A stretch of DNA of 64,000 nt from Mucilaginibacter defluvii. Its GTDB lineage: Bacteria; Bacteroidota; Bacteroidia; Sphingobacteriales; Sphingobacteriaceae. The translations under genes and the position numbers were made by a program. Location of the stretch: NCBI RefSeq assembly GCF_039543225.1, contig NZ_BAABJI010000002.1, forward strand, positions 930,001-994,000. The letters run 5' to 3'. Below are positions 1-64,000 of the stretch, one piece after another (the first letter of the stretch is position 1; each line of letters starts with the position of its first letter). The notes beneath the pieces were generated by a model. That model did no database searches, was not told where the DNA came from, and saw only the letters and a list, made by a program, of their open reading frames with translations.

Positions 1-99
1 CTGCTTGACCCGGCAAACAAGCAATGGGAAGGCAACGAGTTTGACACCGGGAATTCTGTTATATGGATAGACCCTGAAAACTCAACCAAAACAAAATAA
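1..99 (+). CDS. C-terminal end of a truncated upstream gene
   Basis: Frame 1 is open from the first base and ends in TAA at 97-99, giving 32 residues that finish in Ser-Thr-Lys-Thr-Lys. It stops three bases before the PhzF start, so the two genes are probably co-transcribed. The visible tail contains a Gly-Asn-Ser-Val-Ile-Trp-Ile-Asp stretch that I do not recognise, so no function is given. The gene is cut by the window edge. Confidence 0.6.
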   Translation: MLDPANKQWEGNEFDTGNSVIWIDPENSTKTK

Positions 100-102
100 A
101 AA

Positions 103-888
103 ATGAAATTACCAATTTACCAGGTTGATGCCTTTACCGATCAGTTGTTCGGTGGCAACCCCGCGGCAATTTGTCCGCTTAACGAATGGTTATCTGACGA
201 ACTGATGCAAAAGATCGCGGTTGAAAACAACCTGGCGGAAACCGCGTTTTTTGTAAAAACAAATACCGGTTACAAACTACGCTGGTTTACGCCGGAGTAT
301 GAGATTGATCTTTGCGGCCATGCTACATTAGCGAGCGCGCATATTATATATACTGAGTTGGGTTATACCGGAAACGAAATTCATTTTGAAACCGTAAAAG
401 CAGGCACGCTTATAGTTAAGAAAGACGGCGACAAGTACAGCATGGACTTCCCCTCGCGCCCGGCTGAGCGGGCTGAATTGCCCGATGGATTGATAGAAGC
501 ACTTGGCATGAAAGCGCCACTTGAGGTATTTAGGGCGCGCGATTATATGCTGGTTTATGAGAGTGAATATGATATTCGCGCCGCCTCGCCTGATTTTGCC
601 AGGCTGGCAAAAATTCCGACCGTGGGCGTAATCATAACCGCGCCGGGTATAGCCGTTGATTTTGTATCCCGATTTTTTGCCCCCGCGGCCAGTATAAATG
701 AAGATCCGGTAACCGGCTCGGCACATTGTAACCTGATACCTTACTGGGCCGATAAGTTAGGAAAGAATGACCTGCATGCCTATCAGCTATCGGCACGTAA
801 AGGCGAACTTTGGTGCAAACTAAATAGCGACCGCGTTTTAATGGCAGGTAAAGCCGTAACGTTTTTACGGGGCGAAATTTATCTGTAA
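103..888 (+). CDS. PhzF family isomerase/epimerase
   Basis: A 261-residue protein of the PhzF (phenazine biosynthesis-like, diaminopimelate-epimerase fold) family. The N-terminus has the family pattern VDAFT...FGGNPAA, then NLAETAF, whose Glu (about residue 46) is the position of the catalytic acid in PhzF. The second half has RFFAP...EDPVTGSAH, the other family hallmark. Length is at the short end of the usual 260-300. No phenazine genes are near, so the substrate is unknown; in most bacteria these are uncharacterised isomerases. It follows the partial upstream gene by 3 bases and is closed by a strong hairpin. Confidence 0.9.
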   Translation: MKLPIYQVDAFTDQLFGGNPAAICPLNEWLSDELMQKIAVENNLAETAFFVKTNTGYKLRWFTPEYEIDLCGHATLASAHIIYTELGYTGNEIHFETVKAGTLIVKKDGDKYSMDFPSRPAERAELPDGLIEALGMKAPLEVFRARDYMLVYESEYDIRAASPDFARLAKIPTVGVIITAPGIAVDFVSRFFAPAASINEDPVTGSAHCNLIPYWADKLGKNDLHAYQLSARKGELWCKLNSDRVLMAGKAVTFLRGEIYL

Positions 889-900
889 GCATTTAACCCG

Positions 901-944
901 ATACTATAAACATCCCTGTTGCCACAAACAGGGATGTTTAGTAT
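901..944 (+). terminator. Hairpin after the PhzF gene
   Basis: A 14-base perfect arm at 907-920 (TAAACATCCCTGTT) pairs with 927-940, and ATAC/GTAT at the outer ends extends the stem. It lies 12 bases past the PhzF stop. There is only a weak T-rich tail, so termination strength is uncertain. Confidence 0.7.
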
Positions 945-986
945 ATTTCACTTTTATATCATCCCCTTAGCGGGAATAAAAGGTGC

Positions 987-3900
987 ATGCAGCTTACACG
1001 GTTAGAAATTAAAGGTTTTAAAAGTTTCGGCGATAAGATCACCATCAACTTTAATGATGGTGTTACCGGGATTGTTGGCCCCAACGGCTGCGGCAAATCA
1101 AACGTCGTCGACTCGATACGCTGGGTATTGGGCGAACAAAGCACCCGTGCCCTGCGGTCAGAAAAGATGGAGAACATCATCTTTAACGGCACCAAAAACC
1201 GTAAGGCGGCTAACCTTGCAGAGGTATCACTCACGTTTGATAATACCAAAAATGTATTGCCCACTGAATTTTCACAGGTAACGCTAACCCGTAAATTATA
1301 CCGCACCGGCGACAGCGAATACCGCCTGAACGATGTGCAGTGCCGTTTGAAAGATATTACCGACCTGTTTTTAGACACAGGTATTGGCTCCGACTCCTAC
1401 TCTATTATCGAACTAAAGATGATAGATGAGATCATCACCAACAAAGAAGGCTCACGCCGCAACTTGTTTGAGGAAGCGTCTGGCATATCGAAATATAAAC
1501 TACGTAAGAAACAGACGTTCAATAAACTCCGTGATACCGAAGCCGACCTCGCCCGGGTTGATGATCTGCTTTTCGAGATAGAGAAGAACTTAAAAACACT
1601 TGAAAACCAGGCAAAAAAAACCGAGCGTTATTACCGCCTGCGCGATCAGTATAAAGCGTTAAGCGTTACGCTGGCATCCTTTCGCATAGCGTCGTTCAGC
1701 GAATCGCTGGCGCGTATTGAGGATGAAGAGCAAAGGCACCGTGTTGAAAAATCGGGCATCGTAACGCAAATAGATACCTTGGAGGCGGTTGTTCAGCAGC
1801 AAAAGCTGGAAAGCATTACCAAGGAGAAAAACCTATCCGTACAACAAAAAACCACCAACGAGTTTGTGGCTAAGATACGCGCGTACGAAAGTGAAAAGAA
1901 AATAAAGAATGAGCAGCTAAAATTTCAGCAGGATAAGGAAGCACGCCTAAGTGACGAACTGGAACGCGACCGCAGCCAGCTTAACCACGTGCTGTATAAC
2001 TTAAAACGCCTGGCTGAAGAAAAGATGCAGGAAGATGAGAACCTGCAAACCATACAAAGTCGTGTTGCTGATTTGAAAGATGCCGTTGACGAGCTGCGTG
2101 AGCAACAAACCGAAGCACGTAACGAACTGAATGAACTAACCAGCATTAACAACCGCCTGCAAAATCAGGTATATAAAACCGAAAAGGATTTAGAAATTCT
2201 CGGTATACAACAACAGGCGCTCGAACAGGAAAGCCAGCGTAATATTGAAGACACCACTAATAAAGAAGCCGAGCTATCGCATTTTAATGAGGCTGTAGCC
2301 AATTTACAAACGCGGGTAGAAACGCTGGAAGGCGAATATCAGGCTGCTATTGATTTTGAAAATAAACTACAGGAACAGATAGCGCAAACAGAGACCAACA
2401 TATCAACCCTTAAAGACACCATAACCGCCGAGGGACGCCGTTTGGATGCCAAACAAAACGAATACAACCTAACCAAAAGTTTGGTTGATAACCTGGAGGG
2501 TTTCCCTGAGTCTATCCGTTTCCTGAAAAAGAATACGGACTGGGCGAAAAACGCACCGCTTTTTAGTGATGTATTGTTTTGCCGCGAGGAGTACCGGGTA
2601 GCTATTGAAAATTACCTGGAACCGCTGATGAACCACTATGTGGTTGAAAATTATGACGAAGCCATTAAAGCCATCAACCTTTTAAGCAATGCATCACGCG
2701 GAAGGGCGCAGTTTTTTATATTGAGTAATTTTGGTGATGAAACCGCTGTAGGCCCAAACCCTGCAGCTAACCACATACCTGCCCTATCGGTTATCGAAGT
2801 TGAAAAACGTTACCAGCCATTATGCAATCATCTGCTTAAAAATGTTTACCTGGTAAATGATGATAATGAGCAGGCCATTAACAACACCGTGTTGCCCGCC
2901 GATATGATGTTACTGGGCAAAAGCGGTAAGTTCAATAAGTCCAAATACACCATGGCCGGCGGTTCGGTGGGTTTGTTTGAGGGTAAGCGTATTGGCAGGG
3001 CTAAAAATTTAGAAAATCTGCTAAAAGAAATTAAGGGTATTGATGCGCAGGTAAATGCCGGTCGTGCCGAATTACAAAATCAACAGGATAAGCTGGTAGC
3101 TTTAAAATCCGCCGGGAAAGCTAACGAGATACGCCAGCAACAGCAGGAACTGAGCAAACTCAATACGGAACTCATCACAATAAAAACCCGACAGGAACAG
3201 TACCAGGCATTTATTGAGAACAGCCTTAACCGCAAGCAGGATATCGCCAATAAAATTGCGAGCATTACACAGGATATTTTAAAGCTGAAGCCTGAACTGG
3301 AAGAACTTAAAACGCAAAAGCAGATACAGAATGAGCAAATGCTGGAGAAGCAGGCGGACTTTGCCGAACTGAATGAATTGGTAACCGTTCGGTCAAACGC
3401 TTACAATCAAGAAAATATCCGCTTTCACCAGCAGCAAAATAAAGTGTCGGGCTTATTTAAAGATATTGAGTACCGCGAATCGCAACATGAGAGCCTTGAT
3501 ACCCGCATCAGGCAAAACAGTACAGAGTTGGAGAAAGTTAAGGCGGCCATTCAGGAAAACCTGCAACAAACCGGGCACTCTGATGACGACCTGCTGGAGA
3601 TGTACGAGCAGAAAGAACTGTTGGAAAAAGCTACCCAGCAAGCTGAACAGGAGCATTATGCCTGGCGCGGCAAAATCGCCGAAACTGAAAATGAAATAGC
3701 CGCCTTGCGCCGCAAAAAAGATAATGCCGAAGTAATTGAGAATGAATTGCGCGACAAGCGGAACAGCCTTAAAATAGAATTAAACAGCCTGAAAGAGCGC
3801 CTCTCCGTTGAATTTAATGTAGACATTGAGGATTTGCTTGAAACAGAAATCCCTGAGGGCGAGAACGAGAACGATCTTCGCGAAAAAACGGATAAACTAA

Positions 3901-4526
3901 AGAAACAACTGGATGATTTCGGCGCCATTAACCCGATGGCGGTTGAGGCGTACAATGAGATGAACGAACGTTATGAGTTCATCCAATCGCAAAAGCGCGA
4001 TCTGGCGGATGCCAAGGCGTCTCTATTGGCTACTATTCAGGAGATTGATGATACCGCGAGGGAAAAATTCATGTCGGCATTTACCATGGTGCGCGAGAAT
4101 TTCATTAAAGTTTTCCGTTCGTTGTTTAATGAGCAGGATTCATGCGATCTGATACTGACCGATCCGGATAAGCCTTTGGAATCAGACATTGATATTATTG
4201 CACGCCCAAAAGGTAAGCGTCCGTTATCAATCAACCAGCTATCCGGCGGCGAAAAAACGCTGACGGCCACAGCTATTCTGTTTTCGCTTTACCTGTTAAA
4301 GCCTGCCCCCTTTTGTATATTTGATGAGGTTGACGCTCCGCTGGATGATACTAACATTGACAAGTTCAACAACATTATCCGCACGTTCTCAAAAGATTCA
4401 CAATTTATCATCGTATCACACAATAAGCGCACCATAGCTAGCACCGATGTAATTTACGGCGTTACCATGGTTGAGCAAGGCATATCGCGCGTAGTACCGG
4501 TTGACCTGCGCGAACTGGTTGATTAA
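987..4526 (+). CDS. smc: Chromosome segregation protein SMC
   Basis: Full-length SMC ATPase of 1179 residues, the core of the bacterial condensin that compacts and segregates chromosomes. The N-terminal head has Walker A GPNGCGKS at residues 31-38, followed by IRWVLGEQ. Two long Glu/Lys/Gln-rich coiled coils flank a hinge at about residues 500-650. The C-terminal head has the ABC signature LSGGEKTL (about 1082) and Walker B IFDEVDAPLDD (about 1109). The start fits the family's opening (LTRLEIKGFKSF). scpA and scpB are not in the window. The gene stands between two hairpins, so it is probably a single transcription unit. Confidence 0.98.
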   Translation: MQLTRLEIKGFKSFGDKITINFNDGVTGIVGPNGCGKSNVVDSIRWVLGEQSTRALRSEKMENIIFNGTKNRKAANLAEVSLTFDNTKNVLPTEFSQVTLTRKLYRTGDSEYRLNDVQCRLKDITDLFLDTGIGSDSYSIIELKMIDEIITNKEGSRRNLFEEASGISKYKLRKKQTFNKLRDTEADLARVDDLLFEIEKNLKTLENQAKKTERYYRLRDQYKALSVTLASFRIASFSESLARIEDEEQRHRVEKSGIVTQIDTLEAVVQQQKLESITKEKNLSVQQKTTNEFVAKIRAYESEKKIKNEQLKFQQDKEARLSDELERDRSQLNHVLYNLKRLAEEKMQEDENLQTIQSRVADLKDAVDELREQQTEARNELNELTSINNRLQNQVYKTEKDLEILGIQQQALEQESQRNIEDTTNKEAELSHFNEAVANLQTRVETLEGEYQAAIDFENKLQEQIAQTETNISTLKDTITAEGRRLDAKQNEYNLTKSLVDNLEGFPESIRFLKKNTDWAKNAPLFSDVLFCREEYRVAIENYLEPLMNHYVVENYDEAIKAINLLSNASRGRAQFFILSNFGDETAVGPNPAANHIPALSVIEVEKRYQPLCNHLLKNVYLVNDDNEQAINNTVLPADMMLLGKSGKFNKSKYTMAGGSVGLFEGKRIGRAKNLENLLKEIKGIDAQVNAGRAELQNQQDKLVALKSAGKANEIRQQQQELSKLNTELITIKTRQEQYQAFIENSLNRKQDIANKIASITQDILKLKPELEELKTQKQIQNEQMLEKQADFAELNELVTVRSNAYNQENIRFHQQQNKVSGLFKDIEYRESQHESLDTRIRQNSTELEKVKAAIQENLQQTGHSDDDLLEMYEQKELLEKATQQAEQEHYAWRGKIAETENEIAALRRKKDNAEVIENELRDKRNSLKIELNSLKERLSVEFNVDIEDLLETEIPEGENENDLREKTDKLKKQLDDFGAINPMAVEAYNEMNERYEFIQSQKRDLADAKASLLATIQEIDDTAREKFMSAFTMVRENFIKVFRSLFNEQDSCDLILTDPDKPLESDIDIIARPKGKRPLSINQLSGGEKTLTATAILFSLYLLKPAPFCIFDEVDAPLDDTNIDKFNNIIRTFSKDSQFIIVSHNKRTIASTDVIYGVTMVEQGISRVVPVDLRELVD

Positions 4527-4527
4527 A

Positions 4528-4557
4528 AAAAAGCGGCACTTTTCAGCACCGCTTCAT
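4528..4557. terminator. Likely bidirectional terminator between smc and the S41 peptidase
   Basis: Between the two convergent stops an AAGCGG arm (4532-4537) pairs with CCGCTT (4550-4555). It is preceded by an A run, which gives a U run on the opposite strand. Confidence 0.6.
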
Positions 4558-4579
4558 AAATTAAAATCTCTTTACTTGA

Positions 4580-6100
4580 TTACTTCAACCTTTCGGCAAC
4601 CATACCTTTAAAGTGTGGCCTTTCCAGTTTCAAGCCTAAATCCCGTGTTTGATCAACCGATAGCATGCGCACGGCATTTACACGCTTGGTTTGCTGTTTA
4701 GCTAATGACAGGTAATTGCCGGTAGTGATGTAGCTAATTGCCCTTTGTGTGCATTGCTCATCCGCGTCGCCAAAATCATGCGCAACATCGTCGTCAGCCT
4801 CAACGCCCGGGAAATTAGTTGACCCCGGTACCATACCCGCGTAATAATCAGCTTTACCGGCTGAGTTTCGGGTTTCGAATTCCGGAATATACAGTTCGTA
4901 CTTATTAATCGGAATAGCAAAAAATCCGACAGGCTTGCCATAGCTGGTTTCGCCTACAATTTTTACATCCATATGCGGCAATAGCGTATTAATGGTTAAT
5001 TCACTGGCAGACGCGGATGAGCCCGATACGATAAATACCACTTTACCCAAATTCAACGATCCCTTTTTGCTGAATTTCTCCTGGTTATTTTCAGGTTTGA
5101 ATGATCCGGCGGTTAACTTATTATCAAAAACACTTTTATTGATCAGGGTATACTTATTATCCTGCAGGCCTTTGTTGAAATAGTAAGTGTACATTACCTG
5201 GTTATTTTTAGCTGCCGGCACAATCAGGTTACACAGGTAATCGGCTGTTGCCACGTAGCCCCCACCGTTATAACGGAAGTCTACTATTAAGTCGGTTACA
5301 TTTTCGCTGTTAAATAAAGTAAACGCCTGGTCTATTTTAGGCTGCGCGTTTGCAGGCGAGGTAAAGGTGTTGAACACCATGTAGCCGATTTTTTTGTTAC
5401 CTACCGTAAATACCTTGTAAGCCAGCACGGGGTTAATGGTGTAACTGGCCGCGTTAATATCAATATTGATTGTTGAGCCATCGGGCTTTTGTAAGCCTAA
5501 CTTAATGTTGTTGCTCGAGTAAAATGAACTTACAATAAACTGTATGTCTGAATTTGATTGCGGGTTCCAGGATGTACGATTGTTTATCCTCGTCACTTTA
5601 TACCCACGTTTCACCCCGGCATTTCCGGCGGGCGAATTAGCATATACGTACTTTATATATAAACCACCATCAGCGCCATAGCGCGGCTCAAAACCGAAGT
5701 CGCCGCTGGCCTGGCCACCCAATTCGCCTGAGGTAGTGCCATCATCAATAAAGGAATATTTTGACGTACCCGGATTTGAGGGATTATACTCAAATGCCCT
5801 GTTGGTTGATGGATTTTTAGCGTATTGCGACAACGCATCAACCTCATTTTGCAGAGCCTCCAGGTCATTTGATCCGGTGAACGAACGTGGTTTAAAGTTA
5901 TCGTATGTAGGCAACTGGTCGTTCCACAAGTAATCTTCCTGGGCGTACAGCAATACGGAATCTTTAACTTTATCTATTGTTGACCCGGTTGTTGGCGGAG
6001 TATTTTTATCGTCTCCTCCAGTGTCAGTATTTTTCTCTTTTTTGCAGGCAGTAGCCAGTATGGCAACAGAAAACGCGGCGGCGTAAATATATTTTTTCAT
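4580..6100 (-). CDS. S41 family peptidase, lipoprotein
   Basis: A 506-residue C-terminal-processing-peptidase relative. The N-terminus is a lipoprotein signal (hydrophobic run ending LATAC, lipidated Cys at about residue 19) followed by Lys-Lys-Glu-Lys, a common Bacteroidota pattern. A PDZ-like stretch (SPAGNAGVKRGYKVTRIN) sits around residues 150-170. The tail-protease domain has the DFRYNGGG motif and SGSSASASE, whose central Ser is the expected nucleophile, then GETSYGKPVG. It probably acts in the periplasm or at the envelope on unknown proteins. It lies 43 bases downstream of the HAD-like gene and may be the last gene of that operon. Confidence 0.9.
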   Translation of the reverse strand: MKKYIYAAAFSVAILATACKKEKNTDTGGDDKNTPPTTGSTIDKVKDSVLLYAQEDYLWNDQLPTYDNFKPRSFTGSNDLEALQNEVDALSQYAKNPSTNRAFEYNPSNPGTSKYSFIDDGTTSGELGGQASGDFGFEPRYGADGGLYIKYVYANSPAGNAGVKRGYKVTRINNRTSWNPQSNSDIQFIVSSFYSSNNIKLGLQKPDGSTINIDINAASYTINPVLAYKVFTVGNKKIGYMVFNTFTSPANAQPKIDQAFTLFNSENVTDLIVDFRYNGGGYVATADYLCNLIVPAAKNNQVMYTYYFNKGLQDNKYTLINKSVFDNKLTAGSFKPENNQEKFSKKGSLNLGKVVFIVSGSSASASELTINTLLPHMDVKIVGETSYGKPVGFFAIPINKYELYIPEFETRNSAGKADYYAGMVPGSTNFPGVEADDDVAHDFGDADEQCTQRAISYITTGNYLSLAKQQTKRVNAVRMLSVDQTRDLGLKLERPHFKGMVAERLK

Positions 6101-6142
6101 CTCTCTAAATATAAGTATCTGAACGTTATATCCGCAAATATG

Positions 6143-6751
6143 TTACATAAAGCGGTATGAATTTATAAAGTCGATACCTGCCGCCTGGGCGCATAACTCG
6201 TCGGCCTCGGTTATCCCGATCATTACCGCGTGCCGGCGCTCTATATTATGGTCGGCAAGCAATTGGTTAATGGTATGGGGCTCAGGCTTGGCATTTATTT
6301 CGTCGGCAAAGTAGCAGGTTAAGTATGATTCGAGCCCGTTCCATTCGGTTTGCTTTATTTTATTAAGCTGTTGCTGAGGGTTACCATTGGTTACTATGAA
6401 TATTTTTTTACGGTCAACCACTATTTGCTGCAGCAACTCTAGCATACGCTGAAAGAGCAACAATTTTAAAGGCAGCTTCGATGTAATTAACATATCATCA
6501 AAATTGCGGCGGTATTTTTCACCTATGTTGAATTTTTGCTTCAGCGCATCAAAAACCGCTTCATGGCCATGTTCTTTATAGGTTTCAGTCATTAGCGAAG
6601 TCATGGCCTTAGCGTCCCATAGTTCGGTATATTCTATCATACCCGCAAAAAGATAGTAAACCTGGAGCAGGTAATCCTTTTCAGGATAGAGTACATTATC
6701 AAGCTCAAAAATAAAGGCTTGTTTTTTGAGGTCTATGTCACTATAAGTCAT
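6143..6751 (-). CDS. HAD-fold protein with altered catalytic motifs
   Basis: A 202-residue haloacid-dehalogenase-fold protein. The start is taken as the ATG at 6751, which overlaps the stop of the preceding gene by 11 bases; the frame reaches further upstream but only as out-of-frame overlap. Motif I reads FELDNVLYP where active enzymes have FDLDxTLYP, so the nucleophilic Asp is Glu. Motif II VTNGNP and the Lys of AKPEP are present. Motif III reads IGITEAD where IGDSxxD is usual, so the metal-binding Asp is Ile. The fold looks intact but phosphatase activity is doubtful. A binding or regulatory role is inferred; function is unknown. Confidence 0.8.
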   Translation of the reverse strand: MTYSDIDLKKQAFIFELDNVLYPEKDYLLQVYYLFAGMIEYTELWDAKAMTSLMTETYKEHGHEAVFDALKQKFNIGEKYRRNFDDMLITSKLPLKLLLFQRMLELLQQIVVDRKKIFIVTNGNPQQQLNKIKQTEWNGLESYLTCYFADEINAKPEPHTINQLLADHNIERRHAVMIGITEADELCAQAAGIDFINSYRFM

Positions 6752-7046
6752 CGGGCAGGTGCAGTACAATATTAAACTCGTTAAATAATTGGGCCGCTTC
6801 GGCAAGTAGGGTTGCTTCCGCTTCTTCTAACGGAAAGATAGCCGTAATATCCCTATCCAAGCATAATGTAAGCATCTGATGGGCATAGCTTGCAGCGGCG
6901 GGATTGGGCAGTTGCACCATCTTGCCGGATGCTATCATAAAAGCAGGCAGTTCTCTGTAATCGCCAAGTAATGCGCTGTCACCAAGGGCTTGCTTAAGCT
7001 GATGCGCCAGTGCGCCGGTAGCCGCCGTAATTAAAGTATATGGCAT
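6741..7046 (-). CDS. Hypothetical protein, possible pre-ATP-grasp-like domain
   Basis: A 101-residue protein starting one base after the lolD stop and overlapping the HAD-like gene by 11 bases, so the three are likely translated together. The N-terminus MPYTLITAATGALAHQL resembles the first strand-loop of a Rossmann-type fold. The following LLGDYRELP...ITAIFPLEEAEA recalls the pre-ATP-grasp domain of CarB/PylC-like enzymes, here without any ATP-grasp domain. That similarity is by eye and weak. No other feature is recognised. Confidence 0.6.
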   Translation of the reverse strand: MPYTLITAATGALAHQLKQALGDSALLGDYRELPAFMIASGKMVQLPNPAAASYAHQMLTLCLDRDITAIFPLEEAEATLLAEAAQLFNEFNIVLHLPDDL

Positions 7047-7047
7047 T

Positions 7048-7704
7048 TTACGATTGTTGTATCAAGCCGTCCTTCATGGTTACTTTACGGTCTGACAGTG
7101 CTGCCAGATCCTCATTATGGGTAACGATAATGAAGGTTTGATTAAACTCAAGGCGCAACTTTACAAAAAGCTCGTGCAACTCACGGGCATTGGTAGAGTC
7201 GAGATTTCCGGATGGTTCATCGGCAAAAATCAACGCCGGGTTGTTTACCAGGGCCCTTGCTACAGCCACGCGCTGCTGTTCGCCGCCCGAAAGCTGGTTG
7301 GGTTTATGCTGTAAACGGTCGGCAAGGCCCAGGCGCTCTAATAATTCTGTAGCGCGTGCTTCAGCCGCTTGCTTTGATGAACCTGCAATAAATGAAGGTA
7401 TACATACATTCTCTAAAGCAGAAAACTCCGCAAGCAGGTGGTGGAATTGGAATATAAAACCGATATGCCGGTTACGGAAAGCGCTTAAGTGCTTGCTTTT
7501 TAAACGGCTCACCTCGGTATTATTTATATGGATGATACCGGAGTCGGGGCTGTCCAGCGTACCCAGTATATTGAGCAACGTACTTTTACCGGCGCCCGAA
7601 GCGCCAACTATGCTCACTATTTCACCGGTGTTTACCTCTATATCCACCCCTTTTAGTATCTGGAGCGAACCATATTTTTTATGTATAGACTGCGCTTTAA
7701 GCAT
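7048..7704 (-). CDS. lolD: ABC transporter ATP-binding protein, LolD/MacB type
   Basis: A 218-residue ABC ATPase. Walker A is GASGAGKS (about residues 34-41), the signature [15 protein letters not shown] (about 139-153), Walker [13 protein letters not shown], and the switch His lies in IVTHN. Length and the EPSGNLD form fit the LolD/MacB/FtsE group, which power extraction of lipoproteins or other mechanical work at the inner membrane. No permease gene is adjacent, so it must pair with LolC/E-type proteins encoded elsewhere. It is the first gene of a tight leftward set with the 101-residue protein and the HAD-like protein. Confidence 0.85.
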
Positions 7705-7898
7705 AAAGCAAAGGTAATTTTTATAATTGTTTAATAAGATAAAATCACTAAATGTAAAATTTCATTTTTGTTAATATAAACATAAAATAGAGCCTTGATT
7801 TATACATTTTAATTCATAAATTTGAAATAATTATAATTATAGATAATCTACACATTAGTAACCTTGACACATTTAATCTTACCTGTTGTGTTATTTTC

Positions 7899-7912
7899 TG
7901 TTAGCACTAACA
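7899..7912. promoter_or_regulatory. Palindrome upstream of the first membrane cassette
   Basis: TGTTAGCACTAACA is a 6-base inverted repeat with a CA centre, 19 bases before the start codon at 7932. It could be an operator or a small RNA hairpin in the 5' untranslated region. No similar site precedes the second copy of the cassette. Confidence 0.4.
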
Positions 7913-7931
7913 AATCAACTAAACATACGCT

Positions 7932-8450
7932 ATGCATTCGCTGAAATTTACGGGCATCTTATTTGCGATTTTTTTAATTCCGTTTGTTTTACGCTTGTTC
8001 GGTCTGGAGCCCTATCCGGCAATTCTTTTCCCTTCGGGACCAGAAACCGTGAAACAGGTTAACGGCAAAACAAAAATTGAGACCAAGCAGCTGTTTGCCA
8101 AAAATCAAAACGGGCAATGGGCATTGGTTGAACCTAAAGCATTCATGTACCCGGTGTCGGCTATTCAACTGGCTAAGCTGGTATCAAAAAATATGGGGTT
8201 TAAAAAACAGAAGCCTTTTCCGTTAAAAGGAAAAATCGGTATTGTAAATTACCTATACCGGTCGCAAAACAGTTCTTCAAACGCGGCCGAGGATGCGGAA
8301 CTGCGCAACTGGATAAAAAAGCGCTTAAAACGCGGCAACTATCAAACATCTGAGGTAAAGGTGGCCACCTACTCCAACGTCATTTCAACAACCAACGGTA
8401 ATATTCTAAAAAAAGAACTTAAGGATGAAAAGTACTACAAGCTGGATTAA
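7932..8450 (+). CDS. Hypothetical membrane-anchored protein, copy 1
   Basis: 172 residues with one hydrophobic segment at about residues 5-24, followed by a basic soluble domain that probably faces the periplasm. A short motif EPYPAILFPSGP follows the anchor and is kept in the paralogue at 9874 (EPYPAILLPSGP). Further shared stretches are KQLF.xNxNGxW, EPKxFMxP and the NYQTS/GYQTS segment near the end. I recognise no family. It overlaps the next gene by 26 bases, so the two products are probably made in a fixed ratio and may form a complex. Confidence 0.75.
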   Translation: MHSLKFTGILFAIFLIPFVLRLFGLEPYPAILFPSGPETVKQVNGKTKIETKQLFAKNQNGQWALVEPKAFMYPVSAIQLAKLVSKNMGFKKQKPFPLKGKIGIVNYLYRSQNSSSNAAEDAELRNWIKKRLKRGNYQTSEVKVATYSNVISTTNGNILKKELKDEKYYKLD

Positions 8451-9558
8451 TTCCCTTAATGAACGGTTTTGGCACACCATTGTTAACTCAACTGCTACGG
8501 GGGTAGAATCTGTTGCTGTTTTTAGGGTGATAATGGGCATTTACCTGCTTTTTGTAACTACCCCTACTTACACCTGGATTGCCGATCTGCCAAAGGCATT
8601 GTACACGCCGCCTATAATTAGTTTTGTGAATTTGTTAGCAGACGATTTTCCGGGCAGGGCGTTTTTAGTCACCGTTGATTTTTTAATGGTGGCTTCAATT
8701 GTGGGTATTGTGCTAGGTATATACTCTCGCTTTGCTACGCTGGCCTTTGTGGTACTAAAAATTTGCGTGCTCAGCTTCCAATACTCTTTTGGTAAGATAG
8801 ACCACGACATTATGTTACCGGCCACCTTGGCATGCATGGCTTTTTCGGGCTGGGGACAAACTTTAGCGCTGGTTCCAGATAAAAAAACGAAATGGGACTC
8901 GCCGTCAAAAAGCCTGTCGGTTATAGCGGTACTCATCGGGTTCGGATATTTCAGCGCAGGTATTGAAAAGGCTATCCATTGGCTAAACTTCGATCTTAAC
9001 TCAAACGGTACCGCTCGCTGGTTTTACCTCGGCCTTTACAACCTGCAACGCCAGCCAATACTCGCCCCAGCGCTAAAAAACGCGCCTTTTTGGTTTTTTA
9101 AAATTATGGATGTTGTAGGTGTAATTTTTGAGCTAACACCTATTATTGCAGTGCTAATTTCCCGCAAAGCCTGGCGGATATGGCTGTTCTTCGCGGCAGC
9201 GTTTCACTTGGTTAATTACCTGCTGTTCAACATTAACTTTATTGGTAACGGGTTAGTTTATATCGCATTTATCAACTACAAACCCGTTTACAGCTATATA
9301 GTTAATATTACCAAGTCGTTTTTAGCAAAAGCGCTTATCCTGGCAGCTGTAGGCTACGCGGCCGTTGTTAGGGGAATAAGTATCCTGACGTCAAAAAACG
9401 TGGGTATTATATTCATCCCGGATAACGGTAACGCTAATTTATACTGTATGCTGGTTATATGGGCTCTTATTTGTGCCGCTCTCTTCGTAACCATCATTAA
9501 ATCAAAGGAGCAAACGGTTTATGAGGATGCCGACGAACTCTCCCCTCAATTGACTTAA
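8425..9558 (+). CDS. Polytopic membrane protein, HTTM/gamma-carboxylase-like, copy 1
   Basis: 377 residues with about eight hydrophobic segments. The N-terminal order (FRVIMGIYLL, a WIADLP...LYTPP loop, then FGKIDHDIMLP and CMAFSGWGQ) resembles the HTTM domain related to vitamin K-dependent gamma-carboxylases, but the resemblance is by eye. A conserved His-Asp pair (KIDHDI here, KIDHEI in the paralogue) and AIHWLNFD are candidate functional sites. It begins inside the upstream 172-residue gene. The 384-residue protein at 10379 is a clear paralogue. Substrate and activity are unknown. Confidence 0.6.
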   Translation: MKSTTSWINSLNERFWHTIVNSTATGVESVAVFRVIMGIYLLFVTTPTYTWIADLPKALYTPPIISFVNLLADDFPGRAFLVTVDFLMVASIVGIVLGIYSRFATLAFVVLKICVLSFQYSFGKIDHDIMLPATLACMAFSGWGQTLALVPDKKTKWDSPSKSLSVIAVLIGFGYFSAGIEKAIHWLNFDLNSNGTARWFYLGLYNLQRQPILAPALKNAPFWFFKIMDVVGVIFELTPIIAVLISRKAWRIWLFFAAAFHLVNYLLFNINFIGNGLVYIAFINYKPVYSYIVNITKSFLAKALILAAVGYAAVVRGISILTSKNVGIIFIPDNGNANLYCMLVIWALICAALFVTIIKSKEQTVYEDADELSPQLT

Positions 9559-9873
9559 TTATACTTATAATTAACAGAAAAGCAGCCTAACAGCTGCTTT
9601 TTTTGCTTATTATTCCAGTAGAAACACCCTTTCACATTATTCATTTTTGCGAAAAAATAATTTGCATTCGTCAACTACAAGTTGTAAGTTTATACTATAA
9701 GTTCTTTATAACCAAAGGATAAGCTATACCACTTCTTGATTTAAATTCTGACACTTTATGTTCTACTGCTGCGACTTATAGTAATTCTTGGTAACACCGG
9801 ACGATTCGTAATTTTAAAGCTATAGCGAAAATCCGGATCAATTGTAAAATTTATTTAAACCTAAACACATGCC
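9559..9873. other. Intergenic region between the two cassette copies
   Basis: This 315-base stretch starts with the terminator at 9579-9605. The rest is AT-rich and has no open frame of note. An odd palindrome TACAAGTTGTA lies near 9679-9689. It probably carries the promoter of the second cassette, but I see no confident TAnnTTTG box. Confidence 0.5.
9579..9605 (+). terminator. Rho-independent terminator after cassette copy 1
   Basis: AAAGCAGC (9579-9586), a six-base loop, GCTGCTTT (9593-9600) and a run of T. This separates the two cassette copies into different transcription units. Confidence 0.85.
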
Positions 9874-10392
9874 ATGTATTCTACAAAATTCACCTTTCTG
9901 TTACTGCTTTGCCTGATCATCCCTTTCAGTTTAAGGCTGATGAAGTATGAACCGTACCCTGCTATACTATTACCGTCCGGGCCACAAATTGTCAAAAAAC
10001 ATCAGGGGAGCATTAAAATGGAGTTTAAACAATTGTTTGGCATCAACCCTAATGGCCATTGGAAGCGCATCGAGCCGAAAGAATTTATGCACCCGGCACC
10101 CGCGGCTTACCTTACAAACCTTACCCTAAAAAACATGGGTTTTAAAGAGTTAAAGCCTCATTTGTTTAACGGCAAGTACAAGTTGGTAAATCACTTTTTC
10201 CGTTTTCAACGCAGCAATTCGCCTAACTTAAACACAACAGAGCTGCGCGTATGGCTAAAGCAACGGTTGGCCAAAAGTGGCTATCAAACATCGAAAATAC
10301 GGGTGAGCACTTATGTAAACACCATATCAACCGCTAACGGAGAAATAATAAAAAGGGAACTTAAAAAAGAGAAATATTATGACCTCGATTGA
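9874..10392 (+). CDS. Hypothetical membrane-anchored protein, copy 2
   Basis: 172 residues, exactly the length of the protein at 7932 and colinear with it throughout: an N-terminal hydrophobic anchor, EPYPAILLPSGP, KQLFGINPNGHW, EPKEFMHP, KNMGFKELKP and a final lysine-rich KREL.KEKYYDLD. Many positions differ, so the duplication is not recent. It overlaps the next gene by 14 bases, preserving the coupling seen in copy 1. Family and function are unknown. Confidence 0.75.
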   Translation: MYSTKFTFLLLLCLIIPFSLRLMKYEPYPAILLPSGPQIVKKHQGSIKMEFKQLFGINPNGHWKRIEPKEFMHPAPAAYLTNLTLKNMGFKELKPHLFNGKYKLVNHFFRFQRSNSPNLNTTELRVWLKQRLAKSGYQTSKIRVSTYVNTISTANGEIIKRELKKEKYYDLD

Positions 10393-11533
10393 TAATATCA
10401 CCAACAAATTTTGGAGCGCGGTGGTTAAATCAACCGCGACGAACGTTTTTTCGTTAGCAATTTTCAGGATATTGACCGGCGCTTTTTTGCTATTAGTGCT
10501 CACCATAAATTACGCCTGGATGGCTGATTTGCCCTTAGCGCTGTTTACGCCCCCCGTACTAAGCCCGATCAACTTATTTGCAGCAGGCTTTCCGCATAAA
10601 GCCTGGCTACTAATTGCTGATTTTGTACTGCTGCTTACACCTATCGCTATCATTTTAGGAATAAAACCACGTATCGCAACACTCTTGTTTGCCGTTACCC
10701 GACTAATTGTATTAAACTATCAATACGCCTTTGGAAAAATTGACCATGAAATCTTGCTGGCAACTATGCTGGTATGCATGGCATTTTCGGGTTGGGGACA
10801 AAGATTGGCCTTATGGCCAGACAAAGCCTCGAAATATGATTCCACCTCAAAAAGCCTCGCCCTGCTGGCTGTGTTAATTTGCTTTGGTTACTTCAGCGCT
10901 GCGTTTGAGAAAGCTATCTTCTGGCTTAATCTCGATATGAACACTACCGGATCGGCGCGCTGGTTTTATAATTCACTTTACAACTATCAGCGTGAGCCTC
11001 TCCTTGCGCCGCTGCTTAAAATGTCGCCATTCTGGGTCTTTAAAGCAATGGATATTACAGGCGTTATTTTTGAGTTGTTGCCGTTTGCTGCGCTGCTGTA
11101 TTCTCGCAAACTATGGCAAAGCTGGCTTTTGCTCGCAGCGGGCTTCCACCTGGTTAACTTGCTGTTTTTTAATATAAATTTTATTGTTAATGGAATAGTA
11201 TACCTTGCATTTATAGACTATACCACCATCTACGCTACCGTCCGGAGATTGATAGCTACACCATGGTTTAAAGCAGCTGTTGCTGGTATCATTATTTATG
11301 CCGCTTACGTACGTGTTGTAAGTATATTAAACTTCGAAAAAATAGGAATTGTGTTTTTGCCTTACAGTATAAACATGCAGCTATACGGGATGGTAAGCTT
11401 GTGGCTGCTGATTTGCACCACCATGCTCATCGGCATCCTGTATTCAAAAGAAGAGACTACACTTAGCCGTGCCGACATTTTATCACAACAATTACACAAA
11501 AGCAACTTAATAGATCATCAAACTACCATTTAA
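10379..11533 (+). CDS. Polytopic membrane protein, HTTM/gamma-carboxylase-like, copy 2
   Basis: 384 residues, paralogue of the protein at 8425 with the same segment order: WMADLPLALFTPP, FGKIDHEI, CMAFSGWGQRLALWPDK, FGYFSAAFEKAIFWLNLD and FNINFI. Conservation is strongest in the KIDHEI and WGQ segments, which suggests these matter for function. It starts within the preceding gene. The last 20 residues diverge from copy 1. It is followed closely by sucC (40 bases), with no terminator seen between. Confidence 0.6.
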   Translation: MTSIDNITNKFWSAVVKSTATNVFSLAIFRILTGAFLLLVLTINYAWMADLPLALFTPPVLSPINLFAAGFPHKAWLLIADFVLLLTPIAIILGIKPRIATLLFAVTRLIVLNYQYAFGKIDHEILLATMLVCMAFSGWGQRLALWPDKASKYDSTSKSLALLAVLICFGYFSAAFEKAIFWLNLDMNTTGSARWFYNSLYNYQREPLLAPLLKMSPFWVFKAMDITGVIFELLPFAALLYSRKLWQSWLLLAAGFHLVNLLFFNINFIVNGIVYLAFIDYTTIYATVRRLIATPWFKAAVAGIIIYAAYVRVVSILNFEKIGIVFLPYSINMQLYGMVSLWLLICTTMLIGILYSKEETTLSRADILSQQLHKSNLIDHQTTI

Positions 11534-11573
11534 AGCAAAAAAGTGTAGATTTACCGCAAATACTATTTAGAAC

Positions 11574-12767
11574 ATGAACATTCACGAATATCAAGGTAAA
11601 GCTATCTTAAAAAGCTTTGGTGTAAGAGTTCAGGAAGGCATTGTTGCCGACACTGTTGATCAGGCTGTTGAGGCGGCGCAAAAGCTTAAGGATGAGTACA
11701 ACTCAGACTGGGTTGTGGTAAAAGCACAAATACATGCAGGTGGCCGCGGTAAAGGTGGTGGTGTTAAGCTGGCAAAAAATCTTGACGAGGTTAAGGAAAA
11801 AGCAGGCGCTATCATCGGTATGCAACTGGTTACCCCTCAAACCGGCCCCGAAGGCAAAAAGGTTAACAAAGTATTAATAGCACAAGACGTATATTATCCA
11901 GGCGAAAGTGAAACCAAAGAGTTTTATGTGAGTGTATTGCTTGACCGCGCTAAAGGCCGTAACATCATCATGTACTCAACCGAAGGTGGTATGGACATTG
12001 AAGAGGTTGCTGAGCATACACCAGATAAAATATTTAAAGAGGAGATTGATCCTAAAGTGGGTTTACAGGGTTTCCAGGCACGTAAAATTGCCTTTAACCT
12101 GGGCCTGTCAGGCGATGCCTTTAAGGACATGACCAAATTCATCACGGCTTTATACAAAGCGTACATCGCTACTGACTCATCGATGTTTGAGATCAACCCG
12201 GTTTTAAAAACATCTGACAATAAAATATTAGCCGTTGACGCTAAGGTAAACCTTGACGATAACGCACTATACCGTCACCCGGATTACGCCGCCCTGCGCG
12301 ATACCTCAGAGGAAGACCCTACTGAAGTTGAAGCCAGCAAATCAAACCTAAACTATGTTAAGCTTGATGGTAACGTTGGCTGTATGGTTAATGGTGCGGG
12401 CTTAGCTATGGCTACCATGGATATTATCAAAATTGCCGGTGGCGAGCCTGCTAACTTTTTGGACGTAGGTGGTACTGCTAACGCGCAAACGGTTAAAGCT
12501 GGTTTTAACATCATATTACAAGACCCTAATGTGCGTGCCATCCTGATCAACATCTTTGGTGGTATTGTACGTTGCGACCGCGTTGCACAAGGCGTTATTG
12601 ACGCTTACCAGGAAATTGGCAACATCCCGGTGCCTATTATCGTGCGTTTGCAAGGCACTAATGCTGCCGAAGCGAAAGAACTGATTGACAATTCAGGCCT
12701 GAAAGTTTTCTCAGCTATTTTGCTGAAAGAAGCTGCCGAGCGTGTTAAAGAAGTTTTAGCGAATTAA
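11574..12767 (+). CDS. sucC: Succinyl-CoA ligase (ADP-forming) subunit beta
   Basis: 397 residues, matching the family length. It makes ATP (or GTP) and succinate from succinyl-CoA in the citric acid cycle, with the alpha subunit SucD that is not in this window. The N-terminus MNIHEYQGKAILKSFGV and the ATP-grasp features (VVVKAQIHAGGRGKGGGVKLAK; SMFEINPV for metal binding) are clear. The C-terminal CoA-ligase half has NGAGLAMATMD, GGEPANFLDVGG and NIFGGIVRCD. It stands alone before a strong terminator. Confidence 0.98.
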   Translation: MNIHEYQGKAILKSFGVRVQEGIVADTVDQAVEAAQKLKDEYNSDWVVVKAQIHAGGRGKGGGVKLAKNLDEVKEKAGAIIGMQLVTPQTGPEGKKVNKVLIAQDVYYPGESETKEFYVSVLLDRAKGRNIIMYSTEGGMDIEEVAEHTPDKIFKEEIDPKVGLQGFQARKIAFNLGLSGDAFKDMTKFITALYKAYIATDSSMFEINPVLKTSDNKILAVDAKVNLDDNALYRHPDYAALRDTSEEDPTEVEASKSNLNYVKLDGNVGCMVNGAGLAMATMDIIKIAGGEPANFLDVGGTANAQTVKAGFNIILQDPNVRAILINIFGGIVRCDRVAQGVIDAYQEIGNIPVPIIVRLQGTNAAEAKELIDNSGLKVFSAILLKEAAERVKEVLAN

Positions 12768-12790
12768 TAACTCGTTAATCAATGAATATA

Positions 12791-12817
12791 AAGGGGACGC
12801 TTGTCCCCTTTTTTATT
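12791..12817 (+). terminator. Rho-independent terminator after sucC
   Basis: AAGGGGAC (12791-12798), a four-base loop, GTCCCCTT (12803-12810), followed by TTTTATT. Confidence 0.93.
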
Positions 12818-12852
12818 GTTCAAAAAACCTAAACTAATTTTCCATATTGTGC

Positions 12853-12928
12853 GTTTAAACATTCATTGTCTGCTGATTGTCAGAAGATAATTAATAATTA
12901 CATGTTTAAACATCTATTTATATCTTTG
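12853..12928 (+). promoter_or_regulatory. Promoter of the YceI-like gene with paired GTTTAAACAT boxes
   Basis: A TAnnTTTG core, TATCTTTG, lies at 12921-12928. No -33 match is seen. Instead two copies of GTTTAAACATYYAT start at 12853 and 12904, 51 bases apart (about five helical turns). The second is centred in a 12-base palindrome ATGTTTAAACAT (12902-12913) covering the promoter spacer, a position suited to a repressor. The regulator is unknown. Confidence 0.6.
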
Positions 12929-12973
12929 TTCTGTTAATCGATAAGTAAATAAAAATTTAAATCACATACAATC

Positions 12974-13507
12974 ATGGCAACTACAGTTTGGACATTAGAT
13001 CCTACCCACTCAGAAGTACAGTTTAAAGTTAAACACCTGGTAATTTCAACTGTAACAGGTTCATTCAAGAATTTTGAAGGTACCTTAACTACCGAAGGCG
13101 ATGATATTGCTAACGGTACGGTTGAATTTTCATTAGACGTTAACTCAATTGACACCAACCAGGAGCAACGCGATGGTCACCTTAAAAGCGCTGACTTTTT
13201 TGATGCCGAGCAATATCCTAAAATCACTTTCAAATCAACCAGCTTAACCGCAAAGGGTGATGACGAGTATGTGGCCGTAGGCGACCTGACCGTTAAAGGC
13301 ATTACTAAACCGGTAACCCTTAATGTAGAGTTCGGTGGCTCGGCTGACGACTTTTATGGAAATACTAAAGCCGGTTTTGAAGTAACTGGTAAAATAAGCC
13401 GTAAAGAATTTGGCTTAACCTGGGAAGGTGTAACCGAAGCCGGTTCAATTGTTGTTGGCGACGACATTAAACTGATAGCCAACGTACAGTTTGCAAAACA
13501 GAAATAA
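12974..13507 (+). CDS. YceI family protein
   Basis: 177 residues of the YceI/lipocalin-like family, which bind isoprenoid-type lipids in a beta-barrel pocket. The family opening TVWTLDPTHSEVQFKVKHLVISTVTGSF is present, as are SIDTNQEQRDGHLKSADFFD and PKITFKSTS. There is no signal peptide, so this one is likely cytoplasmic, unlike the periplasmic E. coli YceI. It is monocistronic between a promoter with paired palindromic boxes and a strong terminator, suggesting dedicated, inducible expression (inference). Stress roles are known for some family members only. Confidence 0.93.
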   Translation: MATTVWTLDPTHSEVQFKVKHLVISTVTGSFKNFEGTLTTEGDDIANGTVEFSLDVNSIDTNQEQRDGHLKSADFFDAEQYPKITFKSTSLTAKGDDEYVAVGDLTVKGITKPVTLNVEFGGSADDFYGNTKAGFEVTGKISRKEFGLTWEGVTEAGSIVVGDDIKLIANVQFAKQK

Positions 13508-13531
13508 TTTTTTCCGTACTGATATATATTT

Positions 13532-13561
13532 GAGCCACCTGCTTTGCAGGTGGCTCTTTTG
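13532..13561 (+). terminator. Rho-independent terminator after the YceI-like gene
   Basis: GAGCCACCTGC (13532-13542), loop TTT, GCAGGTGGCTC (13546-13556), then TTTTG. Confidence 0.95.
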
Positions 13562-13590
13562 TTTTTAAAACCTTTTAAGCTATATATTTG
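13558..13590 (+). promoter_or_regulatory. Promoter of the YciO/Sua5-like gene
   Basis: TTTG at 13558-13561, a 21-base spacer and TATATTTG at 13583-13590 match the Bacteroidota -33/-7 pattern. The start codon is 11 bases downstream, so the 5' untranslated region would be very short. It overlaps the end of the preceding terminator. Confidence 0.55.
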
Positions 13591-13601
13591 CTTTATCTAA
13601 T

Positions 13602-14222
13602 ATGTTAATTAAAATATACCCCGAAAACCCGAACGAAAAAACCATTGAGCAGGCGGTGCAGGTGCTACGTAAAGGGGGCATCATCATCTACCCTACTGAT
13701 ACGGTTTATGGCTTGGGTTGCGATATCACCAATCATAAAGCTATTGAGCGCATTGCCCGTTTGCGCAATATAAAGCCCGAAAAGGCTAACTTTTCTTTCA
13801 TTTGCTATGATCTGAGCCATATATCCGACTATATAAAACCAATCGACAATACCACGTTCCGGGTATTGAAAAAGGCGCTGCCGGGCCCGTTCACCTTTAT
13901 TTTTAACGCGAGCCATGCCGTACCTAAGTTGCTAAGCTCCAACAAAAAAACGGTAGGTATACGCGTGCCGGATAACAGCATTGCCCGTGAAATTGTGCGG
14001 GTGTTGGGCAATCCCATCCTGTCGACCTCTATTAAGGATGAGGACGAGATCATGGAATACTCTACCGATCCGGAGTTGATCCACGAGAAATACGAGGATC
14101 TGGTTGACCTGGTGATCGACGGTGGCTACGGTGGCAACCTGGCATCAACGGTGATAGACTGCACCTCAGGCGACTTTGAAGTGATCCGCGAAGGTAAAGG
14201 CGACCTCGAGCTATATCTATGA
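13602..14222 (+). CDS. Sua5/YciO/YrdC-family protein, YciO-like
   Basis: 206 residues of the YrdC-like fold. The family core is KGGIIIYPTDTVYGLGCD near the start, then PGPFTFI and VGIRVPDN. Sua5/TsaC members make threonylcarbamoyl-AMP for the t6A modification of tRNA. The short length, without a Sua5 C-terminal domain, and the variant KPEKANFSF in place of KxRxxxKPL point to the YciO branch, whose activity is less certain. It is convergent with trpA and the two coding ends overlap by six bases. Confidence 0.88.
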   Translation: MLIKIYPENPNEKTIEQAVQVLRKGGIIIYPTDTVYGLGCDITNHKAIERIARLRNIKPEKANFSFICYDLSHISDYIKPIDNTTFRVLKKALPGPFTFIFNASHAVPKLLSSNKKTVGIRVPDNSIAREIVRVLGNPILSTSIKDEDEIMEYSTDPELIHEKYEDLVDLVIDGGYGGNLASTVIDCTSGDFEVIREGKGDLELYL

Positions 14223-14993
14223 TTTCGGCCGGATGTTATCTATAAACCCGGGAATGGTTTGCAGGTAATTATCCGTAGCCAAATGCTTAACAAACGCGCT
14301 GCCTACAATTGCGCCATTGGCATACTCGCAAGCTTTGGTGTAGGATGCATTGTTTGATATACCGAAGCCAATAATGGTCGGGTTGGCGAGCTCCATCTCC
14401 TTGATGCGTTTATAATAATCCTCGATAGATGTTGATACATTTAACGTACTGCCCGTTATGGAAGATGACGACAGCAGGTAAATAAAACTATTGCTCAGCC
14501 CGTCTATCTTGCGGATGCGCTCCTCGCTGGTATTGGGCGTCACCAGGAATATATTGCTGAGGTTGTTTTGTTTGAACGTGTCGGCATAAAGCTTTTCGTA
14601 TTCGTAAATAGGTAGGTCGGGGACGATCACGCCGTCCACCCCTACTTCGGCGGCTTTCTGGCAAAAACGCTCGATGCCATATTGCACTATCGGGTTAATG
14701 TAGCCCATTAATAAAACCGGGATATTTACACGTTCGCGCAGTTGCGTTAACTGCTTAAATAACACATTCAGCGTCATGCCGTTCTCCAGCGCTTTTTCTG
14801 AACTTTTCTGAATGGTCGGCCCATCCGCCACCGGGTCAGAGTAAGGGAAACCGATCTCCAGGAAATCCGCCCCGGCGTTTTCCAATGCCTCAGCAATATC
14901 AAGCGTGGTGTTTAGTTCAGGGTAACCCGCAGTAAAATAGATAGACAGCAGGTTGCTTTTTTTATTCGCGAAAAGAGTTTGTAAACGGTTCAT
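14217..14993 (-). CDS. trpA: Tryptophan synthase subunit alpha
   Basis: 258 residues from the ATG at 14993; an earlier in-frame ATG at 15020 would add nine residues encoded by the heptamer repeat and is less likely. It splits indole-3-glycerol phosphate to indole, passed to TrpB. The TIM-barrel landmarks are LEIGFPYSDPVADGPTIQ (with the catalytic Glu of the LEIG segment), VDGVIVPDLP and GFGISN. It is the last gene of trpDFBA. The 81 bases separating it from trpB hold an inverted array of 7-base repeats. Confidence 0.96.
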   Translation of the reverse strand: MNRLQTLFANKKSNLLSIYFTAGYPELNTTLDIAEALENAGADFLEIGFPYSDPVADGPTIQKSSEKALENGMTLNVLFKQLTQLRERVNIPVLLMGYINPIVQYGIERFCQKAAEVGVDGVIVPDLPIYEYEKLYADTFKQNNLSNIFLVTPNTSEERIRKIDGLSNSFIYLLSSSSITGSTLNVSTSIEDYYKRIKEMELANPTIIGFGISNNASYTKACEYANGAIVGSAFVKHLATDNYLQTIPGFIDNIRPKS

Positions 14994-14999
14994 GTTTTT

Positions 15000-15068
15000 A
15001 GTTGATGGTTGATAGTTCATAGATCATGGTCGCTTATGCTATAATCTATGAACCATCAACTATAAGCT
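15000..15068. repeat. Inverted pair of 7-base tandem repeats between trpB and trpA
   Basis: At 15000-15027 four units run in register: AGTTGAT, GGTTGAT, AGTTCAT, AGATCAT. After a 13-base centre, 15041-15068 carries four units of the opposite orientation: ATAATCT, ATGAACC, ATCAACT, ATAAGCT. The two arms are near reverse complements and could form a long hairpin in the trp mRNA. The regular 7-base period is seen directly; any role in mRNA processing or in polarity is inference. Confidence 0.8.
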
Positions 15069-15074
15069 GATCAA

Positions 15075-16262
15075 TTAATATCCAAAGTGCTTTATATACG
15101 TATCCAGATCTTTATCACCACGGCCTGACAGGCAGATCACTACGTTATCGCCGGGGTTAAAGGTCATTTTTTCGAGGTGCGCCAACGCATGAGCGCTTTC
15201 AATTGCCGGGATGATCCCTTCTAACTGGCAGGCTAACAAACCGGCGTTCAATGCTTCATCATCCGTAGCGCTTACGTATTCGGCACGGTTTACTTTAAAC
15301 AAGTGAGCGTGCTGCGGGCCAATGCCAGGGTAATCCAACCCTGCCGAAATGGAATAAGGTTCAACCACCTGCCCGTCCTCGGTTTGCATTAAAATGGTAC
15401 GGGTACCATGCAATACCCCCTCTTTACCTAACGATGTAGTAGCAGCCGAGTGACCGGTTTCAACCCCCTTGCCCGCTGCCTCAACAGCTATCAGCCTCAC
15501 CGATTCATCATCCAGAAAATTGTAGAACATACCGATAGCATTGCTGCCGCCGCCTACGCAGGCCAGCACATATTGCGGCAGTTCGTTGCCGGTTTGCTCC
15601 AGCAACTGTTTTTTTGTTTCATAAGATATAATAGACTGGAATTTGGCTACCATTTCCGGGTATGGATATGGCCCTACTGCGGAGCCGATGATGTAGTGCG
15701 TATCTTCCGGGTTGCCTATCCAGTCGCGCAAGGCTTCATTGGTGGCATCTTTTAAAGTTTTACTGCCCGATGTGGCAGGTACAACCTTAGCACCCAGCAT
15801 CTTCATGCGGGCAACGTTTGGTGCCTGGCGTTCCATATCAATCTCGCCCATGTATACTACACACTCAAGCCCTTTTAAAGCGCAAACGGTAGCCGTTGCA
15901 ACACCATGCTGCCCCGCACCTGTTTCCGCGATAATACGCTTTTTGCCCAGGCGTTCGGCAAGCAATATTTGCCCTATGGCATTGTTTATTTTATGTGAGC
16001 CGGTATGGTTCAGATCCTCGCGCTTGAAGAATATATTGGCACCATATTTTTCTGAATAGCGTTTGGCATGGTACAGCGGCGAAGGGCGGCCAACGTAATC
16101 TTTTAGTAACTGGTCATACTCAGCCTTAAAGTCGTCATCATCCAGTACTTTTAAGTACTGCGCGCGCAACGCCTCTATGTTAGGGTACAGCATTTCGGGA
16201 ATGTAAGCTCCGCCAAAATCGCCGTAATATCCATGTTCATCAACTCCGTATTTCATGTGCAT
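15075..16262 (-). CDS. trpB: Tryptophan synthase subunit beta
   Basis: 395 residues; pyridoxal-phosphate enzyme that joins indole and serine to tryptophan. The PLP lysine is in [10 protein letters not shown] (about residue 87), with [22 protein letters not shown] and the phosphate-binding [12 protein letters not shown]. The ATG at 16262 overlaps the trpF stop as TAATG, which favours coupled translation; a second ATG two codons on is possible. Length and motifs are those of the common TrpB1 type. Confidence 0.97.
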
Positions 16263-16882
16263 TATAGTTGCTTAATTATTTCAAAAGCTTGTTTCAGCTT
16301 ACTTATATCTTTATTACCCGGCGATAGTTCAAACCGGCTGTTCAGGTCAAGTCCCGCTAACTGCGGATGTTTGACTGTTTTTACTTCTTCCAGGTTCTCC
16401 AAACCTATGCCTCCCGAAAGGAAGAAGGGCACATCTAACGTATATTTGCTCAACACCTGCCAGTCAAACCTTTGGCCCGAGCCGCCATGTGCCGCGGTTT
16501 TGGTATCGAACAAAAAAACATCAACCCCATTTTCGTAAGGTGTTAATACATCAAAATTGAAATCAGCATCAACCCCAAAGGCCTTTATTACCTGCACCTT
16601 ACCTTTAAACAGCGCGCAAAACTTAGGTGTTTCGCTGCCGTGGAGTTGGATGGCTTTAAAATTATATTTTTCAATTAGCGCATTGATCTGCTCAGCGCTC
16701 TCGTTAACAAATACCCCGGTTCTGATGATACCTACGGGTATGTGGTCTAAAGCGTCCGCCTTGAGTCCGTCAATATACCTTGGCGATCGGTTGTAACATA
16801 TAAATCCCATAAAATCAGGCTGCAATGCTGCTACCTCACTGACATTATCAGACTCCCTTAAACCGCAAACCTTGATTTTCAC
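16262..16882 (-). CDS. trpF: Phosphoribosylanthranilate isomerase
   Basis: 206 residues of the TrpF TIM barrel, converting N-(5-phosphoribosyl)anthranilate to the carboxyphenylamino-deoxyribulose phosphate. The N-terminus [10 protein letters not shown] has the catalytic Cys, FVNESAEQI and IQLHGSE follow, the catalytic Asp is in VFLFDTK, and [11 protein letters not shown] and GLDLNSRFE end the barrel. It is two bases from trpD. No trpC is fused to it or lies beside it, so indole-3-glycerol-phosphate synthase must be encoded elsewhere. Confidence 0.95.
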
Positions 16883-16884
16883 CT

Positions 16885-17874
16885 TTAGTTTTCAATTAAG
16901 CGTTTAAAACTTAGCAAGGCCTTTTTGCTTGTCAGTGCCTCTTCAGCTTCGTAATAACAATCGGCAAAGCTTTTTCCTGGTTCGATGGTGCGGATTGCCA
17001 GTGCCGCATTACATAGCACCACATCGTTTTGTGCTGATGTACATTCGCCGTTTAATACCGCGCTGAATATGCCTGCCGATTCGGCAACGGTGTGGCCGCC
17101 TGCTATTTCGGCCGCATCCAAACGTTCAAAGCCGAGGCTTTCAATGTTGTTGATCTTTTCGCCATCAGCCGAGAATGTCTTAAAATCGCCTGTTAACGAT
17201 ACCTCATCATAACCATCCAAAGCATTTACAATAGTGTATTTTGCTTTTGATTGCTGGTACAAATAAGCATACACCCTTGCCAGCTCCAGGTTAAACACAC
17301 CTACCAACTGGTTTTTTGGCCTTGCCGGGTTAACAAGCGGACCAAGCATATTGAAGAATGTTTTTACCCCCAGTTCGCGGCGTATTGGTGCAACGGTTTT
17401 CATGGCCGGGTGAAACAGCGGGGCATGCAAAAAGCAGATATTAGCCTCGTCAACATTACGTTTTAACGTGTCGATATCACTGGTGAACTGGTAGCCCAGA
17501 TATTCCATCACGTTTGATGAACCGCAGCTCGATGACACGCCGTAGTTACCGTGCTTGGCAACCTTGTACCCCGCCCCCGCCACTACAAATGAGGCCAGGG
17601 TAGATATATTAAAGGTATCCTTACCATCGCCGCCGGTACCGCAAAGGTCAATCAGCGTATCGTGCTCAATATCAACTGGCAGGCAAAGCTCCAGCATGGC
17701 ATCGCGAAAACCCTCTAACTCGCTCACGGTGATGCTGCGCATGCAATAGGCCGTCATGAAAGCGGACATTTGCGATGTATTGTACTTACCCTGCGCAATG
17801 TCGGTCAGAATTTCCTTTGACTGCTCGCGGGTAAAAGTTTTGTGCTCAAATAAATGATTTAATATCTTTTTCAT
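16885..17874 (-). CDS. trpD: Anthranilate phosphoribosyltransferase
   Basis: 329 residues, full length for TrpD. It transfers phosphoribose from PRPP to anthranilate. The PRPP-binding glycine-rich loop LCGTGGDGKDTFNIST (about residues 80-95) and KHGNYGVSSSCGSSNVMEYLG are present. It is the first structural gene after an attenuator at 17883-17999. trpE and trpG, usually upstream in this operon, are absent; the next gene upstream encodes an unrelated glycosyltransferase. Confidence 0.97.
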   Translation of the reverse strand: MKKILNHLFEHKTFTREQSKEILTDIAQGKYNTSQMSAFMTAYCMRSITVSELEGFRDAMLELCLPVDIEHDTLIDLCGTGGDGKDTFNISTLASFVVAGAGYKVAKHGNYGVSSSCGSSNVMEYLGYQFTSDIDTLKRNVDEANICFLHAPLFHPAMKTVAPIRRELGVKTFFNMLGPLVNPARPKNQLVGVFNLELARVYAYLYQQSKAKYTIVNALDGYDEVSLTGDFKTFSADGEKINNIESLGFERLDAAEIAGGHTVAESAGIFSAVLNGECTSAQNDVVLCNAALAIRTIEPGKSFADCYYEAEEALTSKKALLSFKRLIEN

Positions 17875-17882
17875 GTTAAAAC

Positions 17883-17910
17883 AAAAAAGGGCTGCCTTGT
17901 GGCAACCCTT
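17883..17910 (-). terminator. trp attenuator terminator hairpin (3:4)
   Basis: On the minus strand AAGGGTTGCC (17910-17901), loop ACAA, GGCAGCCCTT (17896-17887) with one G-U pair, then a U run to 17883. It ends nine bases before the trpD start. Its left arm can pair instead with the antiterminator strand at 17937-17945. Confidence 0.92.
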
Positions 17911-17911
17911 C

Positions 17912-17972
17912 CTGAATATTATAAAAAAACAAAAACGGAATTGCCTTACGATTACTCGTTAAGCCACCACCA
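17912..17972 (-). promoter_or_regulatory. trp attenuator antiterminator and pause structures
   Basis: GGCAATTCC (minus strand, 17945-17937) can pair with GGAAgggTTGCC (17912-17901) with a three-base bulge; this uses the left arm of the terminator and so excludes it. Just upstream CTTaACGA, overlapping the end of the leader frame, can pair with TCGTAAG to make the 1:2 hairpin. A ribosome stalled on the Trp codons (17964-17972) would cover strand 1 and favour antitermination. These pairings were found by eye, not by folding. Confidence 0.75.
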
Positions 17973-17999
17973 GTTGTTGTTTAATATTGTCGATTTCAT
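17952..17999 (-). CDS. trpL: trp operon leader peptide
   Basis: A 15-codon frame, MKSTILNNNWWWLNE, with three consecutive Trp codons (17964-17972) and a stop three codons later. It precedes competing antiterminator and terminator hairpins and trpD, the classical layout of ribosome-mediated attenuation. When charged tRNA-Trp is scarce the ribosome stalls on the Trp codons and transcription reads through. This element is far too short for routine gene finders. Its translation is inferred from the arrangement. Confidence 0.92.
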   Translation of the reverse strand: MKSTILNNNWWWLNE

Positions 18000-18006
18000 T
18001 ACGGCA

Positions 18007-18037
18007 CAAATATGTAAATATTTTTTTGAAATGCAAT
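18007..18037 (-). promoter_or_regulatory. Probable trp operon promoter
   Basis: On the minus strand ATTG (18037-18034), a 19-base spacer and CATATTTG (18014-18007), one mismatch from TAnnTTTG. The leader ATG at 17999 follows by seven bases, so the leader peptide would be nearly leaderless. Confidence 0.5.
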
Positions 18038-18059
18038 TTTTATAAATATCTAACCAATA

Positions 18060-18896
18060 TTATTGCTTCACTTCGTATTGCGGCGTAAATACTACTTTTC
18101 GGGTGGTATCAAGACTTAACTTTGGCGCTTCTAACAAATACTTGGTTACAAAGGCCAGCATAGCGCCGTAATAGTATTTTAAATAACTAAAGGTATACTT
18201 TGGCACCGGCTTGATATTAAAATTAATAACGTAAGTTTTATGGAAATAAAAATTACGGAAACCTTCAATTTTTAAACGGAAAGACAGATCAACATCATAC
18301 CCGAACATGGTAAAGCGTTCATCAAACATACCAACCTCTTTAAGTGCATGGCGGCGCAATATCATTGCCGAGCGGTTAAGTACATCTATCTCCGCGGTTT
18401 CAAACTCATCAGGCCGGGCTTTAATATGCGAGGTGATACGTGATTTCGCGAAGTATTTTGATAGTCCGGTCCATTTAATAAGCAGGTTCCATTTTTTGGT
18501 AAGGCCGTATTTTGATGAGCGGATAAAATGCCCCTGGGGCGTAACCATACGTATGCTTGAACCGGCGGCTTCCGTATGCGTGTCCATAAAATCAATCGCT
18601 TTTGTAAGCGTGTCTTTTGTTACAATAGTGTCCGGACTGACCAAAAAAACATACTCTCCTGACGTCAGTTCAATAGCTTGATTATATGCCTTCGCTATTC
18701 CTATATTGCTATCATTGGCGATAATCTTAATGTCGGCAAATTGTTCTGTAAGCATTTCGACAGATTTGTCATCCGATCCGTTGTCAACTACAACAATCTC
18801 ACAGTCAACGCCATATCGTGCTGCTTGTAAAGCGCTAATGCATTGCCTTAGCCACATACATAAGTTGTGGTTTACTATAATAACGGATAACTTCAT
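18060..18896 (-). CDS. Family 2 glycosyltransferase
   Basis: 278 residues with the GT-A opening KLSVIIVNHN, VVVDNGSDDKS at about residues 36-46, and a nucleotide-sugar binding segment SPDT at about 99-102 in place of the usual NPDT/DxD of rhamnosyltransferase-like members. FDERFTMFGYDVDLSFRLK is the typical acceptor-side motif. It likely adds a sugar to a cell-surface polysaccharide at the cytoplasmic face. It lies two bases after recR, an unusual partner, so co-transcription may be incidental. Confidence 0.9.
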   Translation of the reverse strand: MKLSVIIVNHNLCMWLRQCISALQAARYGVDCEIVVVDNGSDDKSVEMLTEQFADIKIIANDSNIGIAKAYNQAIELTSGEYVFLVSPDTIVTKDTLTKAIDFMDTHTEAAGSSIRMVTPQGHFIRSSKYGLTKKWNLLIKWTGLSKYFAKSRITSHIKARPDEFETAEIDVLNRSAMILRRHALKEVGMFDERFTMFGYDVDLSFRLKIEGFRNFYFHKTYVINFNIKPVPKYTFSYLKYYYGAMLAFVTKYLLEAPKLSLDTTRKVVFTPQYEVKQ

Positions 18897-18898
18897 AA

Positions 18899-19516
18899 CT
18901 ACCGGGTTAGCGAATTTTCGTACGGAACGCGCGTGGCAATTGACCGGCCAAGCGTTACTTCATCCACATACTCCAATTCACCACCAAAAGCTATGCCACG
19001 GGCAATGGTCGAGATGGTAATCGTAAAATGTTTTACACGTTTATTAAGATAGAAGATGGTGGTATCACCTTCCATGGTAGCGCTCAACGCAAAAATAATC
19101 TCTTTAACCTCGCCGGTTTCCAATCGTTGTATCAGCGAGTCAACCTGCAGGTCAGACGGGCCTACACCGTCCATCGGTGAAATTAAGCCGCCCAAAACGT
19201 GGTATACGCCGTTGTATTGATTGGTATTTTCAATGGCCATCACATCGCGGGTATCTTCTACTATGCAGATCAGGCTTTTCTCTCGTTTATGCGAAGCGCA
19301 TATCTCACATATATTTGTATCAGATATGTTGTGGCATACCTGGCAAAACTGTATCTCATTACGTAGTTTGCTAATGGCTCGACTGAATTTTTCTACTTCT
19401 GGCTTATCCTGGTTAAGCAGGTGCAAAACCAGCCGCAAAGCAGTTTTTTGGCCCACACCCGGTAATTTTGAAAACTCTGCAACGGCATCTTCCAGCAGTT
19501 TTGAAGAAAAATTCAT
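18899..19516 (-). CDS. recR: Recombination mediator protein RecR
   Basis: 205 residues, the usual RecR length. It has the helix-hairpin-helix segment [18 protein letters not shown], a four-Cys zinc finger (CQVCHN...CEIC) and the Toprim segment [15 protein letters not shown], ending with the Walker-B-like tail. With RecO it helps RecA load on single-stranded gaps. The start at 19516 gives the normal N-terminus; the gene is followed two bases later by the glycosyltransferase. Confidence 0.97.
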
Positions 19517-19588
19517 ACTGCAAAATTAGCTATTTAATTAAGGTTTTTGATGAAGACTGAATACAGTACACGCAAGCGTAATGTAAAT

Positions 19589-20851
19589 TTAGTGCGAAAC
19601 AAAAACTTCGGCAGGCTTATCGTTGTGGTGATGTACCTTTTTAAAACTGCGAACCGCCAGCCATACGCTAAGCAGCATTAATGCCGATGCTACATAATAC
19701 GGCGCGCCGGGTAAATGTAGAGGCGTTTTAGCGCTGGTAAAGTAAGAGAATATCTGCGTCATGAAAAGCGGACCGAAGATGGAGCTTAAACTCATTAAGC
19801 TGGTAAGCCCGCCCTGCAATTCTCCCTGCTCGTTGGCGGGCACTTCGCTGGTCATGATACCTTGTAACGCCGGGCCGGCAATACCGCCAAGGGCGTAAGG
19901 CACCATAAAGGCAAACATCATCCAGCTTTTATTGGCGAGGCCGAAAAGCAGCATACCGATGGCATAAAGCAATAAACCAATCCATATGCTTCGCTCCTGC
20001 CCTAATTTAGGGATGGTTATGCGGATCAATCCGCCCTGAACGATGGCAATCATCAAACCGATAAATCCTAATGAGTAGCCAATCAGGTCTTCACTCCATT
20101 TAAACTTTTCGATAGTATAATACGTCCACACGCTTTGCACAGCATGGCCTGCAAAGTATACAATAAACAGGCATAAGGCTAAACCAATAACCGACGGATA
20201 TTTTTGCAATTGCAGCAACGAACCCATTGGGTTAGCGCGTTTAATATCAAACTCGCGGCGATTTTCTATGCTGAGCGATTCGGGTAAAACAAAATAGCCA
20301 TATATGGCATTAAGCAGCGCTAAACCGGCTGCTGCGTAAAACGGGTAATGCGTGTCAATTTTGCCCAATATACCGCCTAATACCGGGCCAATTATAAAGC
20401 CTAAGCCGAAGGCAACGCCTATCATACCAAAGTTTTGTGCACGCTTTTCGGGCGGGCTAACATCAGCTATGTAGGCTGATGCCGTGGTAAAACTGGCGCC
20501 TGTAATACCTGCGATCACCCGACCTAAAAATAACCAGCCTATTGTTGGCGCAAAGGCGCAAAACAAATAATCAACACCAAACCCTAACAACGAAACAAGC
20601 AGTACCGGCCGCCGGCCATACTTATCACTTAAATTGCCAATTAACGGAGAGAACAGGAACTGCATCACAGAATAAGCCACCAGCAACCACCCCGCATAGC
20701 TCGAAGCCTCGCTTACGTTGCCGTGTATCAGCTTCTCGATAAGCTTTGGAAAAACCGGTATAACTATCGCCAAACCAATAACATCAACCAATAACGTTAT
20801 AAATATAAATACTAAACCACGCTGATGATTTTGCGTTGCAAATTTTTCCAT
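19589..20851 (-). CDS. MFS exporter, TetA-like
   Basis: 420 residues with 12 hydrophobic segments. Motif A of the drug:proton antiporter family is GNLSDKYGRRPVLL at about residues 71-84, and motif C-like GVAFGLGFIIGPVLGGILG follows. The overall layout matches the TCR/Tet group of 12-helix exporters, so a proton-driven efflux pump for tetracycline-like or other small molecules is likely. Substrate cannot be read from the sequence. It is divergent from the TlpA-like gene with 79 bases between the two starts. Confidence 0.88.
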   Translation of the reverse strand: MEKFATQNHQRGLVFIFITLLVDVIGLAIVIPVFPKLIEKLIHGNVSEASSYAGWLLVAYSVMQFLFSPLIGNLSDKYGRRPVLLVSLLGFGVDYLFCAFAPTIGWLFLGRVIAGITGASFTTASAYIADVSPPEKRAQNFGMIGVAFGLGFIIGPVLGGILGKIDTHYPFYAAAGLALLNAIYGYFVLPESLSIENRREFDIKRANPMGSLLQLQKYPSVIGLALCLFIVYFAGHAVQSVWTYYTIEKFKWSEDLIGYSLGFIGLMIAIVQGGLIRITIPKLGQERSIWIGLLLYAIGMLLFGLANKSWMMFAFMVPYALGGIAGPALQGIMTSEVPANEQGELQGGLTSLMSLSSIFGPLFMTQIFSYFTSAKTPLHLPGAPYYVASALMLLSVWLAVRSFKKVHHHNDKPAEVFVSH

Positions 20852-20930
20852 TTCGCAAAGTAAATAAGTATCAATTAAATTTTTGGTTATTAATAATTTA
20901 ATTTTTACATTGACTAAAATTATAGTTACA

Positions 20931-22883
20931 ATGAAAAACTTAAAACTCTTATCCGCTTTGCTGCTTACCCTGTTGGCGCAAAGTGCTTTTGCCCAAACAC
21001 CTGAAAGGCTTAAGCTTTCAACCGCAAACCCGGCGGTAAATCAAAAAATAACTTTTACTTATGATACAACGGGATCAAACCTGGGCGGTAAACCCGAAGC
21101 TACAGTACACTTCCTGGAAAAAACGTATCCGGTAAGCGATGTAGAGCTTAGCCAGGATGGCAAACTATTTAAAGGCGAATTCATTGTACCGGCTACAGCT
21201 ACCGCCTTTTTTGTGCGCCTGGCAAACGGTAAAAACATTGACAATAACGGCGGAAAGGGTTATATATACGAAGTTTACAAAAACAAGAAACCGGTTGAGG
21301 GCGCTTATGCAAATGAGGCATATTTGATTCAATCGGGCATGGGTAATTATTTTGCGCAAATACCCGCTGACATTGCACGCGCAGGAGAACTTTACAAAAA
21401 GGAGTTTGCTACTAACCCTAAAAGCGAAAAAGAACATCTGATAAATTACCTGACGTATTTGTCTTCTGTTAAAGAACCAGGCAATAAGGAGTTAATAGAT
21501 AAAAAGATAGCCGCCCTTGGTACCAGCAAAGATGAAAAAGACCTGATGACTTTAAGCAACTGGTACGCACGCCAGCGCAAAGCCGCACAGGCAGATTCAG
21601 TTAATGCCATTATCAAAGCCAAATTCCCGAAAGGTGAACTTGCTAAAAATGAAGCTGGAATGGCTTTTAATAAGGAAGCCGACCCGGTAAAAAAAGAAGC
21701 GTTACTAAATGACTACCTGGCTAAATATCCTGAAAACAAAGACAATGCCGGCCTTATTGATAACTTCAGGATGCAAATGGCTTCAGCATACTTAAAAGCC
21801 GGTAATGATGCGGGCTATCAAAAGTATGCCACGCAAATGAAAGATAAATCAAACCTGGCAAGTGTATTAAACAGCGTTGCCTGGCCAATGGCTGAAAAAG
21901 GCGAAAACCTTGAAAAAGCAGCGGCTTACTCTAAGCAATCATTGGATATTTTGGATGCCGCTTATGCTGATCCTAAACCGGCCATGTTTCAATCAGTTAA
22001 ACAGGCTAAAGGCAACAACCGGTCAATGTATAATATGTTTGCCGATACTTATGCCTTTATTAAATATAAGCAGGGTGATTATAATGAAGCATTAAAGTAT
22101 CAGCAAAAGGTTTATGAAAGCACCCCTACCCCTGATGCGGAGATTACCGAGCACTACGCGCTCATACTATCAGGCGCCGGACAAACAGACAAAGCAAAGC
22201 AGATCATTGAAAAAGCGTTACAAGATGGCAAAGGCTCAACCGCTTTGCGTGAGGAGTTGAAAAAGATATACGTTAAGCAGAAAGGCAGCGAAGCCGGGTT
22301 TGACGCGTATGCCGGCGCATTTGATAAAGCCGCGAAAGAAAAAGCCCGCGAAGAGCTGACCAAAAGCATGATTAACGAAACCGCGCCTACATTTGCCTTG
22401 AAGGATTTTGACGGCAAGGAAGTGTCATTAGCGAGCCTTAAGGGCAAAGTGGTTATACTTGACTTTTGGGCAACCTGGTGCGGCCCTTGTAAAGCTTCAT
22501 TTCCCGGTATGCAGTTAGCTGTTAATAAATACAAGGATAACCCGAACGTAAAATTCCTGTTTATTGATACCTGGGAAAGTGGCGATAACTACGTACCCGG
22601 CGTAAAGAAATTTATTGCTGATAATAAATACACCTTCCATGTATTGATTGATGAAAAAGGCAGCGACGGCCGCCAATCAAAAGTAGTTTCATCATACAAA
22701 GTAGATGGTATTCCAACCAAATTCGTAATTGACCAAACCGGCAATATCCGCTTCAAGCACGTAGGTTTTTCAGGTACCGATGAAGGTGTGCTGAATGAGG
22801 TAAGCAACATGATTGACATGCTGGCCAGTCCTGCAGCTGCAAAAGCCGACATCAAGACAAAAGCGATATCAACCGGCAAATAG
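20931..22883 (+). CDS. TlpA-like thioredoxin-fold protein with TPR-like middle
   Basis: 650 residues from the ATG at 20931; upstream ATG 20883 would put 16 residues before the signal peptide (LLSALLLTLLAQSAFAQ). The middle part is helical and TPR-like. The C-terminal 150 residues form a TlpA/ResA thioredoxin domain: APTFALKDFDGKEVSLASLKGKVVILDFWATWCGPC in outline, with the redox pair Cys-Gly-Pro-Cys at about residue 515. It probably reduces disulfides of exported proteins in the periplasm. It is closed by a very long hairpin shared with the next, convergent gene. Confidence 0.9.
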   Translation: MKNLKLLSALLLTLLAQSAFAQTPERLKLSTANPAVNQKITFTYDTTGSNLGGKPEATVHFLEKTYPVSDVELSQDGKLFKGEFIVPATATAFFVRLANGKNIDNNGGKGYIYEVYKNKKPVEGAYANEAYLIQSGMGNYFAQIPADIARAGELYKKEFATNPKSEKEHLINYLTYLSSVKEPGNKELIDKKIAALGTSKDEKDLMTLSNWYARQRKAAQADSVNAIIKAKFPKGELAKNEAGMAFNKEADPVKKEALLNDYLAKYPENKDNAGLIDNFRMQMASAYLKAGNDAGYQKYATQMKDKSNLASVLNSVAWPMAEKGENLEKAAAYSKQSLDILDAAYADPKPAMFQSVKQAKGNNRSMYNMFADTYAFIKYKQGDYNEALKYQQKVYESTPTPDAEITEHYALILSGAGQTDKAKQIIEKALQDGKGSTALREELKKIYVKQKGSEAGFDAYAGAFDKAAKEKAREELTKSMINETAPTFALKDFDGKEVSLASLKGKVVILDFWATWCGPCKASFPGMQLAVNKYKDNPNVKFLFIDTWESGDNYVPGVKKFIADNKYTFHVLIDEKGSDGRQSKVVSSYKVDGIPTKFVIDQTGNIRFKHVGFSGTDEGVLNEVSNMIDMLASPAAAKADIKTKAISTGK

Positions 22884-22892
22884 AGTCCGGCT

Positions 22893-22936
22893 AACCATAA
22901 AAAAAGCGATAGGCAACTATCGCTTTTTTTATGGTT
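22893..22936. terminator. Bidirectional terminator, 20-base perfect stem
   Basis: Arms 22893-22912 and 22917-22936 are perfect complements around a GCAA tetraloop, with GCGATAG at the tip and A/T runs at the base on both sides. It serves the convergent TlpA-like and LOG genes and overlaps the LOG stop codon by two bases. Confidence 0.93.
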
Positions 22937-23642
22937 AAAAATTTGGCTTAAGCATGTACTTGTCGTAAAACCTGAAGATGTGTTCGGTAGCTTCTTCGGC
23001 TGTATCAACTACGCGGTACAGGTTCAGGTCGTCTGGACTGATATTGTTTTCCTGGTTGAGCATCTTCTCCTCCACCCAGTCAAACAAACCCTTCCAGTAA
23101 TCACGGCCTACAAACACGATGGGGAAACGGGCAATCTTACCCGTTTGTATCAGGGTGATGGCCTCGAATGATTCGTCCATAGTACCGAAGCCGCCAGGCA
23201 GAATGATAAAACCCTGCGAGTACTTCATGAACATTACCTTGCGCACAAAAAAGTAATCAAACTCCAGCAGCTTATCCCTGTCAATATATTTATTATGAAA
23301 TTGCTCAAAGGGCAGCTCAATATTCAAACCTACCGATTTACCACCTGCTTCGTAAGCCCCTTTATTGCCGGCTTCCATTATACCGGGACCACCGCCGGTT
23401 ATCACGCCGTAGCCGCGTTCTGTTAACCTGCTGGCTATGTCCTCAGCAAGGCCATAATACGGGTGATCGGTTTTGGTACGGGCTGAGCCAAATATAGATA
23501 CACATGGGCCAATACGCGCCAGCTTCTCAAACCCATCAACAAACTCTGCCATTATTTTAAATATCTGCCACGAGTCGGTTACCTTAACCTCGGGCCAGTT
23601 CTTGTTCTCAAAGGCATTTCTTATTTTTTCATCACCGGTCAT
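22935..23642 (-). CDS. LOG family protein (TIGR00730 type)
   Basis: 235 residues with the family landmarks SIFGSARTK, GYGVITGGGPGIMEAGNKGA and PGGFGTMDE followed by FEAITLIQTGK. Members of the LOG group (once called lysine decarboxylase-like) release free cytokinin-type bases from nucleoside monophosphates, or act as nucleotide phosphoribohydrolases. The role in Bacteroidota is presumably nucleotide metabolism. Length and motifs are complete. Confidence 0.92.
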   Translation of the reverse strand: MTGDEKIRNAFENKNWPEVKVTDSWQIFKIMAEFVDGFEKLARIGPCVSIFGSARTKTDHPYYGLAEDIASRLTERGYGVITGGGPGIMEAGNKGAYEAGGKSVGLNIELPFEQFHNKYIDRDKLLEFDYFFVRKVMFMKYSQGFIILPGGFGTMDESFEAITLIQTGKIARFPIVFVGRDYWKGLFDWVEEKMLNQENNISPDDLNLYRVVDTAEEATEHIFRFYDKYMLKPNF

Positions 23643-23671
23643 AAATCACATATATAGTTAGGAAAATATAA

Positions 23672-25156
23672 TTATAAAGCGGCCACTTTTGTTTTGGCTT
23701 TTGATGTTAACAATAACCCAACAAAGGTTATTAATCCGTTTACAATAATCAGTTCGTTATCGAACACGTAGCCATCAAATAGTTCGGCAGAATATGTTTT
23801 AAGGTAGAAACAAATGGCCGGCGAAACAAGGCAGATAAAAGGCACCAGCTTATCATTAACCTGCCTTCCACTCATAAATAAACCGAAGGAATACAAGCCC
23901 AACAAAGGGCCGTATGTGTATGAAGCTACTGTGAATATAGCACTTACCACAGCATCATTATTTATCGAATTAAAGATAATAATGGTTAAAAACATTAAAC
24001 CCGAAAAAGCAACATGCACATAATGCCTAATGGCTACATTACGCTTGCTGTTTACGTCCTGCTTTTTATTAAAATTCAGAAAATCTACGCAGAAAGATGT
24101 AGTCAGCGCCGTAAGCGCCGAATCGGTAGTGGCGAAGGTTGCCGCCGTTAAGCCGAGCATAAATACAATAGCCGGCACCAAACCCAGGTAATTAAGCGCA
24201 ATGGTTGGGTACAAGTAATCTGTTTTTTCAACAGTGATGCCGTATTTATTGGCATAGATATAAAGCAAAGCTCCCACACTAAGGAAAAAGATATTGATCA
24301 CCACAAATATGCTGGTGAAGCTGAACATGTTTTTTTGCGCCTCGCGTATGTTTTTCAGGCTGAGGTTTTTCTGCATCAAATCCTGATCCAGCCCCGTCAT
24401 AGCTACCGTGATAAACAAGCCTCCTAAAAACTGCTTGCTGAAATGGAATTTGCTGGTGACAAATTCCTCAAGGAAAAATATTTTGGAATAACTGCTCTTT
24501 GCAATTTCATCAGCCGCCTGAAAAACAGTCATATCCAGGCTATCGCAAATAAAATAGATAGATAAAAATACGGATGATACGAGGAATAACGTCTGCAAAC
24601 TATCTGTAATAATAATGGTTTTTAAACCACCTTTGAAAGTGTATGACCATATCAAAACCAAACAGATCAGCACCGTGGCGGCAAAAGGCACATGATAAGC
24701 ATCAAAAACAAATCGTTGCAGCACAATTACCACCAGGTATAACCTGAATGCCGAGCCGATAGTGCGGCTTATAAGAAAGATCCCCGCGGCTGTTTTGTAA
24801 CTCCAGATGCCTAATGCCCCCTCTATATAGCTGTAAATTGATGTTAGCTTAAGCCGGTAATATAAGGGGAGCAATACCGTAGCTATAATAATAAAACCTG
24901 CCGCGTTACCCAGCACAAACTGAAAGTATGCAAACTCATCGCCCGAAGGTGCCCCTACTTTGCCCGGTACAGATATAAAGGTAACGCCGCTAAGCGCGGT
25001 GCCAATCATACCAAACGCTACCAGGTACCATTTAGAGTTACGGTTAGCTACAAAAAAGGTATCGTTATCGGCTGAGTTGCGTGAGGTTAGCCATGAGATC
25101 ACGATCAGTACCAAAAAGTACCCGATGATGAAAGAAAGCAGTATAGCTGGTGACAT
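23672..25156 (-). CDS. Sodium:solute symporter (SSS family)
   Basis: 494 residues with about 13 hydrophobic segments, the LeuT-fold SSS family size. The early GTALSGVTFISVPGKVGA segment and the central GLDQDLMQKNLSLKNIREAQKNM match the family's Na+-site helix and the conserved cytoplasmic loop. ATFATTDSALTALTTSFCVDF is the helix-8 segment. Substrate (sugar, amino acid or organic acid) cannot be assigned. It lies upstream of the LOG gene in the same direction, 29 bases away. Confidence 0.9.
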   Translation of the reverse strand: MSPAILLSFIIGYFLVLIVISWLTSRNSADNDTFFVANRNSKWYLVAFGMIGTALSGVTFISVPGKVGAPSGDEFAYFQFVLGNAAGFIIIATVLLPLYYRLKLTSIYSYIEGALGIWSYKTAAGIFLISRTIGSAFRLYLVVIVLQRFVFDAYHVPFAATVLICLVLIWSYTFKGGLKTIIITDSLQTLFLVSSVFLSIYFICDSLDMTVFQAADEIAKSSYSKIFFLEEFVTSKFHFSKQFLGGLFITVAMTGLDQDLMQKNLSLKNIREAQKNMFSFTSIFVVINIFFLSVGALLYIYANKYGITVEKTDYLYPTIALNYLGLVPAIVFMLGLTAATFATTDSALTALTTSFCVDFLNFNKKQDVNSKRNVAIRHYVHVAFSGLMFLTIIIFNSINNDAVVSAIFTVASYTYGPLLGLYSFGLFMSGRQVNDKLVPFICLVSPAICFYLKTYSAELFDGYVFDNELIIVNGLITFVGLLLTSKAKTKVAAL

Positions 25157-25222
25157 GCAGATGGAGTTTAGTTACATCCGAATGTATAAATTTTTCGGTT
25201 ACTTTAACAGAACGTGTAAAGT

Positions 25223-25834
25223 TTAATGCGCTTTATGATGATCATCCAACCCGCTTACGCCGCCTGATACCACGAACTTCATCACCTCGGCAGCGCTTTT
25301 GTTGATGGGTTTAACTTTATCATTAGGAATAATAACAACTTGCCCGGCAAACGAATAGGACAAAGGAAAATAAACGGCGACCTCCCCAGGCAGATCAATA
25401 GAGCTTAAGTCTTTTTTAACTAAAAAGCCAATCTTCTTCAATCCAAACTCATTTACCTCAACCAAAACAGGTTCGCTGAATTTCTTTTCTTCGCCCACAA
25501 AAGCCTCGGTTAAATCTTTAATGGATGAGTATAGAAACTTAAACAAGGGCAAGCGGTTAAGCCAGCGGCTCATCCAGCGTTTTATGGGGTCGGTTATTAC
25601 GTTGGTCACCAGTATACCCGCTATCAGGATGATGACCAGTACATTTAAAATACCGAGGCCGGGTATGTAAATGGGTTTGCCGTGCTTATCCGTCCAGAAT
25701 ACATCGCTCAGGTTAAGCGCATTATCAATACTTGATACCGCCCAATAGATCAAAAAAAACGCGGCACCCAAAGGTACTACCACCAGCAGGCCTTTGATAA
25801 AGTAGTTTAATATGGCACCGAACAATTTTTTCAT
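25223..25834 (-). CDS. DUF502 family membrane protein
   Basis: 203 residues with two hydrophobic segments, at about residues 10-32 and 60-80, and a C-terminal soluble part. The order FIKGLLVVVPLGAAFFLIYW, GLGILNVLVIILIAGILVTN, a LPLFKFLYSSIKDLTEAF helix and FPLSYSFAGQVVIIPNDKV fits DUF502. The family is widespread and uncharacterised; relatives in plants (COV/LCV) act in membrane traffic. It reads leftward, ahead of the symporter. Confidence 0.85.
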   Translation of the reverse strand: MKKLFGAILNYFIKGLLVVVPLGAAFFLIYWAVSSIDNALNLSDVFWTDKHGKPIYIPGLGILNVLVIILIAGILVTNVITDPIKRWMSRWLNRLPLFKFLYSSIKDLTEAFVGEEKKFSEPVLVEVNEFGLKKIGFLVKKDLSSIDLPGEVAVYFPLSYSFAGQVVIIPNDKVKPINKSAAEVMKFVVSGGVSGLDDHHKAH

Positions 25835-26006
25835 ATCGTATAGAGCTGATATAATAGCAAGGTTAAAAGTACACTCTTTACTAAGTCAATTCCAAAATCT
25901 AATAGATTTTAAATAATTATGAATAATATAAGAAACATCACAATAAAATTTCACTCACGTAAACTACTTTTAATGGCAGTTACTTTTAAATTTGTAATTA
26001 AACAAT

Positions 26007-26840
26007 ATGATTTTATATAAATATTTAAGTCCGGAAAGAATTGATGTATTGAATAATCTGGAAATAAGATTTACACAAGTAGAGGCACTAAACGATCCTT
26101 TTGAAGGAAATCCAAACTTTAAGATAGATAACAAAAATGTAAATAACGTTGGAGCCAAAGTATTTGTTGTAAATGACATATTCGATCCTACAATTCGTAC
26201 TAGGTTTAGAGAGCATCTTGATAAATCAATAAAACATGATCCCAATTTTTCTTTAAACGCAATCATACTTTCAGGCCCTGACATTGACAACTCTTTTATG
26301 ATGGAAGGCTTTAGAGCCAGTTTGGCGGCACATATACCGAATTCTATGGGAGTACTTTCACTAACGGAAACACCTGACAATAATTTAATGTGGTCACACT
26401 ATGGTTTTAATAATCAAGGGTATGCAATAGGATTCAACTCTAACCATCCTTTTTTTAGTCCAGAAACGATAAACTCTGGCAATGAGCGTTCTTTAAATAA
26501 AATATTTTATTCACAATCTCGGCCAAGTGGATATCCTGAAAGTCTGTCTTTTAAAGAATTATTTTTAACTAAATCTATTCATTGGGAATATGAAAACGAA
26601 TGGAGATATGCAAAATTCTTAAAGGATTGTGTACATATCTTAGATTCAACTCCTTTCTCTATATACTTGTACCCGTATCCAGCAGAACTAATATCAGAAG
26701 TTATCCTTGGATGTAATGCATCACAGAGTTTTAAGAAAGATGTAATTAATATATTATCCAACAATAATATATATAGTCATGTAAAACTAAAACAAGTTAA
26801 ATTATCTAATACTTTTGATTTAGAAATTTTAGAAATTTAG
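26007..26840 (+). CDS. DUF2971 domain protein in an AT-rich segment
   Basis: 277 residues. The opening LYKYLSPERIDVLNNLEIRF, the ALNDPFEGNP motif and the LTETPDNNLMWSHYGFNNQGYAIGF segment are the DUF2971 hallmarks. The family is uncharacterised and scattered among mobile and defence-associated gene sets. The gene and its flanks are visibly richer in A+T and use AT-ending codons far more than neighbours, a sign of recent acquisition. No integrase or repeat borders it. It is a single gene convergent with murF-alr. Confidence 0.85.
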   Translation: MILYKYLSPERIDVLNNLEIRFTQVEALNDPFEGNPNFKIDNKNVNNVGAKVFVVNDIFDPTIRTRFREHLDKSIKHDPNFSLNAIILSGPDIDNSFMMEGFRASLAAHIPNSMGVLSLTETPDNNLMWSHYGFNNQGYAIGFNSNHPFFSPETINSGNERSLNKIFYSQSRPSGYPESLSFKELFLTKSIHWEYENEWRYAKFLKDCVHILDSTPFSIYLYPYPAELISEVILGCNASQSFKKDVINILSNNNIYSHVKLKQVKLSNTFDLEILEI

Positions 26841-26890
26841 CTTCAATATATTATGTATGTTTTGGATAGTTAATTATTTTATCATATTTC

Positions 26891-29353
26891 CTATTCATAA
26901 AAATACACCCGCTTTACCCTTTGCGAAATATTGGTGAGTATTTCATAAGGTATGGTGCCTATCTGTTTAGCCAGTTCCTCGATGCGCAGCTTGTCGTTAA
27001 AAACAATCACCTCATCGCCCTCCTTCACTTCTACCTGGCTTACATCAATCATACACATATCCATGGTGATGTTACCCACCGTGGGAGCAAGTACGCCATT
27101 AACCAGCATACAACCTACTCCGTTGCCAAAGGCCCGGAGGTAACCGTCGGCATAGCCGATACGCACGGTAGCTATTCTTCCGTCTTTAGCTAAGCTACCA
27201 TTACGCATATAGCTCACCGTTTCACCTGCAGGCATTTTTTTTACCTGGGATATGCTTGTTTTCAGCGTCGCGATTGGTTGCAACACACCTTCGTCGGCTG
27301 GTATGGCACCATCAACACCGTAAAGGCCGATACCTAGCCTCACCATATCATACTGCGCCTGCGGCCACCGGGTTATGCCCGAAGTATTGCAAAGATGTTT
27401 GATAACTTTATAGCCCAGGGCATCCTCAATTTCAATATAAGCCTTTTCAAATAAGTCTATCTGCTTCTTGGTAAACAGATCGTGCTCGGCAGCATCACTC
27501 GCCACCAGGTGCGAAAATACCGACTGCACCCTTACATAAGGGTTTTCCTCCAGCATATCGCACAACGTTTCCACCTCAAAACCTTCAAAACCCAGGCGGT
27601 GCATACCCGTATCTATCTTGATGTGCACCGGATAGTTGAAGATATTGCTATCCTGCACATATTTTATAAATTCATCAAACAAGCCGAAACTGTAAATAAC
27701 CGGCTCAAGTTTAAAACTCGTCAATTTTTCAAATGCGCCGACTTCGGTGTTCAGCACCACTATGGGTAAACTGATGCCTGCCTGCCGTAAGGAAACCCCT
27801 TCATCGGCATAAGCTACGGCGAGGTAATCAACCTTGTTATATTGCAGTATATTGGCCAGCTCATAAGTGCCGCTGCCGTACGAGAACGCCTTAACCATGG
27901 CCATTACCTTTACGCCGGGTTTTAACTTTGACCGGTAATAATTGAGGTTATTAAGCATGGCGTTCAGGTTGATCTCCATTACTGTTTCGTGCGCTTTTTG
28001 CACAAATACTTGGCTTATGCGTTCAAATTCAAAACTGCGAGAACCTTTTACCAATATAGTTTCGTTTCGGTATTGCTGGGTTTGCAATTGTGCCAAAAAG
28101 CTCGTGGTGTCGGGGTAAAACTGTTTTTCCGCTACTTCAAAATCATCACGATAGCTTGACATTGCGGTGCCAACACCTATAAACTTATCTACCTTACGCG
28201 CCTTTATTAATTCAGCTACCTGCTTGTACAGCACGTCCTGCTGTAAGCCCGACTGGTAGATATCCGACAGGATCAAAGTCTTTTTTTGATGCTGATTTTG
28301 CTGGCTCAAAAAGTTAAGCGCTATCTCTAAGGATTGTATGTCGGAGTTATAAGTGTCGTCAATAATCGAACAATCATTTATACCGTTCTTTAGTTCGAGA
28401 CGCATGCTTACCGGTGCCAGGCGTTCCAGGCGGTCATCGGCCACGGCCGGGTCATAACCTATAGCCAGCATGGTAGCCCAGCAAATCACGGCATTCTCTA
28501 TGGATGCCTCATCCCTGAAAGGAATAATGCATTCAATTTCTTTACCTTTAAAAACCGCCCGCATGTAATAGTTTTTCGAGATCACCGCTTCGCTGAATAC
28601 ATACAGATCGGCCTGGTTGAATTTACGGCTCCAAATGAACGTTTCAGGAGTGGCTATCAGCTTTTTATAATCGAGCATTTGCTCATAATTATAAATCAGC
28701 AAGCGGCTGTTTTTGAACAAACGGAGCTTTTCAGCAACCTTTTCATCGCGGTCGGCAAAGCCTTCATCATGCGCTGACCCAATATGGGTAAGGACACCTA
28801 TTTCGGGCTGAATGATGGCCTCCAACTTATCCATCTCACCCGTGGTTGATACACCGGCTTCAAATATACCCAAGTCGTTCTTTTCGTTGATTTGCCATAC
28901 AGATAACGGCACTCCTATCTGCGAGTTATAACTTTTAGGGTTACGTACAACGTTCTTATCGGGCGACATGAGTTGGTATAACCACTCCTTTACAATGGTT
29001 TTACCGTTACTGCCGGTTACGCCAATTACCGGCAAATTAAAGGCGGCACGGTGATGGGTAGCCAAATGTTGTAATGCCGCCAATACATTATCAACTATCA
29101 GCAAATTAGCTTCGGGAAAATAACCCTCCGGTTTCGCACTTAACACAAAATCGCGTACGCCGGCATTATAAGCTTCGGCTACAAACTCATGCCCGTTACG
29201 CCGGCCGCTAAGGGCGAAGAATAACCCGCCGGATGGGTTGCTGATGCGGCGGCTATCCGTAATTAACAGGCTGATTGGGTTATCGTTAACTACATCACCT
29301 GTAGCGTTTAATATTTGTTTAACCTGGGCGGTAGTATATCGGCTTTTGTACAT
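26891..29353 (-). CDS. MurF-alanine racemase fusion
   Basis: 820 residues from the ATG at 29353; 41 further residues in the longer frame lack family similarity. The N-terminal half is MurF (UDP-MurNAc-tripeptide:D-Ala-D-Ala ligase), with the ATP-binding GVTGSNGKT at about residue 107. The C-terminal half is a PLP alanine racemase: VMAMVKAFSYGSG holds the PLP lysine (about 490), and MVRLGIGLYG and MRNGSLAKDGRIATVRIGYADGY follow. One chain thus makes D-Ala and uses D-Ala-D-Ala in peptidoglycan synthesis. This fusion is known in Bacteroidota. Confidence 0.95.
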   Translation of the reverse strand: MYKSRYTTAQVKQILNATGDVVNDNPISLLITDSRRISNPSGGLFFALSGRRNGHEFVAEAYNAGVRDFVLSAKPEGYFPEANLLIVDNVLAALQHLATHHRAAFNLPVIGVTGSNGKTIVKEWLYQLMSPDKNVVRNPKSYNSQIGVPLSVWQINEKNDLGIFEAGVSTTGEMDKLEAIIQPEIGVLTHIGSAHDEGFADRDEKVAEKLRLFKNSRLLIYNYEQMLDYKKLIATPETFIWSRKFNQADLYVFSEAVISKNYYMRAVFKGKEIECIIPFRDEASIENAVICWATMLAIGYDPAVADDRLERLAPVSMRLELKNGINDCSIIDDTYNSDIQSLEIALNFLSQQNQHQKKTLILSDIYQSGLQQDVLYKQVAELIKARKVDKFIGVGTAMSSYRDDFEVAEKQFYPDTTSFLAQLQTQQYRNETILVKGSRSFEFERISQVFVQKAHETVMEINLNAMLNNLNYYRSKLKPGVKVMAMVKAFSYGSGTYELANILQYNKVDYLAVAYADEGVSLRQAGISLPIVVLNTEVGAFEKLTSFKLEPVIYSFGLFDEFIKYVQDSNIFNYPVHIKIDTGMHRLGFEGFEVETLCDMLEENPYVRVQSVFSHLVASDAAEHDLFTKKQIDLFEKAYIEIEDALGYKVIKHLCNTSGITRWPQAQYDMVRLGIGLYGVDGAIPADEGVLQPIATLKTSISQVKKMPAGETVSYMRNGSLAKDGRIATVRIGYADGYLRAFGNGVGCMLVNGVLAPTVGNITMDMCMIDVSQVEVKEGDEVIVFNDKLRIEELAKQIGTIPYEILTNISQRVKRVYFYE

Positions 29354-29417
29354 TACAATGCTAAGTTGCTTATATTTCTGCTTAATAGAAGAAAATTTAG
29401 CGAATTTTGATTTTGAA

Positions 29418-29900
29418 ATGGAACGCGATAACCCGATAAAAATTACCGACGAAAACACCGCCCTTACCAAAGCCATGCGTTACTGCGCCTACCAGGAACG
29501 CTCGCAGCAGGAAGTGCGCGATAAAATGTATGAATGGGGTGTTGCCGGGCGTATTATCGAGATCGTGATCAGCCGGTTAATTACCGAGAATTTTTTGAAC
29601 GAAGAGCGCTTTGCACGTGTTTACGCCCGAAGCAAATTCAACCAAAAGCATTGGGGTAAAATAAAAATAAAACAAGGCCTGAAACTAAAAAGAGTGCCTG
29701 ATGTGCTCATAAAAAAAGCCCTTGCCTGTATTGACCTTGACGATTACATGGCCGCGTTGCAGCAGCTTTTACAAAAAAAGGCCGCATCGGTAAAAGAAAA
29801 ACACCCGTTAAAACGGCGTTATAAGCTGCAACAACACGCCTTGAGCCGGGGTTTTGAGAGCGATGTAATTTTAGATGTTTTGAAAAACAACGAGTTATAA
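29418..29900 (+). CDS. recX: RecX family regulatory protein
   Basis: 160 residues from the ATG at 29418; the frame is open further upstream but that part overlaps murF-alr on the other strand. The three-helix repeats of RecX are visible: AMRYCAYQERSQQEVRDKMYEWG, then LITENFLNEERFARVYARSKFNQKHWGKIKIKQGLK in outline, and a final repeat ending SRGFESDVI. RecX limits RecA filament growth. It is divergent from murF-alr with 64 bases between starts. recA is not in the window. Confidence 0.85.
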   Translation: MERDNPIKITDENTALTKAMRYCAYQERSQQEVRDKMYEWGVAGRIIEIVISRLITENFLNEERFARVYARSKFNQKHWGKIKIKQGLKLKRVPDVLIKKALACIDLDDYMAALQQLLQKKAASVKEKHPLKRRYKLQQHALSRGFESDVILDVLKNNEL

Positions 29901-29927
29901 AAAATTTTAAAAAATTTGCACTTTTTA

Positions 29928-29958
29928 CTTGCGGAAAATGGTTTTCTCTCTATCTTTG
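29928..29958 (+). promoter_or_regulatory. Promoter of the tRNA pair
   Basis: CTTG (29928-29931), a 19-base spacer and TATCTTTG (29951-29958) match the Bacteroidota vegetative consensus exactly in the -7 box. The tRNA-Gly begins 50 bases downstream. Confidence 0.8.
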
Positions 29959-30008
29959 CAACCACAATCAACGAACGAAACACGACAGCGATTGTAAGCA
30001 AAAAAATT

Positions 30009-30083
<75 letters not shown>

Positions 30084-30084
<1 letters not shown>

Positions 30085-30117
30085 ATCCCTTCTCTCAATC
30101 AGAAGGGATTTATTTTT
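30084..30117 (+). terminator. Hairpin after tRNA-Gly
   Basis: AATCCCTTCT (30084-30093) pairs with AGAAGGGATT (30101-30110), followed by TATTTTT. It lies between the two tRNA genes. Confidence 0.8.
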
Positions 30118-30133
30118 AAAAGGTCAATCACCT

Positions 30134-30219
30134 GCTCGGGTGGTGGAACTGGTAGACACGCAGGACTTAAAATCCTGTTCGCCTTAAAGCGAGTGCGGGT
30201 TCGATTCCCGCCCCGAGTA
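30134..30219 (+). tRNA. tRNA-Leu (TAA)
   Basis: 86 bases with a long variable arm. Acceptor GCTCGGG pairs with CCCGAGT (one G-T pair); anticodon stem-loop CAGGA-CTTAAAA-TCCTG with anticodon TAA; T-arm GCGGG-TTCGATT-CCCGC. CCA is not encoded. Confidence 0.96.
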
Positions 30220-30223
30220 CTTG

Positions 30224-30262
30224 ACGGGAAGCACGTTCTAAAAGACGTTGCTTCCCGTTTTT
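30224..30262 (+). terminator. Rho-independent terminator after tRNA-Leu
   Basis: ACGGGAAGCA (30224-30233) pairs with TGCTTCCCGT (30249-30258), followed by TTTTA. Confidence 0.93.
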
Positions 30263-30625
30263 ATTTCCTCCCAATTCTTTGGTAATCAAGTAGATAAGCC
30301 TCGCTCCTTCATTTAATCTACCGGTTCGAATCCGTTCCGTTTGAGTAACAAGGTAGTAACAAAAGTAAGAAATACATCGCTAATTATCCAAGAAAATGGA
30401 CAAGCAAAAAAATATAAAATACTAACAATCAAATATTTAATTGTCGTAAGTTGTCAATGTTTTGGGTTGTTTGGTGGGAGCATTTGCCGATACAGAAAGT
30501 ACCGAGGTGTTGAAAGCCAAATAAATATGAATTATCAGTACAATTAAGTTACAAAACAAATGACAAATAAGTTAAAAAAAAAATGACAAAAAAATAAAGC
30601 TCAAATTATCAATTAGTTTTATGTT
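30263..30625. other. Non-coding stretch downstream of the tRNAs
   Basis: No convincing gene. At about 30316-30341 the bases CCGGTTCGAATCCG followed by TTCCGTTTGAG look like the T-arm and tail of a tRNA without the rest of the molecule. This could be the scar of an element that integrated at a tRNA end. The remainder is AT-rich; a 68-codon frame at 30341-30547 has no recognisable similarity. Confidence 0.4.
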
Positions 30626-30880
30626 TTATTCTTTCGGTATTTCAAGGGACGATGAAGCGCTATAAAGTAAATAAAAAGCCTTAAATGTTGCTAACAAATT
30701 ATGAACAATCATTAAAAAATCAATGCCTGGCGGCGCACAGTCCTGTTGTTCTGCATAGCCATCAGCTATAAATACTACCCTTTTACGCGTCCACAGTTTA
30801 AAGGCTTCGCCTGTATGATGCAGCTTAACATCTGTCGATATATCATCAAGAATCGTTAAATGGCTCATAGTGGCGGTCAA
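30626..30880 (-). CDS. Small hypothetical protein
   Basis: 84 residues, no recognised domain. It includes a WTRKRVVFIADGY segment and a leucine-rich tail. Its start overlaps the stop of the 128-residue gene upstream by four bases (ATGA type), which supports it as a genuine second gene of a small operon. No signal peptide is evident. Function unknown. Confidence 0.5.
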   Translation of the reverse strand: MTATMSHLTILDDISTDVKLHHTGEAFKLWTRKRVVFIADGYAEQQDCAPPGIDFLMIVHNLLATFKAFYLLYSASSSLEIPKE

Positions 30881-31263
30881 ATAAAAAGCGTTTCCTGAGC
30901 GCTATCTGCTTTCTTAGCCAGATCGGTGAGCAAATTAACCGATAAGCCGGCCAGGCCAACGGTTACTAACGTATTTCTGGCGGCGCTGTTGCGCGAGAAC
31001 CCCAGCAGCCAGGGCGTGGCAAGCGCCAGTAAACTTACAGCGGCATCTATAACAAGATGCGCCCTGAACGGCAATACGCGGAGGGCTGTGTAAGGTGCCT
31101 TCGTAAGTAACGTGTACCCAAGGGCTCCTGCTCCGAGCAGGCGGCAGGCCGTTTTCGCCATCCGTAGCTTACTGAACCCCGCAAGTTCAGGCAGTAAGGG
31201 CACGATCGCCGCATAGCTATAATCGATCAAAATATGGATGTCTCTGGAGATCGGCTTATTCAT
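30877..31263 (-). CDS. Small membrane protein, SPW-repeat-like
   Basis: 128 residues. Two or three hydrophobic segments, the clearest being HLVIDAAVSLLALATPWLLGF. The pattern of Asp, a hydrophobic run, Pro-Trp-Leu-Leu-Gly-Phe and a later Asn-Thr-Leu-Val recalls the SPW repeat family of small membrane proteins; this is a by-eye resemblance. It is the first gene of a two-gene unit with the 84-residue protein and is divergent from the interrupted gene at 31358. Confidence 0.65.
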   Translation of the reverse strand: MNKPISRDIHILIDYSYAAIVPLLPELAGFSKLRMAKTACRLLGAGALGYTLLTKAPYTALRVLPFRAHLVIDAAVSLLALATPWLLGFSRNSAARNTLVTVGLAGLSVNLLTDLAKKADSAQETLFI

Positions 31264-31357
31264 ATCGTTATTTATTTTTCTTTTTGAGAAAATATTTTTC
31301 TTTAAAAACTAACATTAGTCGTGCCGAATCGTTGGAATTGAAACAAAAAACATCGAT

Positions 31358-31609
31358 ATGGCTAACAATTAAAACGAAAAAAGCGAAGGCAAGGTAGCTA
31401 CCGCTATCGAAAATCAAACAGCGAAGCTGCCGTCCGACGTATTCCTGTGGGCATCCCTCGGCGCTATGGCGGCATCACTGACCCTGAAAATCCTGAGGAA
31501 AAAACGTACCGCCTTGTTTGTAGGACAATGGGCGGCACCATTCCTGCTGCTGGGCATTTACAACAAGCTGGTGAAACTCGAAGGGCACGACCGGGAGAAC
31601 AAAGACTAA
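31358..31609 (+). pseudogene. Small membrane protein gene with an early in-frame stop
   Basis: From ATG 31358 the frame reads MANN, a TAA at 31370-31372, then stays open for 78 codons to TAA 31607-31609. The open part is protein-like: NEKSEGKVATAIENQTAKLP, then SDVFLWASLGAMAASLTLKI, RKKRTALFVGQWAAPFLLLG and a charged tail. There is no ATG between the stop and residue 36. The simplest reading is a nonsense mutation or a sequencing error at codon 5. A palindrome (31616-31635) follows directly. Function of the intact form unknown. Confidence 0.7.
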
Positions 31610-31615
31610 ATGAGA

Positions 31616-31635
31616 AAGGCGGCCATGGCCGCCTT
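31616..31635. terminator. GC-rich palindrome after the interrupted gene
   Basis: A perfect 20-base palindrome with arms AAGGCGGCC/GGCCGCCTT seven bases past the TAA. It lacks a T run, so it may be a processing or decay barrier instead of a terminator. Confidence 0.55.
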
Positions 31636-31708
31636 CTACCTGTTTATTTCTCCCCCGGTTCCGGACCGTGTAAAGATGCATGATCAACCGGTTTCATCAT
31701 GACAGCTG

Positions 31709-31744
31709 ACAAGCACCGGGTCAATCCGGCGCTTGTTGTTTTAA
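31709..31744. terminator. Terminator between the interrupted gene and susD
   Basis: ACAAGCaCCGG (31709-31719) pairs with CCGGcGCTTGT (31726-31736) with one mismatch, then TGTTTT. It ends 50 bases from the susD stop on the opposite strand. Confidence 0.75.
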
Positions 31745-31791
31745 CTACTCATTCTATGATTGAAATAATGCGGCGATAAATAAATAACCAA

Positions 31792-33237
31792 TCAATTTAC
31801 ATCAAACCAAAGCTTTGTAGTAAGTGCATCGGCCCCCTGATTGGCAACTGCGGCCCGGTAATTAGCACCATTCAATGATTGTTCCGTACCCGGATAAATA
31901 AACCTCACCGGTAACTTACCATCCAACACTCCTTGAACCGCAGGTTGCAGCACCGGGTAGTCAAGCCTGCGCCATTCAGCAAAAGCCTCCAGGCCCTGAC
32001 CAAACAATGCTATCCACTTTTGCTCGCCAATTGACTTTTTATAGTTAGCAGCGTTATATTGCACTTTTGGTTGCGCAAGGTAGGTGTCAACCGTACTCCC
32101 GCTAACACCATACTGATTGAAAGATGCCTGAATAGCCTGTTTATATAAATCTTCAGCATCTTCTGAGGTAAAACCGCGCGCGGCAGCTTCGGCCCGGTCA
32201 AATAATACTTCAGCATAACTTATAATAACTGCAGGCGCCTTTGGTGCTAAAAAGTAAGCACCCGGCTTTGATGTTTTAGTGAAGCCGATGTTACTGGCAT
32301 CACCTGGTAATAAACCATTGGGTAATCCTACATATTCGGCGGGTGTAGCAGCCGCAGTTTTGCTTATGTAAACAGGTAATCGAGGGTCGTTTAGATCAAA
32401 CAATTTGTCCACTATCGTTTTACTTACGCGATAATCATCCCGCGTGTCAAACAAATTACTTATCGGGTTTTGGTTAGGCGAATCCAGATACCCAAACTTA
32501 GCTATCTCATCGTTACTGCTAATGTATCCGCTACCTTCAGCGGCAATTTCCTGCAATACCTGCTTTGATTTTTCGGGCTCTCTATCGGCAATGCGCAAGG
32601 CGATACGCAAGCGTAATGAGTTGGCAAATTTTTTCCATTTTGTTATACTGTTGCCATATATTACGTCACCGGCAATAGCTTTACCAGCGGGATCAAGTGT
32701 TGCCTGGGCATTTTTCAGATCATCCAGCAAGGCAAAGTAAACATCCTTTTGTTTATCATAAGCCGGTGTTACAAATTGTGCAATGTTTGATGACTGCTTG
32801 TACGGTATATCGCCATAATTATCGGTAAGCAAAGTAAATACCCATGACCTTAATACCAGGGCTACACCCTTATAATTCGGATTGGGATTAACCTGTGCAT
32901 CAGCCAGTTTTATAATTTGGTTGAGATTATAGATACCCCTTGTATACCCTACCGTCCACAATTCCTGGAAGCCTGTATTGGTGTAAATATATCTGTCCGG
33001 ATCAGTGTACTGTATTTTAGCCCAGTGCTGCACAAATAGTAAACTGGCATCCATGTTATTACTTGTGCCCCAGTAGGTGTCGGCAGTTGCTTTTGATGCC
33101 GCGGTCAGCAAATATTCAGGCTGCGCCGTTTCAGATGAATTGGGGTTTTTATTGAGATCCGTAAGCTCTTTTTTGCAGGAAACCGACAATAACACTGCGG
33201 TGCCTGATATTAGCGTGGTTATATATTTAAGTTTCAT
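31792..33237 (-). CDS. SusD/RagB family nutrient-binding outer-membrane lipoprotein
   Basis: 481 residues. The lipoprotein signal ends LLSVSC with Cys at about residue 21, then Lys-Lys-Glu. TDLNKNPNSSETAQPEYLLTAA and the helical TPR-like body, with SYAEVLFDRAEAAARGF near the middle of the C-terminal half, fit the SusD-like group often found outside classical polysaccharide loci. It forms the lid of the SusC barrel at 33243, five bases upstream. No glycoside hydrolase is near. The shared leader carries a SAM-I riboswitch and a Cys-rich frame, so a sulfur nutrient is a plausible substrate (inference). Confidence 0.93.
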   Translation of the reverse strand: MKLKYITTLISGTAVLLSVSCKKELTDLNKNPNSSETAQPEYLLTAASKATADTYWGTSNNMDASLLFVQHWAKIQYTDPDRYIYTNTGFQELWTVGYTRGIYNLNQIIKLADAQVNPNPNYKGVALVLRSWVFTLLTDNYGDIPYKQSSNIAQFVTPAYDKQKDVYFALLDDLKNAQATLDPAGKAIAGDVIYGNSITKWKKFANSLRLRIALRIADREPEKSKQVLQEIAAEGSGYISSNDEIAKFGYLDSPNQNPISNLFDTRDDYRVSKTIVDKLFDLNDPRLPVYISKTAAATPAEYVGLPNGLLPGDASNIGFTKTSKPGAYFLAPKAPAVIISYAEVLFDRAEAAARGFTSEDAEDLYKQAIQASFNQYGVSGSTVDTYLAQPKVQYNAANYKKSIGEQKWIALFGQGLEAFAEWRRLDYPVLQPAVQGVLDGKLPVRFIYPGTEQSLNGANYRAAVANQGADALTTKLWFDVN

Positions 33238-33242
33238 TACAA

Positions 33243-36200
33243 TTAAAATTTAAGGTTAACATTAAAGCCAAGGTTGCGCACGGTTGGCAGGGTCAAATCT
33301 TCCAATCCCTGGCCGTTGCCCGTATTAAAAGCTGTTTCGGGATCGATGTTGGGCACGTTTTTATGAATGATCCACAGGTTACGGCCAACTATTGAAAATG
33401 TTGCCGACTGCAAGCCAATGCGTTTTACCCACTCAGAAGCGAAGGTATACCCCAGCTTAACCTCTCTTAATTTTACGTAAGATGCATCATACACAAAGGC
33501 CTCATCAACATTGGTGTAACCTTTATAATAAGCCTGTGCCGGTATTATAGTTGTATTGGCTGTACCATCAGCTTTAACGCCCTTAAATATCATACCATCG
33601 TTATACACTGTTTCGCCGTTAGGCGCTGTTGCGCCGCTGCCTACCAGTATAGCAGGTGTGGCATTATTGTTCCTGGCATAATAGTAGCTTAAACCACCGT
33701 TGGCAGTACCGCGCCCCGGCAGTGTTGAAGCCAGCACGCCGGTGTAAGTACCTGTGCGGTTGGTATTTGAATAAATGGATCCTCCAATTCGCGCATCAAC
33801 TAATGCGCTTAAGTGTATTCCTTTATAACTAAAGCTGTTATTAATACTGCCCAGCCAGTTAGGTGTGTATTTACCTAAAAACTGTTTGGTTGGATTAACC
33901 ACCGGAGTTCCGCTGTTGCTAACTATTATTTGTCCTGAAGCATCACGTAGATAAGCCGTGCCAAACAAGGTACCGTAAGGCTGGCCAATTGCCGCCAAAA
34001 CCTGTACAGTACGATTTGTACCTAAAATATAAGCCGGTAGTACACCCTCCTTATCAAGCGAGATAACCTTGCTGCGGTTTAATGAATAGTTAACGGTAAC
34101 ATCCCAGGCAAAATCTTTACCCTTTATTGGTGTACCCGCCAGTTGCACTTCTAAGCCTTTATTGGTGATACGGCCGCCATTTATCAAATTTTTATTAAAA
34201 CCGGTTGTAGGGCTAACTTCCACATCAAGTATCTGATCGTAGCTATTAGTGCTGTAAACGCTGACATCTAAACGTAAACGGTCCTTAAAAAATCCGAGTT
34301 CAACACCCGCTTCTGATGATGTGGTTGTTTCAGGTTTTAAGTTAGGATTCAGATTTATAGTGTTGGCACTTTGCTGCGGGTTAGTGCCAAACAAAGGCGA
34401 TGACAGGTAAGTGTTAAGTAACTGATAAGGCGTAGTGGCCTTACCTACTTTTGACCAGCCTCCACGCACTTTTAAATAACTTAATATATTGCTGTTAATA
34501 TCAAGCGCGTCAGAAAGTATCAAGCTACCGTTCACAGATGGATAAAAGTATGACAGGCTTGAGCTGGGTAGCGTTGACGACCAATCATTACGGCCGGTAA
34601 AATTTATAAAAGCATAATTTTTGAAACCTATTTGTCCGGAAACGAAGTAGCTGTAGGTTTTTAGCTTGCCGTAATAATTGGTCGACACGAGCGGATCGCG
34701 TGAGTTATTTACATTGTAAACATTAGGAACAGCCAGCTTTGGCGCTAACTGATCGTTCTGCTCATTAGTAATGGTGCTGATATTGCCACCGCCAAAAACA
34801 TCCAGCGAAAAATCGTCGGTTATTTTTTTGGTGTATTGCAGGCGGGCTTCGGTATTTGTTTCATTTACGTAGTAAGCATCTTCTTCATAGGAGCCAAATG
34901 GCGTACCGTTTGTACCGAAAGCCACCCTGATCTTCCGTCGGTCGTTATAAAAATCGGTAGTGGTTCGAAAGTTCACCGAGAACTCGCTGTTTATTTTGTA
35001 GTTCAGCTCAGCACTCCCGGTAAACCTGTTTTTAAGTTGCGATACCGTGTTTTCATACGCTACAAAATATGGGTTGCTATAATAGCTGTTGTTCCAGTTA
35101 AAAGTGCTGCCATCAGCATTACGATAATTTTTTAAGCGGTTTATATCAACCTGGCGGCCAAACCAGGTAAACTGCAACATGGTGCTGGTTGCACGTCTGC
35201 CGTAAGCGCCTGGCAAATTACCGGCATCGTCCTTAATGTAGCTTGCTGTGGTGTTAATGGTAAGTTTAGGTGTCAGTTTGTAACTCCCGTTCAGCAAAAA
35301 CGAGTTACGTCCCTGCGACGAATTAGGCACTACCCCTGTTTGATGCAGATTGTTGTAAGATATACGAAAGTTATGCTTGTCGCTGCTGCTTGATAAGGCT
35401 ACACCGTTATTAAAAGTAGCACCTGTTTTGAAAAAATCGCGCACATTGTTAGGGTGAGCAACAAAGGGTACAGCCTCACCATTTGAATAGAATTGCGGTA
35501 TCAGCGCGCCGTCTAACGCGGGCCCCCAACTTTCGTCAACTCCGTCGTTAACGCCGCCGCCCTTGCCATCAACATAACTGAATTTGCCATTGGAGCCCTG
35601 CCCAAACTGGTTTTGGTAATCGGGAAATACTTTTAAACTGGAAAATACCGTGTTTGAATTAATCTCCACCCCTATTCCCTTTACCCCTTTGCCTGACTTA
35701 GTCTTAATCAGGATAACACCAGCCGCCGCACGTGAACCGTATAGCGCGGCCGCGTTAGGCCCTTTAAGCACACTTACTGATTCAATATCCTCAGAATTAA
35801 AACTGGATATAGCATTCGCAAAATCGCGCGACCCATTGGTGCCCTGGAACTGAGAGTTGTCTACAATGATACCGTCAATGACAAATAATGGCTGATTATT
35901 GCCCGAAACAGAGGTTTCGCCGCGGATGATGATCCTGGAAGATCCCATATCGCCCTGGCTACCCGTTACCTGCACACCAGCTATTTTGCCCGACAAGGCA
36001 TTCACAAAATTTGTTTCGCGCGCCTCGGAAATATCATTTGATTTTACAGTTTGTACCGCGTAACCTAATGATTTTTTATCTTTCGATATATTTAAAGCCG
36101 TTACCACTACCTCATTCAGCGCGTTGGCTCCCTCGTCAAGTACAATGTTCAACGTAGTGGTATTTGCTGATACCTTTACCTCTTTAGTAGTGTAGCCTAC

Positions 36201-36431
36201 ATAGCTGATACTGATAATGTCATTCACTTTAGCATTGATAATGAACTTACCATCAACATTAGTTTGTGTACCTGTAGTAGTGCCTTTTACGGCAACACTT
36301 ACACCGGGTAGCGGCAACCCGTCTGACTTGGCCGTGATAGTTCCGCTTATTTTTACTGATTGCGCTACAACCGATTGCACAGCAAAAAGCAATAGCAACG
36401 CGGCTAAGGCCTGTTTGTATATTTTCAACAT
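33243..36431 (-). CDS. SusC/RagA family TonB-linked outer-membrane transporter
   Basis: 1062 residues. A signal peptide (LAALLLLFAVQSVVAQ) is followed by a carboxypeptidase-like domain (ISGTITAKSDGLPLPGVSVAVKGT in outline) and a plug with the SusC segment LNEVVVTALN and GSSRIIIRGETSV, QPLFVIDGI and VLKGPNAAALYGSRAAAGVI. The rest is a 22-strand barrel ending in Asn-Val-Asn-Leu-Lys-Phe. It imports a ligand captured by its SusD partner using TonB energy. Its mRNA leader of about 430 bases contains an S-box aptamer and a frame ending in Cys-Cys-Cys-Cys-Arg, so expression likely rises when SAM and cysteine are low. Confidence 0.96.
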   Translation of the reverse strand: MLKIYKQALAALLLLFAVQSVVAQSVKISGTITAKSDGLPLPGVSVAVKGTTTGTQTNVDGKFIINAKVNDIISISYVGYTTKEVKVSANTTTLNIVLDEGANALNEVVVTALNISKDKKSLGYAVQTVKSNDISEARETNFVNALSGKIAGVQVTGSQGDMGSSRIIIRGETSVSGNNQPLFVIDGIIVDNSQFQGTNGSRDFANAISSFNSEDIESVSVLKGPNAAALYGSRAAAGVILIKTKSGKGVKGIGVEINSNTVFSSLKVFPDYQNQFGQGSNGKFSYVDGKGGGVNDGVDESWGPALDGALIPQFYSNGEAVPFVAHPNNVRDFFKTGATFNNGVALSSSSDKHNFRISYNNLHQTGVVPNSSQGRNSFLLNGSYKLTPKLTINTTASYIKDDAGNLPGAYGRRATSTMLQFTWFGRQVDINRLKNYRNADGSTFNWNNSYYSNPYFVAYENTVSQLKNRFTGSAELNYKINSEFSVNFRTTTDFYNDRRKIRVAFGTNGTPFGSYEEDAYYVNETNTEARLQYTKKITDDFSLDVFGGGNISTITNEQNDQLAPKLAVPNVYNVNNSRDPLVSTNYYGKLKTYSYFVSGQIGFKNYAFINFTGRNDWSSTLPSSSLSYFYPSVNGSLILSDALDINSNILSYLKVRGGWSKVGKATTPYQLLNTYLSSPLFGTNPQQSANTINLNPNLKPETTTSSEAGVELGFFKDRLRLDVSVYSTNSYDQILDVEVSPTTGFNKNLINGGRITNKGLEVQLAGTPIKGKDFAWDVTVNYSLNRSKVISLDKEGVLPAYILGTNRTVQVLAAIGQPYGTLFGTAYLRDASGQIIVSNSGTPVVNPTKQFLGKYTPNWLGSINNSFSYKGIHLSALVDARIGGSIYSNTNRTGTYTGVLASTLPGRGTANGGLSYYYARNNNATPAILVGSGATAPNGETVYNDGMIFKGVKADGTANTTIIPAQAYYKGYTNVDEAFVYDASYVKLREVKLGYTFASEWVKRIGLQSATFSIVGRNLWIIHKNVPNIDPETAFNTGNGQGLEDLTLPTVRNLGFNVNLKF

Positions 36432-36459
36432 GATTTATTAATAATAAAGCAATAAACTG

Positions 36460-36481
36460 CCTGCCTGCTCAAAAAGGCAGG
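36460..36481 (-). terminator. Possible attenuator hairpin just before susC
   Basis: On the minus strand CCTGCC (36481-36476), loop of ten bases, GGCAGG (36465-36460), followed by an AT-rich AGTTTATTGCTTTATT tail, ending about 28 bases before the susC ATG. It could stop transcription or hide the start region; the U run is broken, so this is tentative. Confidence 0.45.
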
Positions 36482-36518
36482 TAAACTAATTGTAAGAATG
36501 ATTTAATGATATTCAGAA

Positions 36519-36559
36519 TCCGTTATATCACGGAACTAACATTGCAATGCAGCGTTAGT
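36519..36559 (-). promoter_or_regulatory. Hairpins after the poly-Cys frame, with an alternative partner
   Basis: On the minus strand ACTAAC (36559-36554) pairs with GTTAGT (36540-36535). A second copy of ACTAAC lies at 36590-36585, inside the frame just before the Cys codons, and could compete for the same GTTAGT. A small TCCGT/ACGGA hairpin (36534-36519) follows. Two copies of one strand on either side of the Cys codons fit a ribosome-controlled switch, but no folding was run. Confidence 0.45.
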
Positions 36560-36560
36560 A

Positions 36561-36662
36561 TTAACGGCAACAACAACAGGTGTTGTTAGTAATGTTGAGG
36601 TAATTAAAAGGGCAAATATTTGCAGCGTAGTAAATTTCTGTTTTTGTAAATGGTGTTTTCAT
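36561..36662 (-). CDS. Putative cysteine-sensing leader peptide (poly-Cys)
   Basis: A 33-residue frame between the SAM-I riboswitch and susC. It starts MKTPFTKTEIYYAANICPF and ends NITNNTCCCCR followed by TAA; the four Cys codons (36567-36578) are TGT TGT TGT TGC, one codon from the last sense codon. This is the layout of a leader peptide in which a ribosome stalls when charged tRNA-Cys is scarce. Poly-Cys leader frames acting as cysteine-responsive attenuators are known in mycobacteria. Translation here is inferred. An overlapping frame from 36668 (MYYENT...) lacks such a pattern. Confidence 0.65.
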   Translation of the reverse strand: MKTPFTKTEIYYAANICPFNYLNITNNTCCCCR

Positions 36663-36741
36663 AATACATTTTGAGTTATGAAATAGCCTTCATCGTTACC
36701 GGAGAAGCGCAGAAGCATATGATATACAATCACTATTGCCG

Positions 36742-36844
36742 CATTATCTTTTCTGCTTTTGGCAGACAGGAATTAGCACCTTTAATAAGTATTTAAGGTT
36801 GCTAAGACATCATCGGGCCTTTCCCTCCGTCTTTCTTGATAATG
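36742..36844 (-). ncRNA. SAM-I (S-box) riboswitch upstream of susCD
   Basis: The minus strand carries the S-box core in order: ATCAAGAAAGACGGAGGGA, GGCCCGATGATG, TTAGCAACC, then AAGGTGCTAATTCCTG. P1 is CATTATC (36844-36838) with GATAATG (36748-36742); P2 has AAGAC/GTCTT at its base; P4 is TCTGC-CAAAA-GCAGA. All hallmarks of the S-adenosylmethionine aptamer are present. It starts about 20 bases after a TACCTTTG promoter core. It would normally switch off downstream genes when SAM is high. The usual targets are methionine genes; here the gene is a SusC transporter 310 bases on. Confidence 0.95.
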
Positions 36845-36864
36845 ATCAATCAGCTATTTCAAAG

Positions 36865-36872
36865 CAAAGGTA
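36865..36872 (-). promoter_or_regulatory. -7 promoter box of the susCD leader
   Basis: TACCTTTG on the minus strand (36872-36865) matches TAnnTTTG exactly. A transcript starting 6-10 bases on would begin just before the riboswitch P1. No clean -33 TTTG is seen at the usual distance. The remaining 36873-37039 is AT-rich and shows nothing else. Confidence 0.6.
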
Positions 36873-37039
36873 ATACAAATAATTATAAACACTACTAATT
36901 CTATAGATTATATTATTAAAAATCTATTCCTATCTTATATGCATTATGTCAACTTGTTAATATGACTTTCAACAGCTATTAAAAACAGACAGTTATTAGC
37001 CAACGAACTATATCCTCCATTTTCAATGAAGTGCAAATA

Positions 37040-38098
37040 CTATCTAAACGCATAAATTAGCGATAATCGTAGAGTATTGTCATTTGCACTACGACTCTTG
37101 GTAGATATGAGATAAGAAAGATCAAACTGCAACACATTGTACCGAAAACCGGCCCCGGCGGTTATATACTGTAAATTGTATTTTGAAGGAGCTGTAAAGA
37201 AACCGGTTCGCACCGCGAATACCCTATCATACCAATATTCTAAACCTGTACCTACAGAAAGGTTTATTGGTGAGAAAGACTTACCTATTGCTGAAGGCAA
37301 GCTCATATCATCATCTGCATTTTCAGGAATAAGTAGTTTATTGAAATCTAAAGACCAGGCCAGCATACTCTTTTCTGCTAATTGGAACTCAGCCGTACTA
37401 CCAACCTTTAGGTTTGCCGGAAGAAATGATCTTTGCGTTCCATAGCCAATATTGGTACCTAAGTTTGAAATATTTACCCCGAGCGCTAACTTGGCATCTT
37501 TAGCGAATAATTTTGCATCATCTTTAAAGTACATGCCAACCGTAGCAGCTATAGCGTTACCCGGCTTTATATCGAGATTGTTATAATTTCCGGAGCCCAT
37601 CGATGACCTGATGTACACGGCTGATAACGACATGGAAAAGTTGTTGCTCATCTTGCGTATATAGGCCACATCAATTGCCAGTTCATTGGCACGATATTGT
37701 TGTAACAGATCACCATAATCATTGGTAAAATCAATATCGCCTAATGAAAAATATCTGAGAGAAGCCGCCAGTGTTTGCCTTTCATCAAGAACAGTGTATC
37801 CAGATAAATTGGCCAGATATGCATCTTTCACACCCAAATTTCTAAACCATGGTGCATAGCTCACACTAAATGCAGTAGTATCAGCAGCAAAAGCCAGCTT
37901 TGACGCATTGTGGTATACCGCATTCGGATCGGCATCTGCAGATGTCGCTGCGCCAACATCGCCCATAGCGGATGACCTTGAATCGGGCACAATATTCAAA
38001 AAAGGAACAGCCGTTGTACTATTATTCTGTGCTGATAATTTAACGCTTAAGCTTAATAATAAAAGCATATAGCACAGCCTTAATAAATTTCTTTTCAT
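37040..38098 (-). CDS. PorV/LptO-like type IX secretion outer-membrane protein
   Basis: 352 residues with a signal peptide (MLLLLSLSVKLSAQ). The N-terminal mature part VPFLNIVPDSRSSAMGDVGAATSADADP and the YHNASKLAF segment are the PorV hallmark, followed by beta strands such as FSVSYAPWFRNLG and a final strand ending in aromatic-basic residues. PorV shuttles sorting-domain cargo to the attachment complex on the cell surface. It sits 50 bases after the 2593-residue cargo gene, so it may be a dedicated partner (inference). Core T9SS genes are not in the window. Confidence 0.88.
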   Translation of the reverse strand: MKRNLLRLCYMLLLLSLSVKLSAQNNSTTAVPFLNIVPDSRSSAMGDVGAATSADADPNAVYHNASKLAFAADTTAFSVSYAPWFRNLGVKDAYLANLSGYTVLDERQTLAASLRYFSLGDIDFTNDYGDLLQQYRANELAIDVAYIRKMSNNFSMSLSAVYIRSSMGSGNYNNLDIKPGNAIAATVGMYFKDDAKLFAKDAKLALGVNISNLGTNIGYGTQRSFLPANLKVGSTAEFQLAEKSMLAWSLDFNKLLIPENADDDMSLPSAIGKSFSPINLSVGTGLEYWYDRVFAVRTGFFTAPSKYNLQYITAGAGFRYNVLQFDLSYLISTKSRSANDNTLRLSLIYAFR

Positions 38099-38148
38099 TA
38101 TTTAAATTGCAAAAGGATTGCCTGAACAGGCAATCCCTGATGATTATA

Positions 38149-41100
38149 TTATTGTTTTATCAATTTTTGGGTGATGCTATCTTCGTTATTAAAAGACAGA
38201 CTGTAGAAATAGAGCCCGGGGGTCATGCCTGACATGTTGAACTCGATTTTATAATTACCAATATTCTGGTTCTCCTTCACCAATGTGCGTACTACTTTAC
38301 CGGAAACATCAAATACGCGTAAAAGGACACTCCCACTTTTCGGCAACAAATATTCTATGGTAGTACTCGTTGCCACCGGGTTAGGATACGCTCGCAGGTT
38401 TTGATTGTTACCTGTAACAACTTTGAGCAACAGCGGTGCACTGGCGGTACCTCCGGCACCATCGTCAGTAATAATCATTACTGATGCGTCTCCTACTTTC
38501 AATGGTGTTATGGTAAGCTCGTTCCTTTCAACAGCAAGCCTTGCAACTGTACTATCATTTATGGCGGATGTATATCGCAGCGTATCACCGTCGGCATCTG
38601 TAAAATACTGGCCAAGGTTAATTCGCTTCAAACCATCAGCGATATTAATTACCAGCGAACCTGGTTGCGTAACTATAACCGGAGAATTATTGTTCCGGAT
38701 AACAGCGTTCACCGTCAGCGTGTCTACACCTCCTTGACCATCATCTCCAATTAACTTCAGAGTAGTGGTACCGGCGCGTAACGGATTAAATATGAATTCA
38801 TCGCCAACTGCGGACACCTGTAGTAACTGGCTGTTCGCAACTATAAACTTGTAAGTTATCGGATCGGAATCCGCATCACTGAACCATGGCGCCTGTTTGG
38901 CTCGATACACAATGCCGGTTCTAAGCGTGAGTTGCTGATCTATCGCGGCAACAGGAGGACGATTATTATTGACCACCTCTATGTTCAGTTTATACCCGGT
39001 AACATGCTGGTAAGCGTCTGTAGCGTTTACAGTTAATGAGTAACTGCCTGCATCTGCATAACCTGGCTTTAAATTTATCCTAACGGTGCTATCCGCTGAT
39101 TGAAAAGTTATCCATGCCGGGGCATTTGCTACAGAATATGTGATCTTATCTTTTTCAGGGTCTGTAGCTTGTAAAATAACCGTTGTATCCCGGCTTTCTT
39201 TAATACTAACCTGGTTACCTTGCGGAACTTTTACAAACGCCGGCGGTTGATTGAGTTGGAATGTGAGTGCAACCGCATCCCGGTTTTTCACGGGGTCATT
39301 CCCATTAACGATGACTTGTGCACGGTTTTCCGGGTTTTGAGTATTGGCTGCTGTAAACTTTATGTCAACAGTTTTCTTGGTACCATTTGCCACAGTTCCT
39401 TTTAATGGCGAGGCTATGTTAACCCATCCGTTGTTGCTGTTATCATCGGCTATTGCTTTAACCATAAAGGCAGTTTTATTTAATCCGTCCTGCGAGGCCA
39501 GGTCAACCCACATCCAGTTCAACTCATCAAAAAAGAAGAAGGTGCCAGGTAAAGATTCAGTTAACTCTGTAACACCCTGCGGAAATTGCACCCCAAGCGG
39601 ATAATTGATAAGGACAAAGAATTTCTCGTTCGGATATATTTTTTTAACATCCGACAGAGAAAATGTTTCAAACGAACCTTTGTCCGGTACGCTGCGCTGA
39701 ATTTGAAAACGCTGGGTATGTATTCGCCTGGCAGTAGTAATATCTTCACCCGCCCATATTTCAACATTGACGGCTGCCGATGGCGTATTCTCCAGCATCA
39801 TATAGGTTTGCACTTTCGACAAATTGAATCCATCACTTCCAGCCACAAAAGCTGTGGCTGTCCAAAATGCAGTGCCAACACCCATGCCCAAGAATCCATC
39901 TGTATGGGTAGCATTATCATACTCCAGTACATTTGAGGCCGCATTAACTACTGGGTTAGTTAAACGGCTATATGTATTGTTGCGCGTTATTGGTTTTCTT
40001 ATCACTTTCGAGGCTACGGCGGCACGCTTTCTGCTTTTAGCCAATCCGCCGATCTCCAGATCGCCTGTCGGTTGTTCGTCCTGACGCTCGTATTTGATAC
40101 TCAGGTCATACGTCAATTCTGATTGGCCCTTAGTATTGTCAATAGTAAATGACTTATTCACTACATCTGTGGCGGTATTCGCGCGGGCTATGATACTTTT
40201 TTCGTAAACTGACATTACCGGCGGGTATGCAACAGTTCCCAGAATCCTGATCGGCTTGATTTGTGCATTGCCGGCTATTGTAAGAGTATTGTTAAACACA
40301 ATGGGCTTTGTACCATCAACCACTAAGCGAAACAAGGCCGTTTCGTTAGTAGTAACTGTTAACTGCTCGTTTGGCAATACATCATTTACAGGCGTCCAGA
40401 TTGTATCCAGCCCAAAATTGCTCTGCACTTCTTTACCTGACTCCAAGCTAAGGGAGGCGCTATTGTTAAACGCCATGCTATTTATGATAAACGGCGCATT
40501 GCCGGAGTTTACAATGTCAAAATAGGTGTAAGTGGTTCTGTTCTCAGCGCTTATCATGACCGTACCGACATTTATGGTATCAGGTATCACGACAAGTGGG
40601 GCGCCACTTACTGATAATGATACCGGTATTATAACATTTGCATTTGACGGGGTATTGTTTTGTAATGTAAGGTTGGTATTATACTCACCTGCACTGAGTG
40701 TTGTGGCATCAAATTTAAGATCATAAACTTTTGATTGCCCGGCCGGGATGCTTAATTTATAAGATGGCTGGAAAGCTACAGCGAGCTTATTGATAATAAA
40801 TTCTTTATCCCTCGCCACAAGTACCCCTGAGGTACCGTCGTGGTTTTCAATCCCTACCAACGGGCTCCTTATCCAAAATTCAACGCCCCACTCATCGCCT
40901 ACACCGTTATATTGAAATTTAAAAGTTCCGTTTTTATATAAAATGATCTGGAAGGAAATATTACCCCCTGCGAATGCTGAACTGGATATAAAGTTTTCAT
41001 AAGATATAACTACCTTATCATCAAAGTACTTATAAAATATTCCTGACGATGCCTTTGGTGCAGTAACATCTATACCGCCACGGGTAAAGCAAGGCGCAAG

Positions 41101-44100
41101 ATAAGTGTTAGGCGCCTCGGCAGATGGTAATTCAGATGGTCCGAAACGGGATGCTTCCGGTATAGTATCTGTAAATGATATAGCACCCGCCCATAATCCA
41201 ATGTAAACTTTTTTGTATTTCTTTCCATAATACTCAAATTCAAATGGAAGTTCAATAGCTTTTGATGTTTCAGGGCTGTTTCCGCTATAATCTATCCGGG
41301 TGCCCTGTTTTATGAGATCTATCCACTCAAACTTTGGCCCGTCGGCACTACGGCTGTCTGTCCAGCTATAGGCAGGTGCCGACTTAGTATCTTTTTTGTC
41401 ATACAAACTTAACCAGTGAGCGGCTGTTGGAATAACTTCCAGCGAGGCCTTTCCGGCACTGTTATCAATTGTAAGCTGTCTTTCTTTGCTCTCACCCGCC
41501 GCAAGCGTTTCAGCTATTGGCTTGATTTCAACCGATATGGCCGGCGAAGGAATAACTTGTGCTTTTATTTTTACTGTAAGTAATTTTGCGTTGGCAGGCT
41601 TAATAGTTAAAACATCATTATAAACGCCTACTGCTTTTGTTGAATCAATTCGAAGATCAATGAATACTTTGCTTTTTGCCTTAACAACAAAACTTTTTTC
41701 ACCTGAAAAGGTAAAATGTCTATTGCCAAGACTTACCGATTCAATCTTCAACTGTGCCGTCCCTGTATTGCTTAGTACCACAGTACGTTCACCAGTACTA
41801 CCTTGCTGCAACTTGCCAAAATCAATTTGCGTTTGGTCGAGCGCCAAAGCTGTGGTGCCGCCTTTAGCGTTAACTTTTACAGTTAAGTATGCTGATTGAC
41901 GCTGAGGATCATTAGTAAACAGCGTAATATTTTGTGTATGGCTACCCTCAGTTAAACTATCCGTATTCAGCTTAAGTGTTACCGGCTTACTGGCACCAGG
42001 AGCTATAATTCCATCCGGACTTGAAAATGCTGTAACCATTTCAGCGCCGGGACTGACAATGTTTACAACCGTTTTATTGCTGATGTTTACAGTTGTTGAC
42101 AGGTTTTGAATCAGCAACGCATCTTCCCTGTCAAAACCTTCTACGGCAACAAAGTAATCAGTTAAACCGGTTTCATCAACCTGATCATACAGGTATTGTA
42201 TATTACCTGTATCAAATACAATGATCTGAAAAGTTGCAGGCTTTGTAGCTTCATTAAAATAATTAGAGTAAACGTTTTTGTATTCAACTATCAGTTTGCC
42301 GGGTTCGCGTTTATAATACACATGGCCACCTTTATTGAAGTCGTATGGTATATAACTTGCTGATATATAACCGTTAGGCATATAGTCCGCTTTAATATCC
42401 GGAGTGCTGCTGTTTGAAAGATCAGCAAAATTATCGCAAGTAAGTGCTCCGCGCCGTGTAATAAATAACTTGTCAACCTTACGGCCAAAAAAATTGATGG
42501 AAAATCCGAGATCTACTGCGTAGTAGTAGGAGTTGATAGGTTTAAACGTTTCTGTGATATCTTTGCCATCTGTGCTTATTTCCGTCCAATTATATCCTTC
42601 TCCGGTTACTTTAAAAGAATAACCATAGGTACTCACCTTTTTCGGATCTACTTCGTCAAGAACCTTTTTGGAAAATTTTGGTGCGACATACTTAAGTGGA
42701 TACTTTCCGGTGTTGGTAATTGTAAAAGCAGCCGATGCAGTATCGCCGATGGCAAGATCAAAGCTTCGCTCAGCCGGCTCAATTTTTAATTGCGCAGGTT
42801 CCGCAGCAACAGCAAACAGGCTTAACTGGTACTTAAGTCCTTTATCATCGGTAAGCGTTAAACTTGCATTGATAGTACCCACCCTTTCAGGTTTAAATGT
42901 CAAAAGTATATCGGTCTGGCTACGGGCTTGTATTGTGCCGGGATCATTTATCGTGAATTGCCCGTCCGAAGCGTTAACTGAGGCGGTGCTGTAATTGCCA
43001 TAGCCTTTATTTTCCAATCTCACTGAAACCTGTTTTTGCTTGCCGATAAATACGGTCCCGAATTCAACAATATCTGGCAGATTCAGCTCCGGCTGCCGGT
43101 TGGTAACCTTAACATCAACCGGTATGCGTACTTCTTTTTTTGCCGGGTCATTACTGTTAATAACAATTACATTTGAGTAATTGCCATTTACCAGATTAGC
43201 AGCATCAACATGCGCATTTACGGGTGAAAGCGCCTTGGGATTTCCTTCGATCTCACCTGAAGATGGGTCAAGCGTAATAAATTCACCGTTATGCGGTTCA
43301 AGGCTTTGGGCCATTACATTCCATGCAAAGCCATCAGCAGCAATTGCATTGGCCAGTGTAGTCCAACTTGCTCCGGTGTCAAAGCTCATGAGAAAATAGC
43401 CCGATGGTGTGGTCTCATTAATCAGATAACCCATACCCAACGGATATTGGTTACCTGCAGGTGTGTGAATTACTATCCAAAATTCTTCATTCTGATTAAA
43501 ATTCACCTGTTGATCAAGCCTTATAGTATAATACTCTTGCACCGCAAGTGATGGTGTTGTCTGTGAATAAATCAAATTTTCAGGCTCCGGCTTTACGCCG
43601 CCTTTAAAAACTTCTACAACTATTGGTACATCAGCCTTTTTTATGTTAAGGTAAGCGCGCACATGGGTTAGGTTAAAACCCTGATCACTGTTAACGATAA
43701 ACTTCGTTGCAGATGAGTTTGGTACAGATAGATCATTATCTCCGATAACGTTGGTAGGAAAATCGGAATAGTACATCTCAATAGGCTCAAAGGCCATAAG
43801 TTTAGGTTTAATCGTGGTGCGAACCGCTGTTGCCCTTACCATACCTACCCTGTGCTTTACATTAGCTTTAGAACCGGTACTTTTTAACGTCCGTGCTTTA
43901 GCGCGCGCCATGTCAATTTCCGTTGCTCTTTGTCGAACAATGGTATTCCATAATAAATTTCCGGCACCGGCATTAGCAATATTGAAACTATTGGTTGCGT
44001 TAAGGCCGGTTTTAGCATCAAGATTAAAAGCAAGAGAGGATTTATCAACACTAATTACCGGGCCTGCCGTTGTACTCGCCTCTATAATATTTGAAAGGTC

Positions 44101-45930
44101 AGAAACATTATTCCAACGGTCAATGGCAACCACAGCGAAATAATACTTGGTTAAAGGTGATAATTTTTCGAACGTGTATTCTTTTAATGTTCCTGCAGCT
44201 TCCCAGTTGCGTAATACAATATACCGCGACTTGCTTAGTGTTGCTGAAGTGATCGGCTTAGTATCGTAATATAAGCGTAACGTAGCTGGATAATTATCGT
44301 CACGATCGACCGGCACTTTAAAGCTAACGCTTATAGCATCCTGCGTAGCGGAAGTGACTGCGAGATCATTTACCCTTTCTGGTCTTGCAAGATTATTTGT
44401 TTTCAAGGCCAGTTCGGCATCAGCATAACCGGCGCCCAGGTTACCCACGTCATCAGGGTTAGCTTCATAAACATTTTTCACACCGGTGAGAATATGCTGT
44501 TTGAGCTTTTCCGCGGTAAATCCCGGCCCGCCATATTTTGATACGACCAGTGCCGCTATACCGGCCACATGCGGGCAAGCCATTGATGTACCCTGGAAAT
44601 ATCCGTAACGATTGTTAGGTAGTAAACTTAAAATGCCATCCTCATTGCCGGTTGTTTGCTCACCGCCCGGAGCAGATATATCTACCCAGTTGCCGTAATT
44701 AGAAAAATAGGTACGTACGTTGTTTTTGTTGAGTGCGGAAACAGCAATAACCTCGTCATAATAGCCTGGGTACCATTGTCCGTCAGCGCCGCTATTGCCT
44801 GATGCAAATAGTACCAAACCACCCCGCATAGGGCTGCCGGGATAGCGCCCGGCTTCGGCAACGAAGTATTTAATCGCTTCATGAATTATCTGTTCATCAA
44901 CACCTGGCGCATTGTAACCCCAACTGTTTTGGGATATTACCGCGCCATTATTTGCAGCGTATATGTAAGACAGAGCAATGCTCTCAGGTGAGGCCCCCCC
45001 CAATATCTTTAATGACATTATCCGCGCGCCATCGCCTTTACCTGTTCCGCCTGCCACTCCGGAGACACCAATGCCGTTGTTGTTTACCGCTGCTATGGTA
45101 CCCGCTACGTGCGTTGCGTGGTCGTCAGGGTCAATAGCACCACTTTCAGTTACATAATTATAACCGTTGATATCATCTACATAGCCATTTAAATCATCGT
45201 CAACCCCCGGCTTACCGTTGGCTTCGGCCATATTTATCCACAAATTGGCTCTAAGATCTTCATGCCTCACATCCATGCCCACATCATGTACCGCTACTAT
45301 TACATTGGCCGATCCCTTCGTTATCTCCCAGGCTTTAACCAGATTAATGTCTGCACCCGGTGTACCGCCGTTCTGTCCGGTATTGTTATAATGCCATTGT
45401 TGTGAAAAATATGGATCATTTGGAAAATTTGCGGCAACTGAAGATCTGTTCAGCGGCGTCACCACTTTTGTACTGCCCGGCAGATAGCCATCATTTAGCT
45501 TCTTCTCGTAAACAGGCTGTGCTACGGTGATTTCTGAAAGTTTACTGAATGCAGTTATGGCCTGCTTTACATCAACGTTTGGATCAAATGTCAATTTATA
45601 CCAAAGATGCAAACCATGCCTGCGCAATTGTTCTTCGTGCTTAGCATCGTATGGGAATACGCGCTGCATTGCTGTGGCCTTGTAACGCTGAGCCACCACG
45701 TCAAGGGCAGATACACCTGTAACGAGTTTACCGCTTTTAGCAGATATCGCACGTGATCCAACCTTAGATTCAATTTGCGGTGCTAATTTGATGTTTACGA
45801 CGCCACGCAAAACACCATTGCTAAAAATGGAAGCCTGGGCTTTTTGCTGTGCCTGTACGCTGAAGCAAGCGGCAGACATGATAGGCAGTACTAAAAGAAG
45901 TTTTAGTGATTGAAGTAAAAGTTTTTTCAA
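38149..45930 (-). CDS. Giant S8 subtilase with type IX secretion sorting domain
   Basis: 2593 residues. A signal peptide (ending about residue 27) is followed by a propeptide and an S8 catalytic domain with the triad Asp in VAVHDVGMD (about 216), His in DDHATHVAGT (about 271) and Ser in GTSMACPHVAG (about 447). Next come an FN3-like domain and a long series of beta-sandwich modules, two kinds of which occur twice (a SDGFNL-type and a FYGKKY/FFGRKV-type). Cadherin-like repeats (DPEKDKITY, DADSDPITY, DADGDTLRY) precede the C-terminal sorting domain (YPNPV...GLYFYSL...KLIKQ). It is likely surface-bound or released, and its substrate is unknown. Confidence 0.93.
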   Translation of the reverse strand: MKKLLLQSLKLLLVLPIMSAACFSVQAQQKAQASIFSNGVLRGVVNIKLAPQIESKVGSRAISAKSGKLVTGVSALDVVAQRYKATAMQRVFPYDAKHEEQLRRHGLHLWYKLTFDPNVDVKQAITAFSKLSEITVAQPVYEKKLNDGYLPGSTKVVTPLNRSSVAANFPNDPYFSQQWHYNNTGQNGGTPGADINLVKAWEITKGSANVIVAVHDVGMDVRHEDLRANLWINMAEANGKPGVDDDLNGYVDDINGYNYVTESGAIDPDDHATHVAGTIAAVNNNGIGVSGVAGGTGKGDGARIMSLKILGGASPESIALSYIYAANNGAVISQNSWGYNAPGVDEQIIHEAIKYFVAEAGRYPGSPMRGGLVLFASGNSGADGQWYPGYYDEVIAVSALNKNNVRTYFSNYGNWVDISAPGGEQTTGNEDGILSLLPNNRYGYFQGTSMACPHVAGIAALVVSKYGGPGFTAEKLKQHILTGVKNVYEANPDDVGNLGAGYADAELALKTNNLARPERVNDLAVTSATQDAISVSFKVPVDRDDNYPATLRLYYDTKPITSATLSKSRYIVLRNWEAAGTLKEYTFEKLSPLTKYYFAVVAIDRWNNVSDLSNIIEASTTAGPVISVDKSSLAFNLDAKTGLNATNSFNIANAGAGNLLWNTIVRQRATEIDMARAKARTLKSTGSKANVKHRVGMVRATAVRTTIKPKLMAFEPIEMYYSDFPTNVIGDNDLSVPNSSATKFIVNSDQGFNLTHVRAYLNIKKADVPIVVEVFKGGVKPEPENLIYSQTTPSLAVQEYYTIRLDQQVNFNQNEEFWIVIHTPAGNQYPLGMGYLINETTPSGYFLMSFDTGASWTTLANAIAADGFAWNVMAQSLEPHNGEFITLDPSSGEIEGNPKALSPVNAHVDAANLVNGNYSNVIVINSNDPAKKEVRIPVDVKVTNRQPELNLPDIVEFGTVFIGKQKQVSVRLENKGYGNYSTASVNASDGQFTINDPGTIQARSQTDILLTFKPERVGTINASLTLTDDKGLKYQLSLFAVAAEPAQLKIEPAERSFDLAIGDTASAAFTITNTGKYPLKYVAPKFSKKVLDEVDPKKVSTYGYSFKVTGEGYNWTEISTDGKDITETFKPINSYYYAVDLGFSINFFGRKVDKLFITRRGALTCDNFADLSNSSTPDIKADYMPNGYISASYIPYDFNKGGHVYYKREPGKLIVEYKNVYSNYFNEATKPATFQIIVFDTGNIQYLYDQVDETGLTDYFVAVEGFDREDALLIQNLSTTVNISNKTVVNIVSPGAEMVTAFSSPDGIIAPGASKPVTLKLNTDSLTEGSHTQNITLFTNDPQRQSAYLTVKVNAKGGTTALALDQTQIDFGKLQQGSTGERTVVLSNTGTAQLKIESVSLGNRHFTFSGEKSFVVKAKSKVFIDLRIDSTKAVGVYNDVLTIKPANAKLLTVKIKAQVIPSPAISVEIKPIAETLAAGESKERQLTIDNSAGKASLEVIPTAAHWLSLYDKKDTKSAPAYSWTDSRSADGPKFEWIDLIKQGTRIDYSGNSPETSKAIELPFEFEYYGKKYKKVYIGLWAGAISFTDTIPEASRFGPSELPSAEAPNTYLAPCFTRGGIDVTAPKASSGIFYKYFDDKVVISYENFISSSAFAGGNISFQIILYKNGTFKFQYNGVGDEWGVEFWIRSPLVGIENHDGTSGVLVARDKEFIINKLAVAFQPSYKLSIPAGQSKVYDLKFDATTLSAGEYNTNLTLQNNTPSNANVIIPVSLSVSGAPLVVIPDTINVGTVMISAENRTTYTYFDIVNSGNAPFIINSMAFNNSASLSLESGKEVQSNFGLDTIWTPVNDVLPNEQLTVTTNETALFRLVVDGTKPIVFNNTLTIAGNAQIKPIRILGTVAYPPVMSVYEKSIIARANTATDVVNKSFTIDNTKGQSELTYDLSIKYERQDEQPTGDLEIGGLAKSRKRAAVASKVIRKPITRNNTYSRLTNPVVNAASNVLEYDNATHTDGFLGMGVGTAFWTATAFVAGSDGFNLSKVQTYMMLENTPSAAVNVEIWAGEDITTARRIHTQRFQIQRSVPDKGSFETFSLSDVKKIYPNEKFFVLINYPLGVQFPQGVTELTESLPGTFFFFDELNWMWVDLASQDGLNKTAFMVKAIADDNSNNGWVNIASPLKGTVANGTKKTVDIKFTAANTQNPENRAQVIVNGNDPVKNRDAVALTFQLNQPPAFVKVPQGNQVSIKESRDTTVILQATDPEKDKITYSVANAPAWITFQSADSTVRINLKPGYADAGSYSLTVNATDAYQHVTGYKLNIEVVNNNRPPVAAIDQQLTLRTGIVYRAKQAPWFSDADSDPITYKFIVANSQLLQVSAVGDEFIFNPLRAGTTTLKLIGDDGQGGVDTLTVNAVIRNNNSPVIVTQPGSLVINIADGLKRINLGQYFTDADGDTLRYTSAINDSTVARLAVERNELTITPLKVGDASVMIITDDGAGGTASAPLLLKVVTGNNQNLRAYPNPVATSTTIEYLLPKSGSVLLRVFDVSGKVVRTLVKENQNIGNYKIEFNMSGMTPGLYFYSLSFNNEDSITQKLIKQ

Positions 45931-46143
45931 AGACGTAAAGTTTGGAGTCAGTTAATAGATTGCTAATCTAAGCTATGCTCGCTCGAATGCCCATTACAGG
46001 CACCCTTACACAACTACATCAGTGGCTAAAAACATCATAGGAATACTTCATCACTAATACATCACAACAAATACAATTTATTGGATATCAAGTATATGAT
46101 ATATATCAGATCCATATACCTAAAACAACTACCCCGAGTCTAA

Positions 46144-49005
46144 TCAAATGGTCATCATAAACTCTATAAGATTCTGGTCACTGTTTAATTTAAGTCTTTT
46201 CCGTAAACGATAACGCTTTATTTCAACACCCCTTGGACTGATCTGAAGAAGTGGCGCTATTTCTTTTGTGCTCAGATTCATCTTGAGATAAGCAGCCAGT
46301 TTAAGGTCCTGCGGTGCAAGATCGGGATATGCCTGTAGTAGCCGATTAAAAAAGCTGTTATGCACCCGCTCGAAGCTCTCGTCGAATAACTGCATATCTT
46401 TGTCTTTACTGGTATGGGTATTGATCATCTTGATCACCCGATTGATTTTGTCAGTTGGAACGCTGCCCCCTGATTCCTCTTTCATATTGTTCAAGGAAGT
46501 TTTTATCCTGTTTAAAAATTCATTCTTTTTAACAAGGTTAAGAGATGAATTGGCCAGGTGCCTGCTGTTCATTTCTACCTGCTGCGCCAGCTTTTGCTGT
46601 TCAACCTGCATCAAAAGATGTTCATGATTTATTCGCTCCTGACGCATACGGCGTTCCGCATCAATTTCAAATTGTTTTTTCTGCTCTGCCAGTTTCTTCC
46701 GATGAGTTCGATACAGGAATATGCCTAGAGACAGAAAAACAACCACATAATATATCTTGGCCCAAAAAGTGAGATACCAGGGCGGCAAAATCTCAAATTC
46801 AAAGGACGTAATCTGCCGGTTTAAATCGCTCCTTACCTGAAAGGTATATTTGCCTGATGAGAGGTTATCAAATTGCTTCTTAAAATCCGGTGACCAAGTG
46901 CTCCAGTCTTTGTATTCTGGCGTTCCCACAACGCGATAACTATATAATTTTTGAGAGTCAAACAAAGGCATCCCCCAGGATACCGAAATGCTGTTTTGAT
47001 TATAAGCAAGTCGCGGACGGACGGCCGTATCATACTTACCTATGGGCTCATAGATGCTGTTTTGCAGTACGTTTATTTCGTTTATTAAAGGTGCAGTTTC
47101 ACTGTTGGCCTTAGCAACCATATTATCATCAAAAAGACTGAAACCATCTTCTGTACAAAAGAGATAAGTAGTTATATATCTTCGGATATGCTCATAATCG
47201 TTCAACAGGTAAAAGTTTCGCTGCTTGAACCTTTCAAACTCCGTTTTACCATTCTTAAGCCACTTCACACGGGCGATAGAATTATCATCCATAATCATCC
47301 ACCACTCGGGCTGGAACGTTGATATAATTCGCTTTGCGTAAAAATACGGCCCTAATATTTTTTTTAGCGCCACATCAGGTACGAAGCGGTCATTCCGGAC
47401 GAGCTTGTATATACCGCTGCTATTTGAGACACGGACATCGTTGTTGTATTTGAAAATATTGAGCTTACCTGTTTTTGGAAGTCCTGAATCAGCATTGAAT
47501 TGCTTGGTTTTGATAATGGACCGCTTATCAGCGCTAAGGGTAATCTTATAGATGCCGTGATACAGGTGCTTCATCCAGATATTGCCCTGTTTATCGAAGT
47601 CCAGGTCACGGGCAGGTAACCACTCATTTGAATGAAGTTTTGCATGTATCCTCCACTTACCTTGCTGCTTTTTGTATATTACGAGGCCATAATATGACCC
47701 TTGTATAAAATAGTCTGGATTCTGATTAAATCTTTTAATAACCCACGCTACGCCAACATCGGAGATTTTTCTAAGTGTGTTGTCTTTAACCTCGTACATA
47801 CCGGTTGTAGAACTGAACAACAATGCTTCGTCAAATATTTCCAAACTCGTGACTGGATCGGCAATACCGTGTACTCGTACCAAAGTACCCGTACGATCTG
47901 TCAAAGTCTTCGAAAAAAGGCCGTGGGATGTGGCAAGATAAATTGCTCCGTGGTAAACACCAGCACTATAAACGACTCCCATCTGGCCATCCCTGTCCTT
48001 AAATTGCGTGAAAGGTGACTGGAGCAAAACATTACTTATACCCCCCTCCAGTCCAATCCATAAATCCGAATGTTGATCTGAAAATAACGATAATGCTGTA
48101 TTACTTGCTAAACCTGTATTTAGATTGAGCTTATGAATTATTCGCCCAAATCCATCCGTGATAATAACGCCTTTACTAAATGTGCTGAATGCAAACTTAT
48201 TTTCATCTATGCGCAGCGCTTTTGTAACACCATTGTCTCTGAGAAATGATTCTGCTTCAGACTCGAATGCCTTAAATTGCTTGTGATTGTAAATAAAAGT
48301 ATTGCCGCCGGATGTAATTGCAAGGAGCTGATCAAACGCATAAGGTATAAGTTCTGCTATTTGTCCGCCGTTAAGAGAAATACTTCCGGCAACGAGTGCT
48401 AATATATTATTTTTATATTCGTATAGTCCTTCGTCAGACAGAATGAAGACCTTTCCGTTAATGACTTTTACGTTAGTAAATGAATGTCCGGTGCTGAGTA
48501 CTTTGATGGCTCCTTTCTTGGAATAGTAAATAGTTGTAAGTGATTGGAAAATGATTTCTTCATTTCCAATTACAGCGATGTTCCAGATTTCTTCCTGTTT
48601 AAACTTGGAATAGCTAATATTATCTCCATAAGAATGATAACTGAGCTTTCCATAACGTGGCTTTTCCCAGTAACCAATCTCGGCATAGCCACCTGTATAA
48701 ATGCGACCTTCGTTATCGGTTGCAACTGTGCGGATCACCTGTTTCATGGGTAATTCATAAAGCTGCCATTCACTGCCATTATAAGCAAGCAGTCCCTTTG
48801 AATTAGCAAAATACATAATACCGTCAGGAGCCTGTGCGATGGACCAATTTTGATTGTAGGCGTTATAATCAGCACGGCTATAATGCTGTATCTTGGGCAT
48901 TGCCATATATTGTACGCTCTGTGCGTAAATAAGAGTCTTCCCGAAAATTATTAACGCCAAAAACAACCATACGGGGCGTACGGTGACGATTTTTAATAAA
49001 GCCAC
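46144..49005 (-). CDS. Y_Y_Y / LuxR-type membrane-spanning regulator
   Basis: 953 residues. A signal-anchor is followed by a large beta-propeller (repeated DNEGRIYTGGYAEIG-like blades), a triple-tyrosine (Y_Y_Y) domain at about 690-750 (LYSYRVVG...LSSGKYTFQVRS), one transmembrane helix (YYVVVFLSLGIFLYR) and a cytoplasmic coiled coil. The C-terminal helix-turn-helix (LKLAAYLKMNLSTKEIAPLLQISPRGVEIKRYRLRKRLKL in outline) is LuxR/GerE-like. It lacks kinase and receiver domains, so it is a one-component regulator that senses outside and binds DNA inside. It lies upstream of the subtilase-PorV pair in the same direction and may control it (inference). Confidence 0.9.
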   Translation of the reverse strand: MALLKIVTVRPVWLFLALIIFGKTLIYAQSVQYMAMPKIQHYSRADYNAYNQNWSIAQAPDGIMYFANSKGLLAYNGSEWQLYELPMKQVIRTVATDNEGRIYTGGYAEIGYWEKPRYGKLSYHSYGDNISYSKFKQEEIWNIAVIGNEEIIFQSLTTIYYSKKGAIKVLSTGHSFTNVKVINGKVFILSDEGLYEYKNNILALVAGSISLNGGQIAELIPYAFDQLLAITSGGNTFIYNHKQFKAFESEAESFLRDNGVTKALRIDENKFAFSTFSKGVIITDGFGRIIHKLNLNTGLASNTALSLFSDQHSDLWIGLEGGISNVLLQSPFTQFKDRDGQMGVVYSAGVYHGAIYLATSHGLFSKTLTDRTGTLVRVHGIADPVTSLEIFDEALLFSSTTGMYEVKDNTLRKISDVGVAWVIKRFNQNPDYFIQGSYYGLVIYKKQQGKWRIHAKLHSNEWLPARDLDFDKQGNIWMKHLYHGIYKITLSADKRSIIKTKQFNADSGLPKTGKLNIFKYNNDVRVSNSSGIYKLVRNDRFVPDVALKKILGPYFYAKRIISTFQPEWWMIMDDNSIARVKWLKNGKTEFERFKQRNFYLLNDYEHIRRYITTYLFCTEDGFSLFDDNMVAKANSETAPLINEINVLQNSIYEPIGKYDTAVRPRLAYNQNSISVSWGMPLFDSQKLYSYRVVGTPEYKDWSTWSPDFKKQFDNLSSGKYTFQVRSDLNRQITSFEFEILPPWYLTFWAKIYYVVVFLSLGIFLYRTHRKKLAEQKKQFEIDAERRMRQERINHEHLLMQVEQQKLAQQVEMNSRHLANSSLNLVKKNEFLNRIKTSLNNMKEESGGSVPTDKINRVIKMINTHTSKDKDMQLFDESFERVHNSFFNRLLQAYPDLAPQDLKLAAYLKMNLSTKEIAPLLQISPRGVEIKRYRLRKRLKLNSDQNLIEFMMTI

Positions 49006-49266
49006 AAACAGTAAATTTTTTTCAAAAATTATTTATTTGAAATCTACACGTAATCTCAAGTCGATTCATTCAAATTGCCATCTTAATACACTACGAAACT
49101 TCCAAGTTCAACGCTACAATGCAATTTATCTCTATAGTGCACGAAAAATCAATATAAAGATTTTTCTAATTATTAATCTACTATCTCAACCCCTAAATAA
49201 TGCCGAAAATAGACAACATCACTTAACTATAACCGAGTATACTTGTGTCAAAGTAATAAACATGCA

Positions 49267-49626
49267 CTACTTAACAACCGGATCCCAGGTACATCTGTCC
49301 TTTGGATCAGCTATCTGGTTACCCCAATCGAACATCGCTTTAAGTACCGGGATAAGGGATTTGCCTAGTTCACTTAATTCATATTCTACTCTTGGCGGCT
49401 TTTCCATATAACTATGACGAATGATCAGCTTATCTTCTTCCATTTCCTTCAGCTGTTGACTGAGTATCTTGCGGGATATATCCGGCATCTGCACACTTAA
49501 TTTACCGAATCGCACCTTCCCGCCGTTTAGCAACCGGATCAAAATGATCGGTTTCCATTTGTTCCCGATATAACCTACCGTACGTACTACAGCACAGTTC
49601 TCGGGGTTTTGCAGCATTTTTCTCAT
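49267..49626 (-). CDS. HxlR family transcriptional regulator
   Basis: 119 residues of winged-helix HxlR type: VGYIGNKWKPIILIRLLNGGKVRFGKL, ISRKILSQQLKEMEEDKLI and the wing PPRVEYELSELGKSL. The N-terminal Cys (about residue 11, in NPENCAVV) is at the place of the redox-sensing Cys of YodB/HypR-like members that respond to quinones, diamide or aldehydes. It is divergent from an SDR gene, with repeated GTTACCA boxes between them, the expected layout for a repressor of its neighbour. Confidence 0.93.
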   Translation of the reverse strand: MRKMLQNPENCAVVRTVGYIGNKWKPIILIRLLNGGKVRFGKLSVQMPDISRKILSQQLKEMEEDKLIIRHSYMEKPPRVEYELSELGKSLIPVLKAMFDWGNQIADPKDRCTWDPVVK

Positions 49627-49631
49627 CTGTT

Positions 49632-49681
49632 AGTTACCAGTATGTTACCACTTATTGCCTTTAGTTACCAGCTTGTAACCA
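49632..49681. promoter_or_regulatory. Repeated operator between hxlR-type gene and SDR
   Basis: Two 19-base copies of AGTTACCAGYWTGTWACCA start at 49632 and 49663, 31 bases apart (three helical turns). Within each, the half-sites are 11 bases apart. They lie upstream of a likely SDR promoter (TCTG, 19 bases, TTTCTTTG ending near 49732). Binding by the adjacent HxlR regulator is inferred. Confidence 0.65.
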
Positions 49682-49754
49682 CCAATTACGGACATTTCTT
49701 CTGTTGCCAGTAATTGCTTTAGTTTCTTTGCGAAACAAAAGTAATTATATTAAG

Positions 49755-50552
49755 ATGAGTAACCGACAAAATTGGAGCAAAGACCTGGAAGGTAAGATAG
49801 CGTTAGTAACAGGCGGAACAAAGGGCATCGGAAAAGCGATTGCCGACCGTTTACATGCGGCTGGCGCAACCGTAATTGTAACGGCACGTAACGAGCCTGA
49901 ACAAGTCAACAAGCCATATCAATTCATTGGTGCAGACCTTGCGAACCATGAGGATTTGGAAAGAGTAGCAGCAGCTATTATTAAGCAATATGGCGGGGTA
50001 GATATCCTGATTAATAATATGGGTGCGAACATTTTCCCAGGTGGTGGCTTTAGTACCCTCAATGATGAACACTGGTATCAGGCATTAGAGATTAACCTGC
50101 TTTCTTCTGTCCGTTTAGACAGGGTCCTGTTACCCGCAATGCTTGAGCGAAATAGTGGTGTGATCATTCATATTTCTTCCACCAGCGGCCAATTTCCCAT
50201 CTGGGAATCTACCATGGCCTATAGTGCTGCTAAAACAGCTTTGAATTCTTACAGTAAGTCATTAGCTACTGAAGTTGGGCAAAAAGGAGTTAGAGTAGTA
50301 ACCGTTTCACCGGGACTCACAAAAACAGAGGCAATGTCAGCGTTCTTGAATGATCTTGCAAAACAGGCCGGAATAACATTCGAGGAAATGACCCAGAAGC
50401 TTTTTGACCGGGTTGGTGGTGTTCCGCTCGGCAGAATGGCGGAGCCTGAAGAAACGGCTGAGTTGGTTCATTTCTTGGTATCACCGGGCGCTTCCTATAT
50501 CACCGGGGCAAATTATTTTATAGACGGCGGTAACTTTCCAACGGTCAGATAG
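49755..50552 (+). CDS. SDR family oxidoreductase
   Basis: 265 residues from the ATG at 49755; the longer frame runs into the operator region. Classical short-chain dehydrogenase: cofactor loop TGGTKGIGKA (about residue 18), NNMG in place of NNAG, Ser in HISSTSG, catalytic Tyr and Lys in YSAAK, and C-terminal GRMAEPEE...SYITGANYFIDGG. The basic residues after strand 2 (TARNEP) suggest NADPH. It is divergent from the HxlR regulator, which is probably its repressor. Substrate unknown. Confidence 0.93.
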   Translation: MSNRQNWSKDLEGKIALVTGGTKGIGKAIADRLHAAGATVIVTARNEPEQVNKPYQFIGADLANHEDLERVAAAIIKQYGGVDILINNMGANIFPGGGFSTLNDEHWYQALEINLLSSVRLDRVLLPAMLERNSGVIIHISSTSGQFPIWESTMAYSAAKTALNSYSKSLATEVGQKGVRVVTVSPGLTKTEAMSAFLNDLAKQAGITFEEMTQKLFDRVGGVPLGRMAEPEETAELVHFLVSPGASYITGANYFIDGGNFPTVR

Positions 50553-50558
50553 TTTTAA

Positions 50559-50604
50559 AATTAGCAGGTAGAGAGTCTACTGAATATCCTCATACCTGCT
50601 AATT
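50559..50604 (+). terminator. Inverted repeat after the first SDR
   Basis: AATTAGCAGGTA (50559-50570) is the exact complement of TACCTGCTAATT (50593-50604), followed by ACCTTTTC. The 22-base loop is long for a terminator. Confidence 0.6.
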
Positions 50605-50741
50605 ACCTTTTCAAAACTCTTGGGGTTTATACTAAATCCTGCGAATTCCTATCCACTCATATTTCTGTATTTCATTTTTATAACTTTTGGTTTGATTTAT
50701 GCAGTTGTTGAATACCTGTATAGATGAAATTTGTAATTGAA

Positions 50742-51443
50742 ATGAATTTTAAAGAAGCTAAAGTAATTGTGACCGGAGCAACAGGTGGAATAGGATACGA
50801 AATTGCCCGAACATTAAGAGATATAGGGGCTACCGTTATCGTAAGCGGCAGGAATGCTGCAAAAGTAAGATTTGCTGCTGACGAGTTTGGTGTTTACGGT
50901 TGTACAGCCGATGTAAGTAACGAGACTGCGATAACTGAACTGTTCAGCCTTGCTGTTGAACAAATGGGCTCGGCCAACGTGCTGATTAACAACGCTGGTA
51001 TCGGCATATTCGCAGCACTTACAGATACACCCGTTGCTGATTTTCAGGAGGTCTGGGAAATCAATGTGAAAGGCCTGTTCCTCGCTGGTAAAGAGGCAGC
51101 TAAATACTTTATACCTCAAAATTACGGTAATATCTTTAATATAGGCTCAACGGCATCATTGCGTGGCTATGCGAACGGATCGGCTTACGTAGCCAGTAAG
51201 TTCGCAGTCTCTGGCTTAACTGATTGCTGGCGGGCTGAGCTACGCTCGCACAACATCAGGGCAATGCAGATCAATCCAAGCGATGTAATCACTGATTTTG
51301 TTGCCAAAGCCAGAATGGAAATTAAAAATGAAGATCGTAAGCTAAAACCCGCTGATGTAGCGCAGATAGCCGCAGCTATGCTTTCAATGAATGATATTTG
51401 CTTCATTCCCGATGCGTCATTATGGGCAACAAATACTTGGTAA
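50742..51443 (+). CDS. SDR family oxidoreductase
   Basis: 233 residues from the ATG at 50742, which puts the cofactor loop TGATGGIGYE at the normal distance; an ATG at 50724 would add six residues. NNAG, the Ser in NIGSTAS and YVASK are in place, as is SGRN after strand 2, suggesting NADPH. The C-terminus is short and ends FIPDASLWATNTW. It is 15 bases upstream of an AraC regulator in the same direction, so the two are likely one unit. Confidence 0.92.
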   Translation: MNFKEAKVIVTGATGGIGYEIARTLRDIGATVIVSGRNAAKVRFAADEFGVYGCTADVSNETAITELFSLAVEQMGSANVLINNAGIGIFAALTDTPVADFQEVWEINVKGLFLAGKEAAKYFIPQNYGNIFNIGSTASLRGYANGSAYVASKFAVSGLTDCWRAELRSHNIRAMQINPSDVITDFVAKARMEIKNEDRKLKPADVAQIAAAMLSMNDICFIPDASLWATNTW

Positions 51444-51458
51444 AATAATACTTTAAAA

Positions 51459-52349
51459 ATGGGAACACTAACTGAACTTGGTCTGCAAAACCTCTGGATG
51501 CCAGATTACCTGCAACGGGAGATGGGGCAATTTAACATTTTTGCTATCAATAATACACCTGGCAATTTTACCAATTGCCAACCTTATAACCGTAAGGGCT
51601 TCTACAAGATCAGCCTCCTAACCGGCCACACCAAGCTTTATTACGCGGATAAGGACCTGGAATTCAAAGAAAGCGCTTTATTATTCTCTAATCCTTATAT
51701 TCCTTATTCCTGGGAATGTTTCAGTGAGGAACAGACAGGCTACTATTGTATTTTTACTGAGGCTTTCTTTGATGAACATTACCAGATCAAGGATTATCCG
51801 ATCTTTAAGCCCGGAAGCAATCCTTTATTCGAGCTAACGAGTGAACAGGTGAAGGATATCAGTGGAATATTTAAGCGGATGCAGGAGGAGATCGCAACTG
51901 ACTTCATCTACAAGTATGACGTGCTTAGAACTCTTACCCAGGAACTGATCTATAAGGCATTAAAAATGCAACCTGTTGAAAGCCGGCCGTTAACAGAGTC
52001 AAATGGAGCAGTACGGATAGCCGGGTTATTTACCGAGTTGCTAGAGCGTCAGTTCCCTATAGAATCCCCGAATCAACGGGTCAGGTTGAAATTCCCGGCC
52101 GATTATGCCGAGCATTTGTCCGTGCATATCAATCATCTCAACCGTTCACTGAAAAAAGTCACCGGGAAGACCACATCACAGCTGATCGCTGCCCGCCTGA
52201 TGCAGGAAGCAAGAATTTTGCTTCAACATACGGACTGGAATATATCAGAAGTAAGCTGGTGCCTTGGATTTGAGGAGTTACCTCATTTTATTAACTTCTT
52301 TAAAAAGAACGAAGTATTGACGCCGAAGCATTTCCGTAAGAATCACTAA
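51459..52349 (+). CDS. AraC family transcriptional regulator
   Basis: 296 residues. The N-terminal half is a cupin-like sensor domain (YKISLLTGHTKLYYADKDLEF). The C-terminal AraC domain is recognisable from VHINHLNRSLKKVTGKTTSQLIAARLMQEARILLQ in outline and the second helix-turn-helix WNISEVSWCLGFEELPHFINFFKK followed by PKHFRK. It is probably the activator of the SDR gene before it. The effector is unknown. Confidence 0.93.
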   Translation: MGTLTELGLQNLWMPDYLQREMGQFNIFAINNTPGNFTNCQPYNRKGFYKISLLTGHTKLYYADKDLEFKESALLFSNPYIPYSWECFSEEQTGYYCIFTEAFFDEHYQIKDYPIFKPGSNPLFELTSEQVKDISGIFKRMQEEIATDFIYKYDVLRTLTQELIYKALKMQPVESRPLTESNGAVRIAGLFTELLERQFPIESPNQRVRLKFPADYAEHLSVHINHLNRSLKKVTGKTTSQLIAARLMQEARILLQHTDWNISEVSWCLGFEELPHFINFFKKNEVLTPKHFRKNH

Positions 52350-52354
52350 GCTTG

Positions 52355-52392
52355 AAAGCCCCCACGTATAAGCCGATCTTGGGGGCTTTGCT
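52355..52392 (+). terminator. Terminator after the AraC gene
   Basis: AAAGCCCCCA (52355-52364) pairs with TGGGGGCTTT (52380-52389) around a 15-base loop, then GCTTTT. Confidence 0.8.
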
Positions 52393-52471
52393 TTTATGTA
52401 GTCAAATTCGCAACACAAATTATACGTTAAGAATCTACGCCGGTGCAAACGGTATTAAAAAATGTAGAACG

Positions 52472-53056
52472 TTAAAAAATTTTCTTTCTGATCCGGCTCA
52501 ACGTTTCCGGCTTTATGCCGAGGTATGAAGCGATATGATGCTGTGGAATTTCGGCAATAACATTCGGCCGCTCTTTAAATAGATTCAGGTACCGTTGCTT
52601 AGGTGAATCATAGATCAGTGACACCTGGCGGTTTATGCTGGATCTGAGTATAGCTTCGTACATTTTAAAAAAGCATTTTAAAAGCGAAGGATACTCATAG
52701 GCCAGTTCCTCTACTTCGGCAAAATTCGCCTCAAAACATACGGAATCTTTCATGGCCTGTATATTGCTCAAGGCAGGTTTGTTTTCCCTCAATGCGTCAA
52801 GATCCGTTATCAGGTCCGGACTGAAGAAAAAATTCGAAGTATGCTCCACGCCGTCATTCAGGTAATAGCATCTTAATATACCCGAATGAAGGTAATATAG
52901 GTTCTTGACCGAATCACCTTCCCTAGACAGATGGTCCCACTTCCTGATCTGAACTGCGCGATGCAGATCCGCATATTTATTGAACGCTTCTTCCTCTACA
53001 GGTGCGAAATAGTTAACGAACGCTCTCAATGATTCCCGTGTTTCCTGCTCTTCCAT
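52472..53056 (-). CDS. Crp/Fnr family transcriptional regulator
   Basis: 194 residues with a cyclic-nucleotide-binding-like beta barrel (LSREGDSVKNLYYLHSGILRCYYLNDG) and a C-terminal helix-turn-helix HHIASYLGIKPETLSRIRK, the form common in Bacteroidota one-component regulators of this family. The phosphate-binding cassette of true cAMP receptors is not evident, so the ligand may differ. It starts 26 bases after the TonB receptor stop in the same direction; co-transcription and control of that receptor are likely. Confidence 0.92.
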   Translation of the reverse strand: MEEQETRESLRAFVNYFAPVEEEAFNKYADLHRAVQIRKWDHLSREGDSVKNLYYLHSGILRCYYLNDGVEHTSNFFFSPDLITDLDALRENKPALSNIQAMKDSVCFEANFAEVEELAYEYPSLLKCFFKMYEAILRSSINRQVSLIYDSPKQRYLNLFKERPNVIAEIPQHHIASYLGIKPETLSRIRKKIF

Positions 53057-53082
53057 TAGCTGTTAAAGTAATGACTTAAACG

Positions 53083-55500
53083 TTAAAACTGCAACTTGTA
53101 ACCAAAATCTGGAAATAAGCCGATCTGATCCGCCTGGTCAACATTATTTGTCAGGCGGTTGTACCGGCGCACAAACACATTCTTTTTATTAGTTACATTT
53201 TGCAGGTCGATATAAAACTGGTGTGATACTTTTTTACGGCTGCTGTTGATTTTCATACCAAACTTTACATCCATTCGAAAATAGGCATCATATTGCCGAC
53301 TGAAGGCAATGTTATCCTGTAACACTTCATACCCTGCCGCACGGCTTGCCTGCAGATCGACCGGTGTATAGTGTCGACCCCCTGCCGTGCTGAGGCGCGT
53401 GTCCGCGAAAAGCACGTTACGGCCGCTGCCTACCTTAAACTCCTTACCGGCAAGTACGTTGACCACATAACCGTTATTGAAGGGTGAATTGCGGGTTATG
53501 CCATCGCTGCCCTTGTACTTGGCTTCAAATACTGACGCCGTAGTCAGCCCGTACCATCCATTGTCGAGGAACTTTTCGATGGTAAGCTCAACGCCTGCAT
53601 TGCGGCCCGACCCTTTGCTTACCAAGCCGAATTTATCTATACTGAATCCAAAGGTAGCTCCCTCGGTAAGCGACGAATAGCTGCTCGGGTTCGCTTCTAC
53701 TGCTGCATTGCTAATACTTTGATAATAGGCTTCAATCTTGGTTCGCCAGCCACTGGCCGGACGCAGGTCATACCCCAGCACATAGTGGTTACTGCGTACC
53801 AGGTCAAGATCTCTGTTGGTCTGAACAGGACTTCCGTTGATGTACTGATTCAGGAATAAGATCGGTGCCGGGACGTTTTGATGGTGTAAGCCATACCCGA
53901 ACGAAAGGCTGTGTGCCGGTGCGATACGCCAGGTAAGCGAGGCCCTGGGTTCAGGAACAAATTCACTGTTCAGCGAAACGTACTGACCATGCAACCCCGC
54001 ATTTAAGGTCAATGCTTCAGCAATCCGAAATTGCCCTTGTACATAAGGTTGAAAGATGGTATAACTGTTATTTGAATTGATCAGGTTGATATAGTCCGGA
54101 AAGCTGTCGTTGTCACTATCGGCCTGCCTTTCACGACTTGTCAGATCAGCCTTTAAATTATACCGTTCCAGCAATAATCCTGCGCGCAAATTAAAACGAT
54201 TGCTATACCGGGCATTGTAAACAGAAGACAAGGTGATACGGCTTTCGTTGTTATTGATCTTTGTAAATGGCAACGTTGTTGATCGTGGAGTGTCATAATT
54301 AAAAATACGCTCACGGTCAACATTCTCACTGCTGGAAGATGCGCCGATGGTTGTCTTAATTGAAGAATAGCTGTTAACAGCTAACAAGTGCTTTAAACCG
54401 ATAACGCCAAACTTTGAGACGACGTCGGTATTCTCATCTTTAGCAGCAAAGAGATCGTTCTCATCGATCCCATCGCCCCGGAAGTTTATATTTGAACGGG
54501 CAGCTATCCCGAACAGTGAAAAGTTACCAAGCTTAGATTTGCCCAGGTCGAAGTTAAAAGAAAGGTCAGCATAATTTGGTAAGGCTGTGGTACCGCCGGC
54601 ATTAAACAATCCCGCTAACCCGTACCGTGCAGCGACCAGGAACGATCCCTTTTTTGCGAGCGGTCCTTCGGCCATTGCCTCTGCCCCTGTGAAGGCACCT
54701 GCGGAAAACGTATACTCATAAACATCTTTGTTCCCCTTGCGAAAAGCGATATCAAAAACGCCGCCTAACGCGTTGCCATATTCCCCTGGAAAAGCAGAGG
54801 TTATAAAATCAGAGTTGCCAATCACATTTACATTGAGGGCCGACACCGGGCTGCCGGTAGTACCTAAACTGGAAAAGTGGTTGGGACTGGGCACAGGTAT
54901 GCCTTCAATGCGCCATAGTACACCTGTAGGCGAATTACCACGCACTACAATATCATTACGGCTATCATCCGGTGCAGATACCCCGGCGAAATTAGTGGCC
55001 AGACGCGCCACATCGCTCCGACCACCGGCAAACTTTGATATTTCTTCCGGGCTTACCTGCCGTGCGCTTACCGCAGCCAGTTTGTTCAATGGCCGGTCTT
55101 TAGGCGGCCCCACGCTGATCACCACTTCGGTTAGACTTTTAAAGCTTGCTGTAAGCTTTACATCGGCTAAGGCATCCTTGCCGGTGATGACATCAATATT
55201 GGGTACCGATGTTCTTTCGTAACCAACGAATGTGATGATGAGTGTTTTGCGGCCTACAGGCACTTTACTTAATCGGTAAGTACCATCTGCACCTGTGGAA
55301 GTTCTGATGGTGCTGTCTTCGGCCACGGTTATGGTTGCGCCTTTGATCGGGTTATCAACTGTGGCGTCCGATATACGGCCGCGGATATTACCAGTTTGCG
55401 CAAATGCAGGCGAACCCATAAAGATAAAGGCACCAAAAGCAAGCATAAAGTGTGTCAAATTCTTCTTTTTCTGTGTGTTGATCGTCGTAAAACATTTCAT
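53083..55500 (-). CDS. TonB-dependent receptor with carboxypeptidase-like domain
   Basis: 805 residues. A signal peptide ending in FAQ is followed by a CarboxypepD_reg-like domain (IRGRISDATVDNPIKGATITVAE) and a plug (VVISVGPPKDRP, NDIVVRGNSPTGVLWRIEGIPVP) and a barrel ending IGLFPDFGYKLQF. It is shorter than SusC proteins and has no SusD, so it resembles a siderophore- or small-molecule receptor. The substrate is not readable. It is paired with the Crp/Fnr regulator 26 bases downstream and is divergent from the SDR gene at 55713. Confidence 0.93.
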   Translation of the reverse strand: MKCFTTINTQKKKNLTHFMLAFGAFIFMGSPAFAQTGNIRGRISDATVDNPIKGATITVAEDSTIRTSTGADGTYRLSKVPVGRKTLIITFVGYERTSVPNIDVITGKDALADVKLTASFKSLTEVVISVGPPKDRPLNKLAAVSARQVSPEEISKFAGGRSDVARLATNFAGVSAPDDSRNDIVVRGNSPTGVLWRIEGIPVPSPNHFSSLGTTGSPVSALNVNVIGNSDFITSAFPGEYGNALGGVFDIAFRKGNKDVYEYTFSAGAFTGAEAMAEGPLAKKGSFLVAARYGLAGLFNAGGTTALPNYADLSFNFDLGKSKLGNFSLFGIAARSNINFRGDGIDENDLFAAKDENTDVVSKFGVIGLKHLLAVNSYSSIKTTIGASSSSENVDRERIFNYDTPRSTTLPFTKINNNESRITLSSVYNARYSNRFNLRAGLLLERYNLKADLTSRERQADSDNDSFPDYINLINSNNSYTIFQPYVQGQFRIAEALTLNAGLHGQYVSLNSEFVPEPRASLTWRIAPAHSLSFGYGLHHQNVPAPILFLNQYINGSPVQTNRDLDLVRSNHYVLGYDLRPASGWRTKIEAYYQSISNAAVEANPSSYSSLTEGATFGFSIDKFGLVSKGSGRNAGVELTIEKFLDNGWYGLTTASVFEAKYKGSDGITRNSPFNNGYVVNVLAGKEFKVGSGRNVLFADTRLSTAGGRHYTPVDLQASRAAGYEVLQDNIAFSRQYDAYFRMDVKFGMKINSSRKKVSHQFYIDLQNVTNKKNVFVRRYNRLTNNVDQADQIGLFPDFGYKLQF

Positions 55501-55712
55501 GTTGAGGGTTTTATTTGTGATGCAGCAAATGTATCCCGGCAGGAAAAATTAGGACGTTGACTTTGGTCAAGAAAAAAACTATTCGAGCGTTAAGGCATCC
55601 GGACGTGGGGCGCAGTACATGCAGAATGTTTGAATTTTGCAGCTTTTGGTTTTTTATTCGCAGCTACGCTTTTTGGATGCCCGATAATTTTGATCTAACA
55701 AAATATCTAAAT

Positions 55713-56462
55713 ATGGAACAGATCAAAATTCAAGGAAAAGTAGTCGCCATTACAGGTGCGAGCAGCGGTATTGGCGAGGCAATTGCCAAACACCTGGCTA
55801 AGTTGGGTGCGAAGGTGGTATTAGGCGCAAGGCGTACCGACAACCTAAAAACGATCACCGGGGCCATCATTGCCCAAGGCGGACAGGCTGTTTACAAAAG
55901 CCTCGACGTAACCGATCAGCAGGACGTAGCTTCTTTTGCAAAGTTTGCCACAGAGCAGTACGGCACGCTCGATGTTTTCATCAATAACGCCGGACTCATG
56001 CCGCTGTCGATGATCAACGCATATAAAATCAAGGAATGGCACCAGATGATCGATGTGAACGTGAAAGGTGTCTTACATGGTATCGCAGCTGCCCTGCCCA
56101 TCTTTGAAGCAAAGGATAGCGGCCAATTCGTAAACATCACTTCTGTTGGCGATCGCTGGGTAGGCCCAACTTCTACCGTTTACAGTGCGACCAAGTTTGC
56201 CGTAAGGGCAATATCAGATGGCTTGCGGCAAGAAGTAAGCGAGAATATCCGGGTAACACTGGTAGCGCCCGGTGCAACCCAGTCAGAACTGGCGGAAACT
56301 ATTTCAGATCCTGAACTTAAGAAACAGGCTATTGAAAAGTTCCGCATCAACCTTTTGCCTGCCGAGGCAATTGCCAGGGCTGTAGCTTATGCAATTGAGC
56401 AACCCGCCGATGTAGATGTTAATGAGATCGTCGTTCGTCCGACGGCACAAAAATCATTTTAA
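55713..56462 (+). CDS. SDR family oxidoreductase
   Basis: 249 residues from the ATG at 55713 (52 extra residues in the longer frame are unlike the family). TGASSGIGEA, NNAG, Ser in NITSVGD and YSATK are present, and GARR after strand 2 suggests NADPH. It is close to the group of YdfG-like SDRs with a VNVKGVLHGIAAALPIF segment. The next SDR starts 17 bases later, so the two are probably co-transcribed. Confidence 0.93.
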   Translation: MEQIKIQGKVVAITGASSGIGEAIAKHLAKLGAKVVLGARRTDNLKTITGAIIAQGGQAVYKSLDVTDQQDVASFAKFATEQYGTLDVFINNAGLMPLSMINAYKIKEWHQMIDVNVKGVLHGIAAALPIFEAKDSGQFVNITSVGDRWVGPTSTVYSATKFAVRAISDGLRQEVSENIRVTLVAPGATQSELAETISDPELKKQAIEKFRINLLPAEAIARAVAYAIEQPADVDVNEIVVRPTAQKSF

Positions 56463-56479
56463 AATACACTTGTCAGACT

Positions 56480-57379
56480 ATGGAAAACCAACGCAACACT
56501 ACCGTTCTGATCACCGGCGCAGGATCTGGAATGGGTTTACATACTGCGCAAACTTTAGCATTACAAGGCTACCAGGTCTTTGCCGGGATCAGGGACCCGC
56601 AGGGACGGAATACGCATAAGTCAAAGCGTTTGCTTGAATATGTTGAAAGCCGTGGTAAAAGTATCGAGATCGTGGACCTCGATATACTTAAAGAGGATTC
56701 TTGTGCACAAGCTGCAAAATATATAAATAACAAGTATGGCCAAGTCGATGTCGTGATCCATAATGCTGCACATCTTTTCATTGGTTATTCAGAAGGCTTT
56801 AAGCCTGAGCAGATCGCCAGTTCGTTAAATACCAATGTATTGGGTGCCCACCGGCTTAACAGGGCAGTACTGCCCTATATGCGGAAACAAGGAAGCGGCC
56901 TGATCTTATATGTGGGTAGCGGAATTACAAATGTTACCGCACCCTTTATGGCGCCGTATGTGATCGGTAAGGCGGCACTTGACGCATTAGCCGAAAATAC
57001 CGCTTACGAGATCAGCCAGTTCGGCGTGGAAACCACCATATTGATGCCCGGCGTTTACATGGACGATACCTCGCATTTTGAAACGGCAGAATTTCCAGCT
57101 GATGAAGAAGTGCTGAAGGATTATGAGCGATTGCAAAAGGATTATGATCATTATGAAGCAGGATTACGAAATTTATTTCGCTTTGGAGATGCGCCCATAC
57201 AGAGCGTTGCCGACAAGATCGCCGAAATATTGAACATTCCGGAAGGGCAACGGCCGCTAAGAACAACCGTGGATTATTCGGACTGGCTTGCTGAGCCAGG
57301 TAACGGCGTTAGGGAAGCATTGACGGAACGTGCTTTCCGGGTTCTGGGCTACAGCCATCTGTTAAAAGTAAAACAATAA
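56480..57379 (+). CDS. SDR family oxidoreductase
   Basis: 299 residues, longer than typical for the family. The cofactor loop is TGAGSGMGLH, the Asn motif HNAA is a variant of NNAG, Ser is in YVGSGI and the catalytic Tyr/Lys in YVIGK. It carries an extended C-terminal segment (PADEEVLKDYERLQKDYDHY and beyond). It is the second gene of a pair and is closed by a hairpin at 57389. Substrate unknown. Confidence 0.9.
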   Translation: MENQRNTTVLITGAGSGMGLHTAQTLALQGYQVFAGIRDPQGRNTHKSKRLLEYVESRGKSIEIVDLDILKEDSCAQAAKYINNKYGQVDVVIHNAAHLFIGYSEGFKPEQIASSLNTNVLGAHRLNRAVLPYMRKQGSGLILYVGSGITNVTAPFMAPYVIGKAALDALAENTAYEISQFGVETTILMPGVYMDDTSHFETAEFPADEEVLKDYERLQKDYDHYEAGLRNLFRFGDAPIQSVADKIAEILNIPEGQRPLRTTVDYSDWLAEPGNGVREALTERAFRVLGYSHLLKVKQ

Positions 57380-57388
57380 CTATTCAAG

Positions 57389-57416
57389 AGATCCGGAGCC
57401 GGCAGGTTCCGGATCT
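57389..57416 (+). terminator. Hairpin after the SDR pair
   Basis: AGATCCGGA (57389-57397) pairs with TCCGGATCT (57408-57416) around a 10-base loop. Followed by TCATTAAA, with no strong T run. Confidence 0.65.
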
Positions 57417-57437
57417 TCATTAAATACAACGCCACGG

Positions 57438-57635
57438 ATGATCATAAATATTATCGATATGTGGGTTACTGCTGATAGCTACATCAGGCAGGAGCTTTTA
57501 CCTAACGGGCACTACGAAATCAAGGGGGCACACATTGAATATTGGGATGACACCGGCTTTACCGCTGACGGGGATTTTACCGATGATAACACGCTGGCGC
57601 ACGGTGACTATATATTTTACAGGGAGATCAAATAA
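57438..57635 (+). CDS. Atu4866-like small protein with internal deletion
   Basis: 65 residues. MWVTADSYIRQELLPNGHY followed by IEYWDDTGFTADGDFTDDN matches the Atu4866-type small domain (found beside oxidoreductases), ending in a YIFYRE strand. Compared with what I recall of the family, the part between the asparagine-glycine turn and IEYWDD is shorter by about 15 residues, so one strand pair may be lost. The start could be 57438 or the ATG at 57459. It is 22 bases from the next lipoprotein gene. Function unknown. Confidence 0.7.
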   Translation: MIINIIDMWVTADSYIRQELLPNGHYEIKGAHIEYWDDTGFTADGDFTDDNTLAHGDYIFYREIK

Positions 57636-57656
57636 GCGCTTATTAAAAAAACATCT

Positions 57657-58148
57657 ATGAAACTAAAAGTATTTCTCATGAGCATAATGCTTGCCTTTAG
57701 CGTTGGCTGTCATATAGACGAGGACAGGCAAACCGAGCAGCAAAATTTACAATTGGTCGAAAAAGCATTTGAAAACTGGAAGAACAATGAAGGCACCGTG
57801 TTTGATCTGCTTGATGAAAAGGTAACCTGGGTAGTTGCCGGATCAAGTCCGGTATCAGGTACTTACCATAGTAAGAAAGAGCTTTTAGCTGTTGTGGGCC
57901 GGATCAATGGTAAGTTGAGCGGCGCGATCGTTCCCACAGTTGAAAGCATCGTTGCCCGCGACAGTTTGGTCATTGCGCTTTGGCATGGTAAGGCCCCGGC
58001 GAAAAATGGAGGGACTTACCATAATAATTACGCCTGGCACATGACTTTTATTAACGGTAAAATTGTTAAGGTAACTGCTTTTTTGGATACTTACCGGCTG
58101 GCTGAATTATTGCAAGCAAATAGTCTGCGAAGTTCAACTAAAGATTAG
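57657..58148 (+). CDS. SnoaL/NTF2-like lipoprotein
   Basis: 163 residues. The signal ends AFSVGC with Cys at about residue 18, so it is probably a lipoprotein. The mature part is an NTF2-like cone fold: NLQLVEKAFENWKNNEGTVFDLLDEKVTWVVAGSSPVSGTY in outline and the closing GKIVKVTAFLDTYRL. SnoaL-like proteins include isomerases, epoxide hydrolases and pure binding proteins; the envelope location is unusual for the family. It belongs to the detoxification-like cluster. Substrate unknown. Confidence 0.85.
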   Translation: MKLKVFLMSIMLAFSVGCHIDEDRQTEQQNLQLVEKAFENWKNNEGTVFDLLDEKVTWVVAGSSPVSGTYHSKKELLAVVGRINGKLSGAIVPTVESIVARDSLVIALWHGKAPAKNGGTYHNNYAWHMTFINGKIVKVTAFLDTYRLAELLQANSLRSSTKD

Positions 58149-58233
58149 CTTCTGAAAGAAATAAACCACTCGATTTTTAAAGTGTTGTAGCTTTACTTTG
58201 AAAACTTATAAAAAACACTAACCTTTTGGAAAA

Positions 58234-59056
58234 ATGAAAACTTGGTTCATAACAGGAACGTCTACCGGAATTGGCAGAGTACTCATAGAAAAGTTATTAA
58301 AAAGGGTGACAAGGTGTTTGCCACCATACGTAAACCGGACGCACTTGATGATTTGAAAGCGCAATATCCCGAAACGCTATCTGTTGCTATACTAGATGTA
58401 ACCGATACCGCGGCAATCAACGAGGTAATTACTAAGGCTTTTGCCGAGATGGGTAACATTGATGTTATTGTAAACAACGCGGGATATGCATTATTCTGTG
58501 CGGTTGAGGAGGCATCGAATGAACAGATAAGACAGCAGATCGATACCAACGTTATAGGTTCGATACAGGTCATACGTGCCGCGTTGCCATTTTTAAGACA
58601 GCAAGGGCACGGCCGGATTATGCAGATTTCAACAGCTGGCGGACAAACCACTTACCCTAATTTTGGATATTACCATACCACTAAGTGGCAATTGAAGGCT
58701 TCTGTGATACTATTGCAAAAGAATTAGCGCCATTGAATATTGAAGTTACCATTGTTGAACCGAGTGCGCATCCAACCGCGTTTGGTACCGCAATGGTTAC
58801 AGCCCCGGTAATGGAAGCTTATGAAAATACGCCTGCCGGCGAAGTAAGAAGAGCTATCGCTTCGGGTAGTTTCCCTATTCGGAATGATGTTGACATCAGC
58901 GTAAAATCTATCATTGACAGCCTGAAAAAGTCTCCTGCCCCGTTACGGCTGGCCTTAGGCGGTGATGCTTATCGAGATATGCGAGCTTCACTTATCTCAA
59001 GATTGGAGGCACTTGACGCGCAAAAAGATATTGCGATGGCCAGTGAGATGAATTAG
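58234..59056 (+). pseudogene. SDR family oxidoreductase with two frameshifts
   Basis: The ATG at 58234 opens MKTWFITGTSTGIGRVLIEKLL, then the frame shifts near 58297-58304 (five A where six would restore KKGDKVFATIRKPDAL). It runs through NNAG and YYHTTK to about 58688, where TGG before CAATTG lacks one G; the third frame then reads AIEGFCDTIAKELAPLNIEV to the stop at 59056. Joined, the three parts make a normal SDR of about 275 residues. Both lesions are single-base losses in short runs, so sequencing error and true decay are both possible. Confidence 0.85.
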
Positions 59057-59077
59057 CTGGAGAGCTGGTATAAATAA

Positions 59078-59112
59078 ATCCTGAAGTTGACGACCTAGCT
59101 CAGCTTCAGGAT
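59078..59112. terminator. Hairpin between the SDR pseudogene and the flavoprotein
   Basis: ATCCTGAAG (59078-59086) pairs with CTTCAGGAT (59104-59112). It lies between convergent genes. No clear T run on the plus strand. Confidence 0.6.
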
Positions 59113-59154
59113 AATAATATTCTGATTAAGATGATGTGAATTTCGCAGATAAGC

Positions 59155-59685
59155 TTAAAGTGTCTTGAGGAACTCTAAATATTTAGGAACACTTTTTTCT
59201 ATCCAGTCAGCAGATGAATGATCGTCTATACCAAAGTAAACGAATGGCGGGCGATACTCAGCCCTGATATAATCAAAGCTCAATTTGAACGGGCGAATAA
59301 GTTTCTCAACGGTGATCCCGTATTTACCCGAAGGTTGATAATCATGCTCCGCGATGCCGGTCGAGATAGCCATGGTTATCTTTTTACCGGCCAAACCAAA
59401 CTCGCTTTCCCTGCCGAATGCCCAGCCTGGCAGCACTACCTCATCAAGCCATTTCTTAAAAAACGAAGGACAGTTAAACCAATAGAATGGAAACTGAAAT
59501 ACGATCTTATCGAACTTTTCTACCAGCTTCTGTTCCGCCTCAACATCTAACTGTTCATCCGGGTAAGCTTTATACAGCTGATGGACCCTATACAGATCAG
59601 GGTATTTATTTAGCTCCTCGATCCATCGCTTGCTTACGACCGAGGTTTCGATATTTGGATGAATTGCTATTATAAGGGTTTTCAT
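59155..59685 (-). CDS. NAD(P)H-quinone reductase-like flavoprotein
   Basis: 176 residues of the flavodoxin-like NQO1/KefF/MdaB type. TLIIAIHPNIETSVVSKRW holds the FMN/FAD phosphate loop, and VFQFPFYWFNCPSFFKKWLDEV is the isoalloxazine-binding hallmark. GKKITMAISTG follows. Such enzymes reduce quinones by two electrons and protect from redox cycling. It fits the adjoining HxlR, RidA and SDR genes as a quinone or electrophile response set (inference). Confidence 0.92.
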   Translation of the reverse strand: MKTLIIAIHPNIETSVVSKRWIEELNKYPDLYRVHQLYKAYPDEQLDVEAEQKLVEKFDKIVFQFPFYWFNCPSFFKKWLDEVVLPGWAFGRESEFGLAGKKITMAISTGIAEHDYQPSGKYGITVEKLIRPFKLSFDYIRAEYRPPFVYFGIDDHSSADWIEKSVPKYLEFLKTL

Positions 59686-59818
59686 TCTTGAAAATTCAAA
59701 AGCGATATTATAGCATAGGCATACAATACCGCTTTTTTACAGGTTAAAGGTTAAACGCCACAGCATTAACGCATATACAACATCAATGTTCGCATATGCT
59801 CAGCCTGTAGCTGTTTCA

Positions 59819-60208
59819 TTATCTTACAACGGTAGCTTCCAACTCCACCTTCAAGGTTTCGTAAAGCTCCTTGACTTCCACAAATGTTCCGGCCTGCTTA
59901 ATATCGTTCTTGGCAATCCACTCACCAAAGGTGTCAAAAACAGCTAAAAATTCCTCATGAGAGGTGGTATAAACTGTTAGTCTAACTATATTTTTAGTTT
60001 CATAACCAGCTTGAGTTATTACCCTTTCAAGGTTTTCGATCGCGATCAACAGCTGCGTTTTCATATCTGCTGTGCTTGAAGTACCATCAGGTAATACTGC
60101 TGCCTGACCAGCACAATAGAGCGTTCCTTGTACTTGTGTAACTTCTACCGCCTGAACATAATGGCGGTCATCCTGCCATTTCCAGGGATTAATAATGCGC
60201 TTTTCCAT
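59819..60208 (-). CDS. RidA family protein
   Basis: 129 residues from the ATG at 60208, giving the normal family start. YPE-like core: VEVTQVQGTLYCAGQAAVLPDGTSS, LLIAIENLERVITQAGYETKNIVRLTVYTT in outline and the closing VEVKELYETLKVELEATVV. RidA proteins hydrolyse reactive enamine/imine intermediates. The usual Arg of the RidA subfamily active site near the C-terminus is not seen (KVELEATVV instead of VEIEAIA), so it belongs to a different YjgF subgroup and the deaminase role is uncertain. Confidence 0.88.
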   Translation of the reverse strand: MEKRIINPWKWQDDRHYVQAVEVTQVQGTLYCAGQAAVLPDGTSSTADMKTQLLIAIENLERVITQAGYETKNIVRLTVYTTSHEEFLAVFDTFGEWIAKNDIKQAGTFVEVKELYETLKVELEATVVR

Positions 60209-60326
60209 AGTTTTTATCTTTATTATATAACAGATCAAATTAGTGTTTGATCATATCCAAAGTTCTTTATAATTAATTGAATACGCCTGTGAGGTAGGTC
60301 ACAAAAGTGTTGTGCGCAATATCACA

Positions 60327-60890
60327 TCAAAAGCTGAGCCTGCTTAATGCCTCTCTGGATACGCCAAGGTAAGCAGCAAGCTGCGTTTTGGGTACGCGCT
60401 GTAATAACTTTGGTTGTTGCCGTATCAACTGTTCGTACCGCTCCTGAACGCTGGTGGTCATTAACGACAGTATCCGGCGCTGTGCAGCAAGAAAACCGTT
60501 CGTTACTCTTTCCAGAAAAAAGGCTTCAATTTTAGGCAAGCCCACCCTTAAAGCCTTAAAATTATCGAGCGAGAGGCAAAGTGCTTCGGTATCTTCCAGG
60601 CATTCCATAGATAGCGTCGCGTTGGTTCGGGTATAGTAGGCCTGAAAATCATTATCCCACCAGTCTTCCATAGCAAATGCCAGTATATGTTGCTTCGCTT
60701 TTTGATCTGTGTAAACGAGTTTGGTCAAACCCGATAGCAGGTAATAATTGTGCAGTACAGGTTCGCCAACCTGTACCATAAACTGGTGCTTTTTGTAGCG
60801 CTTATGCGTAAAATGGCTGAAGATAAATTGATACTCTTCGTCGGTAAGCGATATGACCTTCTCAATATGTTCGCGCAGTTGATGACTCAT
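60327..60890 (-). CDS. Crp/Fnr family transcriptional regulator
   Basis: 187 residues from the ATG at 60890. cNMP-binding-like barrel (QFMVQVGEPVLHNYYLLSGLTKLVYTDQ) and a C-terminal helix-turn-helix with PKTQLAAYLGVSREALSRLSF, truncated right after the recognition helix as in other members of this Bacteroidota group. It lies 118 bases upstream of the RidA gene in the same direction and may control the RidA/quinone-reductase side. The effector is unknown. Confidence 0.9.
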   Translation of the reverse strand: MSHQLREHIEKVISLTDEEYQFIFSHFTHKRYKKHQFMVQVGEPVLHNYYLLSGLTKLVYTDQKAKQHILAFAMEDWWDNDFQAYYTRTNATLSMECLEDTEALCLSLDNFKALRVGLPKIEAFFLERVTNGFLAAQRRILSLMTTSVQERYEQLIRQQPKLLQRVPKTQLAAYLGVSREALSRLSF

Positions 60891-60982
60891 AAGTAATGCA
60901 ATTATACAAAACGGTTGCATTATCAGCAGGGCGAACTTGGAGCTTTGGCTCAAGCATAAATGTAGCCTTCTGAATCAGTACT

Positions 60983-61732
60983 TTATTTACTTATCAACTT
61001 GCCATACACAACCGACCTAAGCAGATCTTCTTTTCTATGGCGCGAAACAGGAAGCTGCTTTCCGTTGATAAAAACTCTTCCGCCGGAAATTGCATCTATT
61101 TTATGGGTATTAACCAAAAACGACTGATGTATTCTGAAAAACCAGTCTTTTGGCAGCATCTCCTCTAACGATGCCATGGTTTGATGAATGATAAAAGCTT
61201 TATCGGTAAAATGTAACTTTAGATAGTTCTGCATTCCCTCTGCAAATAATATGTCCTGCCACTCTATCCGTTGAAAGGTGTCACCCTGCCGGATATACAT
61301 GTCTGAATCAGCCCCTTCTCTATTTTGTAATATAATACGGGATTGATATATGTCTAATGCTTTGTTAGCAGCCTGAAAAAAGCGCTGAAACTCCAGGGGC
61401 TTCATCAGGTAATCCACCACGTTTAGCCGGAACCCTTCCAGCGCATGTTCCGAATAGGCGGTGGTCATGATAGTAAGCGGTGCCCGCTCTAATGATCCTA
61501 AAAACTCAAGTCCGGATAACATGGGCATATTAATATCCAGGAACATCAAGTCTATTTCTTTGGTTTTTAAGATTTCCGCGGCTTTTATGGCAGAGGTGCT
61601 GGTACCTGCAACCTCTAAAAAACCCAACTGGTTAATCAAATTAACTACGCCTTTAATGGCAATCGGCTCATCATCAATAATAAGGCATTTTAAAAGCCTA
61701 CTGCTTGTTTGCCTCGATACTACTTCGCTCAT
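60983..61732 (-). CDS. LytTR family response regulator
   Basis: 249 residues from the ATG at 61732. The receiver domain has CLIIDDEPIAIKG (acidic pocket) and LMFLDINMPMLSG, whose Asp at about residue 64 is the phosphoacceptor, then TAYSEHALEGF. The LytTR DNA-binding domain follows (IEWQDILFAEGMQNYLKLHF, FFRIHQSFLVNTHKI, PVSRHRKEDLL). The gene starts 4 bases after the kinase stop. It probably responds to the kinase at 61737; the divergent outer-membrane protein is a plausible target. Confidence 0.95.
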   Translation of the reverse strand: MSEVVSRQTSSRLLKCLIIDDEPIAIKGVVNLINQLGFLEVAGTSTSAIKAAEILKTKEIDLMFLDINMPMLSGLEFLGSLERAPLTIMTTAYSEHALEGFRLNVVDYLMKPLEFQRFFQAANKALDIYQSRIILQNREGADSDMYIRQGDTFQRIEWQDILFAEGMQNYLKLHFTDKAFIIHQTMASLEEMLPKDWFFRIHQSFLVNTHKIDAISGGRVFINGKQLPVSRHRKEDLLRSVVYGKLISK

Positions 61733-61736
61733 AATA

Positions 61737-62753
61737 CTATAAACTGATGTGCAATTTGGTATAATAAGTGGTTTCTGAATCTTCAACGGTCAAATCATAA
61801 TTCGCACCATAAAGAATGTCCAACCGCTTTTTTACGTTTAACAGGCCAATTCCGGACACAGGATATTTGTCGCGCTGGATAATCGACTTGGAATTTTTAA
61901 CGTTTAAACAAACATATTGAGTTGTTTGGATGAAATTTATGTCTACATAAGCTTTATCTGTAACACCGCGGGACACGTGCTTGAAAGCATTCTCTATAAA
62001 AGTAATCAGTAACAAAGGCGGAAACTCTCTGTCGCAGTTCTCCATCTTCCACGAGCAGCAGATATCCAACTCCTCCCCCCATCTTATTTTTTGGATCTCG
62101 ACAAAGTCCTGTAAAAACTGGACGTCCTTCCCCAGGTTCCCCTTTTTATTCTTGTCGTTATCCAACTGGTAACGAAGTATTTTAGCGTACCTGATCAGCA
62201 ATGCAGAGGCTAAACTTACATCTTCGCGCATCAGTATATTGATGTGGTTTAACACGTTGAACATAAAATGCGGACTGATCTGTTGTTGCAGCAATTGCAA
62301 CTGCGATTCAACCAAGGCTTCATGAAGTTTCATGCTCTCCTCATGGAAACGTAATCCGCAAAACCCAAAATTCACAAATAAGGACACCATTAAGGCATTG
62401 ATAAACAGTATTACAAACAGGTTTTTACCTAATACCAGATCAGATGGTGGAAAAAAGCCGCTTTGTTCCAGATAAAGAAAGGCGTGAAGAACGGCAGGTA
62501 TAAGCAATGCAGTTACAATAGATACAAGGAAGAACTGCCCGGTAAATAAAAGCATTTTCTTTTGGCGCATGGCCTTTTGCAGCAGGGTTCTACTTAAATA
62601 AGTAGTAAACGGGTATAAGCACGCCAAAACGCAAATGGAAAGCAAACCACCTTCCGGCACCGATGAATCAGGTATGTACCTGCACCAAAAAATAACAGCC
62701 AGAAATATCCAGATCAGAATAATGAACCGATTAAAATTCTTTAACAAAATCAT
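61737..62753 (-). CDS. LytS-type sensor histidine kinase
   Basis: 338 residues from the ATG at 62753. Four hydrophobic segments in the first 150 residues are followed by the His_kinase domain: the phosphoacceptor His in QQISPHFMFNVLNHINIL, and the N-box FIENAFKH. The glycine-rich GIGLLNVKKRLDILYG forms the ATP lid. There is no periplasmic domain of any size, so it probably senses in the membrane. It forms a pair with the LytTR regulator, four bases apart. Confidence 0.94.
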   Translation of the reverse strand: MILLKNFNRFIILIWIFLAVIFWCRYIPDSSVPEGGLLSICVLACLYPFTTYLSRTLLQKAMRQKKMLLFTGQFFLVSIVTALLIPAVLHAFLYLEQSGFFPPSDLVLGKNLFVILFINALMVSLFVNFGFCGLRFHEESMKLHEALVESQLQLLQQQISPHFMFNVLNHINILMREDVSLASALLIRYAKILRYQLDNDKNKKGNLGKDVQFLQDFVEIQKIRWGEELDICCSWKMENCDREFPPLLLITFIENAFKHVSRGVTDKAYVDINFIQTTQYVCLNVKNSKSIIQRDKYPVSGIGLLNVKKRLDILYGANYDLTVEDSETTYYTKLHISL

Positions 62754-62915
62754 ACTACAAAGGTAAACGGATTGATTTACAGCGCGGCTACCATCCGTCA
62801 AAGCCTGGGAACCATCGGTCAAAAGAATTGTAACCGCGCTGTGCCGTCAACTCATATTTGTTTTGGAAAGACGCAGGGGACGTCTGAATCATTTAAAATT
62901 ATTCATTAAAAACGT

Positions 62916-63821
62916 ATGAGATCATTATTCATTATCGCAATTATTATGAGCTTTGCCGCTGCTAAAAGCAATGCGCAAGCCTTTTTTAAAACAGAGTATT
63001 TTGGTGAATCGGGTTACCAGATGACCCAAGGTGATTCCAGCCAGCGCATAGGCAACAGCCGGGGCTCGGCCATGGTGTACCAGGGCGGTATTAATATTCC
63101 GCTATCAAAAAAAGTAAATGAACGGAACCAGCCTACCATATGGTCGGTGGGTATTGGTGGCGCCTATGTGAACCTTAACAACAAAAATTTTACCCAACCG
63201 CTGGTTATTAACGAGGTGTTGAATGTAGGAGTAAGCTTAAACTACCTGCGACCGCTAAATGAACGTTGGTCGCTCCGGACAGGTATCGGCGGCGGTATAT
63301 TTATGCCTACTACTGATATTTCGAAACTCAGGTTCAAAAATGTACTTGGAAGCGTAAGTGCAATATTTATCAGGCATTTAAGGCCTAACCTTGACCTTGG
63401 AGGTGGACTTGCGCTGAATAACTCATTTGGTTTCCCTATGTTGTTCCCGGCATTTTACCTAAATTGGAGAACGGGCGGGCGTTACTCGGTTCAGGCATCG
63501 CTGCGTGATGGTTTGGAAGTATCGGCCGGTTACAATTTTAATAAAAACATTAAGCTGAACCTGGTAATGGAAGTTAACGGGCAAATGGCTTTACTGGAGC
63601 AGGGAGGCAAGGATAAGATATTTACCCATCAGTACGTTGTTTTTGGCCTCCGCCCGGAGATAAGGTTAGGAAAACGAATGATCATTCCCCTTACCTTTGG
63701 CGTGAATGCTACCCGTACGGCACAGATTACAAACCGGAGCTTGAAGACTATTTTTCAGGATAAAGGGTACTCATTCAGAGGGTCGCTTTATGCCGCGGCC
63801 GGTCTGCAGATCGGGTTTTAA
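62916..63821 (+). CDS. Outer-membrane beta-barrel-like hypothetical protein
   Basis: 301 residues with a signal peptide (MRSLFIIAIIMSFAAAKSNAQ). The mature part alternates hydrophobic and polar residues (NVGVSLNYLRPLNERWSLRTGIGGGIF; GGRYSVQASLRDGLEVSAGYNF) and has a glycine-aromatic pattern typical of outer-membrane barrels; the last strand ends SLYAAAGLQIGF. It is divergent from the two-component pair. No specific family is recognised. A porin or assembly role cannot be told apart. Confidence 0.7.
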   Translation: MRSLFIIAIIMSFAAAKSNAQAFFKTEYFGESGYQMTQGDSSQRIGNSRGSAMVYQGGINIPLSKKVNERNQPTIWSVGIGGAYVNLNNKNFTQPLVINEVLNVGVSLNYLRPLNERWSLRTGIGGGIFMPTTDISKLRFKNVLGSVSAIFIRHLRPNLDLGGGLALNNSFGFPMLFPAFYLNWRTGGRYSVQASLRDGLEVSAGYNFNKNIKLNLVMEVNGQMALLEQGGKDKIFTHQYVVFGLRPEIRLGKRMIIPLTFGVNATRTAQITNRSLKTIFQDKGYSFRGSLYAAAGLQIGF

Positions 63822-64000
63822 GTGACGGCAATTATGCAAATAACGGTTGCCTCCCTATCACGAATCATACTAAAAAGTTCAGGTTTGTCATCCTGGTAAA
63901 ATAAGCATCATTTAGAAGGTTTGATTTTTGCAGTTTCTGGTTTGATTACTTCATCTAAACCGCGGTTCCATGCATTTACATTTGTCTTACAACTCATTTA

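Follow-up and report, generated by a model that had tools for sequence, protein, structure and literature searches.

The leader of a susCD operon in the soil bacterium Mucilaginibacter defluvii raises the question of whether one transcript can place a transporter behind two sulfur sensors. The locus lies in a 64,000-nt stretch of the genome, here called the window (contig NZ_BAABJI010000002.1, positions 930,001 to 994,000), and its features are collected in Table 1. Read 5′ to 3′ on the minus strand, the order is -7 box, SAM-I aptamer, short upstream ORF (uORF), hairpin, susC and susD. The initial annotation had placed an aptamer, a poly-Cys frame and a hairpin in one leader. Aptamer and frame were both borne out: the aptamer matches model positions 1-108 of 108 (E 8e-21; gathering score for RF00162, 44.4), and the frame is an ATG-initiated ORF, separated from the aptamer by 78 nt, that ends CCCCR-stop. 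At a permissive threshold no Rfam family other than SAM-I was found in the window leader, and the 33-aa leader ORF has no match among NCBIfam profiles. The next gene upstream (window 37040-38098, minus strand) encodes PorV of the type IX secretion system (NF033710), and beyond it lies an ORF of 2593 residues (38149-45930, minus strand).

Table 1. Elements of the susC leader and operon, in window coordinates.
Feature	Position	Strand	Evidence or remark
-7 promoter box TACCTTTG	36865..36872	-	perfect match to TAnnTTTG
SAM-I (S-box) riboswitch aptamer	36741..36845	-	RF00162, 92.4 bits, full length
Cys-run leader ORF MKTPFTKTEIYYAANICPFNYLNITNNTCCCCR-stop	36561..36662	-	ATG start, 33 codons plus stop; orthologues in relatives; shuffle test
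Four tandem Cys codons, TGT TGT TGT TGC	36567..36578	-	one codon before leader-ORF stop
Predicted hairpin, uORF Cys codons and stop within its 5′ arm	36520..36579	-	-14.4 kcal/mol; weak
Terminator-like hairpin CCTGCCTTTTTGAGCAGGCAGG, tail partly T-rich	36460..36481	-	weak
susC, SusC/RagA-family TonB-linked outer-membrane transporter	33243..36431	-	TIGR04056, 614.6 bits
susD, partner lipoprotein (SusD-like_2)	31792..33237	-	PF12771, 389.5 bits

Promoters of Bacteroidota carry a -7 box with the consensus TAnnTTTG. In the window this box (TACCTTTG) begins 27 nt 5′ of the aptamer, and there is no second match on the same strand between 36432 and 37040. From the box to the uORF ATG is about 200 nt, hence the uORF is not leaderless. 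A match to the consensus starts 25-37 nt 5′ of SAM-I in 64/64 leaders, the window included, and none was found between aptamer and uORF in the same 64; five further matches, about 550 nt 5′ of susC, fall inside a redoxin gene. By this consensus, then, the proposal of one leader with two sulfur-linked elements is upheld.

We surveyed relatives for SAM-I and Cys-rich frames upstream of susC, and the result was strongly positive. SAM-I lies upstream in 63 of the 79 susC orthologues that have upstream DNA, although these loci share ancestry and their counts are not independent. The aptamer directly precedes the uORF and susC in 42 of the 63, while a redoxin gene (AhpC-TSA/Redoxin in Pfam, with a signal-like N-terminus) intervenes in 19 and the cysteine desulfurase gene iscS in two. 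The uORF adjoins susC even where another gene parts susC from SAM-I; an early impression that it was missing where redoxin follows SAM-I was rejected, since it sits between redoxin and susC. An ATG ORF with a run of at least two Cys codons near its stop was found in 9/9 Mucilaginibacter SAM-I-susC leaders (0.27 expected from dinucleotide shuffles), and a run of at least three in 8/9 (0.01 expected). Among 50 Mucilaginibacter susC leaders, 45 have a run of at least two near the uORF end, one of them (L255) doubtful, leaving about 44; in four of the other five the uORF ends in a single or interrupted Cys. The survey was done gene by gene because a nucleotide-level search for CCCC(R/S)-stop in 301 genomes gave about 150 matches listed, compared with about 20 for a reversed control, and most of those fetched were out of frame or intragenic. 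A gapped promoter-to-uORF pattern gave no matches and was uninformative.

The sulfur codons crowd towards the uORF stop. Cys accounts for 29% and Met for 12% of the final 14 residues of the susC uORFs, compared with 1.9% and 1.0% in the body; across uORFs the enrichment of the two residues is roughly 10- to 25-fold. A frequent Mucilaginibacter ending is MQ(S/N)M(R/H)CCC-stop, and the stop directly follows the last Cys in 37/44 Mucilaginibacter susC uORFs. Both Cys codons are used (TGT 96, TGC 78). Two conserved stretches were also seen in Mucilaginibacter susC leaders L226-L274, TTCTTTACA(A/G)TT and, closer to susC, CTGTATYGG, between which long-distance pairing is possible. In several relatives SAM-I also occurs upstream of a peroxiredoxin-like gene (MSLRIGDDAPNF...; L072, L096, L107, L132, L136, L137, L140).

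The same pair precedes metY. In the Sphingobacteriaceae 23 of 30 metY loci have SAM-I, and a Cys- or Cys/Met-rich uORF lies between SAM-I and metY in 23/23 of these and in 0/7 of the loci lacking SAM-I (Fisher p ~5e-7, computed by hand from these counts). The M. defluvii genome itself has the uORF MKYLFSIPENVLQHNQYGLNPYCCMCMCCC upstream of metY in the same arrangement with SAM-I. The last 14 residues of the metY uORFs are 35% Cys and 9% Met (body, 1.3% and 0.9%), and the last Cys codon abuts the stop in 18/23. Its presence in SAM-I-metY leaders links the uORF to the metabolism of sulfur amino acids without recourse to the transporter. Judged on sequence, the pairing of SAM-I with a Cys-run uORF is real, and more general than first proposed. 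Outside the family, a Cys-rich uORF was absent from 27 readable SAM-I leaders across the class, most of them upstream of metH.

Other Cys-run ORFs were noted along the way. In M. defluvii, the uORF MEKFLHTANSKMLNIGFNINCCCTCCCC (L357/L365; C2 near 695823, minus strand) lies ahead of another susCD pair, after which come genes for three membrane proteins that match no Pfam family and for a putative sulfate exporter of the YeiH family; a longer open frame overlaps this uORF, and none of the genome's SAM-I aptamers maps to the locus. The uORF MTTQNIIGSIMRMPLCQGVMCCCC (L348/L364; C1 near 931267, minus strand) lies 64 nt 5′ of a serine carboxypeptidase gene (Peptidase_S10), and its -7 box starts 19 nt before the ATG, making it near-leaderless, like those of mycobacteria. 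In another Mucilaginibacter genome (G162, L062) a 14-codon ORF, MLRSSPLFCCCCCR, stands before a further TonB receptor-like gene; there is no SAM-I, and a -7 box lies 64 nt 5′ of the Cys run.

The putative output step of such a leader is clearest in Pedobacter. Many Pedobacter susC leaders had seemed to lack the uORF, a reading that was rejected: an orthologous ORF ending RM(R/C)..C is present at the same place (MKKTDELK...FRMRMPC-stop and similar). Among 20 distinct sequences of the 24-residue form R19, M20 and C24 are invariant, and dN/dS is 0.59, indicating weak purifying selection. Here SAM-I is followed by an intrinsic terminator (GCACTTCTGATTTAAGGGGTGC plus T run) and then by the uORF, after which a large subset of leaders carries a second terminator. 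Intrinsic terminators follow SAM-I in 37/45 leaders (1.2 expected from shuffles) and the uORF in 21/45 (1.9 expected). The 5′ arm of the second includes the last Cys codon and the stop (CCTGTTA...TAACAGG plus T run); its stem is conserved and its loop variable, and the stem is so nearly invariant that there is little covariation. Codon sensing would be weaker in Pedobacter, because many of its uORFs end with just one Cys plus one or two Met, and the conserved R-M motif could point away from tRNA sensing, to a sequence-specific arrest peptide. Pedobacter susC leaders (e.g. L209, L213, L219) also share a conserved block, TGGAATTGCTTTGCC, which has a T-rich tail and lies a short way 5′ of susC.

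No such terminators stand out in Mucilaginibacter. Intrinsic terminators follow SAM-I in 1/29 leaders (0.7 expected), and T-tailed hairpins follow the uORF in 5/44 (3.4 expected), neither an excess; no expression platform was found after SAM-I in the window or elsewhere in the genus. The hairpin that the initial annotation saw before susC is present, about 28 nt before the susC ATG, and is the sole terminator-like site in the region, for which shuffles give 0.5 expected; its supposed role is not supported by conservation, because orthologous leaders show no excess. Pairing of the Cys codons with downstream RNA does not exceed chance in shuffles of Mucilaginibacter or metY leaders, which leaves the predicted hairpin over the uORF end (36520..36579) weak. 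Pairing of these codons with ACAGCA just after the stop, suggested for Mucilaginibacter by eye and by consensus folds, failed the shuffle test.

We consider it probable that SAM-I and a ribosome-read Cys/Met uORF act in series on a single transcript to gate susCD. Such a transcript would start about 15 nt 5′ of the aptamer and meet two sulfur checkpoints before susCD. At one, SAM bound to the aptamer would lower read-through. At the other, a ribosome would translate the short ORF, with its Cys and Met codons packed against the stop. With ample Cys, and perhaps Met, the ribosome would finish and leave, and susC expression would be shut down; when charged tRNA is scarce it would stall at the end of the ORF, its footprint would cover the adjacent downstream RNA, and susC would stay on. 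In Pedobacter the RNA under the stalled ribosome would be the 5′ arm of the second terminator, while in Mucilaginibacter, the window included, Rho or translation are candidate targets. That sulfur codons lie at the stop in all groups suggests, by analogy with the copper-responsive leader protein CruR, that a stalled ribosome covers something just downstream. The transporter would then be made at low SAM and with charged Cys-tRNA in short supply. The initial annotation had proposed this joint logic; such an AND gate is plausible and fits Pedobacter, where two predicted intrinsic terminators in series lend it structural support, but the Mucilaginibacter leaders offer neither a conserved hairpin nor an expression platform. 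The annotation's naming of cysteinyl-tRNA may be too narrow, since Met, like Cys, is abundant in the uORF tail.

The two elements can come apart: redoxin or iscS lies between them in 21/63 loci, and uORFs lacking a SAM-I partner are found in some Mucilaginibacter as well as in Ferruginibacter, Segetibacter and Paraflavitalea. In some of these relatives the uORF has a -7 box to itself, about 60-75 nt on its 5′ side. Such separability would suit an arrangement in which SAM-I governs the whole transcript, with redoxin or iscS, and the uORF alone sets susC, with no joint logic. We think such separate action unlikely: the window and the 42 direct loci have nothing between the elements and a single promoter box, and the metY uORF occurs only together with SAM-I. 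The chance is slim that the Cys-rich nascent peptide is itself a sensor, of copper, of another thiophilic metal or of thiol redox, and controls a TonB-linked metal transporter in the manner of CruR in Bordetella, itself a uORF that precedes a TonB-dependent transporter, encodes a Cys motif and stalls ribosomes at its end (PMC9426467). The redoxin gene in many SAM-I-susC operons would agree with such a sensor. The peptide bodies, however, differ freely from one another, with Cys and Met gathered at the end, and the uORF, its 33-aa window form without NCBIfam match, lacks the CXXC-plus-RAPP layout. A like uORF moreover precedes metY in every SAM-I-metY leader, and we know of no metal role for this methionine-synthesis gene.

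It is very improbable that the UGU/UGC repeats serve as an RNA motif, bound by protein or structural, instead of being read as Cys codons. The nucleotides TGT TGC TGT do recur, and the last TGT is invariant in Pedobacter, where it lies within the stem. Against this, the run continues the frame of an upstream ATG and finishes at the stop or next to it, the use of both Cys codons is joined by an enrichment of Met codons, and the Pedobacter ORF is under purifying selection, if weak. We return, then, to serial gating by aptamer and translated uORF. The presence of SAM-I together with neighbouring redoxin or iscS genes points to a sulfur role for susC. A broader form, in which a double gate across the Sphingobacteriaceae controls both metY and a SusCD system importing a sulfur compound, with the uORF sensing Cys and Met at the stop and the stalled ribosome covering downstream RNA, is a tentative reading, to which we give a little less than an even chance.

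Each half of the pair has known counterparts. Poly-Cys leader ORFs are described upstream of actinobacterial cys operons, where the Cys runs lie close to the stop codon and a clear terminator is missing (PMC1262725). Such leaders are reported for cys operons of Mycobacterium and Propionibacterium and for cbs of Bifidobacterium (PMC1262725; Canestrari et al., 2020, as cited by others), and cysteine-responsive translation attenuation in Mycobacterium smegmatis is reported by later work cited in two further papers (PMC13236596; PMC9094748). The present uORFs resemble these in being short, with a Cys run near the stop, upstream of sulfur genes, and the mycobacterial leaders likewise have no conserved terminator, Rho having been suggested. 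They differ in being in Bacteroidota, in lying 3′ of SAM-I, in not being leaderless at the window locus, in an enrichment of Met too, and in their targets, a TonB-linked transporter and metY. The aptamer is, by Rfam score, a full SAM-I (RF00162), and in Pedobacter an intrinsic terminator comes after it, as in the classic form; it differs in being followed by a second, putatively ribosome-based sensor, and in Mucilaginibacter by no terminator.

Tandem T-box plus SAM leaders of Bacillota, e.g. that of ssuABC (PMC12452182), also combine a SAM aptamer with an aminoacyl-tRNA sensor in one transport-operon leader; there the RNA reads the tRNA directly, whereas here a translating ribosome would. CruR (DUF2946), encoded before BfrG in Bordetella, is an exported protein of 145 residues; it senses copper, carries CXXC and RAPP motifs, and acts through a stalled ribosome that blocks Rho downstream (PMC9426467). 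The likeness lies in a uORF directly before a TonB-dependent transporter and in end-of-uORF stalling that, in CruR, blocks downstream termination, whereas the present ORFs have only about 24-60 codons. We found no paper in the open-licence literature on SAM-I with a Cys uORF, on either element controlling susC, or on poly-Cys leaders in Bacteroidota. SAM-I and poly-Cys leaders are each known, and their combination, of which the initial annotation knew no case on a TonB-linked transporter, appears unreported, such absence being weak evidence.

If the proposed gating is true, cysteine-codon attenuation would extend from Actinobacteria to Bacteroidota, and a natural metabolite riboswitch and a translating ribosome would work in series within one leader in many genera. 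Glycans are the assumed cargo of many SusCD systems. The present family would have a likely sulfur role, made directly testable, and its redoxin and IscS partners suggest candidate substrates: cystine, glutathione, or another thiol or disulfide compound.
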